A stretch of DNA of 64,000 bases from contig PLUF01000095.1 in NCBI GenBank assembly GCA_003164815.1, positions 1-64,000 on the forward strand, given 5' to 3'. The stretch is from Candidatus Gagatemarchaeum stordalenia. Lineage in GTDB: Archaea > Thermoproteota > Nitrososphaeria > Nitrososphaerales > Gagatemarchaeaceae. Of the stretch, positions 1 through 64,000 are shown in pieces (positions within the stretch are counted from its first letter, which is position 1; each line of letters starts with the position of its first letter). The notes under the pieces were generated by a model. That model was not told where the DNA came from. It made no database searches and worked only from the letters and a program-made list of their open reading frames with translations. Made by a program: the position numbers and the translations under genes.

Positions 1-1006
1 GGCCGCCCTGCCGCTGGCCGCGCTCTCCGTCGTGCTCCTGTTCCTTCTCCCGCCGCTGGACATCGCCTTGGGCGCCGCTGTGATGCTGCTCTACGTCAAC
101 TACCCCCGCCTGATTAGGGCCCGGGAGAAGTCGCCTCTCGACGTCATCTTCCACGGTCTGAGGTATGCCCTGCTCTTCTGGCTGGGGTACGGGGGACTCG
201 CCGCCCTCGCGAGCGCGACGGCTGTCGCGGTCGTGTTCCTCTTCGGCATCTCCGGGGAGCTCCTGGTGGGTCTGAGGAACCAGGGGACCTGGAGGACGAC
301 CGCCTCGGTCCTGGGGACGGCCAGTACCGTCAGGGTCGTAAACGTGCTCACATTCGTGCTGATGGTCCTCGCATCCCTCGTCTTCTCACAGGAGGTCAAC
401 TTCCCCCTCGTCGTCGGCGCGTTGGCCGTACCCATTCCTCTCATCGTCGGAGTCCTGCTGGCGCTCTTCATCATGCACCCTGTCTCGCTCGGGAGGAGCC
501 TCATCGCTCCGCTTTCAGTCCGGAGGCGGGAGCTCGTGGCCATCGCGCTCGTCGCCCTCGTTCTCGTCTCCACCCCGGCCCTGACGAGGGTCAACCTCGA
601 GCAGCCGGCGCCCGGACCCAGCTACACGGTGACCGTGGGCATGCAGACGTTCGTCACGGGCCCGAACCCGTGGGATGGGCAGTGGATCATCTTCAACTAC
701 CAGAATCCCCAGAACTTCTACTACGTGCTCCTGCACACCGACGGGACCCTCGAGCTCGCCCGGGACACCAACGGCACGCGTGACGCCAACCTCGACGACG
801 TCCAGACAGGCCTCTCCCCCTTCGTCTGGCATAGCTACCAGATAGCGGTCGTCGGAGGGGAGGCGACCATCTCGATCGACGGTAGAGTGTACGAGAGAGC
901 GCAGGTTGGAGCGACCGGCGGAGAGGTTCTTGTATCGCAGTCGTTCCCTCACGCCAACCTGTGGGTCGTGAGGGTCACCGAGCTTCAGGTCAGCGCGGCT
1001 GGCTAG
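1..1006 (+). CDS. UbiA-like membrane protein with C-terminal LamG-like domain (5' end off window)
   Basis: The frame is open to the window edge, so the N-terminus is missing; GTG at 32 is only the first visible start codon. The first ~190 visible residues form about five or six hydrophobic helices. Spacing and loop patterns (a GELLVGLRNQGTWRTTASVLG-like loop after a helix) recall the C-terminal half of UbiA-superfamily prenyltransferases. The acidic second motif expected in active UbiA enzymes is not visible. After the last helix come ~120 residues rich in beta strand (WDGQWIIFNYQNP, FYYVLLHTDG, GEATISIDGRVYERA), typical of a concanavalin/LamG-like jelly roll, probably outside the cell. The gene converges on thiI and overlaps its 3' end by 17 bp. 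The family assignment is moderate; a plain polytopic protein with a sugar-binding domain is the alternative. Confidence 0.5.
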   Translation, partial: AALPLAALSVVLLFLLPPLDIALGAAVMLLYVNYPRLIRAREKSPLDVIFHGLRYALLFWLGYGGLAALASATAVAVVFLFGISGELLVGLRNQGTWRTTASVLGTASTVRVVNVLTFVLMVLASLVFSQEVNFPLVVGALAVPIPLIVGVLLALFIMHPVSLGRSLIAPLSVRRRELVAIALVALVLVSTPALTRVNLEQPAPGPSYTVTVGMQTFVTGPNPWDGQWIIFNYQNPQNFYYVLLHTDGTLELARDTNGTRDANLDDVQTGLSPFVWHSYQIAVVGGEATISIDGRVYERAQVGATGGEVLVSQSFPHANLWVVRVTELQVSAAG

Positions 1007-2240
1007 CGGGCTGCTCGAGTCCGAGGTCGCCCGCGTGGCGGTTCCTGGACCCCAGGACGTCGCTGAGAGGGCGCATCTCGACCGCGTCGTCCTTGAACGT
1101 GGCCATCGACCCCATCGATATGCACTTTGTCGCCAGCTCGTCGAACCCCAGGCGTCGGGCCGACTCGTTGACGTCCTCGATCTTCATCCTGGTCCGGGGG
1201 TGCCTCGAGACTATGGAGCAGCAGTCCTTGTAGTCCAGTATGGAGGTCTCGTAGGTCCCGACCTGCCGGGCCAGCTGGATTATCTCGTCCTTGTCGTAGC
1301 CGAGCAGCGGTCGGAGTGTCGGCAGTGAGCCTCCGCTGTCGATGCAGGCCATGTTCTGGAGCGTCTGAGAGGCCACCTGGGCGAGGTTGTCTCCGGTCGA
1401 GATCGCTGGGAACTCGAGGGCCGAGGCCAGACGCTCGGCAACCATTCGCATGAACCTCCTGAAGACTATCGGCTCGAACTCGGGCGGGAGGTCTGTGGTC
1501 GCGAGCTGATAGGGGCTGAAGGGTATCAGGATGAGGCGGGACTCCTCGCCGCCCTGGGAGAGCATTCGGACGAGCTCGCCAATCTTGCTTCCGAGGATCG
1601 GTTCGGGTCCTGGCGCCACGTAGAAGTGCACGTAGACCGGCTTGCAGCCGCGCTTCATCATCAGCCAGGCCGCGACGGGGGAGTCGATCCCCCCCGAAAG
1701 GAGGTGGAGCACTCGGCCGCTTACGCCGACCGGGAGGCCGCCGGGGCCCTTGAGGTGCTCCCTGTAGACCAGGGCTTCCTCCGATATCAGGTCGACCGAG
1801 AGTGTGACGTCGGGCGCGGAGAGGTTCACTCCCAGGCCAAGCCTCTCGATGATGTCCTCGCCGAGCTTCCGCGCCAGCTCCTGGGAGGTCATCTCGAAGG
1901 ACTTGTTCGGCCTCCTAACGCTGACCCGGAAGCTCATCTCCTTCGGGACTCCGGCGAGCACCCGGATCGCGGTCTCCCGTATCTCGGCGTATGAGAGGGG
2001 GACTGCCTCGACCTGAGCAAACCAGACGATTCCGAAGACCTTCGCCAGGCTGAGCTTGGCCGCCGGGACCTTCTCATCCGGGAGGAGGACGAAGAACCGG
2101 TTGTCCACCATCTTTACCCTCACCTCCCCGAGGGGGCCGAGGGCCGAGAGGATGTTCCTGCGGAGGCTGGCCTCGAAGACGCGCCTGTTTCCGCCCTTGG
2201 TCCCAATCTCGCCGTAATGGACCACGATTCTGGAGAGCAA
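990..2240 (-). CDS. thiI: ThiI, tRNA 4-thiouridine synthase
   Basis: ThiI adenylates U8 of tRNA and transfers sulfur to make 4-thiouridine. Visible parts in order are an N-terminal ferredoxin-like region (VVHYGEIGTKGGNRRVFE), a THUMP domain, and a PP-loop ATPase with SGGIDSPVAAW. A Cys in YKDCCSIVSRHP sits where bacterial ThiI has its catalytic Cys344. There is no C-terminal rhodanese domain, as is usual in archaea. I placed the start at TTG 2240, 29 bases from the TATA box at 2266-2273; GTG 2225 is the alternative. The frame stays open to 2549, but that part lies inside the divergent neighbour and does not look like ThiI. The protein is about 416 residues. Confidence 0.9.
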   Translation of the reverse strand: MLSRIVVHYGEIGTKGGNRRVFEASLRRNILSALGPLGEVRVKMVDNRFFVLLPDEKVPAAKLSLAKVFGIVWFAQVEAVPLSYAEIRETAIRVLAGVPKEMSFRVSVRRPNKSFEMTSQELARKLGEDIIERLGLGVNLSAPDVTLSVDLISEEALVYREHLKGPGGLPVGVSGRVLHLLSGGIDSPVAAWLMMKRGCKPVYVHFYVAPGPEPILGSKIGELVRMLSQGGEESRLILIPFSPYQLATTDLPPEFEPIVFRRFMRMVAERLASALEFPAISTGDNLAQVASQTLQNMACIDSGGSLPTLRPLLGYDKDEIIQLARQVGTYETSILDYKDCCSIVSRHPRTRMKIEDVNESARRLGFDELATKCISMGSMATFKDDAVEMRPLSDVLGSRNRHAGDLGLEQPASQPR

Positions 2241-2265
2241 AACCGGGCGCGCGAGCGGGTGCAGG

Positions 2266-2273
2266 TATAAAAG
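2266..2273. promoter_or_regulatory. TATA box shared by divergent thiI and AIR-synthase-like genes
   Basis: TATAAAAG lies in a 64-bp gap between two divergent genes. Read rightwards it is ~35 bases before TTG 2305. Read leftwards (CTTTTATA) it is ~29 bases before TTG 2240. No second AT-rich box is visible, so one near-symmetric element may serve both directions. Confidence 0.6.
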
Positions 2274-2304
2274 CTCAAGAAGCTCAATCCTCCAGCGAAG
2301 GCCC

Positions 2305-3363
2305 TTGTTGAAGGAAGGTCTTGGGAAGGTCGACCGCGATTTCCTCGGGCGCGTCCTCCTGAAGCACACGGGGGCCGACAGCAGGTCGGTAATCGTCGGG
2401 CCCGGCATGGGGCTCGACAACGCCATCGTCTCGATTGGTCCCGGCAGGGTCATGGTCGTCACCGCCGACCCTCTCTCGATCATCCCCTCGATAGGGATGG
2501 TCGACTCCGCGTGGCTCACGGTCCACGAGCTGGCGTCCGACCTCACCACGAGCGCTGTGGCGCCGCAGTTCGCCGTCCTGGACTACAACCTGCCCCCATC
2601 CCTGAGTCCAGACGACTTCGAGAGGTACGCCATCGCGGTCAGCGACGAGTGCAAGAGGCTTGGCATATCAATAATCGGCGGACACACCGGGAGATATCCG
2701 GGGTCTGGGTTCTCCATCGTGGGTGGCGGGATGATGATGGCGATCTCCGGTGAGGACGCCTACGTGACGCCCAGGATGATCCGGGAGGGGGACGTACTCA
2801 TCATGACGAAGGGGGCAGCCATAGAGGCCACTGCCGTCCTGGCGCTGGCCTTCCCCGAGAGGACGGAGGAGAAGGTCGGTGGCAAGATCTCGAGGAGGGC
2901 GGCCTCCTACCTGCGAAGATGCTCTACCGTCGAGGACGCCCTTGCCGCGAGCTCCGTAGGGGTGAGGTCGGAAGGCGTCACGGCGATGCACGACGCCACC
3001 GAGGGAGGGGTGATGGGAGGCCTCTACGAGCTGGCTCGCACGAGCGGTCGGACGCTCCACGTGGAGAGGGAGAGTGTCTACGTCTCGGAAGAGACCCGGG
3101 CTGTCTGCGCCGCCTTCGGACTCGACCCGCTCGTGACGGTGAGCGAGGGGACTCTCCTCATAGCCTGCCGGCCGAACCGCTCAGAGGGCGTGCTCAAGCG
3201 CCTTGCCGACAAGAGGATCGACGGGTTCAGGATCGGGACGGTCGGCGCGCGGGGACCTAGGCTCAGCGTGGCTGAGAAGGGGTCGCGCCGGACGTACATA
3301 CCGCCGAAGTTCGACCCTTACTGGGCGGTCTACGCCAGAGGAGTGAAAAGGGGCTGGAAATGA
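2305..3363 (+). CDS. AIR synthase-related (PurM/HypE/ThiL superfamily) protein
   Basis: The protein has 352 residues and the PurM-superfamily two-domain layout. The N-terminal ATP-binding half has GPGMGLDNAIVSIG and the metal-binding stretch ADPLSIIPSIGMVDSAW. A conserved IIGGHTGRYPGSGFSIVGGG motif follows, then a C-terminal domain with HDATEGGVMGGLYEL. This resembles the archaeal 'AIR synthase-related protein' family, close to HypE and ThiL; the exact substrate is not known to me. Starts are TTG 2305 or TTG 2308. It is divergent from thiI, and both may relate to sulfur or thiamine chemistry, but that is inference from position alone. No other hydrogenase maturation gene is nearby, so HypE itself is unlikely. 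Confidence 0.75.
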   Translation: MLKEGLGKVDRDFLGRVLLKHTGADSRSVIVGPGMGLDNAIVSIGPGRVMVVTADPLSIIPSIGMVDSAWLTVHELASDLTTSAVAPQFAVLDYNLPPSLSPDDFERYAIAVSDECKRLGISIIGGHTGRYPGSGFSIVGGGMMMAISGEDAYVTPRMIREGDVLIMTKGAAIEATAVLALAFPERTEEKVGGKISRRAASYLRRCSTVEDALAASSVGVRSEGVTAMHDATEGGVMGGLYELARTSGRTLHVERESVYVSEETRAVCAAFGLDPLVTVSEGTLLIACRPNRSEGVLKRLADKRIDGFRIGTVGARGPRLSVAEKGSRRTYIPPKFDPYWAVYARGVKRGWK

Positions 3364-3406
3364 GGCCGAAAAATTGTTTTTCAGTTAGATAGAACCAGGC
3401 TGGGCC

Positions 3407-5911
3407 ATGAAGGTCAGGAAATCATTCCACGTCCCGGGGTCCAGGAGGCACTACCTCCCGGACCGCGAGTACCAGACAGACCACATCAAGGTCGAGATCA
3501 GGGTCGACCCCGAGAAGAAGACCATCGAGGGCAGCTGCTACCTGAAGATAACGCCGCTGAGGCAGGACCTTTCGGCCGTCCACCTGGACGCCGCCGAGAT
3601 GAGCGTCTCCAGGGTCCAGCTCGACGGAACGCGGGTGAGGTTCGACCACAACGGGGAGAGGCTGACGGTGAGGTCGGGAGCGCCGCTGAGCCCGGGGCCC
3701 CACCTAGTGGTCGTGGACTACTCGGCGTCACCGACGCACGGAGCGTACTTCGTCCACCCGGATGAGAAGCACCCCGACAAGCCCGTGCAGGTGTGGACGC
3801 AGTGCGAGTCAGAGGCTGCGCGGTACTGGTATCCGTGCTACGACCACCCGAACGACAAGTCTGCCTCGGAGACGGTGATCACCGTCCCCGATGGATTCGA
3901 GGTAGTATCGAACGGAAGGCTCCTCTCGCAATCGGCGTCCGGGGGATGGACTACCTTCCACTGGCACGAGAGCGCTCCGCACTCGGCCTACCTCAACTCA
4001 TTCGTCGTGGGGAAGTTCGTCAAGGTCGAGGACAAGGCCGGGAGGGTCCCGCTCCAGTACTACGTGCCCGAGAAGAAGGAGAAGGACACCTGGAGGTACT
4101 TCGGGCAGACCCCCGACATGATGCGGACGTTCGTCGAGATCACGGGCGTCGAGTATCCCTACGAGAAGTACGCGCAGGTCGCGGTCCACGACTTCATCTA
4201 CGGGGGGATGGAGAACATCAGCGCGACCACGCTGGTCGACACCAGGTTCCCGGACGAGAGGTCCGAGGAGGACTACTCTTCGAGGTACTCGCGGCCGGAC
4301 AAGAACCACATCGAGCTGGTCGCCCACGAGCTCGCGCACATGTGGTTCGGAGACCTCGTGACGATGAGGCACTGGCCCCATTCCTGGCTGAACGAGGGGT
4401 TCGCGACGTACATGGAGGCGCTCTACCACGAGAAGCGGTACGGTCTGGACGAGTTCAGGCAGAACATGTACCTCAAGGCCCACTCATACTTCGAGGAGGA
4501 CGAGGGTCGCTACCGGAGGGCCATCGTCGAGGACGACTACGTCTATGCGGACGACCTTTTCGACGCCTGCACCTACGAGAAGGGCGCATGGATGATCCAC
4601 CAGCTGCGAGGATTGCTCGGCGACGAGTGCTTCTTCAGGGGGACGACGGAGTACCTGAAGCGGTTCGCCTACAAGAACGCCGAGACCGACGACTACAGGC
4701 GGGTCCTGGAGGAGGCGAGCGGGGTCTCCCTCGGGCTGTTCTTCGAACAGTCCTTCCTCAGGGGCGGACACCCTGAGTTCGAGGTCGAGTACGCATGGGA
4801 CCAGGGAAAGAGGATGGCCCAGGTCTCGGTGAAGCAGATCCATCAGACGGACGGCCTGACACCAATATTCGAGCTCCCGGTGGACCTGGTCTTCTACACG
4901 CGGCTGGGAAGGCAGGTGAAGAAGGTCCGCGTGAGAGGCCAGAGCGAGAGCTACCAGTTCGAGCTGGACTCCGAACCGACGATCGTGGAGTTCGACCCGG
5001 AAGGCTGGCTCCTCAAGAAGCTCAAGTTCAAAAAGAGCTACACCATGCTGGCAAATCAGCTTCGGTCGAGCGTCGACGTCCTCAGCAGGAAGAGCGCCGC
5101 CGAAGACCTGGCCTCGTTCAAGGGCCCGGCGACCATCGAGCTGCTCAAAGAGGCCGCGTCGAGGGAACAGTACTGGTCGGCCAGGGCCCAGGCGATAACG
5201 TCCATCGGCAAGATAGGAGGAGCAGATGCTCTCGAGGCACTCCTGGTCTTCTCCAGGGCCAAGCCGAGGAGGGTCAGGCGCGCAGCCATAGCCGCTCTAG
5301 CGGATTACAAGGGCGAGCAGAGAGCCGTCGAGGCGTTGAAGGGGGCGCTCCTTGGAGACGAGAGCCCTTTCAACCAGTGCGAGGCTGCTCTCTCGATCGG
5401 GAAGATCGGGGCGAAGGACGCCGTCCAGGTGCTCACGGAGGCGATGAAGCTCGAGTCGCCGGAGAATGGCCTCTCCGAGGCTTCGCTGGAGGCCCTGGGC
5501 TACACCAAGGGGAAGGAAGCCAGGGAGATAATCAGGGCGCACGTGCCCGACGGCAACCCCCTCCGCGTGAGGATAGGGGCGCTGAAGGGCTACGACAGGC
5601 TCGGCTCGCTCGAGCCCGAAGACTTCGAGATTCTGAAGGAGATGGCAGTCAAGGACGCAGACTTCGCGGTCAGGGACCAGCTCCTCGAGCTCGTGGCCAG
5701 TCTGGGCGACAAGAGGTTCGCCGACACGCTGCGGAAGGTCGCCGAGCAGGACAGCGACAACCGCAACAGGAGAAGGGCCATAGAGATCCTCGAAGACTTC
5801 GCCGTCCAGGACCCCTCGGCTGCCGTATCGGGTCTCAAGGACGAGGTAGAGGGCCTCAAGAGGGAGGGAAAGGAGCTGAGGGACGCGCTCTCCAGAATCG
5901 AGAGGGGCTGA
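3407..5911 (+). CDS. M1 family zinc aminopeptidase with C-terminal HEAT repeats
   Basis: This 834-residue gluzincin removes N-terminal residues from peptides, probably downstream of the proteasome, like tricorn-interacting factors F2/F3. It has a GAMEN-type exopeptidase motif (GGMENISA, near residue 266). The zinc motif HELAH (near 307) is followed by WLNEGFATY, which gives the third ligand Glu, and a later Tyr-containing catalytic region. From about residue 545 the typical ERAP-like C-terminal domain is replaced by alpha-alpha repeats of HEAT/PBS type (KSAAEDLASFKG, RVRRAAIAALADY, EAALSIGKIG). A short charged coiled coil ends the protein. The ATG at 3407 follows an AT-rich stretch at 3370-3395. 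The gene converges on the HAD gene with a 5-bp gap. Confidence 0.9.
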   Translation: MKVRKSFHVPGSRRHYLPDREYQTDHIKVEIRVDPEKKTIEGSCYLKITPLRQDLSAVHLDAAEMSVSRVQLDGTRVRFDHNGERLTVRSGAPLSPGPHLVVVDYSASPTHGAYFVHPDEKHPDKPVQVWTQCESEAARYWYPCYDHPNDKSASETVITVPDGFEVVSNGRLLSQSASGGWTTFHWHESAPHSAYLNSFVVGKFVKVEDKAGRVPLQYYVPEKKEKDTWRYFGQTPDMMRTFVEITGVEYPYEKYAQVAVHDFIYGGMENISATTLVDTRFPDERSEEDYSSRYSRPDKNHIELVAHELAHMWFGDLVTMRHWPHSWLNEGFATYMEALYHEKRYGLDEFRQNMYLKAHSYFEEDEGRYRRAIVEDDYVYADDLFDACTYEKGAWMIHQLRGLLGDECFFRGTTEYLKRFAYKNAETDDYRRVLEEASGVSLGLFFEQSFLRGGHPEFEVEYAWDQGKRMAQVSVKQIHQTDGLTPIFELPVDLVFYTRLGRQVKKVRVRGQSESYQFELDSEPTIVEFDPEGWLLKKLKFKKSYTMLANQLRSSVDVLSRKSAAEDLASFKGPATIELLKEAASREQYWSARAQAITSIGKIGGADALEALLVFSRAKPRRVRRAAIAALADYKGEQRAVEALKGALLGDESPFNQCEAALSIGKIGAKDAVQVLTEAMKLESPENGLSEASLEALGYTKGKEAREIIRAHVPDGNPLRVRIGALKGYDRLGSLEPEDFEILKEMAVKDADFAVRDQLLELVASLGDKRFADTLRKVAEQDSDNRNRRRAIEILEDFAVQDPSAAVSGLKDEVEGLKREGKELRDALSRIERG

Positions 5912-5916
5912 GGGTC

Positions 5917-6573
5917 CTAGACCAGGTCGAGGAGCGCCGAGAGCGACTCTACGATGTAGTCGCTCCCTTCGCTTCGCAGCCTCTCGTGGGTGTACCTTCC
6001 GGTCGTCACCGACGCTATCTTCATCCCGGCGCCCTTGGCCGCCTTCACGTCGATGACGCTGTCGCCGACGTAGATCACCTCCCCCTTGGGCAGCCCCATC
6101 ATCCTCAAGGCCTTGAGGAGGCCGTCGGGGCTGGGCTTCAGTTTGGCCACGTCGTCCCGGGTTAGCGTGAAGTCGAAGCGTCTGTGGAGGTCGTGCCTCT
6201 TCAGGAGCCAGTCCGAGGGCGCCCTCCCGCTGTTCGTCAGGGTTGCCAACTTCACGTTGGCGGACCTGAGACGGTCGAGCACATCGGTCGTCCCCTCTAT
6301 TGGCTCTGCCAGGGCATTCCAGCCCATCTCGAGCTCGTCCAGTGCGGCGAACAGGGCGGTCCGGAAGGGCTCGAACTCTATCCTGACGCTTCCGCTCTCG
6401 ACCTGCTGCCTCGCACGGTCTATGATCTCCTGCGTGTGGAGGTTCGTGCCTTCCATGAAGGAGACGTCGAACCCCGCCCTGGCGAGCTCCCTTGAAGTGG
6501 TCGTCCTGAGCTTCTCCCCATCGACCTTGAGGCTTACCAGAGTGCCATCGACGTCGAATATCAGGCCCTTCAT
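5917..6573 (-). CDS. HAD-superfamily phosphatase (Gph-like)
   Basis: The 218-residue protein has all HAD motifs. Motif I is DVDGTLV with the two catalytic Asp residues at the N-terminus, motif II is LTNSG, and motif III Lys lies in KLKPSPDG. Motif IV is VYVGDSVIDVKAAKGAG. A helical cap lies between motifs I and II. This layout fits phosphoglycolate phosphatase/beta-phosphoglucomutase relatives; the substrate cannot be read from sequence. It is probably the second gene of a short operon with the small membrane protein 13 bp upstream. Confidence 0.85.
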   Translation of the reverse strand: MKGLIFDVDGTLVSLKVDGEKLRTTTSRELARAGFDVSFMEGTNLHTQEIIDRARQQVESGSVRIEFEPFRTALFAALDELEMGWNALAEPIEGTTDVLDRLRSANVKLATLTNSGRAPSDWLLKRHDLHRRFDFTLTRDDVAKLKPSPDGLLKALRMMGLPKGEVIYVGDSVIDVKAAKGAGMKIASVTTGRYTHERLRSEGSDYIVESLSALLDLV

Positions 6574-6586
6574 CCACCGGCACCCT

Positions 6587-6715
6587 CTAGATCTTGTCTT
6601 TGGCGAAGAGGAGCAGTATAGCTATGCCTGCGATGCCGAGCGCCACCGCCAGAATGGCAAGTGCCTGCAGGGTTCCCGAATCGAGGTCCAGCGGGATTGG
6701 AAGCATCGCTAACAT
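6587..6715 (-). CDS. 42-residue single-pass membrane protein
   Basis: A short protein starts at ATG 6715. It has a polar N-terminus (MLAMLPIPLDLDSGT), one hydrophobic helix of about 22 residues, and the charged end FAKDKI. A TATA-like CTTAAGTATTTC at 6735-6746 (read on the minus strand) lies ~26 bases upstream, which supports leaderless transcription of a real small gene. The HAD phosphatase follows 13 bp downstream on the same strand. The frame is open further upstream to 6892, but that part overlaps the divergent promoter and looks non-coding. Function unknown. Confidence 0.5.
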   Translation of the reverse strand: MLAMLPIPLDLDSGTLQALAILAVALGIAGIAILLLFAKDKI

Positions 6716-6734
6716 GGAGCGCGCCCTTGGCCGA

Positions 6735-6780
6735 CTTAAGTATTTCTGATTGGCCACGGTTGCATAACACTCTTTTATCC
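6735..6780. promoter_or_regulatory. Divergent TATA boxes
   Basis: Two AT-rich boxes lie back to back: CTTAAGTATTTC (6735-6746), suited to the leftward small membrane gene at 6715, and TCTTTTATCC (6771-6780), about 27 bases before ATG 6802 of the rightward gene. Confidence 0.55.
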
Positions 6781-6801
6781 GGGGAGTTCCCGGTCGAGGC
6801 A

Positions 6802-7326
6802 ATGGAGAACGCCGACCTCCCGTTAGGGACAGTTCAGGTCGAGAAGGACACCCTCCGCATCTATGGTTTCTCCTTCCAGTATCCCGAGACATCCAAGCTC
6901 GAGTTCAACCCAAAGTTCAAGAGGGAGGACGGCGACGTCGCGGTCAAGTCGCCGGACAAGGCGAACATCTTCGTGTCCTGGGGGAACCTAGACAAGGTGA
7001 TCAAGAAGGCCCCGACGATCCAGGACCATGCCAAGTTCAGCCTCGACCGGGTGAAGAAGAGCGTCCAGGGGAAGATGACGACGCTGGAGTCGAAGGACAT
7101 CAAGGTGGCGGGGCACGACGCGGTCTTCAACCATGTGAAGATAGAGGTCCCGCGCAGGGGCCTCTTCGGGAAGGGGACCCTGCAGGAGGTCAGGTCGGTC
7201 CACCTGCACTGCGACCAGACCCACAGGTTCTACGTGATCTACTCCACCGCGACGCAGGAGAACAAGGAGGCACAGGGCCGGACGATGCAGGAGATAGTCG
7301 ACTCGCTGCAGTGCCATGGGTTCTGA
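6802..7326 (+). CDS. Conserved-looking hypothetical soluble protein (174 aa)
   Basis: I chose ATG 6802 because TCTTTTATCC lies ~27 bases upstream; the open frame extends further up, but only across the promoter. The protein begins MENADLPLGTVQVEKDTLRIYGFSFQ and alternates beta strands and amphipathic helices (VKSPDKANIFVSWG, SLDRVKKSVQGKMTTLESKDI, VRSVHLHCDQTHRFYVIYST). It has no signal peptide or membrane helix. The fold pattern, an antiparallel sheet with a helix and a late 'RFYVIYSTAT' strand, recalls PsbP/DcrB-like domains, but I cannot assign it. The codon use is like its neighbours. It is monocistronic. Confidence 0.65.
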   Translation: MENADLPLGTVQVEKDTLRIYGFSFQYPETSKLEFNPKFKREDGDVAVKSPDKANIFVSWGNLDKVIKKAPTIQDHAKFSLDRVKKSVQGKMTTLESKDIKVAGHDAVFNHVKIEVPRRGLFGKGTLQEVRSVHLHCDQTHRFYVIYSTATQENKEAQGRTMQEIVDSLQCHGF

Positions 7327-7465
7327 TCCTGGGGCCAGCCCATCGGGCCGCGTTAGACCCGCCTTCACGCAGGGTCAATCCCACCACAAAACTTCGCACC
7401 CCCGGAGCTGAGAACCGGTCCAAGACAAACATAGAAATAACATCTACTCTCGAAAGAGCGTCCGA

Positions 7466-8902
7466 ATGATCAAGGAGAACGTCAAGGAACTGGCGCAGCT
7501 CTCCATGAGCGAGGCGGGGCGGCTCGGCGCAGACTACGCCGAGGCGAGAGTGCAGAGCAGCATAGGTTCCGGTTTCATGCTGAAGAACGGAGAGCCGCAG
7601 CCTTCGATGATGGGCGACAGCTTCGGGATCGGGATAAGGGTTCTCTGCGACGGGGCGCTCGCGTTCAGCTCGACGAACATCATGGAGAGGGCGGTCGTGA
7701 GGTCGCTGACGTCAAAGACCGTGAAGATGGCGAAGGCATCGCAGCGCCTGGTCAAGAAGAGGGTCGAGCTCGACGATTCGAGGCCGGTGCGCGGGAGCTT
7801 CGGAGCGGCCGAGAAGGAGAGGATAGAGGGTGCGGATGCATCCTGGCTCAAGTCGATCCTCCTAGAGATAGACAGGAGGGTCCAGGCCGGCAAGGGAGCG
7901 AAGATACCGAACAGGATCCTCGTGGCGGCATCGGGGGTCGACGAGAAGTACTACATCAACAGCGACGGGGCGGAGACGGAGAGCCGGGTCCCGAGGGTGA
8001 ACTTCTTCGGCATCCTGACCGCTATCTCGGGAGGCGAGGTCGCGCAGAGGCTGATCCAGCACGGGGAGACGGGCGGGCTCGAGGTCGTGAAGAGGCTGGA
8101 CCTGGTCTCCAAGGTCGAGGAGGAGGCAAGGATACTCCGTTCGGTGATCGAGAAGGCGACCAAGCTCGAGACGGGGAAGATGGACGTCATACTCAGCCCG
8201 GAGCTCTCGGGGATCGCCGCCCATGAGTCCGTGGGACACCCGCAGGAGGCCGACAGGATTCTCGGGAGGGAGGGCGCGCAGGCGGGGGAGTCGTACCTGA
8301 AGAAGGACAGCCTGGGCTACAAGGTCGGGAGCAGCGAGGCGAACGTCAGCGACGACCCGAACCTCGTGCACTCCAACGGCTACTGCCCGGTCGACGACGA
8401 GGGAGTGAGGGCGGTGAAGAGGCGGCTCATAGTGGATGGCGAGATCACCGAGTTCCTCCAGAACAGGAGCACCGCGGCCGAGCTCGGGGTCAAGAACAAC
8501 GGGTCGGCCAGGTCGGTCGACTTCAACAGGGAGCCGATCATCAGGATGTCGAACACGTTCGTCGAGCCCGGAGACCACACGGTCGAGGAGCTCATCAAAG
8601 AGGTGAGGCACGGGATCTACTTCAAGTCATTCACCGAATGGAACATCGACGACAAGAGGCTCAACCAGCGGTACGTCGGCCTCGAGGCGTACAGGATCGA
8701 GAACGGGCAGCTGGGGACCCTGGTGAAGGCACCCGTCCTCGAGATCACCACCCCGGCGCTCTGGGGAAGCGTCAGGGCCAGGGGGAAGACCGTGGCGTTC
8801 GAATCGGCGACGTGCGGGAAGGGGGACCCGATGCAGGGCATCCCGGTCTGGACGGGCGGACCCGACACGCTTCTCGGCGGCGTGAGGATAGGGTCGAGGT
8901 GA
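7466..8902 (+). CDS. tldD: TldD, metalloprotease of the TldD/PmbA family
   Basis: The 478-residue catalytic subunit of the TldD/TldE heterodimeric peptidase degrades unfolded or small peptides and can mature modified peptides. The HExxxH zinc motif is present as HESVGHPQEADR. The usual family features follow (VSDDP, a DDEG loop, and a C-terminal CGKGDPMQGIPVWTGGP block). Start ATG 7466 lies ~28 bases after AGAAATAACATC (7433-7444). tldE follows after 4 bp. No RiPP precursor gene or biosynthesis genes are visible next to the pair. Confidence 0.92.
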   Translation: MIKENVKELAQLSMSEAGRLGADYAEARVQSSIGSGFMLKNGEPQPSMMGDSFGIGIRVLCDGALAFSSTNIMERAVVRSLTSKTVKMAKASQRLVKKRVELDDSRPVRGSFGAAEKERIEGADASWLKSILLEIDRRVQAGKGAKIPNRILVAASGVDEKYYINSDGAETESRVPRVNFFGILTAISGGEVAQRLIQHGETGGLEVVKRLDLVSKVEEEARILRSVIEKATKLETGKMDVILSPELSGIAAHESVGHPQEADRILGREGAQAGESYLKKDSLGYKVGSSEANVSDDPNLVHSNGYCPVDDEGVRAVKRRLIVDGEITEFLQNRSTAAELGVKNNGSARSVDFNREPIIRMSNTFVEPGDHTVEELIKEVRHGIYFKSFTEWNIDDKRLNQRYVGLEAYRIENGQLGTLVKAPVLEITTPALWGSVRARGKTVAFESATCGKGDPMQGIPVWTGGPDTLLGGVRIGSR

Positions 8903-8906
8903 GAGG

Positions 8907-10247
8907 ATGATACCCACAGAACTCAACGAAAGAGGGCTGAAGGCGGCCATCCGGCTGGGGGTCGACGAGGCCATCTTCGTCTCCGCGACCGGCAACGACC
9001 AGATGATCAGGTTCGCGAACGACTCGCTCACCGTCGCGAAGAAGACCGAGGAGAGCGTCGTCTCTGTCTACCTCGCCAAGAACGGCAAGAGGATAGTCGG
9101 CGGGTCGACGAACACCGACGAGGAGGGCCTCAGTGCCTTCGTCGAACGGCTCTACAAGACCATGGTCAACCTCTCCAAGGAGCCCGTCTACGCCAAGCTT
9201 CCGGGCAGGCCGAGCAAGCTCAAGAGGGCCGGGACCTTCGACAAGAGGCTCGGCGACGCCGAGAAGGAGGTCTCGGAGTTCGCGAGCGAGGCCATCGACG
9301 CAGCGCACGCGGCAGGGGCCCGGAGGAGCGCCGGCGCGCTCGAAGCGTCGCTCGTGTCGAGCTACCTTCTCTCGTCGAACGGGACGGAGGGTCACGACAC
9401 TACGTCGAGCATCCTCCTGAACATCCGGTCGTTCACCGAGAGGAACGCGAGCGGGCACGGCCTGTCATGCTCGTCTAGCATGAAGGGGTTCGGCCCCGCC
9501 GAGGCAGGAAGGAGAGCGGGGGAGGACTCGAAGAGGATGCTCAACTCCAAGAAGCCCGAAGAGGGAGTCTACCAGATCCTGATGAGCCCAACCGTCGCGG
9601 CCAACCTCATCGCCCTGGTCGGGAGCTTCGCGTCCGCCTTCTCTGTCGACTCGGGGACGTCCTACCTGGTCGACAAGATGGGCAAGAAGGTCGCGTCCGA
9701 CTCGTTCAGCCTCACTGACCACGGGAGGACCGCTGGAGGGCTCGGAGGCAGGGTCTTCGACGACGAAGGGACCCCGACCCAGTCCACCAAGATAATAGAG
9801 GGCGGCGTGCTCACGAGCTATCTCCACAACCTGACCACGGCTAAGCGGTTCAAGACCGAGAGCACCGGCAACGCGGGCTGGATCGAGCCGGACGCCTGGA
9901 ACCTCGAGGTGGGACACGGGGACTCGGGGTACTCCGAGATGGTGAAGGAGATGAAGCGTGGCATCATTCTCACCAGCAACTGGTACACGCGCTTCACGAA
10001 CTACAGGACGGGGGAGTTCTCGACCGTCCCGAGGGACGGGACATTCTTGGTCGAGAGAGGGCGCGTGACGAAGCCCCTCAGCGGCCTGAGGATGAGCGAC
10101 TCCCTCGAGAGGATCTTCTCTTCCGTGAAACTGCTCTCGAAGAAGAGGGAGTGGATCCAGTGGTGGGAGGTCGACACGCCGACCCTGTGCCCGTGGGTCC
10201 TCGTCGATGGGGTGAAGATAACGAGGGCGTACGGCTCCGCACCCTGA
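8907..10247 (+). CDS. tldE: TldE/PmbA, non-catalytic partner of TldD
   Basis: The protein has 446 residues and is homologous to TldD over its length but lacks HExxxH; the matching region reads MSPTVAANLIALVGSF, as expected for TldE. It starts 4 bp after tldD stops and has a GAGAGGATG-like purine run just before the ATG, so translation is likely coupled. The C-terminal region is WYTRFTNYRTGEFSTVPRDG and so on, conserved in PmbA. Together with TldD it forms the hexagonal or dimeric protease chamber known from bacteria and archaea. Confidence 0.9.
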   Translation: MIPTELNERGLKAAIRLGVDEAIFVSATGNDQMIRFANDSLTVAKKTEESVVSVYLAKNGKRIVGGSTNTDEEGLSAFVERLYKTMVNLSKEPVYAKLPGRPSKLKRAGTFDKRLGDAEKEVSEFASEAIDAAHAAGARRSAGALEASLVSSYLLSSNGTEGHDTTSSILLNIRSFTERNASGHGLSCSSSMKGFGPAEAGRRAGEDSKRMLNSKKPEEGVYQILMSPTVAANLIALVGSFASAFSVDSGTSYLVDKMGKKVASDSFSLTDHGRTAGGLGGRVFDDEGTPTQSTKIIEGGVLTSYLHNLTTAKRFKTESTGNAGWIEPDAWNLEVGHGDSGYSEMVKEMKRGIILTSNWYTRFTNYRTGEFSTVPRDGTFLVERGRVTKPLSGLRMSDSLERIFSSVKLLSKKREWIQWWEVDTPTLCPWVLVDGVKITRAYGSAP

Positions 10248-10275
10248 GGCCGGGCAGCCCGAGGGATGGAAGATC

Positions 10276-10782
10276 GTGTGGTCGAAGGTAAGGGAGCAGT
10301 TCGAGGGCCAGAAGGTCAGGCTGGACGTCGCCCGGAAGATGCTGGAGTACGGGATCAGGGTCTCGGACGACTGCGGCCTCTTCATCGGGGGCCTCGAGGT
10401 CGACTACTCGGCACTCGCGAGAGACGTCGGGGCCGACAGGCGCGTGGTAAAGCAGACCGCGGTCCAGATCAGGGGGGACGGATTCCTCTACTCGGTCTTC
10501 TCCAAGATAACCCCGGTCGGCGCCAGCCTCGTCCCCGTGGTGGCGCGGCTGGGTTACTCGGCGATCGTGATCGAGGCCGACCCCAAGGCAGCCGGCATCC
10601 TCTCGGACGCCGCCGGGGTGCTCTCGAGGCACGGAATCGTCGTGCGGCAGGCGCTCGCCGACGACCCGGACATGATCCCCAGCGCGAAACTCACATTGGT
10701 CGTGGAGGGCCAGGTCCCCGGCACGGTGCTGGCCGAGCTCAACTCGCTCGCCGCCGTCAGGTCCGTCACTGTGATGAAGTAG
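10276..10782 (+). CDS. ACT-domain predicted regulator of amino-acid metabolism
   Basis: The 168-residue protein starts at GTG 10276. The N-terminal ~75 residues look like a small helix-turn-helix module (VDYSALARDVGADRRVVKQTAVQI). The C-terminal ~90 residues form an ACT-like alpha/beta domain (SAIVIEADPKAAGILSDAAGVLSRHGIVVRQ, KLTLVVEGQVPGTVLAELN). This matches archaeal COG2150-type 'predicted regulator of amino acid metabolism, contains ACT domain'. It lies 28 bp after tldE and could be co-transcribed. Its 3' end overlaps the convergent coiled-coil gene by 17 bp. Confidence 0.75.
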   Translation: MWSKVREQFEGQKVRLDVARKMLEYGIRVSDDCGLFIGGLEVDYSALARDVGADRRVVKQTAVQIRGDGFLYSVFSKITPVGASLVPVVARLGYSAIVIEADPKAAGILSDAAGVLSRHGIVVRQALADDPDMIPSAKLTLVVEGQVPGTVLAELNSLAAVRSVTVMK

Positions 10783-11326
10783 GAGCCTTCTCGAGCATCC
10801 TGGAGAAGGTCCAGCCCACGGTGTTCAGTATCTCGGAGAGGCGCTCCGCCTCGCGGTAGTTCTCGATCGTCAGCCCGCTGATCTTCCCTCCCTTTTCGGC
10901 GAAGCTGAACTTGAGCTCCTTGCCCTTCTCCAGCTTCCCGCCGGAGACGAGCGCCTCGTCCTTCGTCTTCATGCCCGCGAGGATCTTGCCCATCAGGAAG
11001 GACTTGAACGGTGGGGTGTCCGACCGGAGCGCGACCTCGGCCACCGGCTCCACCACTACCTTCCCCCTTGTGATCTGCGCTATCGCTATCGTCTCGCCGC
11101 CCTTGTCGCGGCGGAGCTCCCGCATCTCGGGAATCTGTCCCGAGTCCTCCTTGGGGCGGGGAAGCACCTCGGACGCCGGCCTGAAGCTCGAGGCCCGCAG
11201 GACCGTATCGACCATGGTCTGCATCTCCTCCAGCTTCTCGACCTCCTCCTGGAGTTCTGCGATCCTGGAATCGATCCAGAGCTTAAGGTCAGCAGCCCGC
11301 TTCAGCTGTTCGTCGCTGGTCGCCAT
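10766..11326 (-). CDS. Coiled-coil hypothetical protein
   Basis: The 186-residue protein starts at ATG 11326. An N-terminal coiled coil (residues ~5-45, LKLWIDSRIAELQEEVEKLEEMQ) is followed by a flexible Pro-rich link and a compact alpha/beta domain with TIAIAQITRGKVVVEP, FLMGKILAGMKTKDE and KISGLTIENYREAERLSEILN. I do not recognise a named family. Its size and regularity suggest a conserved archaeal protein, perhaps binding a partner through the coiled coil. It is divergent from folP with a 41-bp gap holding CTAAAAAAGATAACC. Confidence 0.6.
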   Translation of the reverse strand: MATSDEQLKRAADLKLWIDSRIAELQEEVEKLEEMQTMVDTVLRASSFRPASEVLPRPKEDSGQIPEMRELRRDKGGETIAIAQITRGKVVVEPVAEVALRSDTPPFKSFLMGKILAGMKTKDEALVSGGKLEKGKELKFSFAEKGGKISGLTIENYREAERLSEILNTVGWTFSRMLEKAPTSSQ

Positions 11327-11367
11327 CGTCCCCCGGAGACCCGGGAGGCGCTAAAAAAGATAACCCT

Positions 11368-12312
11368 ATGCGGGTCGTCCAACCGATAGCTTTACACCGC
11401 CGGAGGGGAGAGTGGAACTCCTTGAGGAGGACCGCCAAACTCGGCCCGTTGCAGGTCGGACCCGGCTTCCCGGTCCGGATAATGGCCGCTGTGAACGTGA
11501 GCCCCGAATCGTTCTATAAGGGCTCGGTCGCCATCGGACCCAGGGACATACTGGCGAGCGTGACAGGCGCCCTCGAACGGGGGGCCGAGGTGATCGACAT
11601 CGGCGCCATGTCCACCGCGCCCTATCTCGAGAGCGAGGTCACGGAGGAGCTGGAGAGGGAGAGGATTGCCGAGGCACTGCGGGTCGTCGAAGGCCTGGAG
11701 GCCGTCATCTCGGTCGACACGCTGAGGGCGTCGGTTGCGGAGCTCGCCCTCAAGAGGGGAGCGAGCATCATCAACGACGTCTCCGGGCTCAAGAACGACG
11801 AGAAGATGGCGAGGGTGGTGAAGGAGCACGGCGCCTCGCTGCTTGCAATGGCCCACTCGTCGGTGGGCTCACGGGCGCGGCCCATGGTCCAGGTCCGCGA
11901 GTCACTGCGCCGAACGCTCGCGATAGCGCGCAGGGCCGGTATCCAAGAAGAGAGCATCGTCCTGGACCCGGGCATAGGGTTCTTCAGGGAGGAGGGGGCC
12001 GGAAGGGCATACTCTCCTCAGGGGCTGATGCCCTGGCACGAGTGGGACTCTGTCGTGCTAGCCGACCTCGGCGAGCTCAGGGTGCTCGGAAGGCCCCTCT
12101 GTGTCGGGCTTTCCCGGAAGTCCTTCCTCGGAAAGATACTGAAGTTGGACGACCCCGGGGAGAGGCTGCCCGGTTCGATTGCTGCCACCGCCATGGCCGT
12201 CATGAACGGGGCTGACATGATCAGGACCCACGATGTGAAGGAGACCGTTCAGGCCGTCAGAGTGGTCGAGGCAATCATGAGACGAGGTCCGAGAGCCGAA
12301 CGGGCACTCTGA
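11368..12312 (+). CDS. folP: Dihydropteroate synthase (FolP)
   Basis: FolP joins dihydropterin pyrophosphate to p-aminobenzoate. The TIM-barrel motifs are clear: MAAVNVSPESFYKGS, GAEVIDIGAMSTAPY, ISVDTLRASVAELAL, ASIINDVSGLKN, LDPGIGFF and GLSRKSFLGKIL, the last two lining pterin and pABA phosphate sites. The product has 314 residues if it starts at ATG 11368. A TATA-like run lies only ~8 bases before that ATG, so TTG 11422 (54 bases downstream) is a serious alternative that would still keep every motif. The gene converges on folK with a 38-bp overlap, placing the three folate enzymes together. Confidence 0.88.
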   Translation: MRVVQPIALHRRRGEWNSLRRTAKLGPLQVGPGFPVRIMAAVNVSPESFYKGSVAIGPRDILASVTGALERGAEVIDIGAMSTAPYLESEVTEELERERIAEALRVVEGLEAVISVDTLRASVAELALKRGASIINDVSGLKNDEKMARVVKEHGASLLAMAHSSVGSRARPMVQVRESLRRTLAIARRAGIQEESIVLDPGIGFFREEGAGRAYSPQGLMPWHEWDSVVLADLGELRVLGRPLCVGLSRKSFLGKILKLDDPGERLPGSIAATAMAVMNGADMIRTHDVKETVQAVRVVEAIMRRGPRAERAL

Positions 12313-12778
12313 CCACCGCCTTGTCGGTCCTCAGCGAGGACGCCATCTCGGATACGGTCTTCCTCAGCACCGGGTGCACAAAATCCGGCCTTATCTCGCT
12401 CAGTGGGGCGAGGACGAAGAGCCGCTCGGCGATCCTAGGATGGGGTATCTCGAGCCCCTCCTCCGAGACCACTCTGTCTCCGTAGAACAGGATGTCGAGG
12501 TCCACCGCCCGCGGGCCGTACCTCACGCCCCTCTCTCTCCCCATCTCCGCCTCTATGGCGTGCAGAGCATCGAGGAGGGCCCTCGGCGCCAGGTCGGACT
12601 CTAGGCAGATGACGCAGTTTAGGAACCAGCCCTGGCTCTCGAGGTACATCGGCTCCGTCTCGAAGACCGAAGAGGCGCAGCTGACCCTGCCGAGACCCCC
12701 GATGGCCTTGACGGCGCGCCTCAGGTTCCCCTCACGGTCACCGAGGTTTGTACCGAGGGCTATCAGCGACTCGACCAT
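12275..12778 (-). CDS. folK: 6-hydroxymethyl-7,8-dihydropterin pyrophosphokinase (FolK)
   Basis: HPPK of 167 residues with the usual motifs: LIALGTNLGDREGNLRRA at the N-terminus, SVFETEPMY, and the metal/ATP signature RYGPRAVDLDILFYG with the two Asp residues, then IPHPRIAERLFVLAPL. It activates 6-hydroxymethyl dihydropterin for FolP. It overlaps the upstream folB by 16 bp and the convergent folP by 38 bp. The bacterial-type HPPK is notable here because many archaea use unrelated enzymes. Confidence 0.93.
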   Translation of the reverse strand: MVESLIALGTNLGDREGNLRRAVKAIGGLGRVSCASSVFETEPMYLESQGWFLNCVICLESDLAPRALLDALHAIEAEMGRERGVRYGPRAVDLDILFYGDRVVSEEGLEIPHPRIAERLFVLAPLSEIRPDFVHPVLRKTVSEMASSLRTDKAVVRVPVRLSDLVS

Positions 12779-13131
12779 GACTCTCTGTCCCGGGCGATCT
12801 CGACCCCTATCGACGGCTCCTGGGAGTACTTCGCCTTGCGTACCCTGACGGACACCCGCTCCACCGGGAACGCGTCCAGCATGGCGCCGGCGATGCCCTC
12901 TGCGACGCTCTCGAGGAGGGCGAACTCCCTCCCCGACGCGAAGGAAGAGATGCGCGCCTTTGCGTCGTTGTAGTTGACACTGTCCTTAACCTCGTCGCTG
13001 CGGGCGGCGGGCGTGAGGCCGAGGAAGAGGCTCACGTCGACCATGACGTCCTGGGGCTCTCGCCTCTCCGCCGGCGTGAGGCCGACCCTGCAGGGGACCC
13101 GGAGGTTGTCGACGAAGATCCTGTCTGTCAT
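12763..13131 (-). CDS. folB: Dihydroneopterin aldolase (FolB)
   Basis: FolB-type tunnelling-fold protein of 122 residues: DRIFVDNLRVPCRVGLTPAERREPQ, VSLFLGLTPAARSDEVKDSVNYND, then LLESVAEGIAGAMLD and VRVRKAKYS. The conserved Glu after the first strand and the Lys of 'VRVRKAKYS' are in place. It converts dihydroneopterin to hydroxymethyl dihydropterin. The ATG at 13131 is followed 350 bases later by the overlapping folK start, so the two are surely co-transcribed. Confidence 0.9.
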   Translation of the reverse strand: MTDRIFVDNLRVPCRVGLTPAERREPQDVMVDVSLFLGLTPAARSDEVKDSVNYNDAKARISSFASGREFALLESVAEGIAGAMLDAFPVERVSVRVRKAKYSQEPSIGVEIARDRESWSSR

Positions 13132-13206
13132 TGAGACTCGGAGCGCCTCAGGGCTGCGATGGGTCTTAAGGTTGGCCCTCTGGCGACGGTCCGCCCCGAC
13201 ATCGGC

Positions 13207-13839
13207 TCAGCAGTGGTTGACCATGACCGAGTCGAGGAGGGCGTTCTGCGCGTTCAGGGAACCGGAGACGGCCTCCATGATCCTGGCCTCGGACTTGGAC
13301 CGCGCGAGGTACGACCTCCAGAGCGCGGCGTGCCTCACGTCGGCTTCCTCGTGAAGTTCGAAGTATCTCGTCGCGTCCCCGCCCTCCATCCCGTAGAAGT
13401 TTTTCAGGCCCTCTATCTTGGAGCGGCTGATCTCAGGGAGCTGCTTCTCGTAGGCGTACATCGCGGCCGCACCAGCCTCGAACGACGAAGCCGTCAGTCC
13501 CTCCAGAGCCTGGACCGACTCGAGGGTGGCCGGCGCGCTCGGATATCGCTCAAGCTTGCGCTTGGAGACGCCGACCGAGCCTGCGAACCTGACCCAGGGC
13601 TCGATGTGCGTCAGCTCCTCGTCCATGTTCTCCCTGATATGGCCGGCCCGCGAAGGTCCAGCGAGAGCGGCGACGTTGGACACGAGCGTCGGGACGACCT
13701 TGACGAGCTGGAAGTACTCCATCGAGTAGCCGGCGAGGTTCTCCTTGGTCAGCTTACCCTCGGACCACTTGCGGTAGAACGGGTGCTTGAGGAGGCTCCG
13801 TTTCTCGATCTCTGCGTCTATCCTGATAAGAAGGGACAC
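13207..13839 (-). CDS. CADD-type TenA/PqqC-fold protein, putative p-aminobenzoate synthase
   Basis: The 210-residue all-helical protein matches the heme-oxygenase-like CADD family. In Chlamydia, CADD is a dimetal oxygenase that makes p-aminobenzoate from its own tyrosine. Aligned from memory to C. trachomatis CADD, the probable metal ligands are E74/E75, H78, E131, H163, D167 and H170 (the last three in LHEEADVRHA). HPFYRKW supplies Tyr22 at the sacrificial Tyr27 position, Tyr42 is in EYFQLVKVVP, and Lys141 is in SRSKIEGL. It lies 75 bp upstream of folB on the same strand, with its own TATA box (13858-13869) 25 bases before GTG 13839. TenA thiaminase is less likely because these residues and the folate context fit CADD better. 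Confidence 0.8.
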   Translation of the reverse strand: MSLLIRIDAEIEKRSLLKHPFYRKWSEGKLTKENLAGYSMEYFQLVKVVPTLVSNVAALAGPSRAGHIRENMDEELTHIEPWVRFAGSVGVSKRKLERYPSAPATLESVQALEGLTASSFEAGAAAMYAYEKQLPEISRSKIEGLKNFYGMEGGDATRYFELHEEADVRHAALWRSYLARSKSEARIMEAVSGSLNAQNALLDSVMVNHC

Positions 13840-13879
13840 GGGGCCGCTTGTCCCCCATTATTACATAAGTGTTACGAAG

Positions 13880-14890
13880 TCAGAGCTGCGATGCGATCGC
13901 GTTCGCCATCTCCCTGGTCCCCGCCGTCCCTCCCAGGTCGTAGGTCACGTGCTTCCCCTCCGAGACGACGCGGGTCGTCGCAGCGAATATCGCCTCCCCG
14001 GCGCTCTTCTGCCCGATGTACTCGAGCATCCAGGCCGCCGAGAGAATCGTCGCTGCGGGGTTGACCTTGTCCATCCCCTTGTACTTCGGGCTGCTGCCGT
14101 GCGCCGGCTCGAACATCGCGTGACTGTCCCCGATGTTCGCCGAGTAGATCATGGCGATGCTCCCGACGAGACCCGAGGCCTCCTCGGAGACGATGTCCAT
14201 GAAGAGGTTTGTCCCCACCACGACCGTCTGGTCGAACCGCTGGGGGTTCTTCATTAGCTGCTGGGCGAAGTTGTCCACGTAGAGGTCCTCGACCGCTATC
14301 TCGGGGTAGGAGGTACCGACGGCGTGCACAGACTCGAGGAAGAGGCCGTCGGAGACCTTCAGGATGTTCGCCTTGTTGATCGCGACCAGCTTCTTCCAGC
14401 CCCTCCTCCTCGCCTCCTCGAACGAGAAGCGGGCGACCTTAGTCGACTTGTCCCGCGTTATGAGCCTGACGGCCGATGCCACGTCGTCGCTCAGCTTGTA
14501 CTCGATGCCCGAGTAGAGTCCCTCGGTACCCTCCCGGACGCAGACGAAGTCGACGGGGCCGAGAGGTCCGATGTGGTTCGGGAAGCTCTTTATCGGCCTG
14601 ACATTGGCGTATAGATTGAACCGCTGCCTGATGCTGATCGCAACCGACCTAGGCGTGCCGGGGGCCGAGAGCGTCGTCGTGGGACCCTTGAAACAGCAGT
14701 CCGCTTCCTCGAGGACCTTCCAGGTCGCGTCGGGGATGAAGCTGGGCCCTTTGTTCTTCTCCCACCATTCAGCGCCGCCCTCACACCTGATGAACTCGGC
14801 GTCGGCGCCGCTCGCCTTCAGGACCGGCATCATAGCCTCGATGAGCTCAGGCCCTGTACCGTCTCCCTCGAGGAGGGCGACCTTCTTCAT
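13880..14890 (-). CDS. Isocitrate/isopropylmalate dehydrogenase family, probably NADP isocitrate dehydrogenase
   Basis: Beta-decarboxylating dehydrogenase of 336 residues: LLEGDGTGPEL, LYANVRPIKSFP, CVREGTEGLYSGIEY, INKANILKVSDGLF, and the Mg/cofactor block SANIGDSHAMFEPAHGS. The cofactor loop reads SPKYKGMDKVNP; Lys-Tyr at this spot marks NADP use in E. coli Icd, whereas NAD enzymes have Asp-Ile. Isocitrate is favoured over isopropylmalate by a Ser in the phosphorylation-loop region (PRSVAIS). I placed the start at ATG 14890, ~30 bases after the minus-strand box GGATAAATC (14916-14924). GTG 14908 is too close to that box. Homoisocitrate dehydrogenase is not excluded. Confidence 0.82.
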   Translation of the reverse strand: MKKVALLEGDGTGPELIEAMMPVLKASGADAEFIRCEGGAEWWEKNKGPSFIPDATWKVLEEADCCFKGPTTTLSAPGTPRSVAISIRQRFNLYANVRPIKSFPNHIGPLGPVDFVCVREGTEGLYSGIEYKLSDDVASAVRLITRDKSTKVARFSFEEARRRGWKKLVAINKANILKVSDGLFLESVHAVGTSYPEIAVEDLYVDNFAQQLMKNPQRFDQTVVVGTNLFMDIVSEEASGLVGSIAMIYSANIGDSHAMFEPAHGSSPKYKGMDKVNPAATILSAAWMLEYIGQKSAGEAIFAATTRVVSEGKHVTYDLGGTAGTREMANAIASQL

Positions 14891-14934
14891 GCGTCGAGGG
14901 CGTATCACGGTAGCAGATTTATCCTTTCCAGACG

Positions 14935-15213
14935 TCAGGACGTTATCTGGAACCCGTCAAGGCGCGGACAGGATTCCAGGAGCTCCTCCTCGACCTCCGA
15001 GACCTCGGCGTTGGGGGGCCCGATCCGGGACCATTTCAGGACCTGCTTCACGTCCTCCTCGTCCCCCTGGAGGAGCGCCTCGACGGAGCCGTCGCCGCGG
15101 TTGCGGACCCAACCGTCCACGCCGTGCTGGGCGGCCTTCACCTGCATCGAGGACCTGTAGGAGACGCCCTGGACCGTGCCCTTGACCACCAACCTCACGC
15201 TTATCCGGTTCAA
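14935..15213 (-). CDS. acyP: Acylphosphatase
   Basis: Acylphosphatase of 92 residues, hydrolysing carboxyl-phosphate bonds. The phosphate loop is VKGTVQGVSYR with the catalytic Arg, and the Asn-bearing signature is GWVRNRGDGSVEA, both perfectly typical. The start is TTG 15213 or GTG 15198; the latter trims five residues. Upstream lies GGATAAATACC on the minus strand (15257-15268). Confidence 0.92.
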   Translation of the reverse strand: MNRISVRLVVKGTVQGVSYRSSMQVKAAQHGVDGWVRNRGDGSVEALLQGDEEDVKQVLKWSRIGPPNAEVSEVEEELLESCPRLDGFQITS

Positions 15214-15300
15214 CTTGACCCTCAGCTCTCCGCGTTCGGGCGCTCGGGGGGGTGGCGGGTATTTATCCGATAGAGTTCGCTGCTCGGACTCGGACGAAGA

Positions 15301-15660
15301 ATGGTCGGATTGAAGAAGGCGATTGACTCGTTGGTCTACGCGTCGGTGGCCCTAGGGCTGCTCTTCATCTACGCCGCGAGCACGCTCGTCCCATCCTGGC
15401 TCCTCTTGAGCATCATAGTCGGGGAGGTGGCGTACGCCGCGGCCGCAATCGCGGTCGCCCGCGGGTTCAGAGCGGCTTACTATGCCGTGGTGGTGCTGGC
15501 TCTGATCGTCCTTGCCATCTCTCTGCCCCAACCTGGTCATTACGCCTTTGCGAGCGACGGGCAGGTAGGAGCGTTCCTGATATTCGGGACCGGATCGGCC
15601 CTGCAGATCTGCCTCCTCATCCTGATACCCTTCCACCTGAGGCGCAGGGCCGCAGCATAG
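15301..15660 (+). CDS. Four-helix hypothetical membrane protein
   Basis: The 119-residue protein has four hydrophobic segments (about 12-35, 38-58, 60-78 and 90-112) joined by short loops and a basic C-terminus HLRRRAAA. ATG 15301 lies ~35 bases after TATTTATCC (15260-15268). No family recognised; it has no visible catalytic residues in the membrane. Confidence 0.55.
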   Translation: MVGLKKAIDSLVYASVALGLLFIYAASTLVPSWLLLSIIVGEVAYAAAAIAVARGFRAAYYAVVVLALIVLAISLPQPGHYAFASDGQVGAFLIFGTGSALQICLLILIPFHLRRRAAA

Positions 15661-15697
15661 TCCCTATCGCTCTGGCGGAGCAGGACCAACATCCCTC

Positions 15698-16076
15698 ATG
15701 AAGATGGTCTACCTAGGCAAAGGGGTGACCGAGCTCGACCGGTCGTTCGTTCTATGCGAAGGCGCTCGGACTGGAGGAGGTGAGGAGAGGGGAGATGACC
15801 AAGGATGGACGGGGGTTGTGGGTCCCCCTGAGAGACAGGGAGACCAATCAGCGCCTCGAACTCAACTGGTACGCCAAGGCATCCGAGTTCGACCTGCCGT
15901 GCTCGGCGGCCGAGGGGCTTGACCACATCGGGTTCGAGGTCCTCGACGCCCCCGACGCCCACAGGAGGCTCGTCTCTCTCGGGGCGAAGCCTACGGTGGT
16001 CACACCCGAGACCACGGACGGCTGGCAGGCACACGTCGAGGATCCAGACGGGAACTAGGTGGAGTTGTGCGAGGTG
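15698..16076 (+). pseudogene. Broken VOC/glyoxalase-family gene
   Basis: The start MKMVYLGKGVTELDRS is a typical VOC-fold first strand. Its natural continuation, YAKALGLEEVRRGEMTKDGRG, is in another frame from about 15753, so a one-base frameshift lies in TCGTTCGTTCTATG. The rest (LELNWYAKASEF, GLDHIGFEVLDAPDAH, DGWQAHVEDPDGN) is intact until an in-frame TAG at 16056-16058. The usual last strand VELCEV follows directly after that stop. Two lesions in ~125 codons indicate a decayed gene, unless both are assembly errors. Confidence 0.75.
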
Positions 16077-16118
16077 AGCACCTTTAAGCACCTCACCCGA
16101 GCGCCCTGCTCGATAATC

Positions 16119-16220
16119 ATGGCAATGTGCGCAAAATGCGGAAAGGAAATCCCGGCCGGACAGGAAGTCAAGAAGGGCTTCCTGATGAAGAAGACCTATC
16201 ACAAGGGATGCGCGGCGTAG
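16119..16220 (+). CDS. 33-residue zinc-knuckle miniprotein
   Basis: ATG 16119 opens MAMCAKCGKEIPAGQEVKKG and ends KTYHKGCAA. Cys4, Cys7, His28 and Cys31 form a CxxC...HxxC zinc-binding set, like half of a LIM or treble-clef finger. CTTTAAGC (16081-16088) lies ~33 bases upstream, consistent with a leaderless start. The coding sequence is lower in GC and has clear reading-frame bias. It may bind a partner or nucleic acid; function unknown. Confidence 0.6.
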   Translation: MAMCAKCGKEIPAGQEVKKGFLMKKTYHKGCAA

Positions 16221-16267
16221 GTCAGGCCGCTCGCTCAGGCACGTCTCCCTCCTGATTCCACGCTTGG

Positions 16268-16380
16268 GAGAGGTGGGCGTCAATGGGGATGTGCCCGTCT
16301 GCGTTGGTCACTGTCGCGGACCCGTCTCGACGGTGGGCTACCGAGTCCTTTGTGGACATCCTATCGACGCCCACCTCTTC
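16268..16380. repeat. 13-bp inverted repeat enclosing an 85-bp loop
   Basis: The arms are AGAGGTGGGCGTC (16269-16281) and GACGCCCACCTCT (16366-16378). They lie in the gene-free stretch between the zinc-knuckle miniprotein and the SDR gene. Transcribed, this would fold into a long stem-loop. No protein-coding signal is convincing here on either strand. Confidence 0.5.
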
Positions 16381-16458
16381 TCCAATATCGGGCGGCCCTA
16401 TCAGGACTGTCACCCTAGGACAAAAACGCTTATCATTCGAATTCCAGGCCACGCTTTC

Positions 16459-17244
16459 ATGGACCGCCTGAAGGGGAGGGTAGCCCTAATCACGGGTTCG
16501 GGTTCGGGGATGGGCAGGGCGACTGCGAGGCTCTTCTCGAAGGAAGGGGCAACGGTCGCAGTCAGCGACATCGACGAGAGAGGAGGGAACGAAACTGTTG
16601 CCGCCGTCAGGGCGGAGGGAGGAGTGGCATCTTTCTTCAGGTGTGACGTGACGAAGGGCGTCGAAGTCAAAGCTACGGTAGACGCGATAATCGCGAAGTA
16701 TGGGAGAATCGACATAGTCCACAGCCACGTCGGCGGCGACATCGGTCCCGCCGACACCGTCGTCGAAGACAGCGAAGAGGATTGGGAGAGACTGATGAAC
16801 CTCAACATCAAGAGCCATTTCCTGGTTACCAAGAGTGTGATACCCCACATGATCAGACAGGGCGGCGGAGCGATAATCATCACCATCACCACGAACGCTT
16901 TCATGAACTACCGCCACGTGCAGGCCTACGGGACGACGAAGTCGGCCCTGATCCAGCTGACGAAGTCCCTGGCGATGGACTACGCCGAGAACAACATCAG
17001 GGTGAACGCGCTGGCGCCGGGAGAGATCCTCACGCCGCTCTGGGAGAAGCACTTCAACGCCCATCCCAATCCTGCGGAAGCCAAGGAGGCGGTTCGCAGG
17101 AAGATCCCCATAGGGCGGATAGGGACCGCCGAGGAGGTCGCCTCGTGCGCCCTGTTCTTCGCGTCGGACGACGCGAGGTACGTCACCGGGAACATCTTGT
17201 TCGTCGACGGCGGCCTCATGGCAGGCTTCTACGATCCGTCATAG
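16459..17244 (+). CDS. Short-chain dehydrogenase/reductase (SDR)
   Basis: Classical SDR of 261 residues with Rossmann motif TGSGSGMGRATA, D at the end of strand beta-2 (SDIDERGG, pointing to NAD), catalytic YGTTK, and C-terminal VTGNILFVDGG. Two active-site positions differ from consensus: the NNAG segment reads SHVGGD, and the catalytic Ser position, 13 before Tyr, is Thr. I placed the start at ATG 16459, 27 bases after CGCTTATCATT. The frame's upstream extension covers the inverted-repeat region and is not protein-like. Substrate unknown. Confidence 0.88.
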   Translation: MDRLKGRVALITGSGSGMGRATARLFSKEGATVAVSDIDERGGNETVAAVRAEGGVASFFRCDVTKGVEVKATVDAIIAKYGRIDIVHSHVGGDIGPADTVVEDSEEDWERLMNLNIKSHFLVTKSVIPHMIRQGGGAIIITITTNAFMNYRHVQAYGTTKSALIQLTKSLAMDYAENNIRVNALAPGEILTPLWEKHFNAHPNPAEAKEAVRRKIPIGRIGTAEEVASCALFFASDDARYVTGNILFVDGGLMAGFYDPS

Positions 17245-17334
17245 CGAGAGCCTTCGTCGTGTTCTGTTCCTAGGAGGTCCCGCCGAAGGGATTCAGTGAA
17301 CCCCTCGGTCCAACGTCCAGAGGTGATTGAGAGC

Positions 17335-17408
17335 GGGCCCGGCCGGATTTGAACCGGCGGCATCTAGCTTCGCAGGCTAGCATTCTATCCATACTGAACT
17401 ACGGGCCC
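17335..17408 (-). tRNA. tRNA-Arg (anticodon GCG)
   Basis: The complement gives acceptor GGGCCCG paired with CGGGCCC, a D arm GTTC/GAAT, an anticodon stem CTAGC/GCTAG with loop CTGCGAA (anticodon GCG), a five-base variable loop, and T arm GCCGG-TTCAAAT-CCGGC. The length is 74 with no intron and no encoded CCA. It reads CGC/CGU Arg codons. A TATA-like box on the minus strand (AAAGTTATTAGG, 17435-17446) sits ~30 bases upstream. Confidence 0.96.
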
Positions 17409-17504
17409 GACAAAACGGGCTCCCCATTGTTGGGCCTAATAACTTTCTTCGGCGAGACGTGTGTCTCTGGCCGTTTCGGCCTAATAGGCTACCGAACTTT
17501 TGGT

Positions 17505-19151
17505 CTAGCTCTTTCTTGAGTTATCGAGCGCGGCGGTAATCTTGTTCGCGGTCGCTCCCTGGCCTGCGTCCATTATGTACGGGCCTAGCCTCGGTCCCCT
17601 CTCCGTCCCGAGGAGGATATGGTAGATAGCAGAGAAGAACTTGCTTGGCTCCGTCCCGCTGCTCCTGATCGACTCGAACGCGGCGCCCTGGATCTCGTCC
17701 GAAGTCTTGGACTGGGCGAGGGCCTCCGCGAACGACCGGAGGGCGCTGACCGTCTTTGCGTCCCAGTCCGGAGGCGTCTGCGGGGCCTTCGGGAGGTCGG
17801 ACTCCGCCGTCTTCTCCACCCTCAGGTTCGCGTCGCGGGCCCATTTTGCGGCCCAGCCTATGCGGGTCGAGAGCTCCGGCGAGGGTCCCGCGACCGCCCC
17901 GTTCGATATCAGGCGCTTCGTGACGAACTCCTCGACCGCGCCTTCGGGGGCCACCACGGCCAGCTCGGCGACCTGGCGGTAGGGAACGTGAACGCCGGGA
18001 TGCGGGGGGACCGAGGTCAGCACCGTGTACTCATACAGGCCCCTCTGCTTCGCGTCCTTCATGGTGTTGGGGTCCCTCTGCTTCGAGAAGTAGTAGGCCT
18101 CGAGCTCGTCGAACTCGTCCATGTAGGTCGGGACGTCGTCGACCGATATGTTCCTCGCGCCGACGATCCGCTTGAACATGAGGAGCCTGAGGCTGTCGGG
18201 CGAGGCGTAGGCCAGCCACTCCTGGGGAGTCAGGACGTTGCCGACCGATTTCGCTATCTTGCGACCGGCCTTGTCCTGGAAGAGCTCGTAGGCGGCGTGG
18301 TGCGGAGGAGCGCGCTTGAGCACGTTCTCGCATATCCAGTCGTTGACCTTGACCGAGTCCGCGATGTCCTTGCCGTAGGCCTCGAACCTGATGTCGAGCG
18401 CGGCCCAGCGGGCCGCAAACTCGCTCTTCCACGCGAGCTTCCCCTCTCCCTCGGTTATGCTGCGATCGCCCTCGTAGCCGCACCCCTGGACAAGCTTGTC
18501 GCGGATCTGGGCGCTGTCGCACTTGTAGTGCACGACGCCCCGCGCCGCATCGTAGCCGGTGACCTTCGTGGTGTAGAGCCTGCCGCAGTTCTTGCAGATG
18601 GGGGTGTACGGGAAGACAGATTGGTACTTGTCCTGGCCGGTGAGTTCCTTGATCTTGTCCCCTATCACCTCCGCGTTCTCCAGGATTATCTTGATCTGGT
18701 CGTTGAGCAGGCCCCTCTTGTAGGCCTCGGCACCGCTCATGAAGGTGTAGTCTATCCCGAGCATGTCGAGCGAGGCCTTCAGCAGCGACCCGACGTGCTC
18801 GCCGAAGGACTTGTGGCACTCGAAGGGGTCGGGGATGCGCGTCACCGGGTGCGCGATGTAGTCGTTGAGCCACTCCGGGAACCCGGCGGGGACCTTCCTG
18901 AAGCCGTCGAGGTCGTCCGAGTATGCGATGAGCTCTGATTTGTATCCAAGGCCCTCGAGGGCCATCTTGACCCCGTAGGATCTGATGGCGTCACCCACGC
19001 TACCGATGTGCGGGAGTCCTGAGGCCCCCAGGCCGCTCTCGACCCTGATCAGCGAGAGGTCACGGCCGAGCGACCGGTCCCTCTCTATGACCTCGCTGGC
19101 CACTCGGTCCAGCCACGTCCCCCTGCCGATTATCTTGACCTGCTGCGACAA
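17505..19151 (-). CDS. lysK: Class I lysyl-tRNA synthetase (LysK)
   Basis: The 548-residue protein is of the archaeal class I LysRS type, not the class II LysS. It has a HIGH-type SGLPHIGSVGD near residue 45 and KMSKS-type RKIAKSVGN near 290. A Cys-rich insertion (CKNCGRLYTTKV and CDSAQIRDKLVQGCG) is likely a zinc site, and the C-terminus is alpha-helical cage-like. TTG 19151 is ~31 bases after AATCTCTTTAATC on the minus strand, so the start is probably leaderless. It follows cdc48 by 50 bp on the same strand but appears to have its own promoter. Confidence 0.95.
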   Translation of the reverse strand: MSQQVKIIGRGTWLDRVASEVIERDRSLGRDLSLIRVESGLGASGLPHIGSVGDAIRSYGVKMALEGLGYKSELIAYSDDLDGFRKVPAGFPEWLNDYIAHPVTRIPDPFECHKSFGEHVGSLLKASLDMLGIDYTFMSGAEAYKRGLLNDQIKIILENAEVIGDKIKELTGQDKYQSVFPYTPICKNCGRLYTTKVTGYDAARGVVHYKCDSAQIRDKLVQGCGYEGDRSITEGEGKLAWKSEFAARWAALDIRFEAYGKDIADSVKVNDWICENVLKRAPPHHAAYELFQDKAGRKIAKSVGNVLTPQEWLAYASPDSLRLLMFKRIVGARNISVDDVPTYMDEFDELEAYYFSKQRDPNTMKDAKQRGLYEYTVLTSVPPHPGVHVPYRQVAELAVVAPEGAVEEFVTKRLISNGAVAGPSPELSTRIGWAAKWARDANLRVEKTAESDLPKAPQTPPDWDAKTVSALRSFAEALAQSKTSDEIQGAAFESIRSSGTEPSKFFSAIYHILLGTERGPRLGPYIMDAGQGATANKITAALDNSRKS

Positions 19152-19201
19152 ACAAGGTGAGGGGGGTGCCGCGGCCGATTAAAGAGATTACGGGCCCCTT
19201 T

Positions 19202-21391
19202 TTAGCGGTAGTAGGGGACCGTGACCTTCTCCATCGGCTTGGACTCCCTCGAGGTGCGGACCTTCTTCGCCGCCTTCTTGAAGTGGTCCATCGTGACGAT
19301 TGCCTCCTTGATGTGAGCCTTTGCGTCGTCGATCTTCGGGTACTTCGCGACGTACTCCTGGAGGACCATCGAGACGGCGGTGTTGGTCAGCGCGGCCAGG
19401 TCGGCCCCACTGAACCCTTCGGTCATCTCGACGAGCGCGTCGACGTCGACGTCGGGGTCCTTCTGCTTCCCTTCGAGGGAGAGGCTGAGTATCTGGAGCC
19501 TCGCTTCCTTGTTCGGGAGCGGTATGGAGATTATCTTGTCGAACCTGCCTGGCCGCACGAGCGCCGGGTCCACCATGTCGATCCTGTTCGTCGCCGCGAG
19601 AACCACGACTCCGGTGAGAGCCTGGATCCCGTCGAGCTCGGTCAGGAGCTGGCTGACGACCCTCTCGGTGACCATGCTGTCCCCTCCCATGCCCCTCGTC
19701 GGGGCGAGGGCGTCGATCTCGTCGAAGAAGATCACGCAGGGCGATGCCTGGCGCGCCCTCCTGAAGACCTCGCGGACGCCTCTCTCAGACTCGCCGACCC
19801 ACTTGCTGAGGAGCTCGGGGCCGCGGATGCTGATGAAGTTCGCCTCGCTCTCGGTCGCTACCGCCTTCGCGAGGAGGGTCTTCCCGGTCCCGGACGGCCC
19901 GTGCAGGAGGACTCCCTTGGGCATGTTGTACCCTATGACCTTGTAGAGGTCCTGGAACTTTAGCGGCCACTCGACGGCCTCCTGGAGCTCTTTCTTCACG
20001 TCCTCGAGTCCGCCTATCTCGGACCACTTCACGTCCGGTGTCTCGAGGTAGACCTCGCGCATCGCGGAGGGCATGACGTCCTTCAGCGCCTCCTCGAAGT
20101 CGTTCATGGTGACGATGAGCTTGTCGAGGACCTCGGGGCTCAGCCTCTCCTCTCCGAGCTTGAGCACCGGGAGCATCCTACGCAGCGTCTTCATCGCCGC
20201 CTCCTTGCAGAGGTACTCGGCGTCAGCGCCCACGAACCCGTGGGTCACCGCCGCGAGCCTTTCGAGGTCGACGTCCTGGGTCAGCGGCATGTGGCGTGTG
20301 TGTATCTGCAGTATCTCGTATCGGCCCTTCTTGTCTGGGACCTTGATCTCGATTTCCCTGTCGAAACGTCCGGGGCGTCTGAGGGCCGGGTCGATAGCGT
20401 TCGGGCGGTTCGTCGCCGCTATCACGATGACCTTGCCTCTTGCCTCCAGCCCGTCCATGAGGGATAGTAGCTGCGAGACGACCCTGCGCTCTACCTCGCC
20501 GGTGACCTCCTCTCTCTTCGGCGCTATCGAGTCGATCTCGTCGATGAATATGATGGTCGGGGCCTTCTCCTTCGCCTCCTTGAAGATCTCCCTGAGCCTC
20601 GCCTCTGACTCGCCGTAGAACTTGCTCATGATCTCAGGGCCCGAGATCGGTATGAAGTGCGCGTTGCTCTCGGTGGCTACCGCCTTCGCCAGCAGGGTCT
20701 TCCCTGTCCCCGGCGGCCCATAGAGGAGCACTCCCTTGGGCGCCTCGACACCGAGCTTCTCGAAGATCTCTGGGTGGCGGAGCGGGAGCTCAATCATCTC
20801 CCTCACCTTCTGGATCTCGTCCTTGAGACCTCCGATGTCCTCGTAGGTGACCTGGGGCACTCCTCTGAGCGCCTCTCCCTTCTCGGAGATCACGAACACG
20901 GTCCTCTGCGTTATCAGGGCCGCCTCTGCGGCAGGGCTTAGGCCGACCACCTGGAAGGTCAACCTGCCTCCGAAGTACGGGATCATGACGTTGTCTCCCT
21001 TGGTTACAGGGACGCTCTCCAGCGCGTCTGCGAGGTATCTCTCGTCGATCGGAGGCACCGCCTCAAGCGGCGCTACGACGACCTTCTCGGCAGGAGGAGC
21101 CTTGACCTTCTTCACGGTAACCATGTCACCGATGGCGACGCCTGCGTTGTTCCTAATCAGCCCGTCTATCCGTACTATCCCACGGCCTTCGTCTGAGGGA
21201 TAGAGCGGCAGACACTTTGCGACAGTCCTTCTCTTCCCGCGAATCTCTATGACGTCCCCCGTCGAGGCGTCGAGTGCATCCATAGCATCATAGTCTATTC
21301 TGGCAACCCCGCGTCCCACATCCCTGGTGTAGGCTTCCAGTACCTTCAGTTGGACTTGTTGCTGGCTCACGCCTTTATCACTTTCAGACAA
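19202..21391 (-). CDS. cdc48: Cdc48/p97-type AAA ATPase
   Basis: The 729-residue unfoldase has an N-terminal double-psi barrel domain (to about 185) and two AAA modules. D1 has [15 protein letters not shown] (~225) and [14 protein letters not shown]2 has [15 protein letters not shown] (~505) and [13 protein letters not shown]. Sensor and SRH regions ([38 protein letters not shown]) are intact. The extreme C-terminus is VTVPYYR, which fits the hydrophobic-Tyr-X motif used to dock on the 20S proteasome. TTG 21391 overlaps the upstream hsp20 stop by 8 bases; GTG 21370 is the alternative. Co-transcription with hsp20 is likely. Confidence 0.95.
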
Positions 21392-21902
21392 CTCTGACTC
21401 GCCTGTATCCCTTATTAGTGTTGTCCCTCAGTTTGAAGACCACCTCGAGCAGACCGTTGTTGAACGATGCCGAGCCCGAGTCCGGGTCGATGTCGCGCTG
21501 GAGGTCTATCTCCGTCCTGTACTTCCTCTCATCCTTCGCAGCCTCCAGGGTCACCTTGTCCTCGAGGGCGGATATTTGCACGTCCTCCTTGCTCACGCCG
21601 GGCATCTCGACCAGCAGCTTCAGGTTTCCCTCCTTCTCGTCTATTATCTGCTCGTAGATGGGAGCCCTGAACCCGTCAGGACCTATCAGGTTGTCTCCGA
21701 AGAACTGGATCCGGGGCTTGCCTTCGGGCCCGAACCCCATGGCCATCCCGGCCACGACCGGCTTTGAAAATGCCTTCTGTCCCGTGTTTACGCTGGATTT
21801 CACTGCGTCTTCCACGCTACGTTCGAACTCCTCGAAGTAGCGGTCGAGCTCTTCGAGCATATCTCGTAGGTTCTTTCTTCTTTCCTCGGACAAATTAACC
21901 AC
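21384..21902 (-). CDS. hsp20: Small heat shock protein (Hsp20/alpha-crystallin)
   Basis: This 172-residue chaperone has an N-terminal helical arm (EERRKNLRDMLEELDRYFEEFERS). Its alpha-crystallin domain starts at YEQIIDEKEGNLKLLVEMPGVSKEDVQI and ends with SFNNGLLEVVFKLRD, followed by a basic tail GYRRVRVV. The usual IxI/V tail motif is reduced to VRVV. GTG 21902 lies inside the 17-bp palindrome at 21894-21910, so a bound repressor would cover the start of the message. The cdc48 gene follows with an 8-base overlap. Confidence 0.9.
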   Translation of the reverse strand: MVNLSEERRKNLRDMLEELDRYFEEFERSVEDAVKSSVNTGQKAFSKPVVAGMAMGFGPEGKPRIQFFGDNLIGPDGFRAPIYEQIIDEKEGNLKLLVEMPGVSKEDVQISALEDKVTLEAAKDERKYRTEIDLQRDIDPDSGSASFNNGLLEVVFKLRDNTNKGYRRVRVV

Positions 21903-21926
21903 TGGTTAATTAGCTCATGGTTAAAT
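21894..21926. promoter_or_regulatory. Palindromic operator and overlapping divergent promoters of hsp20-cdc48 / phr-like gene
   Basis: ATTAACCACTGGTTAAT (21894-21910) is a perfect inverted repeat with 8-base arms and one central base. A third half-site TGGTTAAAT follows at 21918-21926. The leftward TATA-like AAACATTTAACC sits ~24 bases before GTG 21902. The rightward ATGTTTTTAAG (21925-21935) sits ~30 bases before ATG 21961. The operator therefore spans the hsp20 start and abuts both promoters. Confidence 0.7.
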
Positions 21927-21960
21927 GTTTTTAAGTCTTTCGTCCAGGGCACATCTCGGC

Positions 21961-22569
21961 ATGGCTTCAATCGAGGACATCGCAGATTCCAGGGTGAGGC
22001 TTACGATCGCGAGCGCCATATCATCGCGGCCAAGGACGCTCGGCGAGCTCGCCGAGGTGACCGGAATCTCTGTGCAAGGGGTCCTTAAACACCTGAACAA
22101 GCTTTCCGAGTCGGGGATATTGAGGACGAGAAACCTTCCTTCAGGGGAGTACCTCAGGCCGAGGAAGCTCTACTTCATCGATTCGAGGAGGGTCGCAAAC
22201 TACTCGGAGGGGGAGATGATCGTGGCCACCTTGGGCGAACAGACCGGAGCTGGCGAACTCAGGGTCGACGACCCCTACGCCGAGCTGGACGGCCTGGCCC
22301 AGGACATCATAGTCATGAGGAGGAGGGCCAGGGAGCTCTCTGCGCGTATGAAGCGGATGATAGAGGAGGTGACCGAGAACGAGTCCAGAATCGCCAGGCT
22401 GATCGAGGGACTCAAGCTCTCCTCCGAGGAGAAGCAGATAGCACGTCTTATCTTCGGCGACGATGGACCGGAGCAGGCGAGGAGGATCTTGAGGAAATAC
22501 TACGGATGCGCGAACCCTGAATCGGCCATCCAGGGTGTCGTCGAGAAGCTGGCGGGGGCAGTGATATGA
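21961..22569 (+). CDS. Winged-helix regulator, Phr-like heat-shock repressor candidate
   Basis: The 202-residue protein has an ArsR-type winged helix in the first ~75 residues (RLTIASAISSRPRTLGELAEVTGISVQGVLKHLNKLSESGILRT). Middle and C-terminal helices suit dimerisation (MRRRARELSARMKRMIEEVTENESRIARLI). Pyrococcus Phr is also ~202 residues and represses its own gene, hsp20 and an AAA ATPase gene, exactly the neighbours seen here. I infer the same role from context and size, not from a close sequence match. ATG 21961 follows a TATA box by ~30 bases. The surE start overlaps its stop by 4 bases. Confidence 0.75.
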   Translation: MASIEDIADSRVRLTIASAISSRPRTLGELAEVTGISVQGVLKHLNKLSESGILRTRNLPSGEYLRPRKLYFIDSRRVANYSEGEMIVATLGEQTGAGELRVDDPYAELDGLAQDIIVMRRRARELSARMKRMIEEVTENESRIARLIEGLKLSSEEKQIARLIFGDDGPEQARRILRKYYGCANPESAIQGVVEKLAGAVI

Positions 22570-23420
22570 AGAAGTCCGCCCTGATAATGGTTACCAACGA
22601 CGATGGGGTCTTCAGCCCGGGCATCGTGGCGCTGACCGACGCCGTCGAGCGCTATGCACACGTCGCGGTGATCGCACCAGAGGGCCAGCAGAGCGCGGCC
22701 GGGATGAGCCTGACGTTCCACAGACCGCTGCGCGTCGAGAAGGTTCTGGTCCACGGCAGGTCCTGTCACGCGGTATCCGGGAGCCCCGCCGATTCTGTGA
22801 TGGTAGGCGTGAACAAGCTGCTCCCTCGACATCCCGACATGGTGGTCTCTGGGATCAACGTAGGGGAGAACCTCACAATACAGGACATCCTGGCCTCAGG
22901 GACGGTCGCGGCCGCGATGGAGGCGGCCCTGCTCGGGATCCCATCGCTCGCCTTCTCGATGGAGGTGCCGGGGAACAAGCAGTTCAGCCACGGGCAGAAG
23001 AACAACCGCTTCGACCTGCCGGCCATGGTCGCCGCTGAGATAACCCACGAGGTGCTCCTGAACGGGCTCCCTCCGGGAGTGAGTCTCCTCAACGTGAACT
23101 TCCCATGGAAGACCCAGGTGGGGACGAAGGTCAAGATGACCTCAATCGAGGTCCGGAAGTACAGGGACTACGTGCTCCAGAGGAAAGACCCGAGGGGCAG
23201 GCCGTACTACTGGGTCTGGGGCGCGAGGCTACCCACCTACAAGAAGGACTCGGACGTCTACGCCGTCCACAGGGACGAGACCATCTCGATATCCCCGCTC
23301 TCGCTGGATCTGACCCCTTCCGTAGCCGGACAGACCAGGTCGCTCGGGAAACACCTCGAGTCGAGGATAGGGGCGATGTACGATACACTATCAAAGATAA
23401 ATACGAACAAGGATGATTGA
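22566..23420 (+). CDS. surE: SurE 5'/3'-nucleotidase
   Basis: The 284-residue phosphatase dephosphorylates nucleoside monophosphates and perhaps short polyphosphate. The N-terminal signature VTNDDGVFSPGI holds the metal-binding Asp pair. APEGQQSAAGMSLTF and VSGINVGEN give the other metal ligands, and SGTVAAAMEAAL is the conserved helix. The gene overlaps the regulator stop by ATGA, so the two are translationally coupled. Confidence 0.93.
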   Translation: MKKSALIMVTNDDGVFSPGIVALTDAVERYAHVAVIAPEGQQSAAGMSLTFHRPLRVEKVLVHGRSCHAVSGSPADSVMVGVNKLLPRHPDMVVSGINVGENLTIQDILASGTVAAAMEAALLGIPSLAFSMEVPGNKQFSHGQKNNRFDLPAMVAAEITHEVLLNGLPPGVSLLNVNFPWKTQVGTKVKMTSIEVRKYRDYVLQRKDPRGRPYYWVWGARLPTYKKDSDVYAVHRDETISISPLSLDLTPSVAGQTRSLGKHLESRIGAMYDTLSKINTNKDD

Positions 23421-23459
23421 GACTACAGGTGGAGAATCGATGGGGGTTGGTGCCTAGGT

Positions 23460-23981
23460 TTGGCGAATAGGTCGAGGGCGTGGGGCTCTCCGACCGCTCC
23501 GGTCGCGCCCCTTCCGGTAAGGTTCGTCATCCTCTCCACGGTCGTGAAACTTGCCTTTCCGCCCCTATACCTCTCGTCCCTGCCGAAGAGGGCCATCGGC
23601 TTCGCATTTCCCAGCGGCAACGAGGGAAAGCTCCTCGGTCTAGCCCTGCTGGGGGTGACGACCTCGATCGGACTGCTCCTGGCAAAGTCAATCGGACCTG
23701 TCGGACTCCTCCTAATGGTCTGGCTCACCGGTGGGACGGGAGCGCTGATGCTCTACAACTCGACGCAGTGCAGGGTGGCGTTCCTCAAGGAGTACTGCTC
23801 GGCCTGCAGGCTGAGGCCGATCATCGAGGAGCACGAGTCGATGCACCTCAACGGGGAGAGGAGCGAGGACGTCCTCTGGAGAGAGACGAGGAAGAAGTAC
23901 ACATACGAGGGCCTATCGCTCGCGGGCGACCCGAAAATCTGCAGCTTCTGCCCGATCGCCAAAAAGCTAAGAAACGCCTGA
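23460..23981 (+). CDS. Membrane protein with cysteine-rich cytoplasmic tail
   Basis: The 173-residue protein starts at TTG 23460. Two hydrophobic hairpins lie near residues 25-45 and 58-98. The tail carries Cys in QCRVAFLKEYCSACRL and KICSFCPIAKK, making CxxC pairs that could bind zinc or a metal centre, and an acidic-basic helix between them. AAAGATAAATACGAAC (23395-23410) inside the surE 3' end may be its promoter. The ABCE1 gene follows after 16 bp. I do not recognise the family. Confidence 0.6.
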   Translation: MANRSRAWGSPTAPVAPLPVRFVILSTVVKLAFPPLYLSSLPKRAIGFAFPSGNEGKLLGLALLGVTTSIGLLLAKSIGPVGLLLMVWLTGGTGALMLYNSTQCRVAFLKEYCSACRLRPIIEEHESMHLNGERSEDVLWRETRKKYTYEGLSLAGDPKICSFCPIAKKLRNA

Positions 23982-23997
23982 GAAGGGGTGGGCAGTC

Positions 23998-25809
23998 TTG
24001 GTTCACCGCGTCGCTGTACTCGACTCCGACCTGTGCCACTCGGACAAGTGCGGCATAGAGTGCATCAGGGACTGCCCGGTGAACATCAACGGCGAGCAGT
24101 GCATAGTCCTGGGAGATGAGAAGCTCGCCGTCATCTCGGAGTCGCTCTGCATCGGGTGCGGGATCTGCGTCAAGGTCTGCCCCTTCGAGGCGATCACCAT
24201 CCTCAACCTGGGCGAGGAGCTCAAGCAGGACAAGATCCACCAGTACGGGATAAACTCGTTCAGGCTCTACCGGCTTCCGACGCCGAGGAAGGGCCGGGTC
24301 GTCGGGCTCGTGGGCAGGAACGGCGTCGGCAAGTCGACCGCGCTGCAGATCCTCTCCGGGCAGCTCATCCCGAACCTGGGGGACTACCAGAAGGAGCCCT
24401 CGTGGGACAGGTTCCTGTCGTACCTCAGCGGGAGGGAGATGAAGGAGCACTTCAAGAGGATCGAGCAGGGGGAGATCAGGGTCTCGCTCAAGCCCCAGGC
24501 GGTCTACAAGCTGCCCGAGGTGTGGAAGAAGGACGTGAGGTCCCTGCTGGAGAAGGTCGACGAGACGCACGCGATGGACGAGACGGTCAGGGAGCTCGGG
24601 CTCGGAGAGGCGCTCGAGAAGAAAGTCCCGGACCTGAGCGGGGGGGAGCTGCAGCGGGTCGCGGTGGCGGTAGCGGCGATGAAGGACGCAGACATCTACC
24701 TCTTCGACGAACCTTCGTCCTACAACGACATCTACCAGAGGCTTGCGGTCTCGAGGCTGATCCGCTCGATCGCGGCGAAGGACAAGTACGTCGTCCTCGT
24801 GGAGCACGACATCACATTCCTGGACTACGCCAGCGACTACGTGCAGATAATCTACGGCGAGCCGGGTGCGTACGGTGTAGTCTCCTCCCTCTACCCCTCG
24901 CGGACCGGGATAAACTCCCTGCTGGAGGGGATGCTGCCGCAGGAGAACATCAGGTTCAGGGACAGGGCGGTCACGTTCGAGACCGTCACGTCGATGGAGA
25001 GCCAGCAGTCGGAGGAGGTGATTGCGAGCTACACCGACATAGCGAAGACGTTCCCGGGGTTCAAGCTCAAGGCGAAGGGCGGAGAGCTGACGAGGGGGAT
25101 CGTGCTCGGGATAATAGGGGCGAACGCCCTCGGGAAGACGACGTTCCTCCGGATTCTCGCGGGAGAGGAGAAGCCCGAGAGCGGGTCGATCAACCTCGGG
25201 GCGAAGATAGCGTACAAGCCGCAGTACCTGAAGTCTGACTTCTCCGGGACGGTTCAGGAGTTCTTCCTCGAGAAGGTCGGCAAGGGCTTCGACGAACCGA
25301 ACCTCCAGGCGAACCTCGCCGTCCCGCTCAGGATCGAGAAGCTGCTCGCCAGGCAGATGTCCGAGCTCAGCGGCGGAGAGCTGCAGAAGGTGGCGATCGT
25401 GACGACGTTCGCCCAGGAGGCGGACCTCTACGCGCTCGACGAGCCTTCGGCCTTCGTGGACGTGGAGGACCGGTTCGTCATAGCCAAGGCGATCAGCAGG
25501 CTCGTCAAGGCCGTGGGCAAGAGCGCGATGGTCATCGACCACGACATCCAGCTCCTCGACCTCGTCTCCGACAAGATGCTGGTCTTCACCGGCAAACCAG
25601 GCGTAGAGGGCGAGGCGACCGCCCCGATGGGCAAGGAGGAGGGGATGAACATCTTCCTCAGGGAGGTCGGGCTCACCTACCGCCGGGACATCAACAGCGG
25701 AAGGCCGCGGGTGAACAAGCCCGACAGCAAGGTCGACAGGGAGCAGAAGGAGAAAGGACAGTACTACTACGTCTCCAAGCTCGCGGCCGCCGAGCCGTCG
25801 GAAGAGTAG
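23998..25809 (+). CDS. abcE1: ABCE1/Rli1 ribosome recycling factor
   Basis: The 603-residue protein has an N-terminal pair of 4Fe-4S clusters (eight Cys: DKCGIECIRDCPV, CIGCGICVKVCPF) and two ABC ATPase domains. NBD1 has GRNGVGKST and LSGGELQRVAVA, and NBD2 has GANALGKTT and LSGGELQKVAIV. The hinge regions are conserved. It splits post-termination ribosomes together with aRF1/Pelota. The TTG start at 23998 is the only one that keeps the first cluster intact. It is the most conserved gene in this operon-like run. Confidence 0.97.
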   Translation: MVHRVAVLDSDLCHSDKCGIECIRDCPVNINGEQCIVLGDEKLAVISESLCIGCGICVKVCPFEAITILNLGEELKQDKIHQYGINSFRLYRLPTPRKGRVVGLVGRNGVGKSTALQILSGQLIPNLGDYQKEPSWDRFLSYLSGREMKEHFKRIEQGEIRVSLKPQAVYKLPEVWKKDVRSLLEKVDETHAMDETVRELGLGEALEKKVPDLSGGELQRVAVAVAAMKDADIYLFDEPSSYNDIYQRLAVSRLIRSIAAKDKYVVLVEHDITFLDYASDYVQIIYGEPGAYGVVSSLYPSRTGINSLLEGMLPQENIRFRDRAVTFETVTSMESQQSEEVIASYTDIAKTFPGFKLKAKGGELTRGIVLGIIGANALGKTTFLRILAGEEKPESGSINLGAKIAYKPQYLKSDFSGTVQEFFLEKVGKGFDEPNLQANLAVPLRIEKLLARQMSELSGGELQKVAIVTTFAQEADLYALDEPSAFVDVEDRFVIAKAISRLVKAVGKSAMVIDHDIQLLDLVSDKMLVFTGKPGVEGEATAPMGKEEGMNIFLREVGLTYRRDINSGRPRVNKPDSKVDREQKEKGQYYYVSKLAAAEPSEE

Positions 25810-25824
25810 CGAAGTGCGCCCGTC

Positions 25825-26655
25825 TTGGTCAAGCTCCTGAGAGACTCGCTGGGAGGCCTCCTCCCCCCTGGCCAGGCGCGCGCCCTCGAGACAGGGATAG
25901 ACATCATCGGGGACATCGCCATCGTGAAGCTCAGCGAGGAGGCCAAGGCGTCCGGCCCTGTAGTAGGCGAGGCGATAATGGCCTCGATGAAGAACGTCAA
26001 GGCGGTCTTCGACCAGGAAGGAGGGCTGGAGGGCGACTTCAGGCTGAGGCGACTCCGTCGCATCGCTGGGGAGGACAGAACCCTGACGCTCCACAGGGAG
26101 AACATGCTCAGGTTCAAGGTCGACGTCGAGAAGTGCTACTTCTCTCCCAGGCTCTCCACAGAGAGGGCCAGGATCGCGGACCTCGTCGAGGACGGGGAGG
26201 TCGTCCTGAACATGTTCGCCGGCGTGGGCCCGTACTCGATAACGATCGCGAAGAGGAAGAAGGCGGAGGTCTACAGCAACGAGCTGAACGAGACGGCGTA
26301 CCGCCTGCACCTGGAGAACAACAAGCTCAACAAAGTCGAGGCGAGGGTGAAGACGCTGAACCTTGACGCGATGGTCCTCCCCGACCACCTGAAGGTCAGG
26401 TTCGACAGGATCCTGATGCCCCACCCGTCCCAGTCCGACCGGTTCCTTGGGACCGCGAGGGCCCTCCTGAAGGAGGGAGGCTGGATACACTACTACAGGC
26501 ACGTCTCGGGTGCCGACATCGAGGAGGCCCGGGCGAACTTGAACGCCGAGCTGGGGAGGACCCTCGGCGACGGCGCCTCGTTCACCAGCAGGAAGGTGAG
26601 GGAGATCGGCCCGCACTACATCGAGCTGGTGGCAGACATTCAGGCGAATGCCTGA
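25825..26655 (+). CDS. Trm5-family tRNA (guanine-37) methyltransferase
   Basis: The 276-residue Rossmann enzyme matches the archaeal Trm5/Taw2 group. It has an N-terminal D2-like part (TGIDIIGDIAIVKL), the family signature DVEKCYFSPRLSTERARIA, SAM motif I NMFAGVGPYSI, and motif II YSNELNETAYRLH. The post-IV region reads DRILMPHPSQSDRFL; classic Trm5 has a catalytic Asn in a NLP-like motif there, so this enzyme may have a shifted activity. The helical C-terminus has GWIHYYRHV as in Trm5. TTG 25825 lies 15 bp after abcE1. Confidence 0.82.
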   Translation: MVKLLRDSLGGLLPPGQARALETGIDIIGDIAIVKLSEEAKASGPVVGEAIMASMKNVKAVFDQEGGLEGDFRLRRLRRIAGEDRTLTLHRENMLRFKVDVEKCYFSPRLSTERARIADLVEDGEVVLNMFAGVGPYSITIAKRKKAEVYSNELNETAYRLHLENNKLNKVEARVKTLNLDAMVLPDHLKVRFDRILMPHPSQSDRFLGTARALLKEGGWIHYYRHVSGADIEEARANLNAELGRTLGDGASFTSRKVREIGPHYIELVADIQANA

Positions 26656-27218
26656 CCCGACGCACGAACGCCGTGGGCGAGGAGCTTCGCCAGTCTCACC
26701 GGCTCGGGGACTCCACCCTGGAGGGTGAACGACTCGATCACCCGGAGAGCATCCAGCTCCGAGATGGAGGCCAGGCGGGCGTAGACCGTCTGTCCGGTCC
26801 TCAGTGCCACCCGGGTCCGCTCCTCCAGCGCCCTGTATCGGGCTAGCTTCCCCGCAGGGTCTTCGAACCGCAGCCTGATTGCCTCCTCGATCCCGGCCGA
26901 CTCCCGATAGGTCAGGCAGATGACGGGCCTGCCCGTCTTCTCCGCGACCGCGTCGACGTCGACTATGTTGTAGTGGCTGATAATGCAGCCGGAGAGCATT
27001 ATCGCGTTCACGTCCTTTCTGTCGAGGCGCCGGTTCATGCTTACTATCGAAGAGGTCGCGTCGTCGCCTCCCACGGTCGCCCGTCCGAGGCAGACTCCGT
27101 CAACGACGAGGTCCGACCTCATCACCACGCCCGCAAGGACCGAGCGGGAGTCGCCCTTGCGGAAGCTCTCCGCAATCCCTAGTACCCTGATGGCGCGCTT
27201 GTTCGGGTGGACCCTCAT
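26640..27218 (-). CDS. DUF99 family protein
   Basis: The 192-residue archaeal DUF99 protein begins with IRVLGIAESFRKGDSRSVLAGVVMRSD. VDGVCLGRATVGGDDATSSIV and IMLSGCIISHYNIVDVDAVAEKTGRPVICLTYRES follow, all typical of the family, which is remotely related to endonuclease V. The acidic residues could bind metal, but no activity is established to my knowledge. The 3' end overlaps the convergent Trm5-like gene by 16 bp. Start ATG 27218. Confidence 0.82.
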   Translation of the reverse strand: MRVHPNKRAIRVLGIAESFRKGDSRSVLAGVVMRSDLVVDGVCLGRATVGGDDATSSIVSMNRRLDRKDVNAIMLSGCIISHYNIVDVDAVAEKTGRPVICLTYRESAGIEEAIRLRFEDPAGKLARYRALEERTRVALRTGQTVYARLASISELDALRVIESFTLQGGVPEPVRLAKLLAHGVRASGQAFA

Positions 27219-27474
27219 CGAGAAAGTCGCTGGAGCCTCGCCTTAATACTGTTAGCGACGCTCAGCAGGCCCGGAGGCGGACTAGCCCGGAAGATTATCG
27301 AAAGGAGGCTCAGACAAATGCCTTCTCTTCATACAGAAATATTCGTAACTCTGATTCATCACTGCCCCCAAGTACCCGCGGGCCGTTTGGAGTATAAAGG
27401 ATTATTCGGGCTCGCGCTCCCTCGTAGAACGGGGACTCGGCCCCGCCGCGGCGCCCCAGCTGAGACCTGATACC

Positions 27475-28080
27475 TCAGATTATCACGAGCCCCTCGTCGA
27501 AACGGCTGACGGAGACCGCGAAGTCCCTCAGCGCGAAGATCGGCACGACCGGGACCCCGAGCGCCTCTTTCACGGGAGAGGCCAGGAGGGTGAGAATGAC
27601 CGGAAGGACCGGAGTCTTGACCTTCTTCTTCCTCTTGTAGAGCTCCGTCCTCTCGATCTGGCTCGCCGCCGCCTGCTCGAGGACCGAGCCCGAGAAGGAC
27701 TTGCCCCAGTGCTTGCAGTCGACGGAAAGGGCGAGCGTCTGGGACTCGGCGAAGATGTCCAGCTGCCTGCGGGGCTTGGTGAGCACGATGTTCGTCTTGA
27801 CGAGGTAGCCGCAGGCCTTCAGGACCCCAGCGCAGAAACCCTCGAACTCCTGCCACGTCAGCGAGGAGCTCACAGACTCTGGGCTCATCCCGCTCCGGAT
27901 GAGCGCTATTGCAGCGACGACCTGGTCGGGAACGAGCCCCGTCAGCCCGTGCTGCAGGTCGATCCCCATCTCGACAGAAAGGTCCTGGAGCACGTCGAGT
28001 GCTGGTCCCTCCCCGCCCGCCTTTCTGACGAGGATCTCGAACGGCCTCTCGGCCGCGGGGGGCAAGTCGTGTATGTCCAT
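27475..28080 (-). CDS. Mrr-like restriction-endonuclease-fold (PD-(D/E)xK) protein
   Basis: The 201-residue protein has LTWQEFEGFCAGVLKACGY, the Mrr/RecB-like entry helix, then RRQLDIFAES and LSVDCKHW. The latter two give the D...DxK catalytic set of PD-(D/E)xK nucleases. A following helix contains AAASQIERTELYKRKKK, and a strand LPVILTLLAS comes later. No methylase or ATPase partner is adjacent, so it may be a solitary DNA-repair or decay nuclease and not a restriction system. The ~255 bp upstream of its stop (27219-27474) shows no gene that I can support. Confidence 0.7.
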   Translation of the reverse strand: MDIHDLPPAAERPFEILVRKAGGEGPALDVLQDLSVEMGIDLQHGLTGLVPDQVVAAIALIRSGMSPESVSSSLTWQEFEGFCAGVLKACGYLVKTNIVLTKPRRQLDIFAESQTLALSVDCKHWGKSFSGSVLEQAAASQIERTELYKRKKKVKTPVLPVILTLLASPVKEALGVPVVPIFALRDFAVSVSRFDEGLVII

Positions 28081-28210
28081 GTGCAGAGAACCGGTGGGGA
28101 GATGCTTGTCCTATTTTAGGAGCGCGCGGAGAGAATGCTCTGAGACGGTTCGGAAAATCGGAGGAGGGTTCGGGGATGCCTGGTCGCCCGACCCCGTCTG
28201 ACGCGTGCCG

Positions 28211-30916
28211 TCAGTTCCCGAGAGACTTTACCGATGGACTCGAAGAGTAGCCGCGCCTGCGGTTCGATCCGAGAACTATTGCCGACGCAACCACGACCGC
28301 AACTATCATCACTCCACCGAGCACTGCCGGAGAGAGCGACGTCGAGCTGCTCGTCGACGAAGTCGTCGGGGGAGTGGTCGAAGTGGTAGCGCTGCTCGTT
28401 GTGGAAGCCGCGGTCGTCGTAGTCGCCGCACTTAGCTGGATCGTCTCAGTCAGCGGGTTGTAGAGCGTCGACCCCGAAGTTGCGGTGTAGATGGACAGCA
28501 CGTAGGTCCCTGGAGCCAGTGTCGACGGGATGGTCACTGAGACAGTCCCGGCGGAACTGGCTGTGTAGTTGCTCTGGAAGGCGACTGCGCCGTTGGCTAT
28601 CAGCTGGAGGGTCACTGTCGCGCCCGGCGCTGGTGAGGTCGTAGTCGAGCCCTCTACCGTCTGCAGCGCGGTCACGGTGATCGTCTGGCCCGGCGTCACG
28701 ACCGAGGGAATCTGTGCTTCTTGGCTCAGAAGCACCGGCGTCGCTCCCAATTCGGGTGACATGAGGTCTCCCCATGTGAATGCGGTGTTCTTCGTCAGCA
28801 CGGCATAGGCAGGAGAGGTGGATGGGGAGTACGAAGTAAGTATGAAGGGCCCGTTACCGATGATGCCCGTCCCATACTTACCGATGAAGGTCACCGCCGC
28901 GTTGTAGCCCGCCGCTGCCGAGGCCGACGAAACGAGGCTGACTCCTGTCAGCGTCTGCAGCGACGCGAACTCCGGCGGGACGTACGAGCTGGTCGCATAT
29001 GTCGAGAGTGCCGCCTTTAGGTTGGACACGTCGGTCGGGTTGACCAGGGAGAGCCACGGAAGGCTCTTATGATCCGCTCCGGATGTCGACCAGGCGTCCT
29101 TGCCGTTGGCGACCAGGTTGGCCATGCCAGCGTAGTCCTGCCATGGAAGGATGCCCTGGGCTCCGGTCGTTGGGGTGAAGGCGAAGAGCGCGCCCGCGGC
29201 GTTTATTCCGGCGTAGTACTGGTCAGGGTAGTAGAAGGTGGAGTAGACATCTACCGAGGTCGAGTTGATTATCTGCAGTCCCACGACGGTCTGCCAACTC
29301 GGACCGAATACGGCGGCCGAGTATCCGTCGTAGATCGGGCTGTTGGGGTTCTGAGTGACCTCACCGGCCAGTATGTACTGGTACAATATGTCCGCTAGCG
29401 TCAGCGGCTGACCGTCTTGCCAGGACTCGGCGAGCATCGGGGCGAAGTTCGCTATCACCGCCGTCTTGGCAGTGGTGCCTGAGGGCACGTTGACGAACTT
29501 GTCCTGGGTTGCGTTCATGACGACCGCACTGGTCGGGACGGCCACCGTCGATGTCGGGTTGTCGGCCTTCACGTCGAAGCCCCAGCCTACAGTGTACGGG
29601 TAGCCCGTGGACGGTTGATAGAATACCGGTGGGAACTGTATTGCCTCGGACCAGGTGACGCTGTAAGTGTCTGTGTATCCTCCGACCGGGTTGAGGGAAG
29701 AGGATGCCAGGTGGCGCACTCCGATGTTGGCCGTGCCCGAAGCGGTGTTCATGGTGAGGAACGAGAGCGCGTTGAGCAACGGGTCGTTCACGAAGTTCGT
29801 CGTGACCCCCTGGAGGGTTGGTGACGCCTCGTACGGCTCGAGAGACTGCGCAAGTCCTATCACGACCGCCGCCTTCACGCCGACACCCACTAGAGTGTTA
29901 AGGTCTGCGTCCCTCTGCTGGATGTTCGTGAAGTTGGTGGTGAAGAAGTTGAGTGCCTCGTTGTCTGCCGTGTTCAAGAGCGCGACGGTGGACGCCTGCT
30001 CCTTTGCGACGTCGTTGAACGCTCCAAAGGCAGGTCCCTGTGTGCTGCTGGCCGGGATCGCACCAGCTATTGGGGCGTAGAGCTCGGCGAAGCCCTCATC
30101 ATAGTAGCTGTAGGTGAACCCGTAGCTCGCGGGATAGATATCCCACGTCGCGTTGGCCGGGTCGGTTCCGTAGACGGCCGTCTCTACTGTCGTGAGGGTG
30201 CCGGGGATCAGGGTGACTGAGAACCCGACCTTCTGGAGCTGGGCGGCGAGGTAACCATCGTACGCGTGCCTCACCGGGTCATCAGTCCTGTCGAAGATGC
30301 TGATGACTATCGGCTGCCCCTTGTAGGACCACTGCGGGGTCGCTGTGGACTTGAAGGTCGCACCCTGCGCAATCAGCGCGGTGTATATCGTGGAGTTGGC
30401 GATGGTTACCGAGTCGGTGATGTTCGCGTATGGTGCTGTCGCCGTCGACGTCACTAGCTCGTCAGGCTCCCCGCCGTAGACTGAGACTGTCGGGATACCG
30501 TTGCCTCCGAGAAGGTTGTCGACGAAGTAATCTCTGTCGACGAGGTAGTTGAGCGCGAACCTCACCTGCTGGAACTGGAATGGGTTGAAGCCGTCTGCGG
30601 TGTTGGTCGGATTAATCTCGAGCCCATACCATGAAGCTGGCGTCTTGTACTGGTCGAAGGTCGAGGGGACGGTAGATGCCTCCGTCGGGGTCACGGCAAA
30701 GTCGTAGGCCTGAATCTTCCCTGCCGCCAAGTCAGAGATTCCGGATGAGTCAGCTCCGCCGTAATCGGTCAGCGTAATCGTGTTAAGCGACGCGCTCGAG
30801 GGAATCGTGATTGTTTGTCCGCGCGCAAGCGGGACCGCCGCGAGCGAAGAGAGTGTCAGTATCGGCAGGATCAGGAGGACTGAGAGAAGCTTTTTGTTTC
30901 TCAATACACTTGACAT
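28211..30916 (-). CDS. Peptide ABC transporter substrate-binding protein (family 5), membrane-anchored
   Basis: The protein has ~901 residues. Signal peptide KKLLSVLLILPILTLSSLAAVPLA is followed by a family-5 extracellular binding domain (TPASWYGLEINPTNT, QQVRFALNYLVDRDYF). Near residue 760 comes an Ig-like beta domain (GQTITVTALQTVEGS, GATVTLQLIANGAVAF), then a Ser/Thr-rich stalk and a C-terminal helix AVLGGVMIVAVVVASAIVLG with a basic tail. Archaeal binding proteins are often anchored this way. ATG 30916 lies ~32 bases from minus-strand TATA GTTAAATATGTC. TTG 30922 is an alternative. It is divergent from the permease-ATPase operon. Confidence 0.9.
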   Translation of the reverse strand: MSSVLRNKKLLSVLLILPILTLSSLAAVPLARGQTITIPSSASLNTITLTDYGGADSSGISDLAAGKIQAYDFAVTPTEASTVPSTFDQYKTPASWYGLEINPTNTADGFNPFQFQQVRFALNYLVDRDYFVDNLLGGNGIPTVSVYGGEPDELVTSTATAPYANITDSVTIANSTIYTALIAQGATFKSTATPQWSYKGQPIVISIFDRTDDPVRHAYDGYLAAQLQKVGFSVTLIPGTLTTVETAVYGTDPANATWDIYPASYGFTYSYYDEGFAELYAPIAGAIPASSTQGPAFGAFNDVAKEQASTVALLNTADNEALNFFTTNFTNIQQRDADLNTLVGVGVKAAVVIGLAQSLEPYEASPTLQGVTTNFVNDPLLNALSFLTMNTASGTANIGVRHLASSSLNPVGGYTDTYSVTWSEAIQFPPVFYQPSTGYPYTVGWGFDVKADNPTSTVAVPTSAVVMNATQDKFVNVPSGTTAKTAVIANFAPMLAESWQDGQPLTLADILYQYILAGEVTQNPNSPIYDGYSAAVFGPSWQTVVGLQIINSTSVDVYSTFYYPDQYYAGINAAGALFAFTPTTGAQGILPWQDYAGMANLVANGKDAWSTSGADHKSLPWLSLVNPTDVSNLKAALSTYATSSYVPPEFASLQTLTGVSLVSSASAAAGYNAAVTFIGKYGTGIIGNGPFILTSYSPSTSPAYAVLTKNTAFTWGDLMSPELGATPVLLSQEAQIPSVVTPGQTITVTALQTVEGSTTTSPAPGATVTLQLIANGAVAFQSNYTASSAGTVSVTIPSTLAPGTYVLSIYTATSGSTLYNPLTETIQLSAATTTTAASTTSSATTSTTPPTTSSTSSSTSLSPAVLGGVMIVAVVVASAIVLGSNRRRGYSSSPSVKSLGN

Positions 30917-30926
30917 TCGCAAGGCG

Positions 30927-30994
30927 TCTTAACAGCCTCTGACATATTTAACGCTTGGCCCGAGACCTTCAAAATCTTGCTAACTGTTAAAAGG
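30927..30994. promoter_or_regulatory. Divergent promoter of the peptide importer with an inverted repeat
   Basis: CTTAACAG (30928-30935) and CTGTTAA (30984-30990) form inverted arms around the leftward TATA GTTAAATATGTC (30942-30953). The rightward box GTTAAAAG (30986-30993) sits ~28 bases before ATG 31018 and overlaps one arm. A shared regulator is plausible. AAGGAGGCG follows the right box. Confidence 0.5.
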
Positions 30995-31017
30995 AGGCGC
31001 GCGCACGTTCGCTCGAA

Positions 31018-32070
31018 ATGGGGTACGCTCGTTTCATCGTGGGCAAGACGATTTCGTACGTCCTTGCGCTCTTTGGAGCGGTCTCCATCCTGTACGTAGC
31101 GCTCTTCCCCACGATGCAGAAGGTGATTGAGGCGTCCGCGGACGAAGCGGCGAGCGATTTCCAGCGGACACTCATAAAGGGTCACTCGGGGCTTAGTCTT
31201 GCTCAAATCCAGGCGTCCGTGGCCACATACAAGGCCTCATACCTGAGCGCCTTCGGATTCAACCAGCCGTTTCCGGTCAAGTACGCGCTACAGATGTCCA
31301 ACCTTTTCCAGTTCCACCTCGGGTCTGCGTTCTTCCTTCAGGCGCCCAATGGTTCCAAGCAGGTAATTGACATAATCGTCGCGTACCTCCCGAACACGAT
31401 CCTTCTCTTCACGACGGGGACGCTCCTCGTCGTCGCTGTCGGCGCGATCCTAGGACTGCTCGCCGCAAGGTCGGCCGGTGGAAAGTTAGACAGGTCCATC
31501 CCGATAATCGCAATTATTCACTCCAGCCTTCCAACGTGGTGGATAGGGTTCATCATGATAGCGTACTTCGCGTACTCCTTGAACATCCTCCCCTCGGGCG
31601 GCATCTCCTCGGTCCCGGCACCAACGGGACTCATCGCCCACTTCGCCGACCTCCTCTCCCACATGACGCTACCCCTAGCCTCCTTCTTCATCGTAAACGT
31701 GGGTGGGTTCGCCTATGTCATCCGAAGCCTCGCCGTCTCGACGATGGGAGAGGACTTTGTTACGACCGCCAGGGCGAGGGGGATGACAGAGAACAGGGTT
31801 CTGTTCAGGCACGTGCTGCGGACCGCCTCGCCGAGCATCGCCACACAATCAATCCTCGCGGTCGCAGGTTCATTCGGGGGGGCCATAACAACGGAAGTAG
31901 TCTTCAGGTGGCCCGGTATCGGGTACCTGACCTTCGCCGCGATAACCGCGAACGACCTCCCGGTCATTGTAGGTTCCACATTCATCCTGACGGTAATCCT
32001 CTTCTTGGGGCTCTACATAGGCGAGATGACCTACGGGCTTCTCGACCCCAGGATAAAGACAGGCGATTAG
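31018..32070 (+). CDS. dppB: Peptide ABC transporter permease (DppB-like)
   Basis: The 350-residue inner-membrane subunit has six helices. It has the EAA-type loop MGEDFVTTARARGMTENRVLFRHVLRTA and the C-terminal IGEMTYGLLDPRIKTG. An N-terminal first helix is followed by a ~90-residue external segment. It carries peptides delivered by the anchored binding protein. It is followed 3 bp later by dppC. Confidence 0.92.
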   Translation: MGYARFIVGKTISYVLALFGAVSILYVALFPTMQKVIEASADEAASDFQRTLIKGHSGLSLAQIQASVATYKASYLSAFGFNQPFPVKYALQMSNLFQFHLGSAFFLQAPNGSKQVIDIIVAYLPNTILLFTTGTLLVVAVGAILGLLAARSAGGKLDRSIPIIAIIHSSLPTWWIGFIMIAYFAYSLNILPSGGISSVPAPTGLIAHFADLLSHMTLPLASFFIVNVGGFAYVIRSLAVSTMGEDFVTTARARGMTENRVLFRHVLRTASPSIATQSILAVAGSFGGAITTEVVFRWPGIGYLTFAAITANDLPVIVGSTFILTVILFLGLYIGEMTYGLLDPRIKTGD

Positions 32071-32073
32071 AAG

Positions 32074-33444
32074 ATGAGCGACAAGCGCTCGGACAGGAGC
32101 TATGTGCGTGAATTGATGAAATCCAAGTCCGGACTGTTCGGGCTCGTCCTCCTAAGTCTCCTGCTGGTAACCTCGCTTTACGTCCTAATCACGATCCCCC
32201 AGTCCGAGGCGTACAAATGGGACAACCCCGGGGCCTGGCAGGGCAATCCGGTCTCCGCTCCTCCCGCCTGGGTCAATTACTTCGGCGAGGACGCCCCTAC
32301 GACCGTCAGCGTTCCTCTGACGGGCTGGACCCAGTCCGTCTCCGGCAGCATCTACACCTACACCGTGACCACTTCGTTGGTCTGGAACCACGCCGTCACC
32401 CCGAGCGACTTCTCGGTCACCCCGATCTTCAACGGCACCGCCTACGAGGTCTCGATCACGTGGACCAAGCCGGACGGTACATCGATACCCATAGTCCTCA
32501 CGTCTCCTAGCTCGGACAGTTTCTACGACCTCACGGCCTCCTCGATCCAGCAGAGCATCATTCCCTACATCCAAAGTCAGACCGACTCCTACTTGAGCTC
32601 GGTCTCGCCCCGCCAAGAGTTGGCGGCGCTCTTCAACAAGGGAGGCCCGAGCATACTGAACGACTCCGTTGAGCAGGGCACCTACGGGGTGACGGTCCAG
32701 GTAATCGCAGGCGCGCCACAATCGGTCTCCTCGCTCTCGAAGCTGTCGCTCGTTGGTGACTCCTACGGGTCGATGGGCACCGACAGCGTGGGAAGGCCCA
32801 TCAGCCTCGGCGTGCTCGCCGGGCTGCCGTGGGCGCTGGAGATAGGTATCATAAGTTCAATCGGCTCGGTGCTCGGAGGAGTCCTGTGGGGAGGCCTGTC
32901 GGGATTCTTCGGCGGCTGGAGGGACCAGCTCATGCAATGGGGCGCTCTCGTGATTCTGGCGCTCCCGGCCCTCGCGTTCCTTGTAGCCCTCTCCTACTCC
33001 ACTCCCCTCACCGTACTGAACGAGGCGTTAATCATCGCCGCCCTATCATGGCCGTTCTTCGCCATCCTAGCTAGGTCAGTGACGCTATCAATCAGGTCCC
33101 AGACCTATGTGGAGGCGGACAGGGCAATGGGGATCTCGTCCACGAGGTCGTTCTTCACCCATGTGCTGCCCCGGCTGACGCCCGTCACGATAGCGTACAC
33201 AGCCCTCAGCGTCCCCGCCGGCATCATCACCGCTGAGACGCTCGCGTTTCTGGGCATCGAACAAGGAAACATAATAACGTGGGGTGGAATCCTGAACGCA
33301 GCTATCACATTCGATGCCTCGGTGCACGGATGGTGGTGGTGGGTGCTCTTCCCGGGCATAATGATATTCGTGGCATCGGTCCCATTCGTCCTGGTGGGCT
33401 TTGCGCTCGATCGGATCGTCGCGCCGAGGGTCAGCGCGAAATGA
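32074..33444 (+). CDS. dppC: Peptide ABC transporter permease (DppC-like) with large external insert
   Basis: This 456-residue protein is far longer than the usual ~290. After the first helix, an Ala/Ser/Thr-rich extracellular insertion of ~170 residues (from about residue 50 to 225: WTQSVSGSIYTYTVTTS, VTPSDFSVTPIFNG) precedes the classic permease core. The core has GTDSVGRPISLGVLAGL and the EAA loop VEADRAMGISSTRSFFTHVLPRLTP. The insert may contact the anchored binding protein. dppD starts inside the stop (ATGA). Confidence 0.9.
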   Translation: MSDKRSDRSYVRELMKSKSGLFGLVLLSLLLVTSLYVLITIPQSEAYKWDNPGAWQGNPVSAPPAWVNYFGEDAPTTVSVPLTGWTQSVSGSIYTYTVTTSLVWNHAVTPSDFSVTPIFNGTAYEVSITWTKPDGTSIPIVLTSPSSDSFYDLTASSIQQSIIPYIQSQTDSYLSSVSPRQELAALFNKGGPSILNDSVEQGTYGVTVQVIAGAPQSVSSLSKLSLVGDSYGSMGTDSVGRPISLGVLAGLPWALEIGIISSIGSVLGGVLWGGLSGFFGGWRDQLMQWGALVILALPALAFLVALSYSTPLTVLNEALIIAALSWPFFAILARSVTLSIRSQTYVEADRAMGISSTRSFFTHVLPRLTPVTIAYTALSVPAGIITAETLAFLGIEQGNIITWGGILNAAITFDASVHGWWWWVLFPGIMIFVASVPFVLVGFALDRIVAPRVSAK

Positions 33445-34382
33445 CGTCCCTTCTGGAGACCAAGGGTCTCAGAATCTACTTCTCCTCGCCTCGGGGCGAC
33501 GTCAGAGTGGTGGAAGAGGTCGACCTTCACGTCGACCAAGGCGAGATCGTCGGGCTAGCAGGAGAGAGCGGCTCCGGCAAGAGCACGCTCGCCCTCGGGG
33601 TAATGCGCCTGATCGGCACGCCGGGAAGGATAGCTGGTGGCGAGATCAGGTTCAACGGTACGGACATCCTCGCGCTCAAACCCGACGAGTTCAGGGTGCA
33701 GTACAGATGGTCCAAGCTGTCCATGGTCTTCCAAGGCTCCATGAACGGTTTCACCCCCGTCTTCACGATTGGTTCACAGATCCAGGAAGTCCTCAAGATA
33801 CACGGCCACGAGACGAGCGAGCTCGCCGTCAGGAAGCTGCTGCAGATGGTCGAACTCGATGAGAGCATCGCGGTGAGGTATCCCCACGAGCTCTCCGGAG
33901 GTCAGAAGCAGCGGGCCTTCATAGCGATGGCGCTCGCCCTCGACCCGCAGCTCCTCATCGCGGACGAGCCGACCACGGCGCTCGACGTCATCACGCAGGC
34001 GAAGATCATGAACCTCTTGAAGAGGCTGAGGACCGAGATGGGCATCTCGATTCTGCTGATAACGCACGACCTCGCGCTTCTCTCGGAGGCGGTGGACAGG
34101 CTTTACATCATGTATGCAGGGAGGGTCGTCGAGGATGGGCCGTCCAACTCCCTCTTCGCAAAGCCGAAGCACCCCTACACTCAGGGACTGATCTCGTCGA
34201 CACCAACACTCAAGACCGAGCAGATTAGAGGGATACCTGGTTTCATGCCGGACTTGGCCAACCCGGGAGAGATGTGCAGCTTCAGCCTCAGATGTCCTTT
34301 TGTCATGGAGGTCTGCAAGACCGAGAGGCCGAGATTGGGGAAGGTGGATGGTGGAGAAGAGGTTGCCTGCTGGCTCTACTGA
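33441..34382 (+). CDS. dppD: Peptide ABC transporter ATPase (DppD-like)
   Basis: The 313-residue ABC ATPase has Walker A AGESGSGKST, signature LSGGQKQRAFIAMAL, Walker B LLIADEPTTALD and the oligopeptide-transporter C-terminal Cys-rich block CSFSLRCPFVMEVCKTERP, which holds a 4Fe-4S-like or zinc knuckle in this family. ATG 33441 overlaps the dppC stop by 4 bases, so it is coupled; the open frame further up is not in register with homologues. Confidence 0.93.
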   Translation: MTSLLETKGLRIYFSSPRGDVRVVEEVDLHVDQGEIVGLAGESGSGKSTLALGVMRLIGTPGRIAGGEIRFNGTDILALKPDEFRVQYRWSKLSMVFQGSMNGFTPVFTIGSQIQEVLKIHGHETSELAVRKLLQMVELDESIAVRYPHELSGGQKQRAFIAMALALDPQLLIADEPTTALDVITQAKIMNLLKRLRTEMGISILLITHDLALLSEAVDRLYIMYAGRVVEDGPSNSLFAKPKHPYTQGLISSTPTLKTEQIRGIPGFMPDLANPGEMCSFSLRCPFVMEVCKTERPRLGKVDGGEEVACWLY

Positions 34383-35391
34383 GAGCGGCGGGGGTCCCAA
34401 GGGAGGGGGCGCCGGCACCGAGAAGGTCATCAGCATCCAATCCCTCGAGGTCCACTTCGTCAAGAAGAGGCTTCTGGAGAAGACTACCACCGTCAAAGCC
34501 GTGGACGGTGTCTCTCTCGAACTCACGAAGGGAGAAATCCTGGGGCTCGTGGGAGAGAGCGGCTCCGGCAAGACGACCCTAGGTCGTGCCGTGATCGGGC
34601 TGGTCAGGCCGTCCAGCGGGAGCGTCTCTATAATGGTCGACGGCGAGGAGAAGGACATCGGGAGGGCCAAGGGAAAGGAGTGGAAGGCCCTCCGGAGAAG
34701 TCTCCAGGTCATCTTCCAGGATCCGTTCTCGTCGATAGACCCCAACATGAGGGCCTACGACGCTCTCCGTCTGCCGCTGCAGTCGCAGGGAGTAAAGGGC
34801 AAGGAGGACATCGCAAGGAAGATCTCCGACGTAATGAGAAGGGTCGGCCTACCCGAGCAGGTGCTCAACAACTACCTCTTCCAGCTCTCCGGGGGCCAGA
34901 GGCAGAGGATCGGCATAGCGAGGGTCCTGCTCTTCGACCCGTTGGTGGTCGTTGCTGACGAGCCCGTCTCGATGCTCGATGCGTCGCTGAAGGGGGATAT
35001 CCTGAACATCATAGAGAGGGAGTCCAAGGAACATGGCGTGACCTTCCTCTTCATCACGCACGACATGGCCGTGGCGAAGGTCGTGGCGCGCAGGATAGCT
35101 GTGATGTACCTAGGGAAGATAGTCGAGCTCGGGCTCGCAGAGGAGGTCATCTCCGAACCCCTCCACCCGTACACGAAGGCGATGCTCCAGGCATCTCCCA
35201 CGATAGATCCCTCGATGAGGGATAAGATCGTAGAGATCAACATAGTCGGAGAACTGGCTCAATCCACGGCGCACCCGTCCGGGTGCAAGTTCAATCCACG
35301 CTGCCCCTTCAGAATGGCGGTCTGCGAGGAGAAGGAGCCGCCGTTCAAAGAGGTGAAACCCGGTCACCTGGCGGCGTGCTGGCTGAACTAG
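34348..35391 (+). CDS. dppF: Peptide ABC transporter ATPase (DppF-like)
   Basis: Second ATPase of the heterodimer, ~347 residues. Walker A is GESGSGKTTL, the signature is LSGGQRQRIGIARVL, Walker B is VVADEPVSMLD, and the C-terminal Cys block is CKFNPRCPFRMAVCEEKEP. I chose ATG 34348, preceded by GGGAAGGTGG; it overlaps dppD by 35 bases. The frame is open to 34300, but that part is inside dppD. The protein ends 4 bases into the next, convergent, small membrane gene. Confidence 0.9.
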   Translation: MVEKRLPAGSTESGGGPKGGGAGTEKVISIQSLEVHFVKKRLLEKTTTVKAVDGVSLELTKGEILGLVGESGSGKTTLGRAVIGLVRPSSGSVSIMVDGEEKDIGRAKGKEWKALRRSLQVIFQDPFSSIDPNMRAYDALRLPLQSQGVKGKEDIARKISDVMRRVGLPEQVLNNYLFQLSGGQRQRIGIARVLLFDPLVVVADEPVSMLDASLKGDILNIIERESKEHGVTFLFITHDMAVAKVVARRIAVMYLGKIVELGLAEEVISEPLHPYTKAMLQASPTIDPSMRDKIVEINIVGELAQSTAHPSGCKFNPRCPFRMAVCEEKEPPFKEVKPGHLAACWLN

Positions 35392-35570
35392 ACGTGGTCC
35401 CCGAGGAATTCCACTACACCCCTTACCGCCACGAGCGCTCCGGCTACTCCAAGGGCGAAGGAGACGACAAGGACCACAATGGACTGGAGGTAGGCGCCGA
35501 GCAGGTCCAGCGCGATCGAGCCGAGCAGCAGCACCACCCCAATCAGAAGTATCCTGACAGAGTGGTGCAA
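35388..35570 (-). CDS. 60-residue two-helix membrane protein
   Basis: A short basic N-terminus (MHHSVRILL) is followed by two hydrophobic helices with a tight turn (GVVLLLGSIALDLLGAYLQSIVVLVVSFALGV), ending FLGDHV. The frame is preserved despite the 4-bp overlap with dppF. It follows the next gene upstream by 26 bp on the same strand, so the two may form an operon. Function unknown. Confidence 0.45.
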   Translation of the reverse strand: MHHSVRILLIGVVLLLGSIALDLLGAYLQSIVVLVVSFALGVAGALVAVRGVVEFLGDHV

Positions 35571-35596
35571 CGCGAGTTCGCGGGCCGTAATCGTAT

Positions 35597-35938
35597 TTAG
35601 ATTTTCGTCTCTTGCGGAGGCTCAACCGGGCTGGCCGCGTTCCTGCCCCTGAGCAACCCCACGACGAACGCCGCGTCGATGAGGATCAGCGCGACTGCGA
35701 GCACCTGGGCCCAGTCGAGCGTCAGCAGCCCCTGGATGCGGGTGGTCCCGTCGACGGCCGAGGTGATGTAGAAGAACGGGTAGTAGGCCGTGGAGGAGGT
35801 GAAGCCCAGGGTCCGGAAGTAAGCCAGCCGACCGGCCTGATCCTGGAGGACCTCCCAGAGCATCGCAAGGATTACCACGTTGGGGATGATGATCTTCGCG
35901 ACAGAGAAGGCTTTCAACGGAAGGACGCACTCCCCCAT
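35597..35938 (-). CDS. Three-helix hypothetical membrane protein
   Basis: The 113-residue protein has hydrophobic segments near 12-30, 45-60 and 75-97, a periplasmic-type loop FYITSAVDGTTRIQG, and a cytoplasmic tail GRNAASPVEPPQETKI. ATG 35938 is very near the TATA-like TTAAGTCTTAAGTAAC at 35941-35956; a leaderless start at TTG 35917 would fit better. Its start region is divergent from the signal peptidase gene. Confidence 0.45.
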   Translation of the reverse strand: MGECVLPLKAFSVAKIIIPNVVILAMLWEVLQDQAGRLAYFRTLGFTSSTAYYPFFYITSAVDGTTRIQGLLTLDWAQVLAVALILIDAAFVVGLLRGRNAASPVEPPQETKI

Positions 35939-35983
35939 GAGTTACTTAAGACTTAACAGGGGAGGCGGGGGAGCGTTGCTGGT

Positions 35984-36610
35984 TTGAGTTCTCCCTCGAA
36001 GGTGAGCCACGCGGCAGCGTACGCCGTGATCATCCTGCTCCTCGTCGGGGGGACGGCGTTCCTGCTCAACAGCAGGATCGGGGGGGTCCAGGTCTACGAC
36101 GTCTATCCCACCCCGAGCATGAGGCCTACGCTTGAGGTCGGCGACCTGGTTGTCGTGCAATCGGTCGCCTACAACAGCATCCACGTCGGCGACGTTATAG
36201 TGTATTCGCCTCCCATCTCCGGGGGAGGGTGCGAGGCCGAGGTGATCGTGCACCGGGTCGTCAACATCACGAGCGAGGGCCTGATAACCCAGGGCGACAA
36301 CAGGTTCACGAACCCGCGCCCCGACGAGCCGCTCAGCTGGCCTCCGGTCACACCGGAGTGCGTCAAGGGGCTGGTCGTCGTCTCCCTCCCCTTCCTCGGG
36401 AAGATCTCCGAGGCCTTTCCGCCCCCGCTCAACTACGTCCTGGTCGCGGCGATAGTGATCCTGATATTCATGATCGAGCTCTTCACCACGTCGAAGGAAG
36501 AGGAGAAGACAGAGCAGGGGACCGAGAAAACCGAGACCCCCTTAAATACTCTTTATATAGACGGCCGAATCCCGCGGCCGAACGATGCCTCAAACAAAGG
36601 CCATCGTTAG
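35984..36610 (+). CDS. Signal peptidase I, archaeal type
   Basis: The 208-residue membrane protease cleaves signal peptides of exported proteins such as the anchored binding protein in this window. It has an N-terminal helix, YPTPSMRPTLEVGDLVV carrying the nucleophile Ser, and VIVHRVVNITSEGLITQGDN with the His that replaces the bacterial Lys. A second C-terminal helix (NYVLVAAIVILIFMIELF) follows. TTG 35984 lies ~33 bases after ACTTAAGACTTAACAGG. The tbp promoter and start lie within its 3' end. Confidence 0.9.
   Translation: MSSPSKVSHAAAYAVIILLLVGGTAFLLNSRIGGVQVYDVYPTPSMRPTLEVGDLVVVQSVAYNSIHVGDVIVYSPPISGGGCEAEVIVHRVVNITSEGLITQGDNRFTNPRPDEPLSWPPVTPECVKGLVVVSLPFLGKISEAFPPPLNYVLVAAIVILIFMIELFTTSKEEEKTEQGTEKTETPLNTLYIDGRIPRPNDASNKGHR
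36551..36560 (+). promoter_or_regulatory. TATA box of the tbp gene
   Basis: CTTTATATAG is the closest to the archaeal consensus in this window and lies ~29 bases before ATG 36585. It sits inside the coding end of the signal peptidase gene. Confidence 0.75.
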
Positions 36611-37142
36611 CATAGAGAACGTCGTCGCGTCCGCGTCGATCAACCAGAAGGTCGACCTGAACCAGATCACCAAGAATTTTGTTGACGTAGAGTACCACCC
36701 AGACCAGTTCCCCGGCCTCGTCTTCAGGCTGAAGACCCCGAAGACGGCCACCCTGATATTCAGCTCCGGGAAGATGGTCTGCACCGGCGCCAAGTCGGAG
36801 GAGCAGGCGAGGAAGGCCGTCCAGGAGGTCGTCCGCCGCCTGAAGAAGGGGAGCATCCCGATAAAGAACGAGGCCGAGATAGAGATCCAGAACATAGTCG
36901 CATCCGCGAACCTAGGCGGAAAGGTCCACCTGGAGGAGGCCGCGAGGCAGCTGCCGAAGTCGATGTACGAGCCAGAGCAGTTCCCGGGCCTGATCCACAG
37001 GATGGCAGACCCCAAGACCGTGATACTGCTCTTCGCGTCTGGGAAGCTCGTCTGCACCGGGGCGAAGCGCGAGAGCGAGGTCTACAGGGCGATCAACAAC
37101 CTGCACGTCCTTCTAGAAGAGAAGGAACTGATGGTGTATTGA
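36585..37142 (+). CDS. tbp: TATA-binding protein (TBP)
   Basis: The 185-residue protein has two pseudo-symmetric ~90-residue repeats. Each has a KAIVSIENVVASA-type / EIEIQNIVASA-type first strand, a HPDQFPGLVFR / EPEQFPGLIHR stirrup, and a LIFSSGKMVCTGAKSEEQA / LLFASGKLVCTGAKRESE block. It nucleates transcription with TFB. The last codon and the stop (TAT TGA, 37137-37142) straddle the right tip of the inserted TnpB element, which supplies the TTGA bases. Confidence 0.97.
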   Translation: MPQTKAIVSIENVVASASINQKVDLNQITKNFVDVEYHPDQFPGLVFRLKTPKTATLIFSSGKMVCTGAKSEEQARKAVQEVVRRLKKGSIPIKNEAEIEIQNIVASANLGGKVHLEEAARQLPKSMYEPEQFPGLIHRMADPKTVILLFASGKLVCTGAKRESEVYRAINNLHVLLEEKELMVY

Positions 37143-38333
37143 ACTGCCCGCAGTAGAGCCAGTCGGCCTCGTACCACGAGCTTCTTGCTTCAAAGGAACG
37201 AACTTGCTTATTCGCCTGCGATTGAAAAGCAGAGGTTGTTCCTCCACACGGGCCTGTTCCAGACCCACTCTGAGGATGTTTCTTGCTGCGTTGACATCCC
37301 GATCCACGACGAGTCCGCACCCACGACAGTCGTGAATCCGTTCAGAGAGTTCCTTTGCGACCATCTCTCCGCATCTAGAGCATTTCTGTGAAGTTCCCTT
37401 TGGGTTGACGAGGATCACACGTCCGCCGCGCCTTTCTGCTTTGTAAGCAGCTAATCGGCGCAGATTTCCCCAAGAGGCATCCATTATTGCTGATGCTAGA
37501 CGATGGTTTCTGACCATGTTCGAAATGTTAAGGTCCTCGAATACTATGGTCGAGTATTCTTTGGAAAGAAATGCTGAAATCTTGTGAGCCAAGTCCGATC
37601 TCTGGTTCCTGACTCGTCGCCACGCCTTCGCGAGTGCTATTCGAGATTTTTGTCTGTTTTTCGACCCTACTTTCCTCCTCGAAAGTTGTCTCTGGAGAAT
37701 CGTGATTCGTCCTCGTGCGCGAACGAAAACTCGTGGGTTCTCAAACTTCTTCCCATCGCTGAGTGTTACAAGTCGATTAATCCCTAGATCAACACCGACA
37801 GCGGGTCCGCAAGGCATCTGTCCGATACCTTGAGAGTTTTCAGTCTCAACCGTAACACAAGCAAACCAGACGTCGACATCCATGATGATGGTGCAGGTCT
37901 TCGGGGTTCCTGCAATCAAACGAGCTGGTCTAATCTTGATCAAACCGATTTTCGAAAGCCGAATCTCTCCTCCTAGGACTCTGAATCCTCCAAGTTGAGG
38001 GTAGGTGAAGGACTTGTATCTGCCAGCCCGTTTGAATCTGGGCCTACGCGAGAGCCCTTTGAAGAAACGAGAGCACGCCATGTCGAGTCGAAGGGCAACA
38101 TCTTGCAGCACCTGGGCATTGACCGCTCCTAGGAACTTGTCTTCCCTCCGTACCGCAGTAACTGCTTTTGTCTGTGCAAAATAGTTGGTGTTCTCCTTTA
38201 GTCGCTCCTCTAGTAGGTCGTTGTACAATCTTCGGCAAGTCTCGATCGTTTGGGACATGATTCTGGATTGCGCCATGGTCGGGTAGAGTCGAAATTTGTA
38301 GGTAATCGAGAACCTCTTGCCTCTCCTTGTCAC
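37113..38333 (-). CDS. tnpB: TnpB, RNA-guided nuclease of an IS200/IS605-type element
   Basis: TnpB of 406 residues has an N-terminal KFRLYPTMAQ region and a RuvC-like catalytic triad: D in VGVDLGINRL, E in IVFEDLNISN, and D in VVDRDVNAARN. The zinc ribbon CSRCG...CRGCG is present. All key residues are intact. GTG 38333 is the likely start. The C-terminal ~50 residues (SKFVPLKQEARGTRPTGS) cross the right end of the element, and the stop lies 26 bases outside it in tbp. No tnpA is present. The region is lower in GC than its neighbours. Confidence 0.93.
   Translation of the reverse strand: MTRRGKRFSITYKFRLYPTMAQSRIMSQTIETCRRLYNDLLEERLKENTNYFAQTKAVTAVRREDKFLGAVNAQVLQDVALRLDMACSRFFKGLSRRPRFKRAGRYKSFTYPQLGGFRVLGGEIRLSKIGLIKIRPARLIAGTPKTCTIIMDVDVWFACVTVETENSQGIGQMPCGPAVGVDLGINRLVTLSDGKKFENPRVFVRARGRITILQRQLSRRKVGSKNRQKSRIALAKAWRRVRNQRSDLAHKISAFLSKEYSTIVFEDLNISNMVRNHRLASAIMDASWGNLRRLAAYKAERRGGRVILVNPKGTSQKCSRCGEMVAKELSERIHDCRGCGLVVDRDVNAARNILRVGLEQARVEEQPLLFNRRRISKFVPLKQEARGTRPTGSTAGSSIHHQFLLF
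37168..37180. repeat. Right-end hairpin of the TnpB element
   Basis: CTCGTACCACGAG is a 5-bp stem with a 3-base loop, ~26 bases from the right tip. Such sub-terminal hairpins are recognised by the transposase of this family, and the same strand could carry the omega-RNA that guides TnpB, overlapping the tnpB 3' end. Confidence 0.5.
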
Positions 38334-38351
38334 TCCATGTACTCATTTAAG

Positions 38352-38404
38352 CCCCAAGCTCACGAGTGTCAAAACTTCATCGTGGTCCACTAACTGAGTT
38401 GGGG
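38352..38404. repeat. Left-end imperfect palindrome of the TnpB element
   Basis: CCCCAAGCTCA (38352-38362) and TGAGTTGGGG (38395-38404) pair with one bulged base around a 32-base loop. They lie at the left tip, next to the TTGAT target, and upstream of the tnpB start. Confidence 0.6.
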
Positions 38405-38409
38405 ATCAA

Positions 38410-39036
38410 TTAGCGGCCGGCGACCTGGCTCTTTATCGCCTTCATGGCGTCGTCGGATATCTCGTCCTTGGCGTGGAGCGTCCGCGCCAGTTCCGTGATA
38501 TCGGTAAGCGGGCGCAGTTTCACGCCTGCCTTCCTGAGGTTGGCCTTGCCTCCCTCCAGCCGGTCTATCAGGACCGCGACGCTCTTCACCTCACCACCCT
38601 CCTCCCTGATCGCGTCTATGCCGGTTAGCACGGAGTGGCCCGTCGTTATCAGGTCGTCCATGACCAGGACCCTCCAGCCCGGAGTGATCGTCCCCTCTAT
38701 CCGCTTCATGTGCCCGTAGTCCTTCTCCTCCTTGCGGACGTAGATCATCGGCTTGCGGAGCTCGAGGGCGACCGGGGATGAGAAAGTCAGCCCCGCGGTC
38801 GGGATGCCTGCGATCGCGTCGAACTTGTCCAGACCCACCTCGTTCCTGATCAGCGAGAGGTAGCAGTCGATGACGTACCGGTAGGCTCCGGGGAAGCTGG
38901 GGACCATCCTGAGGTCGACGTAGTAGGAGCTGAGCTTCCCGCTCGAGAGTGTGAAGGTGCCCACCTGCAACGCCCTGACCTTTACCAGGACCATGGCCAA
39001 CTCCTCCACAATCTTCTTCCGACCGCTCCAGCTCAT
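38410..39036 (-). CDS. pyrE: Orotate phosphoribosyltransferase
   Basis: PyrE of 208 residues forms OMP from orotate and PRPP in pyrimidine synthesis. It has FTLSSGKLSSYYVDLR, AGIPTAGLTFSSPVALEL, YVRKEEKDYG with the catalytic flexible-loop Lys, and the PRPP motif VLVMDDLITTGHSV. The TAA stop at 38412-38410 is directly followed by the TTGAT target of the TnpB element; the element does not alter the protein. Confidence 0.93.
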   Translation of the reverse strand: MSWSGRKKIVEELAMVLVKVRALQVGTFTLSSGKLSSYYVDLRMVPSFPGAYRYVIDCYLSLIRNEVGLDKFDAIAGIPTAGLTFSSPVALELRKPMIYVRKEEKDYGHMKRIEGTITPGWRVLVMDDLITTGHSVLTGIDAIREEGGEVKSVAVLIDRLEGGKANLRKAGVKLRPLTDITELARTLHAKDEISDDAMKAIKSQVAGR

Positions 39037-39152
39037 GAGCCCGCGACGACACCTTCAGGTAGAAATGTGTATCGAGCGGCGCGCGTCAGTCCGGCCGCCG
39101 ACGAGAAAAGGTTGATAGAAGCTGATAAGGAGGGAGGGGGCAGGCACCGCTC

Positions 39153-40238
39153 TTGGAAATCTGGCTCCCGTACGGAGACGTCGAGTCTCTCTTGACCCTG
39201 CAGGCGGAGAACCTCGGTGAACTCTCTGACCCACCGCCCGAGAGCCATGTCGAAGAGCTGACCCAGAACCTGGGCGAGAGAATAAAGGGCCGCGAGAAGC
39301 TGGTCGTCTGCGACAACAAACGGGCGACGGTCAAGCTCCTGAAGTCGCTTGCCCCTCTCCTACCTCAGGATGGGACCTTGAAGATCTACACCCGCTCGCC
39401 GAAGGCGCTGGAGGACGGAGTCCCCGAACTGAAGGGGCGCGTCCTGAAGCTCTCTCCGCCGCAGGCGCCCGCAGCCGGCGAACTCACCTATTCGCCTGAG
39501 ATCCTGGGAGGCACCGCGTTCGTCCTCAGCACGGGCGAACCCGACCCTCTCTTCGGCTACATCGACTCCAGGGTCGCGCTGGGACTGGCTGCGGTGGGAG
39601 GCGCGAGGAGGAGCGCGTACATGGCGAGAGGAGGGGACGCCCCGGCTTTCCTCCAGGAGACCCCGGCCTACGCTGCGATTGCCTCCGCCGTCGAGAAGAC
39701 GGAGGGCGCCGCATTCGGGACGATCGTCACGAAGGGAGGAGAGCCGCTCTCGATTATCGACGGGGGGCCGAAGGAGGCGAGGGCCCACTTCATACCCCAG
39801 CAGGTCAACCCGGCGAAGGGAGTGGTCATCGGGGCCGGCGGGAGGGGTTTCGACGATACCTTCTCCCACACCCTGAGGGTCTCGCTCGGAGCGCTCAAGA
39901 GCGTGAAGAGGGGCGGCGACATCCTCCTCGTGGGCGAGTGCAGGGACGGTCTCGGGTCCGAGGCGCTCCAGATGCACACGATGGGAAGGATAAGCGACGC
40001 GGCGCTCAGGAAGGGATTCTACGCGGACGGGATGGAGGAGATTGGATACCTAGACTCGCTCAAGGAGAACTACTCGGTGACGCTCCTCTCCTCGCTCCCC
40101 GAGCTCTACGCGAGCGGGAGATTCAGGTTCAAGACCGCGAACAACTCGGCGGAGGCGCTCAGGAAGATCTTCAACTCCACCGGGCGGGGGGCGAAGCTCC
40201 ACGTCTTCACCCGCGCCTGCGAGACGCTCCTCTCCTAG
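39153..40238 (+). CDS. LarA-like (DUF2088-type) protein, lacking usual nickel-pincer residues
   Basis: The 361-residue protein starts at TTG 39153 after AAGGAGGGAGG. The N-terminal IWLPYGD and KLVVCDNKRAT match the LarA entry strands and the DxxTR loop in outline. The middle STGEPDPLFGYIDSRVALGLAAVGG sits where lactate racemase has a His-Gly-Lys set, but His and Lys are not kept. The C-terminal half has KGVVIGAGGRGFDDTFSHT and GGDILLVGECRDGLGSEAL, as in DUF2088 proteins. It is therefore a LarA relative unlikely to bind the nickel-pincer cofactor in the standard way. It converges on the next gene with a 4-base overlap. Confidence 0.5.
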   Translation: MEIWLPYGDVESLLTLQAENLGELSDPPPESHVEELTQNLGERIKGREKLVVCDNKRATVKLLKSLAPLLPQDGTLKIYTRSPKALEDGVPELKGRVLKLSPPQAPAAGELTYSPEILGGTAFVLSTGEPDPLFGYIDSRVALGLAAVGGARRSAYMARGGDAPAFLQETPAYAAIASAVEKTEGAAFGTIVTKGGEPLSIIDGGPKEARAHFIPQQVNPAKGVVIGAGGRGFDDTFSHTLRVSLGALKSVKRGGDILLVGECRDGLGSEALQMHTMGRISDAALRKGFYADGMEEIGYLDSLKENYSVTLLSSLPELYASGRFRFKTANNSAEALRKIFNSTGRGAKLHVFTRACETLLS

Positions 40239-41371
40239 AGAGGGTACGTGAGGAAGTTCTGGGGTATCGGGGCGCACAGGAGCATCAGCACCATCCCCGC
40301 AAGGAAGAGGAGCTTCCTCGAGCGGGAGAGGTCCGAGAGTGAGTCCAATGTCTCGTTCGTGGGCTGGATCGCCGCAAGGAGGAAGATCATGAGGAAGACC
40401 ACCCAGTAGTTGGGGACGTCCACGGCCACGAGTATGAACCCAGTCACCATGGTGGTTATCCGGCTCCCCCGGACGCCCAGGGCGAGGGCCGCCATCCTCC
40501 CGCCGTCGAAGAGCGCGGCCGGCAGCATGCTGAAGAATGAGATCAGGAGCCCGATCCACGCCGCCACCTCCAGCGGTGAGTAGATGCTGACTCCGCCAGC
40601 GGGGACCTGCGGCGAGAGGTTCAGGTATCCGGCTAGGGAGATCGCCGCAGACTGGAGGGTCGATGGGTTCGTGCTGAGGGTCCCGAGGTTGCCGCTGCCG
40701 AAGATCGCGACGTACTGGTCATGTGTCAGCGAGATCGCCGTCGTAGCGCCGATGAGCGCGACGGCGAAGGCTATCGCCACTCCGACGACCGGGGCGAAGA
40801 AGTAGCAGTCGAAGAGCGAGTCCCTGTCGACAGTCGGAGAGCGGACGAAGGTGATCGCCCCGAACGTGGGGAGGAAGTAGAGGACTGGCAGGGCAATGAA
40901 GAACGGGATGTTCGGAAGATAGTAGGGAATCGTCGAGGCCCCGCCCCGCCTCCTGACGAAGTAGCGCTGGACGAGGTCCTTCGCGATAAGGACGGCGGCG
41001 ATGCCCACGACGAAGCTCGCCCCAATAAGCAGGGCGCTCCCGCCCTCCACCTGAGTGTAGATGTCGCCCAGCAGCCATCCGGCCGCAAGGATAGCGAGGA
41101 TGGAGAGGAGGGAGAGGAAGACCGGAGTCCTCGGCGCCGGAGAAGCGGGGACGTCAGCCTTGACCAGTGTGAGGGACGCGTCTTCTCTTGTCCCGAAGAG
41201 CCGCGGGGTGAGTCCGAGGGGCTTCACCTTGGGGTATAGCGCATTGAAGGCGTCCTTTGACCTGCTGTCGTAGACTATGCTGTACTCCTTCGCGCCCTCG
41301 CCCCTGTCGAAGACGTCCCTAACGGTGAAGAGGGAACGGACGATCGCCTCGACCTCAGAGTCCTCCGACAA
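40235..41371 (-). CDS. Degenerate site-2-protease (M50, EGY-like) membrane protein
   Basis: This 378-residue protein has 6-7 helices and EGY/S2P-type blocks: FLPTFGAITFVRSPTVDRDSLFD and FFAPVVGVAIAFAVALIG. The zinc motif is lost: by alignment HExGH becomes KDLVQ (131-135, in VLIAKDLVQRYFVRRRG), while the distal SMLPAALFDGGR keeps the third-ligand Asp. It is thus likely proteolytically dead, acting as a binding or sequestering protein. The N-terminal ~80 residues form a soluble alpha/beta domain, as in plant EGY proteins. The 5' end is divergent from the acetyltransferase gene, with a ~145-bp gap. Confidence 0.7.
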   Translation of the reverse strand: MSEDSEVEAIVRSLFTVRDVFDRGEGAKEYSIVYDSRSKDAFNALYPKVKPLGLTPRLFGTREDASLTLVKADVPASPAPRTPVFLSLLSILAILAAGWLLGDIYTQVEGGSALLIGASFVVGIAAVLIAKDLVQRYFVRRRGGASTIPYYLPNIPFFIALPVLYFLPTFGAITFVRSPTVDRDSLFDCYFFAPVVGVAIAFAVALIGATTAISLTHDQYVAIFGSGNLGTLSTNPSTLQSAAISLAGYLNLSPQVPAGGVSIYSPLEVAAWIGLLISFFSMLPAALFDGGRMAALALGVRGSRITTMVTGFILVAVDVPNYWVVFLMIFLLAAIQPTNETLDSLSDLSRSRKLLFLAGMVLMLLCAPIPQNFLTYPL

Positions 41372-41517
41372 GTCGTTCTGGGCAGCCCAGTGGAGGAACT
41401 ATAAGTCTTGGGTGGAGATGATGGCTCCTTACAGTTAGCGCCACACCGTGATGGCTCGCACCGCCGGCCGCAACCAGAAATTTATTAGTCCCCTCCTTGC
41501 GGCCGAAACTTCAAGGA

Positions 41518-42015
41518 ATGCAAGAGTCCACCACGAGCAAAGCAAGGGACTACTCGGTCAGACATTGCGGCCCAGACGACGTTCCGAGCGTCATCACCGT
41601 CAACACGGTCACCCTCCCCGAGCACTACTCGGACTACTTCTACTACGACATCCTGAAGGACTTCCCGAGCACCTTCCTCCTCGCTGAGCAGGGCGGGAAG
41701 GTGGTCGGATACATAATGTGCAGGATCGAGTACGGCCTCTCGATGACCAAGAGGTTCGGGCTCGCCAAGAAGGGGCACATCATCTCGATAGCCGTCCTGG
41801 AGCAGTACAGGAGCACGGGCATCGGCACCGCACTCATCAAGGAGGCTCTCGAGGAGATCCGCAAGGCCTCGGGCAAGGAGTGCTACCTCGAGGTCCGAAC
41901 CACGAACAAGGGCGCCATCGTCCTCTACGAGAAGCTCGGCTTCAAGGTGAGCAGCACTCTCCATGGGTACTACAAGGACGGAGAGTCTGCGTACACTATG
42001 GCAACGTCGCTCTGA
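41518..42015 (+). CDS. GNAT N-acetyltransferase (RimI-like)
   Basis: GNAT of ~165 residues: HIISIAVLEQYRSTGIGTALIKEAL is the acetyl-CoA pyrophosphate loop (QxxGxG form Y-R-S-T-G-I-G-T-A) and CYLEVRTTNKGAIVLYEKLGFKV is the RimI/ArdA-like C-terminal block. It is probably an N-terminal protein acetyltransferase of the archaeal Naa10 type. ATG 41518 lies ~36 bases after GAAATTTATTAGTCC. An upstream TTG (41497) is too near that box. Confidence 0.88.
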   Translation: MQESTTSKARDYSVRHCGPDDVPSVITVNTVTLPEHYSDYFYYDILKDFPSTFLLAEQGGKVVGYIMCRIEYGLSMTKRFGLAKKGHIISIAVLEQYRSTGIGTALIKEALEEIRKASGKECYLEVRTTNKGAIVLYEKLGFKVSSTLHGYYKDGESAYTMATSL

Positions 42016-42022
42016 TCGCGTC

Positions 42023-43675
42023 ATGGGCACGTTCGCGGACTTCGCCTCTACCCTAGAACGGGTCCATTCTACGGCCGGCAAGAACGAGAAGGTCAGGATT
42101 CTCTCCGAGTACATGCGGGGCCTCGACGCGGACGACGCGGAGCGCGTGGCCAGGTTCGCGACCGGCAGGGCCTCACTCAAGGGGAGCGCGGACGAGACCC
42201 AGATAGGCTACTCCATGATAAGCGACGTGATCGAGGAGGTCACCGGACTTCCGCCGAGGGAGCTGAGCCGCGTCTACGTGAAGTACGGAGACCTCGGCAA
42301 GGCCGCCGAGGAGCTACTGTCGAAGAAGAAGGAGACGACCCTCTTCCAGGAGAGCCTGTCCTTGAGCGATGTCGCCGGTTCCTTCGAGGCGATGACCCAG
42401 GCCAAGGGGAAGGGCTCGAACGCGACGAAGAAGGGTCTCCTCAAGTCGCTCCTACTCAGGGCGAACGAGTCTGAGGCGAAGTACATCGTCAAGATCCTTA
42501 CGAAGGAGATGAGGATCGGGCTGGTCGACGGGCTCGTGGAGGAGGCTGTGGCCCGCGCCTACGACCTCGACCGCGGTTCGGTGAGGGAGGCGCACCTGCT
42601 GGTGGGCGACATCGGGATGCTCGCGCGCTCGGCCCGTTCTGGGGAACTGGGACGGATCAGGCTCGAGCTGATGCGCCCGACGAACTTCATGCTCGCGGAG
42701 CCGATGGAGACCCCCCAGGAAATCGCTGACTACTTCGGGAAGGAGGTCTACGCGGATTACAAGTATGATGGGGTCCGGGCGCAGCTCCACAAGCGGGGAG
42801 GCGAGGTGAGGGTATTCTCCCGCAGGCTCGAGGAGATCACGGCGAGCTTCCCGGAGCTCGTCGAGGGCGCGAGGCTGATCGACCACGATTTCATGATCGA
42901 CGGCGAGATCGTGCCGTTCAGGGATGGGCGGCCGCTCGCATTCCAGCTCCTCCAGCGCAGGCTCAGGAGGAAAGAGGGCTTCGAGGGCGCGCAGAGCCGG
43001 GCTCCCGTCGTCTTCTTCTGCTTCGACATCTTGCTGCTCGACGGTGGCGAGCTCTACAGGAAGCCTCTCGAGGACCGGAGGCGGACGCTAGAGCGGGTCA
43101 TTGGGGGCTCGCCCTTCGGGATGGCGGAGATGAAGGCGGTCAGGAACTCGGGCCAGATTCAGGAGCTCTTCAGAAGCTCCCGGACGCTCGGGTACGAAGG
43201 GCTCGTCCTCAAGGACCCTGCCAGCCCCTACACGCCAGGCAGGCGTGGGAAGTACTGGGTCAAGCTGAAGGAGGAGCTAGACACGCTGGACGTCGTGATC
43301 GTGGGCGCGGAGCTGGGCCACGGGAAGCGGGCGGGCGTGATATCCGACTACACGTTCGCCGTCCGAGACGGCGCCGACCTCAGGGTGATCGGGAAAGCAT
43401 ACTCGGGCCTGACCGACAAGGAGATCGACGAGATGATGGTGAAGATCAAGGGCCTCACCACAGAGGACAACGGGTACTTCAGGAAGGTCCGACCGGAGCT
43501 TGTAATCGAGGTCGCTTTCGACAGCATCCAACGGAGCGAGAGGCACGACAGCGGGTTCGCGCTCAGGTTCCCCAGGATCAAGCGGATACGCGAGGACAAG
43601 AATGCCGAGCAGATCGACACCCTCGAGAAGGTCAGGGAGATCTACTCGTCTCAGAAGGTAACCTCGGAGCAGTAG
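42023..43675 (+). CDS. lig: ATP-dependent DNA ligase
   Basis: DNA ligase of 550 residues, joining Okazaki fragments. It has an N-terminal DNA-binding domain (helical, residues 1-220), adenylation motif I YADYKYDGVRAQLHK with the catalytic Lys, motif III FDILLLDG, motif IV GYEGLVLKD, and motif V GKYWVKLK. The C-terminal OB fold is PELVIEVAFDSIQRSERHDSGFALRFPRI. The true start is ATG 42023, 8 bases after the GNAT stop; the open frame back to 41963 overlaps GNAT. Confidence 0.96.
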   Translation: MGTFADFASTLERVHSTAGKNEKVRILSEYMRGLDADDAERVARFATGRASLKGSADETQIGYSMISDVIEEVTGLPPRELSRVYVKYGDLGKAAEELLSKKKETTLFQESLSLSDVAGSFEAMTQAKGKGSNATKKGLLKSLLLRANESEAKYIVKILTKEMRIGLVDGLVEEAVARAYDLDRGSVREAHLLVGDIGMLARSARSGELGRIRLELMRPTNFMLAEPMETPQEIADYFGKEVYADYKYDGVRAQLHKRGGEVRVFSRRLEEITASFPELVEGARLIDHDFMIDGEIVPFRDGRPLAFQLLQRRLRRKEGFEGAQSRAPVVFFCFDILLLDGGELYRKPLEDRRRTLERVIGGSPFGMAEMKAVRNSGQIQELFRSSRTLGYEGLVLKDPASPYTPGRRGKYWVKLKEELDTLDVVIVGAELGHGKRAGVISDYTFAVRDGADLRVIGKAYSGLTDKEIDEMMVKIKGLTTEDNGYFRKVRPELVIEVAFDSIQRSERHDSGFALRFPRIKRIREDKNAEQIDTLEKVREIYSSQKVTSEQ

Positions 43676-44382
43676 AAGCGGCGGAACTCCTCCGAGAGCG
43701 TCTGATAGTCGGCGACTCCCTTGCCGACGAGCGACTCGAGGAACCGCGTCCTCCTTTCGAGGTCCGCGGAGACCCTCTTCGCTGAAAAGCCGTATCCCGC
43801 GGCCCGCCGCTCGAGCTTCGCCGACTGCTCCGGAGAACCTTCCCAGCTCCCGTCCTTGTAGGCGAAGAGGCCGTTCCACGACCGTCCCGGCTCGACGACC
43901 TGGTCGGGGGACCCTGGAACGCAGGTCACGTCGCGCTCCAGTATCGCCTGCTCCTTGCTCAGCTCCGGGAAGACGCCGTCGCCGAGGGCCGCGAGCTTCC
44001 TAAGCCCGTCGTCTATCGTGGGAGAGGAGGCGCGCGAGAAGATCGAGAGCGCGATGAGGAAGAACGGGAGCTCGGCTTCGACCGCCCTTCGGCGGCCGTA
44101 GGCCAACGTCGCAGGCAGGACTATCGGCACGGTCTGGATGACGGCGAGGGACGCGATGACCAAGATGCCCTGTGCCTGTGGGAGGAAGAGGGCAAGTACC
44201 TCTCCGACAGCGGGGTAGAAGATGAGCGAGAGAGAAAACCGAGAGTGGAGCCGAGGAGAGAGGTAAAGCCTCGCGGAGATCAGGAGAGGCGAGAACTTCC
44301 CTTGAAGAGAATCGGCCACACCTGCGAGGGGACAGATGGAAGCCAGCCTCCTCATCACCGCCTCGAAGCTGGGACTAGACAC
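43651..44382 (-). CDS. Type II secretion/archaellum J-like membrane protein (T2SSF-like)
   Basis: The 243-residue protein has two hydrophobic hairpins (LSLIFYPAVGEVLALFLP, GILVIASLAVIQTVPIVLPATLAYG) and then a long soluble part with AELPFFLIALSIFSRASSPTIDDGLRKLAAL and FPELSKEQAILERDV, patterns seen in GspF/TadC/FlaJ cytoplasmic domains. It is half the usual length and has a single repeat. It is divergent from the prepilin peptidase, sharing a TATA box; the pair suggests a pilus-related function. GTG 44382. It overlaps the ligase stop by 25 bp. Confidence 0.5.
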   Translation of the reverse strand: MSSPSFEAVMRRLASICPLAGVADSLQGKFSPLLISARLYLSPRLHSRFSLSLIFYPAVGEVLALFLPQAQGILVIASLAVIQTVPIVLPATLAYGRRRAVEAELPFFLIALSIFSRASSPTIDDGLRKLAALGDGVFPELSKEQAILERDVTCVPGSPDQVVEPGRSWNGLFAYKDGSWEGSPEQSAKLERRAAGYGFSAKRVSADLERRTRFLESLVGKGVADYQTLSEEFRRFYCSEVTF

Positions 44383-44401
44383 TCCCCAGAATCTGGGTTC
44401 T

Positions 44402-44411
44402 GCTTATAAGG
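44402..44411. promoter_or_regulatory. Palindromic TATA box shared by T2SSF-like and prepilin-peptidase genes
   Basis: CTTATAAG (44403-44410) is a perfect palindrome lying ~24 bases from GTG 44382 (leftward) and ~29 bases from TTG 44435 (rightward). No other TATA candidate lies between the two genes. Confidence 0.6.
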
Positions 44412-44434
44412 AGCTCCAGAATCAACGAGCGAGT

Positions 44435-45040
44435 TTGTTCCTGCAGATACTGATGGCCGTATCCTTCCTAATTGGGGGTTATCAGGACCTAAAGGAAAGG
44501 CTCGTCTCCGACCTTGTGTGGATACCGGCCATCGTAGGAATCGTCCTAGTCTTCTACTTCGATTCCCCTCAAGCCATTCTGCTACTCGTTCTTCTTGGAG
44601 TAGTTGGAGCGATTGCGTTTGCATCCACATGGTTAGGTTTCCTCGGAGATGCGGACGGAATTGCCCTCATCATGATCCTGGCATGGTTTGTGAACGCGGA
44701 TTTGTTGGCTCTTGCTCTCTCTTTCGCAGCTATGGCAGCCTTGGTCTTCCCCTATCTCTATCTGACTGGAATGTTTCGCAAAGAAATCATCATCCCGATT
44801 CAGCAGTTCAAGTCCGAAGCAAAATGGATACCGAAGGCAGTGATAATTGGGGGGAACAGGAGTGAAATGCCGAAGGATGTGAATGTTTCACGCGATGAAG
44901 TTGAGAAGATAACCGATCAGAGCGCCATGGTAGAGGTCCAGTATGGCGTAGCCAACATTACGGTGTTAGCTGTTGCCTTCGCGATTTACTTGGCGTACAT
45001 AATCGTCTTCCAGACCGGACTTTTCCTCAAATTGCCGTAG
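44435..45040 (+). CDS. Prepilin/preflagellin peptidase (A24 family)
   Basis: The ~201-residue polytopic aspartate protease has its first catalytic Asp in SFLIGGYQDLKERLVSDLVWIP and the second in GDADGIALI, which stands for the GxGD motif. It has several helices before and after and a cytoplasmic loop rich in charged residues (GNRSEMPKDVNVSRDEVEK). The start is TTG 44435 by TATA spacing; ATG 44453 is close. It cleaves class III signal peptides of pilins or archaellins. Lower GC than its neighbours suggests recent transfer. Confidence 0.85.
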   Translation: MFLQILMAVSFLIGGYQDLKERLVSDLVWIPAIVGIVLVFYFDSPQAILLLVLLGVVGAIAFASTWLGFLGDADGIALIMILAWFVNADLLALALSFAAMAALVFPYLYLTGMFRKEIIIPIQQFKSEAKWIPKAVIIGGNRSEMPKDVNVSRDEVEKITDQSAMVEVQYGVANITVLAVAFAIYLAYIIVFQTGLFLKLP

Positions 45041-45085
45041 AGGCAAAGCTGATTCGTCACCGTTTCGAGGGGGTGGGGACGATAC

Positions 45086-45886
45086 TTGGTGGAATGGGAA
45101 TCCGTGCTCCATGACGCTGCAGAGAGGGTCCAGGAAGTAAGGGACAAGCTGGTCTCGGCTCGGGAGGGGACCGAGCGAATCGGGGAGGGGGCCGGTGGCG
45201 ACATCACGATGCGGGTCGACCAGGAGGCGGAGCAGGAGATCATCGCTGTCCTCAAGCAGAAGGGTGACGTGAGGATAGTGGCCGAGGAGCAGGGTGAGAC
45301 CGGTCCGAAGGATGCGAGGTGGACCGTGATCGTCGACCCCATAGACGGCTCCTCCAACTTCGAGAGGGGGATCCCGTTCTACTGCACCTCCATAGCGGTG
45401 CTAGAGGGCAGGACCCTGGACGACACCAAACACGGGCTCGTCAGGAACCTGGTCAACGGCGACACGTACTATGCCCAGGCAGGCAGCTACGCGACCAAGA
45501 ACGGGGCCGAGATCAAGACCAGCACGCTTCAGAATCTCCGGGAGGCGACGGTCGGGATCGATATCTCGAGGACGACCCTTCCGGTCGTGAAGAGCCTGAA
45601 CGTTCTCATCGCCTCGATCAAGAGGCAGATGCACTTCGGCGCGAACGCCCTGGAGACCTGCTTCCTCGCCGAGGGAAGGCTGGACGGGTTTCTGGACATA
45701 AGGGGGAGGATAAGGATTATGGACATGGCTGCGGGGCAGCTGATCGCGAAGCAGGCGGGGGCAGTCTTCAGCGACGAGCGCGGCGGCCCGCTGCGCCCGG
45801 CGATAAGCGTGAAGGAGAGGTTCAGCGTGGTAGGAGGTGGGAACTCGACTCTGCACGCGCACATTCTCGCGAAGCTGAAGGGCTAG
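45086..45886 (+). CDS. Inositol monophosphatase / class IV FBPase family
   Basis: The 266-residue Mg-dependent phosphatase has GDITMRVDQEAEQEII, RIVAEEQGE (metal Glu residues), VIVDPIDGSSNFERGIPF (DPIDG motif with two Asp ligands), and IRIMDMAAGQLIAKQAG where D binds the third metal. Archaeal members act on inositol-1-phosphate and fructose-1,6-bisphosphate. TTG 45086 is the likely start. It converges on a HAD gene with a 4-base overlap. Confidence 0.88.
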   Translation: MVEWESVLHDAAERVQEVRDKLVSAREGTERIGEGAGGDITMRVDQEAEQEIIAVLKQKGDVRIVAEEQGETGPKDARWTVIVDPIDGSSNFERGIPFYCTSIAVLEGRTLDDTKHGLVRNLVNGDTYYAQAGSYATKNGAEIKTSTLQNLREATVGIDISRTTLPVVKSLNVLIASIKRQMHFGANALETCFLAEGRLDGFLDIRGRIRIMDMAAGQLIAKQAGAVFSDERGGPLRPAISVKERFSVVGGGNSTLHAHILAKLKG

Positions 45887-46470
45887 AGGAAAGAGGCCGC
45901 GAACTCGGTCACAGAGTGATAGACGGGGACGTCGCCTTCGGGGTCCTCTCCGTGCGTCCGGATCATCGTGAAGGGGACCCCGACCTTCTTGGCGGCTTCG
46001 AGGTCGTTCAGCCTGTCGCCCACGAACATGCTCGATGCCTTCTGGACCTTCATGGCGGAGAGAGCGAATCGTATCTGCTCCGCCCTGTCGATAGAATCCT
46101 CCCGCGTGAAGTACTTCAGCACGTACTGCTTCAACCCGAACCGCTCCAGCATCAGAGAGCAGGTGTGAGCACCTTGAAAGGTGACGATGGAGACCTTGGT
46201 TGACGTGGACAAACGGGAGAGCAGCCCCACTGTCCCCTCGTACAGGCGGGCGGACGGGGCTGCCGCCTCCTCGAACTCGTCCAGCACCTTGAAGGTCGGC
46301 CTGGCGAGCTTCGGGTCTTTCGCGATGATCTCCCCCAGCCTGGCAAAGATCTGTTTGAACTCGTCCTCCCCAGTGACGTTCCTCAGCCCTTCCTTCACGC
46401 CCTCCCAGTCCACCGGTATCGTTCCCAGAGTCCCGTCGAAATCGAAGATGTACGCCTGAGTCTCGCCCAC
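45883..46470 (-). CDS. HAD-superfamily hydrolase
   Basis: This 195-residue HAD phosphatase has motif I FDFDGTLG, motif II VTFQG, and motif IV MFVGDRLNDLEAAKKVGV. The short helical cap in between has KLARPTFKVLDEFEEAA. It is the last gene of the leftward operon starting at 49747, and its start (GTG 46470) is 2 bases after the ATP-grasp stop. In this setting it may dephosphorylate a sugar or nucleotide intermediate of glycan building. Confidence 0.82.
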   Translation of the reverse strand: MGETQAYIFDFDGTLGTIPVDWEGVKEGLRNVTGEDEFKQIFARLGEIIAKDPKLARPTFKVLDEFEEAAAPSARLYEGTVGLLSRLSTSTKVSIVTFQGAHTCSLMLERFGLKQYVLKYFTREDSIDRAEQIRFALSAMKVQKASSMFVGDRLNDLEAAKKVGVPFTMIRTHGEDPEGDVPVYHSVTEFAASFL

Positions 46471-46472
46471 GG

Positions 46473-47561
46473 TCAGAGCACCCTCTCCTTCCAGCCGTCC
46501 TCCTTCCAGAGGAAGGCTCCGACGTCCATGTCCCTCAGCAGGTAGTAGCCCTCAGGGATGAGGTCCGTGCGCGGTATCGAGGCCGGCACGCTCTCGCCCA
46601 ACCCGAGGCGCACATAGAGGTCGGCGAGGTTCGCCCACCATGGCAGCTTGAGGTGCTTCACAGCGATGTAGCCCCAGAGCGGCATCGTCGAGTGGAACTT
46701 CCCCGAGTCCACCTCGGTGACGCACATCTCTCCGGTCGAAGACTCCTTGGCGTCGACCGAGTAGGCCCCGTTCGGCCTCGGGTCGATCGCCTTCACCGCG
46801 GCCTGGGCCACATCGTTCAGGCGGTCGTCGCGGACTATCCTCGCCACCGAAGGCGTCCCGGTTATCCCGGAGGGGGAGATGTGCTTGAACGGATACTCGA
46901 GCCTCTCCCTCGCGTAGGAAGTGACGAGCCTCCCTTCGTGCCAGAGGCTGTCCCAGGCGATGTTCCTTCCCGGCAGGTACTCCTGTATGATGAACTCGTC
47001 GACCCGGGAGCCGCGCAGGGCCCAGAGCGAGATCCAGTGCTGGGCCTCCCGGTAGGTGTTGCAGAGGAGGCTCAGCCTGCCCCCGGCTCCATGCCTTGCC
47101 CTCACCCAGAGCGGGGAGCCCGGCGCCGAGCTCAGGTCGAGACCCAGCTCAGCGAAGGCTTCCTTGACGTCCTTCATCGAGGAGACCGCCCTTGTCTTCG
47201 CGACCGGGACCTTCTTCTTCGATAGGACCTGCTGGGACCTGAGCTTGTCCTGCCCCAGCTCCATTACCCTCTCCCCGGGAAGGAAGATCCGGCACCGGAT
47301 CTTCTTCCTGTTCGCGGTGATCACTAGAGCCTCGCTCGACGGCTGCGGGTGGAGGAAGTCGATCCTCTCCTCCCTCACGAGCTGCGCAATCCTGGGGATG
47401 AACGACGCGTCCGTGTGCCTGGGGGTGCGGTAGCGAGCGTCGACGTCAGGGTAGACGAGGTGGTACATGTTGAAGTCCGCCCCGACGACGTAGTAGTTCC
47501 TCTTCGAGGCCTTCAGCGCCCTCACGAAGTTCACGCCGGCGAGGCCTCCGGACCCCGTCAC
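46473..47561 (-). CDS. ATP-grasp ligase (carboxylate-amine or sugar ligase)
   Basis: The 362-residue protein begins LVTGSGGLAGVNFVRALKAS (Rossmann-like pre-ATP-grasp domain). The middle ATP-grasp lid has GSPLWVRARHGAGGRLSLL and FIIQEYLPGRNIAWDSLWHEGRLV. Mg ligands are in YSVDAKESSTGEMCVTEVDSGKF, with E before D. GTG 47561 is preceded by GGGGAGAGG and is the only start in the frame after the previous gene's stop. This resembles PylC/CarB-like enzymes seen in surface-polysaccharide operons; substrates are unknown. Confidence 0.78.
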   Translation of the reverse strand: MTGSGGLAGVNFVRALKASKRNYYVVGADFNMYHLVYPDVDARYRTPRHTDASFIPRIAQLVREERIDFLHPQPSSEALVITANRKKIRCRIFLPGERVMELGQDKLRSQQVLSKKKVPVAKTRAVSSMKDVKEAFAELGLDLSSAPGSPLWVRARHGAGGRLSLLCNTYREAQHWISLWALRGSRVDEFIIQEYLPGRNIAWDSLWHEGRLVTSYARERLEYPFKHISPSGITGTPSVARIVRDDRLNDVAQAAVKAIDPRPNGAYSVDAKESSTGEMCVTEVDSGKFHSTMPLWGYIAVKHLKLPWWANLADLYVRLGLGESVPASIPRTDLIPEGYYLLRDMDVGAFLWKEDGWKERVL

Positions 47562-47585
47562 CAGGATCCTCTCCCCGGAGGCCGT

Positions 47586-48809
47586 CTAGTCCACCTCCAG
47601 AGTGAAGTCCGGTCCCTGCGGCCTTACGAGGAAGTCCCCGCCGTCCCTCTCGAGCGAGCCGGAGGAGACGCGGGGAGTGCGGCCTTCGGCCAGAGAAAGT
47701 CTCAGGACCAAGCCGCGCGGCGCCTGGCCCTCCACCCTAATCAGCTTACCCTTTTTCACCAGCGGGAGCGAGCGTGCCCGCCACCACAAGGATATCTCGG
47801 CCCCGCTGCCCACGAAGCACCCTCTCCGCCCAATCTCGTCCAAGAGGCGCCAGTAGACCCTGCCTCCCCGCATCCTCACGGCCTCCTGGTGCCAGAGCAG
47901 GGTGAACAGCCCCTCCACCTCCTCGACCGCTTTCATCATCTTGAGGGCGTCGCCGAAGCCCTCCTCCTCGGAGCGCTTGAGGTACCCCCAGAGCGTCGTG
48001 TCCATGAGGACGAGGGGCAGCTCGAGGAGGTTCATCGGGGACCAGGACGCATCTGGCGGATGGAACGGGGTGGCCAGGCCCAGCCTGAACCCGAGGCGGT
48101 CGTTGGTGCCCACCGTGGTGTCGTAGTCGAAGCCCGACCTCTCGAAGATCTCCCACGAACGGCCGAAGTCGAACTTCAGGTAGTGCTCCCTCAAGCCGGT
48201 GGGTCTGAACGCGAGCGCACTGGAGAAACGGGCGACCGCCTCGCCCATCTTCTCCTGGGAGTCGTGAGTGCCGAAGTCACCGTGGAGTCCGACCTCGCTC
48301 CCCGAGGCGCGGACCCTGTCGCTGGCTGGCTTGACCCTGGCCAGCGGGTAGTTCGACGTGAGATAGTAGAAGCTCGAGTGGAAACCGCGGGACTCTTCTC
48401 TTGAGGCGATGAGGCCGACGTTGTCGTAGAGCGAGACCAGGCCGAGCAGTCCCCCGATGAGGTCGCCGAGACCGAACCGGGACCGCGTCTTCCAGATGTG
48501 ACCCCGGGACCGCGAGATGTTGTCCACGTCGTGGGTCAGGCAGACGGCGAACGGTGCGGCTGCGGGCCACCTCGCCTTTCGAACGAAGAAACCGTCCTCG
48601 GACAGCGAGGACTCTCGGACGGTGGCGAGTAGCGAGAGCATCTGCTTCTCGAGGATAGGGGCTCCGTCGTCCTGGACCGCTTGGCCCCTGACCGCTGCCG
48701 TGACAGCCGCCACGAGCCCCTCTGGGAGGGCCTCCGGCCCCAGCGAGCCTTCCACCAGGCCCAGGCTGTTCTCGGCCAACGCCGTCGCGTACGCGCGGGG
48801 GTCGTTCAT
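47586..48809 (-). CDS. Polysaccharide deacetylase-family protein
   Basis: The 407-residue protein has a NodB-like core: FAVCLTHDVDN (catalytic base and metal Asp), then SEVGLHGDFGTH with the metal His pair, and FTLLWHQEAV near the end. Between them lies a loop typical of archaeal and capsular variants (FDYDTTVGTNDRLGFR). A C-terminal beta domain of ~90 residues (GRTPRVSSGSLERDGGDFLV) may bind sugar. The start overlaps the upstream kinase-like gene by 4 bases. It probably removes acetyl groups from a surface glycan. Confidence 0.85.
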   Translation of the reverse strand: MNDPRAYATALAENSLGLVEGSLGPEALPEGLVAAVTAAVRGQAVQDDGAPILEKQMLSLLATVRESSLSEDGFFVRKARWPAAAPFAVCLTHDVDNISRSRGHIWKTRSRFGLGDLIGGLLGLVSLYDNVGLIASREESRGFHSSFYYLTSNYPLARVKPASDRVRASGSEVGLHGDFGTHDSQEKMGEAVARFSSALAFRPTGLREHYLKFDFGRSWEIFERSGFDYDTTVGTNDRLGFRLGLATPFHPPDASWSPMNLLELPLVLMDTTLWGYLKRSEEEGFGDALKMMKAVEEVEGLFTLLWHQEAVRMRGGRVYWRLLDEIGRRGCFVGSGAEISLWWRARSLPLVKKGKLIRVEGQAPRGLVLRLSLAEGRTPRVSSGSLERDGGDFLVRPQGPDFTLEVD

Positions 48810-49747
48810 CCGGTCTTCGCCCCCTTGACCATCGGGAACAGGTGCACGAGCTGGCCCTCGATCCTCGACTGAACCTCGTCGAAGGGACCTGTGGCGTCGA
48901 TTACCGGGTAACCGTTCTTCCTAGCTATCTGCAGATACCTCTCCCTCTCGTGCTCCAGGACAGAGCGCGGATAGTGTATGTGCGAGACCCTCTCGTCTAT
49001 CACCCTGAGGGACTTGTCGACCGAGACGTCAAGGACGACCGCGAAGAGAGGTCTGGGAAGGAGATACAATGGCGCGAGGGGCTTCACGGGATAGCCAAGC
49101 GCCTCATACTTGATGAAGGTGCTCCAGATGAATCGGTCGTAGATCACGACCGTGCCCTCGACGCGGCACCCGATAGAGGACGAGAGCTGCAGCAGGAGGT
49201 TGTCGATGAGCGAGACCACAGGCCGGAGAGGGTTTCCGCGTCTGCGGAGGGATGTGCCTCTGGCGACCCCCGAGGAGATCGAGGAGAGCTTCTCGACGAA
49301 GAGGTACCTGTGGAAGGGCATGAGCTCCGCCCGGTAGCCCCTCCCCTGGAGCCATCCGCTCGTGACCGCAGAGTGGGAGGACTTGCCCGATCCGTCGATT
49401 CCGAGGAGCGCTATCGAACCGCCTTTGCGGCCGACCCGGAGAGAGTAGAGCGCACGTCTCTGGTACTCGTCGTTGAGGTAGACGCCCCCGAGGAAGAGGA
49501 GTATGCCTGCGCTAGGGAAGACGAAGACCCGGTCCAGCGTCATGAGATAGCCTCCGGCCGACCCCAGGAATACCCGGAGGGCGTTGGGCAGATCGTTGAG
49601 GGGGTTGAGGTGCCGCGACGAGCTCCTCCCGATGCCGTAGATTCCGAAGACGACGGCGAAGACGAACGGGAAGGCGAGCCCGAACCTCGGCAGCAGGGCC
49701 GAGAGGACGAGCGAGACGAGGAAGAAAATCGCGACGACGGCTTTCAT
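48806..49747 (-). CDS. Membrane-anchored P-loop kinase (thymidylate-kinase-like)
   Basis: About 313 residues. The N-terminal ~95 residues contain 3-4 hydrophobic helices (VVAIFFLVSLVLSALLP, GLAFPFVFAVVFGIYGIG, VFVFPSAGILLFLGGVYL). A P-loop kinase follows with SIALLGIDGSGKSSHSAV, EGTVVIYDRFIWSTF (DR substrate motif) and a lid SHIHYPRSVLEHERERY. Free thymidylate kinase never has this anchor, so it may phosphorylate a lipid-linked or surface-exposed substrate on the cytosolic side. ATG 49747 chosen; GTG 49753 possible. TATA-like TTCTTTTATC on the minus strand lies ~40 bases upstream. Confidence 0.75.
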   Translation of the reverse strand: MKAVVAIFFLVSLVLSALLPRFGLAFPFVFAVVFGIYGIGRSSSRHLNPLNDLPNALRVFLGSAGGYLMTLDRVFVFPSAGILLFLGGVYLNDEYQRRALYSLRVGRKGGSIALLGIDGSGKSSHSAVTSGWLQGRGYRAELMPFHRYLFVEKLSSISSGVARGTSLRRRGNPLRPVVSLIDNLLLQLSSSIGCRVEGTVVIYDRFIWSTFIKYEALGYPVKPLAPLYLLPRPLFAVVLDVSVDKSLRVIDERVSHIHYPRSVLEHERERYLQIARKNGYPVIDATGPFDEVQSRIEGQLVHLFPMVKGAKTG

Positions 49748-49860
49748 CTTCACTTGCTCATCACGGCCTCGGCACAATAATCCATACTTGATAAAAGAAT
49801 CTTCGGCCGAGGCTCGAGTCCCGAAGCTTAAGAGGAGAGGATGCGGAGCCCGGTACTGAT

Positions 49861-50604
49861 ATGGTCACCAAGGCAGCGATCCTCTGTGGAGGGGAAGGGA
49901 CCAGGCTGCGGCCCCTCAGCAACTACTTCCAGAAGACCATGATCCCGATAGGCTCGAAGCGGAGGCCCCTACTCGAGTACATCGTCCGGCTCATCGGCTA
50001 CAACGGCATCTCGGACATCACCCTGCTCACAGGCTACCGGTCAGAGGACATCGAGCACTACTTCGGCGACGGGAGCAGCTTCGGTGTCAATATCAGCTAC
50101 TCTCGTGACCCCGAGGGAAGGCGGGGAACGGCCCTGTCTCTCGTCGGGGCGCTTGACGGAGGGAAGCTGCAGGGTTTCGACAGCCTGGTCGTCTACTACG
50201 GCGACGTCCTCTCGGCGATGAACATCATGGGGCTCATCTCCCAGCACGAGAGGCGGCGCTCCGCAATGACCCTTGTGCTCTCGAAGGACTACAAGGTGCC
50301 GGTGGGGGTCGCCCAGGTCGTGGACGAGAAGGTCGTCTCCTTCGCCGAGAAGCCGACGCTCCCTCTGAACGCGACCATCGGAGCCCTGATGTTCTCGAAG
50401 GAGTGCGTCCCCATCCTTCGCGAAGCGGCGTCCGGGAAGGAGGCCCCCGACATAATGACCCACTTCGTCCCGAGGGTCATCGAGAAGGGGATGCTGGTCT
50501 CCCCCTTCTACATTGAGGGGTTCTGGTACGACGTGGGGACCACGGAATCGTACGAGAAGCTGGACAGCGACCTGGTCGAGAAGAACCTGAAGTTCCTGGA
50601 CTAG
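49861..50604 (+). CDS. Sugar-phosphate nucleotidyltransferase
   Basis: The 247-residue protein begins AAILCGGEGTRLRPLSNYFQKTMIPI, the NTP-transfer signature of GlmU/RmlA/ManC enzymes. VVYYGDVLSAM carries the metal Asp, and FYIEGFWYDVGTTESYEKLDSDL gives the sugar-binding end. No acyltransferase repeats follow. It makes an NDP-sugar for the glycan built by this locus. It runs into the flippase gene after 6 bp. Confidence 0.9.
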   Translation: MVTKAAILCGGEGTRLRPLSNYFQKTMIPIGSKRRPLLEYIVRLIGYNGISDITLLTGYRSEDIEHYFGDGSSFGVNISYSRDPEGRRGTALSLVGALDGGKLQGFDSLVVYYGDVLSAMNIMGLISQHERRRSAMTLVLSKDYKVPVGVAQVVDEKVVSFAEKPTLPLNATIGALMFSKECVPILREAASGKEAPDIMTHFVPRVIEKGMLVSPFYIEGFWYDVGTTESYEKLDSDLVEKNLKFLD

Positions 50605-50610
50605 TCGGAC

Positions 50611-52119
50611 ATGGCGAAGCAGATCTCTGTCAGGCGGACAGGGTTCGTGGTCTTCGCCTTCAGAATCGTGAGCATCTTCACCGGCCTGATCTTCCTGCTC
50701 ATGATGACCCGGACCCTGAGCACGTCCCAGTTCGGGCTCTGGGAGGTGGTCGTGGACCTCGTGACCTTCGCGTCATACCCGGCGGGACTCCTGGTCTACT
50801 GGGCGACCCGCGACATCGCGAGGGGGAAGCTGCTGGGGAAGACGGCCCTCGGGATGAACCTCGCCCTCAGCGCCGGGGGGATGGTGCTCTACGTAGCGCT
50901 CTCGTTCCTCACTGGCAGCCGCGTGGGTCAGTCGGACCTCATGACCATCCTCCTGGCCATCCTCCTCGTCCCCATAGCCTACTGGAACACGGCCGCGAAC
51001 GCGATCGTCTCGGGATACGACCCCGTAGTCCAGGGCTACTCCACCATCACCTCGGAGATCTGCAAGCTGGCGTTCGCCTACCCGCTGCTCATCGTCTTCC
51101 ACGTCGGCATCGACGGGGTCATCGTCTCCCTGATGGCGGCGAACTTCGCCCAGGCCGCGGCCTCGACCATCCTGGCGAGGGGCGCGTTCCAGCTGCCCTT
51201 CGACCCCGTGGCTGGGAGGAGGTGGCTGAGGAGGTCCTGGCTGCCGTCGCTCTCGACGCTCCCCTACGCCCTCGGAGTCGCCGACACGTTCGTCGCGAGC
51301 CTGGTCGCCGGTGGGACGATGACCGTCGGTTTCTACCAGGCGGCCTTTGCCGTAGCGTCCCTTGCCGGGTACTCGTACTACCTGGGGGTCGCGCTCTACC
51401 CTCTGCTCCTGAGGGGCGGGGCGGGGTCGGAGGAGCTTCCTACGATCACGCTCGACCTCTCGCTGCTCTTCGGCATCCCGCTGGCCGTCGGGGCAGCCTT
51501 CCTCGCGAAGCCCATCCTCTTCGTCCTCAACCCCACCTACGTGCAGAGCACCACGGCCCTCGAGATATTGGCGTTCGCTTCGCTCGCGAACGCGACGAAC
51601 ATAATCCTGGACCAGATACTCGCCGGGAAGGAGACGATAGACGCAGACGAGACTGCGGGCGTGAGGCATTTCGTCCACAGCAACCTGTTCTTCGTCTTCC
51701 TGGTCGACTTCGGGAGCACCCTCATCTACGTCCTGTCGGTCCTGCTGATAGTGGTCGCAGGGACGGCAAGCGGCGCGTCTCCGGTCACGACCATAGACCT
51801 CTGGGCGGCCGCACAGCTCGTAGTCTTCTCGATATTTTTGGGGGTCCGAGTGGTACGGATAAGGAAGGGGGGCAAGCTCTCGCTACGCCCATCATTCCTC
51901 AGGTACGTCGCTGGCTCCGGCGTGATGGCCGTCTTCTTCGTGATCGCAGGCCGACTCCTGAACTACGGGCTCCATGCGACGGTCTTCGTGGAGGAGCTGG
52001 GCGCGGTAGCCCTGGCCGGAGTCGGAATCTACTTCGTGTTCCTCTTCGCGACGGAGAGCAGTTTCCGACAGGTCGTCAAGATGGTCTTGAAGCCGCTCAC
52101 GGGTTCAAGAGCGACTTGA
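50611..52119 (+). CDS. Polysaccharide flippase (Wzx/MATE-type)
   Basis: This 502-residue transporter has 12-14 hydrophobic helices and the polysaccharide-biosynthesis exporter pattern: TGFVVFAFRIVSIFTGLIFLLMMTR, ISTSQFGLWEVVVDLV-like entry, ANAIVSGYDPVVQGYSTI and many Gly-rich turns. It likely moves lipid-linked sugar units out of the cell. Its 3' end overlaps the convergent glycosyltransferase by 23 bp. Confidence 0.85.
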   Translation: MAKQISVRRTGFVVFAFRIVSIFTGLIFLLMMTRTLSTSQFGLWEVVVDLVTFASYPAGLLVYWATRDIARGKLLGKTALGMNLALSAGGMVLYVALSFLTGSRVGQSDLMTILLAILLVPIAYWNTAANAIVSGYDPVVQGYSTITSEICKLAFAYPLLIVFHVGIDGVIVSLMAANFAQAAASTILARGAFQLPFDPVAGRRWLRRSWLPSLSTLPYALGVADTFVASLVAGGTMTVGFYQAAFAVASLAGYSYYLGVALYPLLLRGGAGSEELPTITLDLSLLFGIPLAVGAAFLAKPILFVLNPTYVQSTTALEILAFASLANATNIILDQILAGKETIDADETAGVRHFVHSNLFFVFLVDFGSTLIYVLSVLLIVVAGTASGASPVTTIDLWAAAQLVVFSIFLGVRVVRIRKGGKLSLRPSFLRYVAGSGVMAVFFVIAGRLLNYGLHATVFVEELGAVALAGVGIYFVFLFATESSFRQVVKMVLKPLTGSRAT

Positions 52120-53105
52120 GAGCCTGAATCTCGCCCTGACGGGAGGCCGACAGCCCTTCGTACCATCGCGTTATCCTCACCCTATACTCGTCTCGGACGG
52201 CCGCCTCCTGCATCAGCCGGACCTTCTTCGCTATCTCCTCGGGGTCGGACGAGTCGGTGTAGAGGAGCGCGTCGCCGAAGAAGTCTTCGAGCACTTCCTG
52301 CCTGGAGGAGATAGTCGGCAGCGAGCTCGCGGCGTACTCCAGCAGGACGTGGGATAGCGTGTATGGCTCGTCGGTCACGTTGACCGCCATATCAGCAGAC
52401 GCCTTCAGTGACTCGTAGGTCTGTCTGGGCAGGAACCCCAGATACCTGACGTTCTCCGGTAGCTCCCGCTCCGAGAGCCTGCGCTCCAGCTTCTCCTTCG
52501 GACCGGTGATGAGCAGTTCGACCGTCGCGACCTGGCCCACCCCGGAGGCCTCTGCCTCGATGCGCTCGAGTGGGTGGCCGCCGTGCGAGCAGATTACGAT
52601 GGTGGCCCTGGACGTGAAGCTGCGCCTCAGCGGCTCGTCGCGGGGGTTGGGGTTCCGCCCGACAAAGTCGTGCACGACAAGCACGTTCGTCGCGCCCATC
52701 GCGCTCAGCTTCTCCCCCCAGAACCGGTGAGGGGCGGTGTTCCCGGCCGCTGCGCGTGCGACTACGCCCTCAAGGAAGCCGATCGCCTTGGAGACCGGAC
52801 CACTCCCGAGGGTCTTGATCCGCCATATGGAGTGGTGGTCGACGACGAGCCTCGTGCCCGTGAGGCTGCAGTAGAACATGCACGTAAGGGGGCAGAAGAC
52901 CGGCGGGTTCTGTGCGTAGACGACGTCGGGCCTCCGCTGGAAGAGGATTATCAGGGTCTTGAAGAAGAGAGCAACGTAGCGGATGGGCGCGAAGTATCTG
53001 GGCCCGTAAAGGAAGGTGATGCTGACCCTCTCGGCACCGACCGCCTCGGCGAGCTCATCGGCGCGAAATCCGAAAGGGACCCCAAACTAATACTAGGGTT
53101 TTCAC
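52097..53105 (-). pseudogene. Glycosyltransferase body, interrupted upstream by a homing endonuclease gene
   Basis: The product is a GT4-like protein. From about 53070 to 52097 one frame reads GFRADELAEAVGAERVSITF, GPRYFAPIRYVA, VVYAQNPPVFCPLTC, DHHSIWRIKTLG, VEGVVARAAAGNTAP and a GT-B C-terminal half (VRYLGFLPRQTYESLKASADM, YTLSHVLLEYAASSLPTIS). GTG 53105 directly follows the nuclease stop and gives MKTLVLVWGPF, a proper GT N-terminus, but one extra base in CCCTTTCGG (minus strand, ~53071-53075) shifts it out of frame with GFRADEL. The protein is therefore broken unless a +1 frameshift or a start from ATG 52879 occurs. Confidence 0.75.
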
Positions 53106-53116
53106 TCACTCACCCC
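53061..53116. repeat. Direct repeat A flanking the homing endonuclease
   Basis: The 56-base segment starts GCGCGAAATCCGAAAGGGAC and is about three-quarters identical (by eye) to repeat B at 53958-54013. It contains the end of the nuclease gene and the restarted glycosyltransferase N-terminus. Confidence 0.8.
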
Positions 53117-53927
53117 TCGCTTCACGGAGCATCTCTTCGAGTCTCTCTCCAGCTATATCGCGGTTAGACTTGAATTCATGTTCCCAGATGGCCAGCACCT
53201 TCCATCCACGTCTTCCGAGCTCTTCATAGATTTGTCGGTCCTTGATTTTCTTTCGAAGCCAGTCTGGCACGTTTGGACAGTGCTTCGGACAGGCGTGCCA
53301 GTAGCAACCGTTGCAGAATACCGCGATTTTTTCATCGGGAAGGAAGAGGTCGGGAATGCAAATTCCTTCGACCCTCTTGCAGACTGAGAACTTTACCCCT
53401 CTCGTCGCCAAAGACTCTCTCGCAAGAATCTCGATTCTTGTTGGCCTGGTCACTCTCGCTATTGTTTCCGCGTGTTCGGGATGTGTTCTCCACCATTCTT
53501 TGAAGAACCAGTGGTTACGCTCAGCTAGTTGTTTCTTCCTATCATCAGTCCACCATGATCTTTTCTTTTCCCCGATCCTTGCCAAGCTTGGCGTCGTCTC
53601 CTTTGTTAGACCCTTGTTCCAGGGAACTTGCCCCATGTGTCCCCTTGAAATGGCACTTCTAACCTCCCCCGGCAGTTTCCTTCCAATTAGGAGTTCTGAG
53701 AGCTTTCTCTTGGTTGCTTCGGAATGATGACGTCCTACCCAGATCCTATTCCCATCCTTGAATTCGGTGGAGGGATGTCGGCCCTTGTTGGGATGGTGTC
53801 CGTGTACGGTCAAGTAATCTTCATAATACCTTCGTTTTCCTTCTAGGAATCTCGCCAGGTGTTCCTCAGTAGTTCGTGGGAGGGGACGATTTCTGACTGG
53901 ACTTCTCCTGACCGACCGTCCTTTCAT
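53106..53927 (-). CDS. Homing endonuclease with NUMOD-like repeats and Vsr-type nuclease domain
   Basis: The 273-residue protein has N-terminal basic repeats like NUMOD3 (RHHSEATKRKLSELLIGRKLPGE, GHMGQVPWNKGLTKETT) that bind DNA. A Vsr-like nuclease follows (GICIPDLFLPDEKIAVFCNGCYWHACPKHCPNVP, IKDRQIYEELGRRGWKVLAIWEHE). The D...H catalytic residues of Vsr-type homing nucleases are present. ATG 53927 lies ~23 bases after CTTTTTATTCAAAC. Its GC content is near 50%, lower than its neighbours. The stop TGA is followed directly by the GTG that restarts the glycosyltransferase. It is probably active in spreading the insertion. Confidence 0.85.
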   Translation of the reverse strand: MKGRSVRRSPVRNRPLPRTTEEHLARFLEGKRRYYEDYLTVHGHHPNKGRHPSTEFKDGNRIWVGRHHSEATKRKLSELLIGRKLPGEVRSAISRGHMGQVPWNKGLTKETTPSLARIGEKKRSWWTDDRKKQLAERNHWFFKEWWRTHPEHAETIARVTRPTRIEILARESLATRGVKFSVCKRVEGICIPDLFLPDEKIAVFCNGCYWHACPKHCPNVPDWLRKKIKDRQIYEELGRRGWKVLAIWEHEFKSNRDIAGERLEEMLREARGE

Positions 53928-53932
53928 GAATT

Positions 53933-54040
53933 CTAAAGCCGTGTTTGAATAAAAAGGGCGCGAAAACCAAAGGGACCCCAGACTAATGTAAGGATCTTCC
54001 CTCGCTCGCCCCCGGTCTCACGCATTTGCGTCGAGTCCAT
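53933..54040 (-). pseudogene. Detached N-terminus of the interrupted glycosyltransferase
   Basis: ATG 54040 starts MDSTQMRETGGERGKILTLV, then WGPFGFRA, after which the frame runs into element DNA (LFIQTRL) and stops at TAG 53935-53933. TCAATAAAGG on the minus strand (~54058-54068) gives a TATA ~24 bases upstream, so this is the native start. The next base run leads to the nuclease ATG five bases later. Confidence 0.75.
53958..54013. repeat. Direct repeat B flanking the homing endonuclease
   Basis: The 56-base partner of repeat A starts GCGCGAAAACCAAAGGGACC. Both copies encode the KILTLVWGPFGFRA-type glycosyltransferase strand on the minus strand. Confidence 0.8.
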
Positions 54041-54229
54041 CTTCCCGCCGTGAGCGCCTTTATTGATTACGAAGCTCTGAAGCGCGTTGCCAGCGCTGGT
54101 TCAGGTTAGCGGGTCCGTGAAAACCTCCCCCCACGGCCTCAATGGAGCGTGAGTCGACACCTCCCAACCCTTTTTAGGCCGCCGATGGCACTCCTCGGAA
54201 GGTTGCAGACTAGGACCGAGGGCCTTTCG

Positions 54230-56152
54230 ATGGATTATGCGAAGGCCGAACGGGAGATCGTGCGCTTCATTCGGAAGGTCGTCGAGGACTCTCGCTCTTC
54301 CGGGGCGGTCATAGGGCTGAGCGGGGGGATCGACAGCTCGGTCGTTGGAGCGCTTCTCGTGCGCGCGCTGGGGAAGGAGAAGGTGATCGGCATCCTCATG
54401 CCGGCGTCTCACACGCCGAAGCAGGACACAGAAGACGCCCGCGCGCTCGCCAAGAGCTGGGGGATCAAGACCTATGAAGTGGGCATCGACCCGGTCTTCT
54501 CGGCCTTTGAGAAGTCCCTCCCGAAGGAGGGCGCGGACAGGGTCGCCTACGCGAACGTCAAGGCCAGGATAAGGATGGTCATCAACTACTACATCGCCAA
54601 CTCCAACGGGATGCTGGTGGCAGGGACCGGGGACAGGTCAGAGGACATGATTGGGTTCTTCTGCTACGACGAGAAGACTCGGGTTGTAACCTCAGACGGG
54701 CCCAAGGACTTGAATGAGCTTAAAACTGGTGATTGTGTATTCTCGATAGATCCCAAGACGCAGTACATCGTTGAGTCGAACATCGAGGAAGTCTTCAGGT
54801 TCCCATATGAAGGGGAGATGATTCATTTTGCTGGACGAGGTGCTGATGTCATGGTTACTCCAAACCATCGCATGTTGATCCACACCAGTTCCTCAACTCC
54901 GAACTCTAGACTTACTTTCAAAAGAGCTGACGAATGTCTCGACAAGAGGGACGTCCTCACCCCGGTTCCACTAAGATGGGCGGGGAGTATCACGCCTCCC
55001 TCAAGCATACAACTGTCTTTCGAACAGAGACGCATCAGGAGAACAGTGAAACTCTCACTGGACGATGCGTTCTACATACTTGGGCTATTCATAGGAGACG
55101 GGAACGCCACAGTCGGGAAAGTGGTCGTACCGGTCAAATCTCGTCTGAGTCGAGTTGAGTACACGAGAACATGCCGTGACAAGGGCGGCAACTTCACGCC
55201 TATTGAGCCCGGGATGACAGAAGTTCGTATGAAGGAGTACAATACGTTTGAGACTACATTCTCTTTGCCAAACTATACCAAAGATGCTGCGAGACAACGT
55301 CTTATCGAGATTCTTGGAAAATATCAGATCGGATACCATCTCACGAAGGACACCGTCCGCATTTCCTCAGAGGGAATATACGATTTCTTCTCTCAGTGCG
55401 GAATCGGTGCACGAAACAAACACATTCCAAATTGGATTCTAGCTTATCCATCAGAGTATCTAGTACACCTACTTCGTGGCTTGAAAGACAGCGATGGTAG
55501 ACATTCTGAATCAATGAGCGTTTACTACACCTCTTCCGCGAGGCTCAGAGACGATTTCACGCAGCTATGCTTCAAGCTAGGAAGGAGAGCCAGTGTCACT
55601 TACAACGACCCTAAACGGCCACAGATTAATGGCAAGGTCATAAGGACTGGGTCTTCGTTCACTATCAGCTACGCCCACAAGCAGCGCTCTCAGCATGCGA
55701 TGAAGAGCAGACTGGCGAAGAAAGTCTCCTACAAGGGCGTAGTCTGGTGTCCGTCAGTGCCGCCTTTTGAGAACGTGTTGGTCGAGCGGAACGGGAAGTA
55801 TGTCTTTTCAGGCAATACCAAGTACGGGGACGGCGGCGTGGACTTCCTGCCGATTGCCCACCTCTACAAGACACAGGTCAGGCTCCTCGGCGCGCACCTC
55901 GGGCTCCCCGAACCGGTGGTGAACAAGCCGGCCTCGCCGCAGCTGTGGCCGGGACACAAGGCGGTGGATGAGATTCCGATCGAATACGAGCGCCTGGACC
56001 TGGTGCTGGCAGGGCTCTTCGATGAGAAGCGGACGCCCGCTGAGGTGGCGAAGACGACCGGGGTCGGCATCAAGGTCGTCCGGGACGTGATCAGGCGGCA
56101 CAGGGCCTCGGCGCACAAGCGTGCCTATCCCCCCATGCTCGGCAGTTGGTAG
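54230..56152 (+). CDS. nadE: NH3-dependent NAD synthetase with intein
   Basis: Precursor of 640 residues; mature NadE after splicing 255. The N-part has the PP-loop SGGIDSSVVGALL and AGTGDRSEDMIGFF, the C-part resumes TKYGDGGVDFLPIAHLYKTQV, matching the normal NadE run. There is no glutaminase domain, so ammonia is the nitrogen source. It converts deamido-NAD to NAD. I prefer ATG 54230; TTG 54203 is ~30 bases from the box CCTTTTTAGG and would add nine residues. The intein is listed separately. Confidence 0.93.
   Translation: MDYAKAEREIVRFIRKVVEDSRSSGAVIGLSGGIDSSVVGALLVRALGKEKVIGILMPASHTPKQDTEDARALAKSWGIKTYEVGIDPVFSAFEKSLPKEGADRVAYANVKARIRMVINYYIANSNGMLVAGTGDRSEDMIGFFCYDEKTRVVTSDGPKDLNELKTGDCVFSIDPKTQYIVESNIEEVFRFPYEGEMIHFAGRGADVMVTPNHRMLIHTSSSTPNSRLTFKRADECLDKRDVLTPVPLRWAGSITPPSSIQLSFEQRRIRRTVKLSLDDAFYILGLFIGDGNATVGKVVVPVKSRLSRVEYTRTCRDKGGNFTPIEPGMTEVRMKEYNTFETTFSLPNYTKDAARQRLIEILGKYQIGYHLTKDTVRISSEGIYDFFSQCGIGARNKHIPNWILAYPSEYLVHLLRGLKDSDGRHSESMSVYYTSSARLRDDFTQLCFKLGRRASVTYNDPKRPQINGKVIRTGSSFTISYAHKQRSQHAMKSRLAKKVSYKGVVWCPSVPPFENVLVERNGKYVFSGNTKYGDGGVDFLPIAHLYKTQVRLLGAHLGLPEPVVNKPASPQLWPGHKAVDEIPIEYERLDLVLAGLFDEKRTPAEVAKTTGVGIKVVRDVIRRHRASAHKRAYPPMLGSW
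54662..55816 (+). other. 385-residue LAGLIDADG intein inside nadE
   Basis: Splice block A is CYDEKTRVVTSDGPKDLNEL with the N-terminal Cys; block B is GADVMVTPNHRMLI (TxxH). The endonuclease has two LAGLIDADG-type helices, DAFYILGLFIGDGNA and YLVHLLRGLKDSDGRH, each ending in an acidic residue, so it looks complete. Block F/G is VLVERNGKYVFSGN with the terminal Asn; Gly replaces the usual penultimate His. The C-extein begins with Thr (TKYGDGG), the +1 nucleophile. GC is visibly lower than in the nadE exteins, consistent with a mobile intein. Confidence 0.92.
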
Positions 56153-56214
56153 CATCCACCTAGAAGACGGGGACACCACGCCACGGGAAGCGACCCAACA
56201 CAATAGCCGTGGTC

Positions 56215-57034
56215 TCACTTGCGTGCCAGGAGCGACCCATAAAGGTCGTAGAGCTTCTTGACCACAACCTCGGGCCTGTTCTTCTCCGGCAGCACGTCTA
56301 TCACTCCCTCCGGCCTTACGACCTTGCATCCTACGGAGAGAGCCTCCAGGCCGGCCTTGCTAAGGCAGTCCAGCCTGAGGTTCCTGTTGTACCAGTCCCT
56401 CTTCACGTCGATGTAGTACTCGAAGCGAGAGAGGTACTCGGGAAACTTCGAGTGATCGATGGGATTCGCTTGGCTGTCGTGGACCGTGAGATTCAGCCCG
56501 TGGTCCTTGGCTAGCTTCTCGGCCAGCTCGTCTTCGCCGAACTTGATGTAGAGAGCCGTCCCGGGTACGGGGGCCTCGGCCATCGGATGGAAGATGTCGG
56601 TGTCCACCGGAGTCTCGCTCACCTGGACGTTCGGGGGCGCGTTCTTCATCTGGTCAGAGCCGAAGATCAGGATCGCATCTGCCCTGCGCCATCTCTTCTC
56701 CGACTTGGCCCAGAGCTCGGTCTGCCCGACGCCGTGATAATGGAGGACGACGGGCTTCGACCCGTAGAGATTCTTCAGCGGAGGAACAATCTTGTCGAGG
56801 CTGTGGACGTGTATGATGTCGTACTTCCTTGCCTCGAAGAGAGCCTTGAGGACAAAAGTCCGGGCCCCGACGTCCCACGACTCCCCGAAGGTCGCCGTGA
56901 AGTTGAACTTGTCAAAGGCCTTCCTCATCACCACCTGGCTCTGCGTTCCGCAGCCTCTGTCCATGAACTTGGCGATGACGCTTGAGACACCGGAGACGTT
57001 CCAGATGTGCAGAACCCTTACGACCAGTCACCAT
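56215..57034 (-). CDS. Glycosyltransferase (GT4-like), possible frameshift near start
   Basis: The body from 57016 to 56215 reads VLHIWNVSGVSSVIAKFMD, YDIIHVHSLDKIVPPLKNLYGSKPVVLHYHG, ADAILIFGSD, TPVDTDIFHPM and CLSKAGLEALSVGCKVVRPEG, a GT-B fold. In-frame ATG is only at 56964, which would lose the first strand. ATG 57034 (minus) reads M-V-T-G-R and would join VLHIW if one A at ~57018 were removed, so a one-base insertion or a non-standard start is likely. No strong TATA is visible just upstream. Confidence 0.7.
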
Positions 57035-57152
57035 TCCTGAGCCTGGTCAATCACTAGGCCGAGGTGCCGGTCGTTGTGACCGTCTGGAGACTCGAATCCA
57101 ACTCTTCTCGAAGCGCTCGGGGGGTCGTACGTTATTTAAGGAGAACGAGGAT

Positions 57153-57998
57153 TCAGGCGACGCGCTTGGAGACGTCGGCCCAGTTGAGGTGCGCGCGGGT
57201 CACCACGATGGCCGCGATGGCGTACACCGCTATCAGGCCGACAGAGAAGGCAATCGAGGTCTCGGTCGGGCCGGAGCCGATGAGCTGCAGCAGATCCTTC
57301 GCGTCGGCTGGGAGCCCGGGGAGCGCAACCTGAAGAGGCAGGGAGCTTCCGGGGGTCGTCGGCAGGTACACGTTGATCTGTTGATAGAAGCCGTTCCCCG
57401 TCACAGTGTAGATGACCCGCAGGATTGTGCCTGTTATCACGCTCGCAAAGAAGACAGCCGAGGCGATGATGTAGGAGAGCGACGAACGTCTGACCAGCTC
57501 CCCGGACATGAACGCCACTGAGTAGAAGATCAGAGCGGAGTAGACCTGCGAAAGAACCACGGCCGGAAGGACTGAGAGCGCATCCTGGGTCCCGAAAGTG
57601 AAGGTAGCAGAGGTGACGCTCAGCGTAGCGTTCAGGAGCACCACTGCCGCGACCAGGATGAATCCCCCCGCGAACTTGCCCGCGTAGTACTCGTCTCTTG
57701 TGACGGGCTTCGAAAGCAGAACTTCGGCGGTTCCTTGCTCGTACTCCTCCGACATCGACCCCGCGGCCACGAGGAGAGCGGTGAATGGAAGGAAGAACCC
57801 CTGCACCAGGAAGACGCCGAACACCCAGATGAAGGGGTAGTCCGAAGGAGGGAGGAACGAGCCCCCGACTGACTTGATGAGGATGGCGGGAATCGTGCCG
57901 ATAAGCAGCGTGACGACGACCAGGACCAGGACCTTCTTCCTCGCGTTCGCCCTTCGGATCTCGTACTTTGCGAACGCCCAGACCTTGGCGAGGTTCAA
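57153..57998 (-). CDS. ABC-2 type transporter permease
   Basis: The 281-residue protein has six helices: LVLVVVTLLIGTIPAIL, IWVFGVFLVQGFFLPFTALLVA, FILVAAVVLLNATLSV, and GLIAVYAIAAIVV among others. It has a typical cytoplasmic N-terminus KVWAFAKYEIRRANARKK and the conserved EYEQGTAEVLLSKPVTRDEYYAGKF loop. Overlapping by 4 bases with the ATPase upstream, it forms the membrane channel of an exporter. Confidence 0.88.
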   Translation of the reverse strand: MNLAKVWAFAKYEIRRANARKKVLVLVVVTLLIGTIPAILIKSVGGSFLPPSDYPFIWVFGVFLVQGFFLPFTALLVAAGSMSEEYEQGTAEVLLSKPVTRDEYYAGKFAGGFILVAAVVLLNATLSVTSATFTFGTQDALSVLPAVVLSQVYSALIFYSVAFMSGELVRRSSLSYIIASAVFFASVITGTILRVIYTVTGNGFYQQINVYLPTTPGSSLPLQVALPGLPADAKDLLQLIGSGPTETSIAFSVGLIAVYAIAAIVVTRAHLNWADVSKRVA

Positions 57999-58927
57999 GC
58001 GCCCGACCTCCGGATGGAGGCGAGGTAGGCCTCGTCTAGCTCGCTCCTCGAATAGCCTATCGAGAGGAGGCTCGCCCCGGAGACGACGACGGCCTTGGAG
58101 ACCTCGCTGCGCACGTCCCGACCCTTCACTACCTGGACCGTGAACCCGACGGAGGTCCTGTTCACCGCGCTAACCCCGGGAAGCCTCAGGATCTCTGCGA
58201 TGAGATCGTCGGACGGGTTGAGCGCCTCGACCACAACCAGTCGGGTGTCGAGCGAGCTCGAGATGAACTCCTCGATGCCTCCACGGAAGATCAGTCGACC
58301 GGAGTGGATCACGGCCAGGCTGTCGCAGAGCGACTCGACCTCCGACATGATATGGGAGGACATTACTATCGTCCCTCTGTTTCTGGCGAACTCCCTGAAC
58401 AGCGACCTGAAGTGGAGGGCGCCGGCAGGGTCAATCCCAATCATCGGCTCGTCGAGTATGAGCAGGGACGGCGTACCGAGCATCGCCTGGGCGACGCTCA
58501 GCCGCTGGACCATCCCCTTGCTGAGCTTCCCTATCTTCTGGTCTCCATAGTCCGAGAGCCCTACAGACCCGAGTACTGCGGGTATCTGCTCCCTCAGCGC
58601 GCCGGATCCCAGGCCGAGCTCCCTGCCGACCAGCTCGAGCAGTTCGTTGGGCGACATGAACGTCTGAAGGTTGGGGAGCTCCGGCGAGTAGCCGACGTTG
58701 GCGAGGGCCCTTACGTGGTCGCGGATCGGATTGAGGCCCATGGTCCGGACCGTTCCCGAGGACGTGCGGGAGAGCCCGAGCGCGAGGCGGATCGATGTGG
58801 ACTTGCCCGAGCCGTTCGGGCCGAGCAGCCCGACGACCTCTCCCTGTTTTACGCTGAACGAGATTGGACCTATCTTCTTCGAGCCGTAGTCCTTTACCGC
58901 CTCCTCGAAACTCAAGACGACTTCCAT
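57995..58927 (-). CDS. ABC transporter ATPase
   Basis: The 310-residue ATPase has Walker A GLLGPNGSGKSTS, Q-loop, signature LSKGMVQRLSVAQAML, Walker B LLILDEPMIGID and H-loop IVMSSHIMSE. The C-terminal ~90 residues (VVEALNPSDDLIAEIL) form a regulatory beta part as in NatA/CcmA-like exporters. I chose ATG 58927 as start. It sits between the exported partner (39 bp upstream) and the permease (4-bp overlap). Confidence 0.92.
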   Translation of the reverse strand: MEVVLSFEEAVKDYGSKKIGPISFSVKQGEVVGLLGPNGSGKSTSIRLALGLSRTSSGTVRTMGLNPIRDHVRALANVGYSPELPNLQTFMSPNELLELVGRELGLGSGALREQIPAVLGSVGLSDYGDQKIGKLSKGMVQRLSVAQAMLGTPSLLILDEPMIGIDPAGALHFRSLFREFARNRGTIVMSSHIMSEVESLCDSLAVIHSGRLIFRGGIEEFISSSLDTRLVVVEALNPSDDLIAEILRLPGVSAVNRTSVGFTVQVVKGRDVRSEVSKAVVVSGASLLSIGYSRSELDEAYLASIRRSGA

Positions 58928-58965
58928 CGAAAGCACCAACTTGAGCGTTCGAGAAGCGGGTTTTC

Positions 58966-59769
58966 CTAGTCTACTGAGTATTCCGGCTTCGGCTGCACGG
59001 TCGACTCGTGCCTGTGTCTGTACCTGACACCCAGACCGAGCGCAAGGACGGATACGACCGCTCCAGCCCCTATTCCTATCGACGCGGCCTGCTCAGTCGT
59101 CGACGAGCTCGGGCCGGAGAGCGGCAGTGACGTCGAGAGCAGAGTGAGACTGAGAGTCACGGGGCCAGCGACCCCCGCGCCCAGCGATTCGATGCCCCCA
59201 GTCGAGTTGAGGCCCGGGATCGTGCCGCTAAGCGCGCCGAGACCGGCCAGCCCCTGCAGGTTAGGGAGGTTGTCGGTGAGTTTCACCGAATAGACCAGAC
59301 CGGACGGGAACGCCGAGATTGCTCCGTCGATTGTCTCTGTCGTCCCGTTGTAGCTTGTGCGGGTAGCCAGAGCGTAGGAGGTCAAGTCATAGCTTCCGTC
59401 GTTGAACTTGAACGGGGCCGAGCCGTTCTTGAGGATGGATAGGGAGACGTTCGTCGAACCTGAGGCGTAGGAGAAGCTCTGGTTCGTAACCGACGGCAGG
59501 AATGGCGATACTTCCAGAGAAGAGTTTATCGACCTCGAATAGCTGAACGTGGAATTGCCCGAAACGACGCTGAGGATCAACTTGTCGTAGCCCGCGTTCG
59601 AGGTGGCCGAGACCGACTCGTTCACCGTGATGGCGTGTGACGTTCCCATTGATGAAAGCTGGACACTGTAGACCGCATAACCGGGTGTCGCTGCGCTGGC
59701 CGTGCCCGCGGCTCCGAGCAGCAACACTGCCAGAGCGAGTGCAGGGAGGACCGCCTCTGCCGTTTTCAT
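58966..59769 (-). CDS. Exported membrane-anchored protein, partner of the ABC exporter
   Basis: About 267 residues. Signal peptide KTAEAVLPALALAVLLLGAAGTASA is followed by ~190 residues of Ser/Thr/Asn-rich beta structure (TVNESVSATSNAGYDKLILSV, SYNGTTETIDGAISAFPSGLVY) with several N-glycosylation sequons. A C-terminal helix (IGIGAGAVVSVLALGLGV) and basic tail RYRHRHE follow. ATG 59769 lies 27 bases after CCTTTTATCG on the minus strand. It is the first gene of the operon with the ABC exporter, and may be a substrate-capturing or stabilising subunit. Confidence 0.7.
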   Translation of the reverse strand: MKTAEAVLPALALAVLLLGAAGTASAATPGYAVYSVQLSSMGTSHAITVNESVSATSNAGYDKLILSVVSGNSTFSYSRSINSSLEVSPFLPSVTNQSFSYASGSTNVSLSILKNGSAPFKFNDGSYDLTSYALATRTSYNGTTETIDGAISAFPSGLVYSVKLTDNLPNLQGLAGLGALSGTIPGLNSTGGIESLGAGVAGPVTLSLTLLSTSLPLSGPSSSTTEQAASIGIGAGAVVSVLALGLGVRYRHRHESTVQPKPEYSVD

Positions 59770-59784
59770 AGAAAAGCCGAGCAA

Positions 59785-60288
59785 AGGCTGCGATAAAAGG
59801 CTTCTCGGGTTGGACCGTACCTAGTTAGGATCCATTACTGAGGAGGGCGTTATCCCGTGTATGGATGGTCTCGGAAACTCCTCGTTTTCGGGGGAGGCCC
59901 GCATGGGGTAACAGAATCAGGAATCGCATAAACAGGTCGAAACCCAATAGGCCCATTCCTGATGACGGAGGAGAATCAAGAGAACTGCAACACGCTCGTC
60001 TCCATGGATTGACCCGCTCTCATCAAGCATTAAATAGAAAGGTCATCATCTTCTATGCTCGGAGTCTATGAGATTCTCCGATTCTGGTCCTCACATGTGC
60101 GGTCCCCCGGAGAGACAGATACTCGCTCCTGACCGATTCCCACCCGAAACAAACTCGTGGCCGAAGGTAGTGGCGACAAGACCGAGGATCAGTGCCCGGT
60201 CGACCAACCGCTCAGCTACCGTTCTCGCCACGAATGCAGTCAGTGCGAAGTCTATGTTCGAGTAATCGCCAGAGACCTGTTTGTCTCC
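59785..60288. other. Gene-poor stretch with a TATA-like box
   Basis: These ~500 bases hold the promoter of the leftward gene and, at 60026-60037, ATTAAATAGAAAG. The latter is suited to a transcript starting near 60058, but the only ORFs after it (60055 and 60068, up to 65 codons) have no protein-like composition. The large gene's frame is open from 60157 and includes Cys pairs (DQCPVDQPLS, HECSQC) before ATG 60289. An untranslated leader, a small RNA, or an extended N-terminus are all possible. Confidence 0.4.
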
Positions 60289-62103
60289 ATGTCAAACGAA
60301 CCCTTTCTGGGCGGATACCTGGTCTATCTCTGTGAGATCTTTGTCCCCGGCATTGGGTTAGGAGAGCTTCTCGGTGTATGGGGAGGAGAAAAGAATAGGC
60401 TTACGACCCGGCTAGCCTACGCCTTCGGGCTCGGTATAGCGGTGGACACGGTCGTCCTCGTGGTCCGGACTTCTGGCTTTTCGGTGGCAGGATACACACT
60501 CAAGGGTATCGACCCAGCCACCATATACTTCATCATAATTGTGGGAGTTGTAGCTTTCGGAATCTCTGTTTTGCGAAGGAGGAAGGTCCTTTTGCCAATC
60601 CGGCCGACCCTCCAAGACTTTGCGCTGTTCGCTGTCATGGCGGCCCTCGCCGTCATGGTCACACTCTTCGTTCAGAAGTACCCGATCTTCCCGGAGTACA
60701 ACAGCCCTGATTTTGGAAACCATGTCCAGACTGCGCAGCTGCTCGTCTCGGGAGCGCTGACATCCATACCTGGAGGAATCCTCTACTACGGTGTCCACTT
60801 CCAGCTTGCGTCGGCACTCCTCCTTGTGGGCGGTGATCCCCTCGTCACCGTCCAGCGTACGATGAGCATCCTCGTCGTGCTGTCGCCGCTCCTCGTCTAT
60901 CTCGCCGCCTCCCGGGTATTCTCCAGCGCTGGCGCGGGCCTCGTCGCCGCGGCGGTCTACGCCTTCTCTGGAACGGTGTGGTTCGTAAGCGTCTTCAACG
61001 TGGGGCTCTACGCGAACTTCTTCGGAATTCTCGCCTCTCTTTTCCTATTGGTGGCTGTAGTAGACATCTCCGGGAACATCAGGTCGCTTCCGGGCTGGCT
61101 GGTCTTCGTCCTAGCCGTCGCAGCGGCGTACTTCTCGCATTACACGACAATCACCCTGCTCCCCGCGCTGCTTGGTGTTCCCCTCATACAGCTCATCAGG
61201 AATAGGGCCGATTTGAAGCGGTTCTTGATCCCGCCCATCGTCGCTATAGCTCCGGCGGCTTTGGTTGTCGTAGCATCGCCAGCCCTTGTATCGCACGTAC
61301 TGAGCCTAGCGGTCGCCGGCGGAGGCTCGCTCACCGGGAGTACGACACTCTCCTCAGCCCTTGCATCGATCCCGGTGCTCGGGAATCTGGCCCTTGAAGT
61401 GTACAGCGACGTCGCTTTCATCTTCCTGCTCGTCTTCTCGGCCGTATACGTGTACAGGGGGCTGGTCGGGAAGAACGCGTTCATGTTCATACCTCTCTTC
61501 TGGTTCATTGCGCTCTTGGTCGCCTCCCCGCAGAACCTTTCCTCTTGGCGGTTCTCCTTCGAGGCCACGGCGCCCCTGGTTCTGATGGCATCATTCGGCA
61601 TCTTCTCGCTGCTGCCCAGGCTCAAGATACAGAAGAAGAGGAGGGGAGAGTCGACGGCGACGCAACGGTATGCGAAGGTCCTTGTGGTCCTGCTGGTTCT
61701 GCTTTCCCCGATAGTAATCGGTTCGTGGGGCACGACGATGTTGTCAGACTCCTTCACTGATACGCAAGCCGTCTCCAACTCACAGTCGGCCGTTTACTCG
61801 GCCCTGCAGTGGATTGGGAGCAACACAACTTCGAACTCCATCTACCTCTCCGTCACCGACTGGCGCTTCACGTACACAGGCCTGTTCTTCGGGAGGGTGA
61901 CAGACTACTCGTATTTCGCTTCACAGACCCAGGCGATAGCCTATGCCCAGCAAATCGGGGCGGATTACATCATCGTGACCAATCTCGTCACCCTTTCGCT
62001 TCCGCCGGTCCCGCAGTATTTCCCTTGGAACACCTACCAACCTTCGGCGAACATGACGCTGGTCTACAGCAACAGCGACGTTAGAATCTTCCAGCTGTCA
62101 TGA
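60289..62103 (+). CDS. Large multispanning membrane protein, glycosyltransferase-like (PMT/AglB relatives)
   Basis: The 604-residue protein (648 if started at 60157) has about 12 helices. An acidic loop KYPIFPEYNSPDFGNHVQTAQLLVSG follows the third or fourth helix, and there are conserved aromatics in YYGVHFQLASALLLVGG. The C-terminal ~100 residues form an extracellular domain (YSALQWIGSNTTSNSIYLSVTDWRF, DYSYFASQTQAIAYAQQIGADYIIV). This layout matches archaeal dolichyl-phosphate-sugar dependent GT-C proteins. I cannot name a substrate. Confidence 0.65.
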   Translation: MSNEPFLGGYLVYLCEIFVPGIGLGELLGVWGGEKNRLTTRLAYAFGLGIAVDTVVLVVRTSGFSVAGYTLKGIDPATIYFIIIVGVVAFGISVLRRRKVLLPIRPTLQDFALFAVMAALAVMVTLFVQKYPIFPEYNSPDFGNHVQTAQLLVSGALTSIPGGILYYGVHFQLASALLLVGGDPLVTVQRTMSILVVLSPLLVYLAASRVFSSAGAGLVAAAVYAFSGTVWFVSVFNVGLYANFFGILASLFLLVAVVDISGNIRSLPGWLVFVLAVAAAYFSHYTTITLLPALLGVPLIQLIRNRADLKRFLIPPIVAIAPAALVVVASPALVSHVLSLAVAGGGSLTGSTTLSSALASIPVLGNLALEVYSDVAFIFLLVFSAVYVYRGLVGKNAFMFIPLFWFIALLVASPQNLSSWRFSFEATAPLVLMASFGIFSLLPRLKIQKKRRGESTATQRYAKVLVVLLVLLSPIVIGSWGTTMLSDSFTDTQAVSNSQSAVYSALQWIGSNTTSNSIYLSVTDWRFTYTGLFFGRVTDYSYFASQTQAIAYAQQIGADYIIVTNLVTLSLPPVPQYFPWNTYQPSANMTLVYSNSDVRIFQLS

Positions 62104-63129
62104 GCTGTTCGAGGAGAAAGTGACTGCGACAACGCCTTTCTGGTCGTCACCGCTGATTACCGTGACCTGAGCCGATGTGGGGATGACCTCTCCGCTCGTG
62201 AAGGTGCGGCTGAACGACCCGAGGGTGTTCGACTGCACCGTCCCGTCGCTCCAGACCGCCACGAAATTGTAGGGGGCCTCCCCCCCTACTACGCTCACTC
62301 CGAAGATAACCGTGGTGTTTCCGCCGGGCTCGACAAGTTCGTCATTGAAGCTACCTGTGACAGTCACCGGAGGGTACTTCCCTGTGCCAGTGGATGTCGA
62401 GAGTGTCGTAGAACTGCTGCTTGTGGAGCTTGACGAGGTCGATGAGCCGGTGGAGCTTGATGAGCCGGTGGAGCTTGACGAAGGCGAAGGTATCGTCGCC
62501 GATTTGGTGACCTTCTGACCATCGCTGCTCGCGACAGTAATGGTTACAGAGCCAAGTATGGTCTGGTTCACGAATGTCCTGCTGAACGCTCCCGTCGTGC
62601 TGACCTGGACCACGCCATCGGGCCAAGCCGCCGAGTAATTGTACGGGGGCGTCCCTCCTGTCACGGTCACTGCGAACGCTACTACGACCACCCCTGCAGG
62701 TTCTTTCAACGCGTTCACGTAGTTGACTGTGAAACTGAGCGAGTTGAACCCGTGGGTCGACGTATACGCGTACGCTGTTGCTCCTACTGCGGCGGCGATG
62801 ACTACTACCGATAGGATTGCGAGGATTTTTCGCGTGCGCGGGCTGAAGATCGGCGGTCTGGGCGCCCCGACCGCTGCCTCCGGAGTCTCCTCTTCTCTGC
62901 TCCCGTACTTCACGTAGGATGCGATCTGCAACCCAACCCCAACGACGAGAGAGTAGAACGCGTAGAGCGCAGTGTGATTAGCTGGTCCCGTCGCGGCAAG
63001 ACTCAATTCGACCGCTGAGGCGGAAAGCAGGAGGATGAACGCTACGATGAAAGGGGCGCCCCAGTTCCTGAGAAGATACCGTAGAGACCTATTCAATACT
63101 CCCGCAGGGGGACCCTGTAACCCACACAT
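62098..63129 (-). CDS. Membrane protein with two PKD-like beta domains
   Basis: About 343 residues if started at ATG 63129; TTG 63096 is also possible. Two hydrophobic helices (APFIVAFILLLSASAVEL, LYAFYSLVVGVGLQIASYV) and a third (ILAILSVVVIAAAVGATAYAYTS) precede two homologous ~85-residue beta domains: GTPPYNYSAAWPDGVVQVS...SSDGQKVTKS and EAPYNFVAVWSDGTVQSN...SGDDQKGVVA, separated by a Ser/Thr linker. The linker DNA has near-exact 18-base repeats (62439-62478). Its 3' end overlaps the previous gene by 6 bp. Likely a cell-surface adhesin-like protein. Confidence 0.6.
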   Translation of the reverse strand: MCGLQGPPAGVLNRSLRYLLRNWGAPFIVAFILLLSASAVELSLAATGPANHTALYAFYSLVVGVGLQIASYVKYGSREEETPEAAVGAPRPPIFSPRTRKILAILSVVVIAAAVGATAYAYTSTHGFNSLSFTVNYVNALKEPAGVVVVAFAVTVTGGTPPYNYSAAWPDGVVQVSTTGAFSRTFVNQTILGSVTITVASSDGQKVTKSATIPSPSSSSTGSSSSTGSSTSSSSTSSSSTTLSTSTGTGKYPPVTVTGSFNDELVEPGGNTTVIFGVSVVGGEAPYNFVAVWSDGTVQSNTLGSFSRTFTSGEVIPTSAQVTVISGDDQKGVVAVTFSSNSS

Positions 63130-63327
63130 AATCGTTAGTCGGGGGGAGTAGCACATGCTTCGTCCATCGCACCCTATCGATGTCCGTGGGATGGGGCAAT
63201 GAAGAGGAGAGGCGACAGTTGAGGGAGAGGACGAGCGCAGCGCCCTTTGTTCTTCCCAACGCAACGCAGAGCACTCTTCGCCATGCTTGCAAGGAGTCAT
63301 CTGCGAGCAGAGGCGCAGGTTACCCGG

Positions 63328-63659
63328 ATGGAAGCCAACCGGAGAGTCGTGGTCTGTATTCCCGCGTACGATGAGGAGAAGACCATCGCAAAGGTCGTTG
63401 TGGGCGCAAAGAAGCTCGCCGATCCCGTGATTGTATGCGATAATGGCTCGAGCGACAGGACAGTGGAAAGCGCTCGAAGTCTTGGAGTCCAGGTGGTGCG
63501 ACACGACGGAAACCTGGGTAAGGGGCGTGTCAGGGGGTAGCGATTGCCGTTGCCAAGAAACTTAATTCACAGGTCATTGTCACAATCGACGGCGACGACC
63601 AGCGCGACCCCAGCGACTTACCGAAAGTGGTCAAGTCCGTGACGAGAAGTAAAACTAGT
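63328..63659 (+). pseudogene. Remnant of a GT2 glycosyltransferase
   Basis: ATG 63328 begins MEANRRVVVCIPAYDEEKTI, then DPVIVCDNGSSDRTVESAR and HDGNLGKGR, the GT2 N-terminal block. The frame stops at 63538-63540, but the same protein continues in another frame with AIAVAKKLNSQ and VIVTIDGDDQRDPSDLPKVV (DxD motif), until TGA 63657-63659. One frameshift and a truncated C-terminus mark it as decayed. Confidence 0.75.
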
Positions 63660-63703
63660 TGAAGGCATAAGTAATACCATTCGATTGCTTCTAAAGAAGC
63701 TCG

Positions 63704-64000
63704 TTGAGCAATCAACAGGCGACGGATTCATCAGCGGTACCCACATTTGCCTTCGGGAAGAACTGGAGGAAATACCTCAGCAGATTGACCCCTGAAAAAA
63801 TCGAGCTGGCGAAATCAGCTTTGGCAGAGTTTGTGGGCCGCGATGCGATACGTGGGAAGACTTTCTTGGACATCGGCTGCGGCAGCGGAATTCACTCCTA
63901 CGCGGCCCTTGAGTTAGGTGCCTCCCGCGTTGTCAGCTTCGACTTTGACGCCGACGCGGTCGAGTGTTGCAAAACTTTGTGGTCCAGGGCAGGAAACCCG
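63704..64000 (+). CDS. SAM-dependent methyltransferase (3' end off window)
   Basis: The frame is TTG 63704 onwards, 99 codons to the window edge. After TFAFGKNWRKYLSRLTPEKI comes SAM motif I TFLDIGCGSGIHSYAALELG and motif II VSFDFDADAVECCKTLW, a class I methyltransferase of Ubie/COQ5-like style. CATAAGTAATACC lies ~30 bases before the TTG. Adjacency to GT debris suggests glycan or lipid modification, but no substrate can be seen. Confidence 0.8.
   Translation, partial: MSNQQATDSSAVPTFAFGKNWRKYLSRLTPEKIELAKSALAEFVGRDAIRGKTFLDIGCGSGIHSYAALELGASRVVSFDFDADAVECCKTLWSRAGNP

Follow-up and report, generated by a model that had tools for sequence, protein, structure and literature searches.

The window (the whole stretch of 64,000 nucleotides (nts) that was analyzed) is contig C78 of a 2.84 Mb archaeal metagenome assembly, hereafter G000, and the named neighbor genomes, e.g. 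AcS1-27, AcS4-109 and palsa_1368, belong to Thaumarchaeota/Nitrososphaerales. On the minus strand, a first copy of the 5′ end of a glycosyltransferase (GT) gene (copy A) is followed by a nuclease gene, a second copy of the 5′ end (copy B, starting with the GTG at 53105) and the GT body, in this order (Table 1). Together with the restart, GT occupies 52097-53105, and a conserved convergent flippase gene faces it. Wherever GT is present in the genus, it gives a single match per genome at E<=0.001, and no second copy was found at this threshold in G000 or in the related genome G001.

A first, sequence-only reading had described the nuclease ORF as interrupting GT, with a GTG restart directly past its TGA, and these coordinates were verified. 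That reading had also taken copy A as the ATG at 54040 and the first strand of GT, which holds with the correction that copy A has an extended N terminus of its own and forms an ORF of 35 codons. Its peptide contains WGPFGFRA, continues with LFIQTRL and stops 5 nts ahead of the nuclease ATG. The position of the GTG of copy B is GGG in copy A, and therefore the start of copy A lies upstream, at the ATG at 54040 or the next in-frame ATG. Because the GTG of copy B abuts the nuclease TGA and the nuclease ATG lies just past the stop of copy A, the arrangement suggests that nuclease and GT are adjoining cistrons with coupled translation.

The two copies form direct repeats at 53073-53126 and 53969-54022 (54 nts, 76% identical, spacing 896), in agreement with the earlier description of imperfect repeats, about 75% identical, flanking the element, and the spacing shifts from 896 to 897 across an extra base. 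When the similarity was checked against chance, the gapped alignment of A and B (67 columns) scored 71, compared with a maximum of 33 among 200 shuffles. The adjoining NAD synthetase gene (54149-56152, plus strand) carries an intein with Hint and LAGLIDADG signatures and a GC content of about 48%; a similar long form is found in G006 and an intein-free form in G002.

Table 1. Features of the interrupted GT locus, in positions of the window
Feature	Position	Strand	Description or basis
Copy A, stranded native GT 5′ end	53933-54040	-	35-codon ORF MDSTQMRETGGERGKILTLVWGPFGFRALFIQTRL and stop; counterpart in G007, L018:833-925
Repeat copy A, matching B	53957-54022	-	Repeat alignment
Nuclease, NUMOD3 + Vsr-type (EDxHD-like), 273 aa, ATG to TGA	53106-53927	-	ORF, domain searches
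NUMOD3 motif, nuclease residues 65-82	53682-53735	-	Pfam
Vsr catalytic domain, nuclease residues 160-212	53292-53450	-	Pfam, PDB sequence match, fold match
Repeat copy B: Shine-Dalgarno-like GGGGTGA, GTG start, first strand KTLVLVWGPF	53060-53126	-	Repeat alignment
Zero-frame ORF of B, MKTLVLVWGPFRISRR and stop, TGA end overlapping GT body	53055-53105	-	Translation
Putative +1 shift site CCC TTT C; +1 frame then GGA TTT CGC GCC	53072-53078	-	Same motif in G001
GT body start, 16 nts GATGAGCTCGCCGAGG, identical to G001; may be right edge of imported DNA	53044-53059	-	
GT body (GT-B, Glycos_transf_1), 320 aa, open	52097-53059	-	Pfam, translation

The nuclease and its relatives

Pfam searches of the nuclease gave matches above cutoff to NUMOD3 (two stretches) and to Vsr (5.1e-08), and the best solved relative by sequence was Vsr of E. 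coli (PDB 1cw0, 1.3e-08). The structure model was modest (mean pLDDT 58.8, about 80 in the Vsr domain and of low confidence outside it), and its catalytic domain matched the folds of Vsr (1cw0) and of the homing endonuclease I-Bth0305I (3r3p). In the alignment of six homologues, E166, D193 and H211 were invariant and a later Asp was found in three; these are candidates for the E-D-x-H-D catalytic residues. The protein thus has both the Vsr-like catalytic domain and the NUMOD-type DNA-binding region that mark EDxHD/Vsr-type homing endonucleases. The GC content of the nuclease gene was 50.5% versus 63.9% for the GT body.

A search of the window genome against itself found only one copy of the element and its nuclease. 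Among about 800 genomes of the order and phylum and a viral collection, full-length close relatives of the nuclease were present only in G000 and G007. When the flanks of 41 nuclease loci were scanned for similarity, no other case of re-supply emerged; the threshold was insensitive, missing the window and G007 themselves at the protein level.

Two further groups of loci were observed in these searches. Very long ORFs with inserts matching the Vsr-type nuclease profile were found at L025 (G024), where an RFC small subunit contains an intein splicing domain, at L036 (G012), which has an RFC-like start, and at L061 (G103), an 812-aa frame; these are possibly inteins armed with a Vsr-type nuclease. 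At L028 and L030, from two different families of the order, a gene for a Vsr-like nuclease lies directly downstream of a QueC-like gene.

The same site in related genomes

According to the identity of GT and flippase, the genomes of the genus fall into two clades, one with G000, G002 and G006 and the other with G001, G007 and G004; each species compared is represented by one metagenome assembly, a small sample. Uninterrupted in-frame GT alleles were found in G002 and G004. In G007 (PLCG01000020, palsa_1368), the second species of the genus, a homologous nuclease with 59% identity is located at the same GT codon. Its copy A (MSDNPKILLLLWAPFGFRC...) is stranded ahead of the nuclease, with a stop overlapping the likely TTG start of the nuclease, and its copy B (MRILLILWGPFGDRADELAE) is an intact in-frame ATG restart directly past the nuclease TAG. 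Relatives, to which the sequence-only reading had pointed for comparison, thus provide both uninterrupted alleles and an intact restart. Because G007 has the same nuclease site, a stranded copy and an intact restart, the proposal of that reading that the element re-supplies the 5′ end of the gene it enters is supported, and so is the conservation of the arrangement in a second species.

A third species, G001, has a B-type 5′ end without copy A and without the nuclease, and no nuclease was found elsewhere in its genome at the search threshold. Upstream of GT in G006, the translation reads FKINKG, a stop and PARKLDSMRRQGAG, to be compared with FKSNRDIAGERLEEMLREARG, and this resembles the last about 20 codons of the nuclease, in register. 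In a remnant test restricted to this register, G006 gave p 0.002 (16 tests), and G001 was not significant (p 0.13-0.23); a gapped local search of the sequences ahead of uninterrupted GT genes gave no convincing nuclease remnants. The G006 sequence suggests that the nuclease can be lost, leaving the supplied copy B as the new start of the gene. Two other observations were made at these loci: the GT contig of G005 (C137, L006) begins 22 codons into the body, near the insertion site, as if the assembly broke at a variable element, and in G006 a UDP-glucose dehydrogenase-like ORF of 832 aa (L038:2326-4824), probably with an intein, adjoins GT.

The source of copy B in the window was examined by the same comparison. 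Across the start and the extra base, copy B is identical to G001 at 51 of 60 positions, and the leader GGGGTGAGTGAGTGAAAAC is also common to both. Beyond the first 16 nts of the GT body of the window, nearly all informative sites go with G002 and G006, so that the sequence is G001-like through 16 nts of the body and then follows its own clade. Copy B is, however, equally near to copy A of the window (37/45, versus 36/45 to G001). Copying of a short tract from the other clade may account for the pattern of copy B and the next 16 nts, and the origin of copy B may be mixed, by import, by conversion between A and B or local duplication, or by transfer of both A and B.

An extra base in the restarted gene

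The sequence-only reading had noticed one extra base in CCCTTTCGG that breaks the restart and had left three options, mis-sequencing, decay or a programmed frameshift. The base was located exactly, as the C at 53072 in CCC TTT C GGA, and the same base is found at the same place in G001, in an otherwise normal GT without a nuclease. Since G001 is an independent genome, sequencing error was ruled out.

A readable 5′ end was available for 16 homologues; 14 of them have an in-frame ATG, GTG or TTG start upstream of the body, and the two lacking it are G000 and G001. (G006 probably starts at CTG, and has a GTG nine codons ahead of the GT body.) The first in-frame start inside the body is at codon 60 in G000 and 45 in G001. 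In the stretch of body ahead of these starts, 40/45 residues are the same between G000 and G002, with 17/21 changes at third positions, and 36/40 residues are the same between G001 and G007, with 16/21 changes at third positions. Nonsynonymous and synonymous changes polarized by an outgroup numbered 20/40 for G000 versus 20/42 for G002, and 13/47 for G001 versus 26/60 for G007. These substitution patterns indicate that the GT bodies of both G000 and G001 are under ordinary purifying selection without relaxation, which disfavors simple decay.

Selection can also be followed across the break. Copy B of G000 and the G001 sequence differ at 9 of 60 sites, and when these were phased by hand from the GTG, eight were silent, given a +1 shift at TTT_C. 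Ahead of TTT, five differences are at third positions and two at first positions, one of the latter silent; the two past TTT are at third positions in the +1 frame and would change amino acids in the unshifted frame. In four neighboring genes, Phe is encoded by TTT in only 6 of 58 cases, yet TTT is kept in both alleles, and CGG is not a rare Arg codon (21/111). No significant RNA structure was detected past the shift site, and the GGGG run just upstream of it is part of Trp-Gly codons. Reading TTTC as one word passes through the break in G001 but fails in G000, where a second TTTC is in frame. Two species thus share a break in the reading frame at a slippery site, and selection acts on the sequence to either side of it. 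Because of the shared base, the selection on the GT bodies and the eight of nine differences that are silent upon the shift, a decoded +1 frameshift at CCC_TTT_C in both lineages is favored as the best and simplest reading, and a programmed or tolerated frameshift is now the preferred candidate among the three options. The slip would be from UUU to UUC or from CCC to CCU, with an identical product.

Homing systems create resistant alleles by repair scars at their cut sites, and the extra base could be a recent scar of this kind, arisen once or twice, in which case the re-supply element would be real and GT of the window dead. In its favor, the base lies near the insertion junction, a place at which indels would be expected from a nuclease cut, and strong stimulators of frameshifting were not seen; a GT body of normal appearance would also be expected if two null alleles had arisen recently and independently. 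Nevertheless, we regard this as unlikely, because two lineages whose 5′ sequences differ at nine sites, nearly all silently, have the same base at the same place, because constraint on the body is normal in both, and because no second GT was found in either genome at E<=0.001.

A candidate homing element and its known counterparts

Readings that dispense with re-supply fare worse. It is very improbable that a free-standing nuclease lies by chance beside a truncated GT paralogue; the A and B DNA of G007 are far apart (24/45 identical), as in paralogues, but the two species share the nuclease, the insertion codon, the order and the abutting junctions, the A/B similarity in the window is far above that of shuffles, and no other GT paralogue at E<=0.001 is present in these genomes. 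Least credible is an intron (group I or archaeal bulge-helix-bulge) with copy A as exon 1 spliced to the body and copy B as a duplicated intron end, for although the A-B unit is 897 nts on the body side, so that A joined to the body gives an open frame, 52900-54300 has no Rfam match at E<=5, copy B of G007 is a complete in-frame start for which splicing is unneeded, and G001 has the B-type end without A or nuclease. Group II and other structured introns were rejected likewise, since the Rfam search gave no match to a conserved intron RNA at E<=5, and an intein was rejected since separate start and stop codons are found on either side and the nuclease has no Hint domain.

We return to a homing-type element with a substitute GT 5′ end, in which GT survives and the extra base is tolerated through a +1 shift, and consider this probable for the window. 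The known cases are two nuclease-bearing loci and two frameshifted alleles, all from metagenome assemblies. An EDxHD/Vsr-type nuclease gene would have been inserted past the conserved WGPFGFR(A) codons of GT, bringing along a Shine-Dalgarno site, a start codon and an N-terminal strand as substitutes, and the old 5′ end would stay as a short leader ORF. With the nuclease and then the restarted GT as adjoining cistrons, an order seen in the anatomy, GT would be expressed and survive the insertion, and the native upstream promoter is probably still in use. The nuclease presumably cuts uninterrupted alleles at the conserved site, and repair would copy in the element together with the substitute 5′ end. 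Because the nuclease target would be restored if copy B were joined to the native right half, the substitute would have to differ from that target, or else the element would cut itself. The target region does differ, by GFRA to GDRA in copy B of G007 and by the extra C in copy B of the window, and both changes may make the element resistant to the nuclease that it encodes. For the window allele and for G001, conservation and selection suggest that ribosomes shift +1 at CCC_TTT_C, giving WGPF-GFRADELAE.

A wider proposal is possible but held more tentatively, namely that a conserved +1 frameshift at CCC_UUU_C in an archaeal cellular gene, needed for full-length GT, was spread or fixed with a homing element whose rescue copy escapes its own nuclease via the inserted base. 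If so, the +1 frameshift would have arisen as a side effect of immunity to the nuclease. Repair of an interrupted gene by the element itself, known from fungal mitochondria and from integrase islands, would be extended by the locus to an archaeal homing-type nuclease. The locus would also show how a homing-type element could occupy a conserved coding site with neither intron nor intein, and it is a candidate case of +1 frameshifting in an archaeal cellular gene.

The nearest counterparts are the mORF elements of fungal mitochondria, which duplicate gene 3′ ends in atp6 of Allomyces and in atp6, atp9, cox2 and nad3 of Glomus (PMC3630166). As here, an endonuclease gene and a substitute for part of the host gene lie together in a conserved gene whose native end is left stranded, and the substitute is similar in protein and divergent in DNA; a foreign origin is suspected for the fungal substitutes and possible for copy B. 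In contrast, the fungal elements carry the 3′ end (C terminus) and LAGLIDADG or GIY-YIG nucleases and reside in organelles, whereas the archaeal element carries a 5′ end with its own ribosome site and a Vsr-type nuclease on a chromosomal contig; it shares the endonuclease ORF within a gene with a duplicated end, and not the mitochondrial, C-terminal setting. The integrative elements IMEVchUSA3 and ICE SXT supply a new 5′ end to dusA or prfC (PMC8409611), and there also the 5′ end of a gene is interrupted and a new, diverged N-terminal coding sequence restores the frame. These elements have a site-specific integrase and their own promoter, whereas the present unit is 897 nts with one nuclease gene and no integrase.

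EDxHD (Vsr-like) homing endonucleases such as I-Bth0305I (PDB 3r3p), whose target is reported to be nearly 60 bp (PMC3943268), join a Vsr-type catalytic fold to NUMOD DNA-binding motifs, as the present nuclease does. The examples in that report are mainly from phage and introns, whereas the archaeal nuclease gene interrupts a gene of the chromosome, with neither intron nor intein involved, and brings a replacement start for it. Engineered home-and-rescue gene drives, in which a nuclease directed at a conserved gene is combined with a recoded, resistant rescue piece (PMC7968924), share the logic; theirs is synthetic Cas9, whereas this is a natural archaeal locus with the first about 15 codons as the rescue.

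The putative shift site, CCC UUU CGG, is of the same kind as that of influenza PA-X, where a +1 frameshift occurs at UUU_CGN (UCC UUU CGU) (PMC4317690). PA-X is a low-level side product, whereas here no full-length protein would be made without the putative shift; slippage at CCC_U is an equal alternative to the UUU slip with the same product. For Archaea, a 2021 review gives one reported programmed frameshift, a -1 shift in Saccharolobus (PMC8211752), and for a virus of haloarchaea a +1 frameshift has been suggested (PMC5009743). In a limited literature search, no case of re-supply by a homing nuclease in an archaeal chromosome was found. Re-supplied gene ends are already known from fungal mitochondrial elements (3′) and integrase islands (5′); what is new, as read from these sequences, is a homing-nuclease version of gene-end re-supply in an archaeal chromosome, tied to a conserved putative frameshift.
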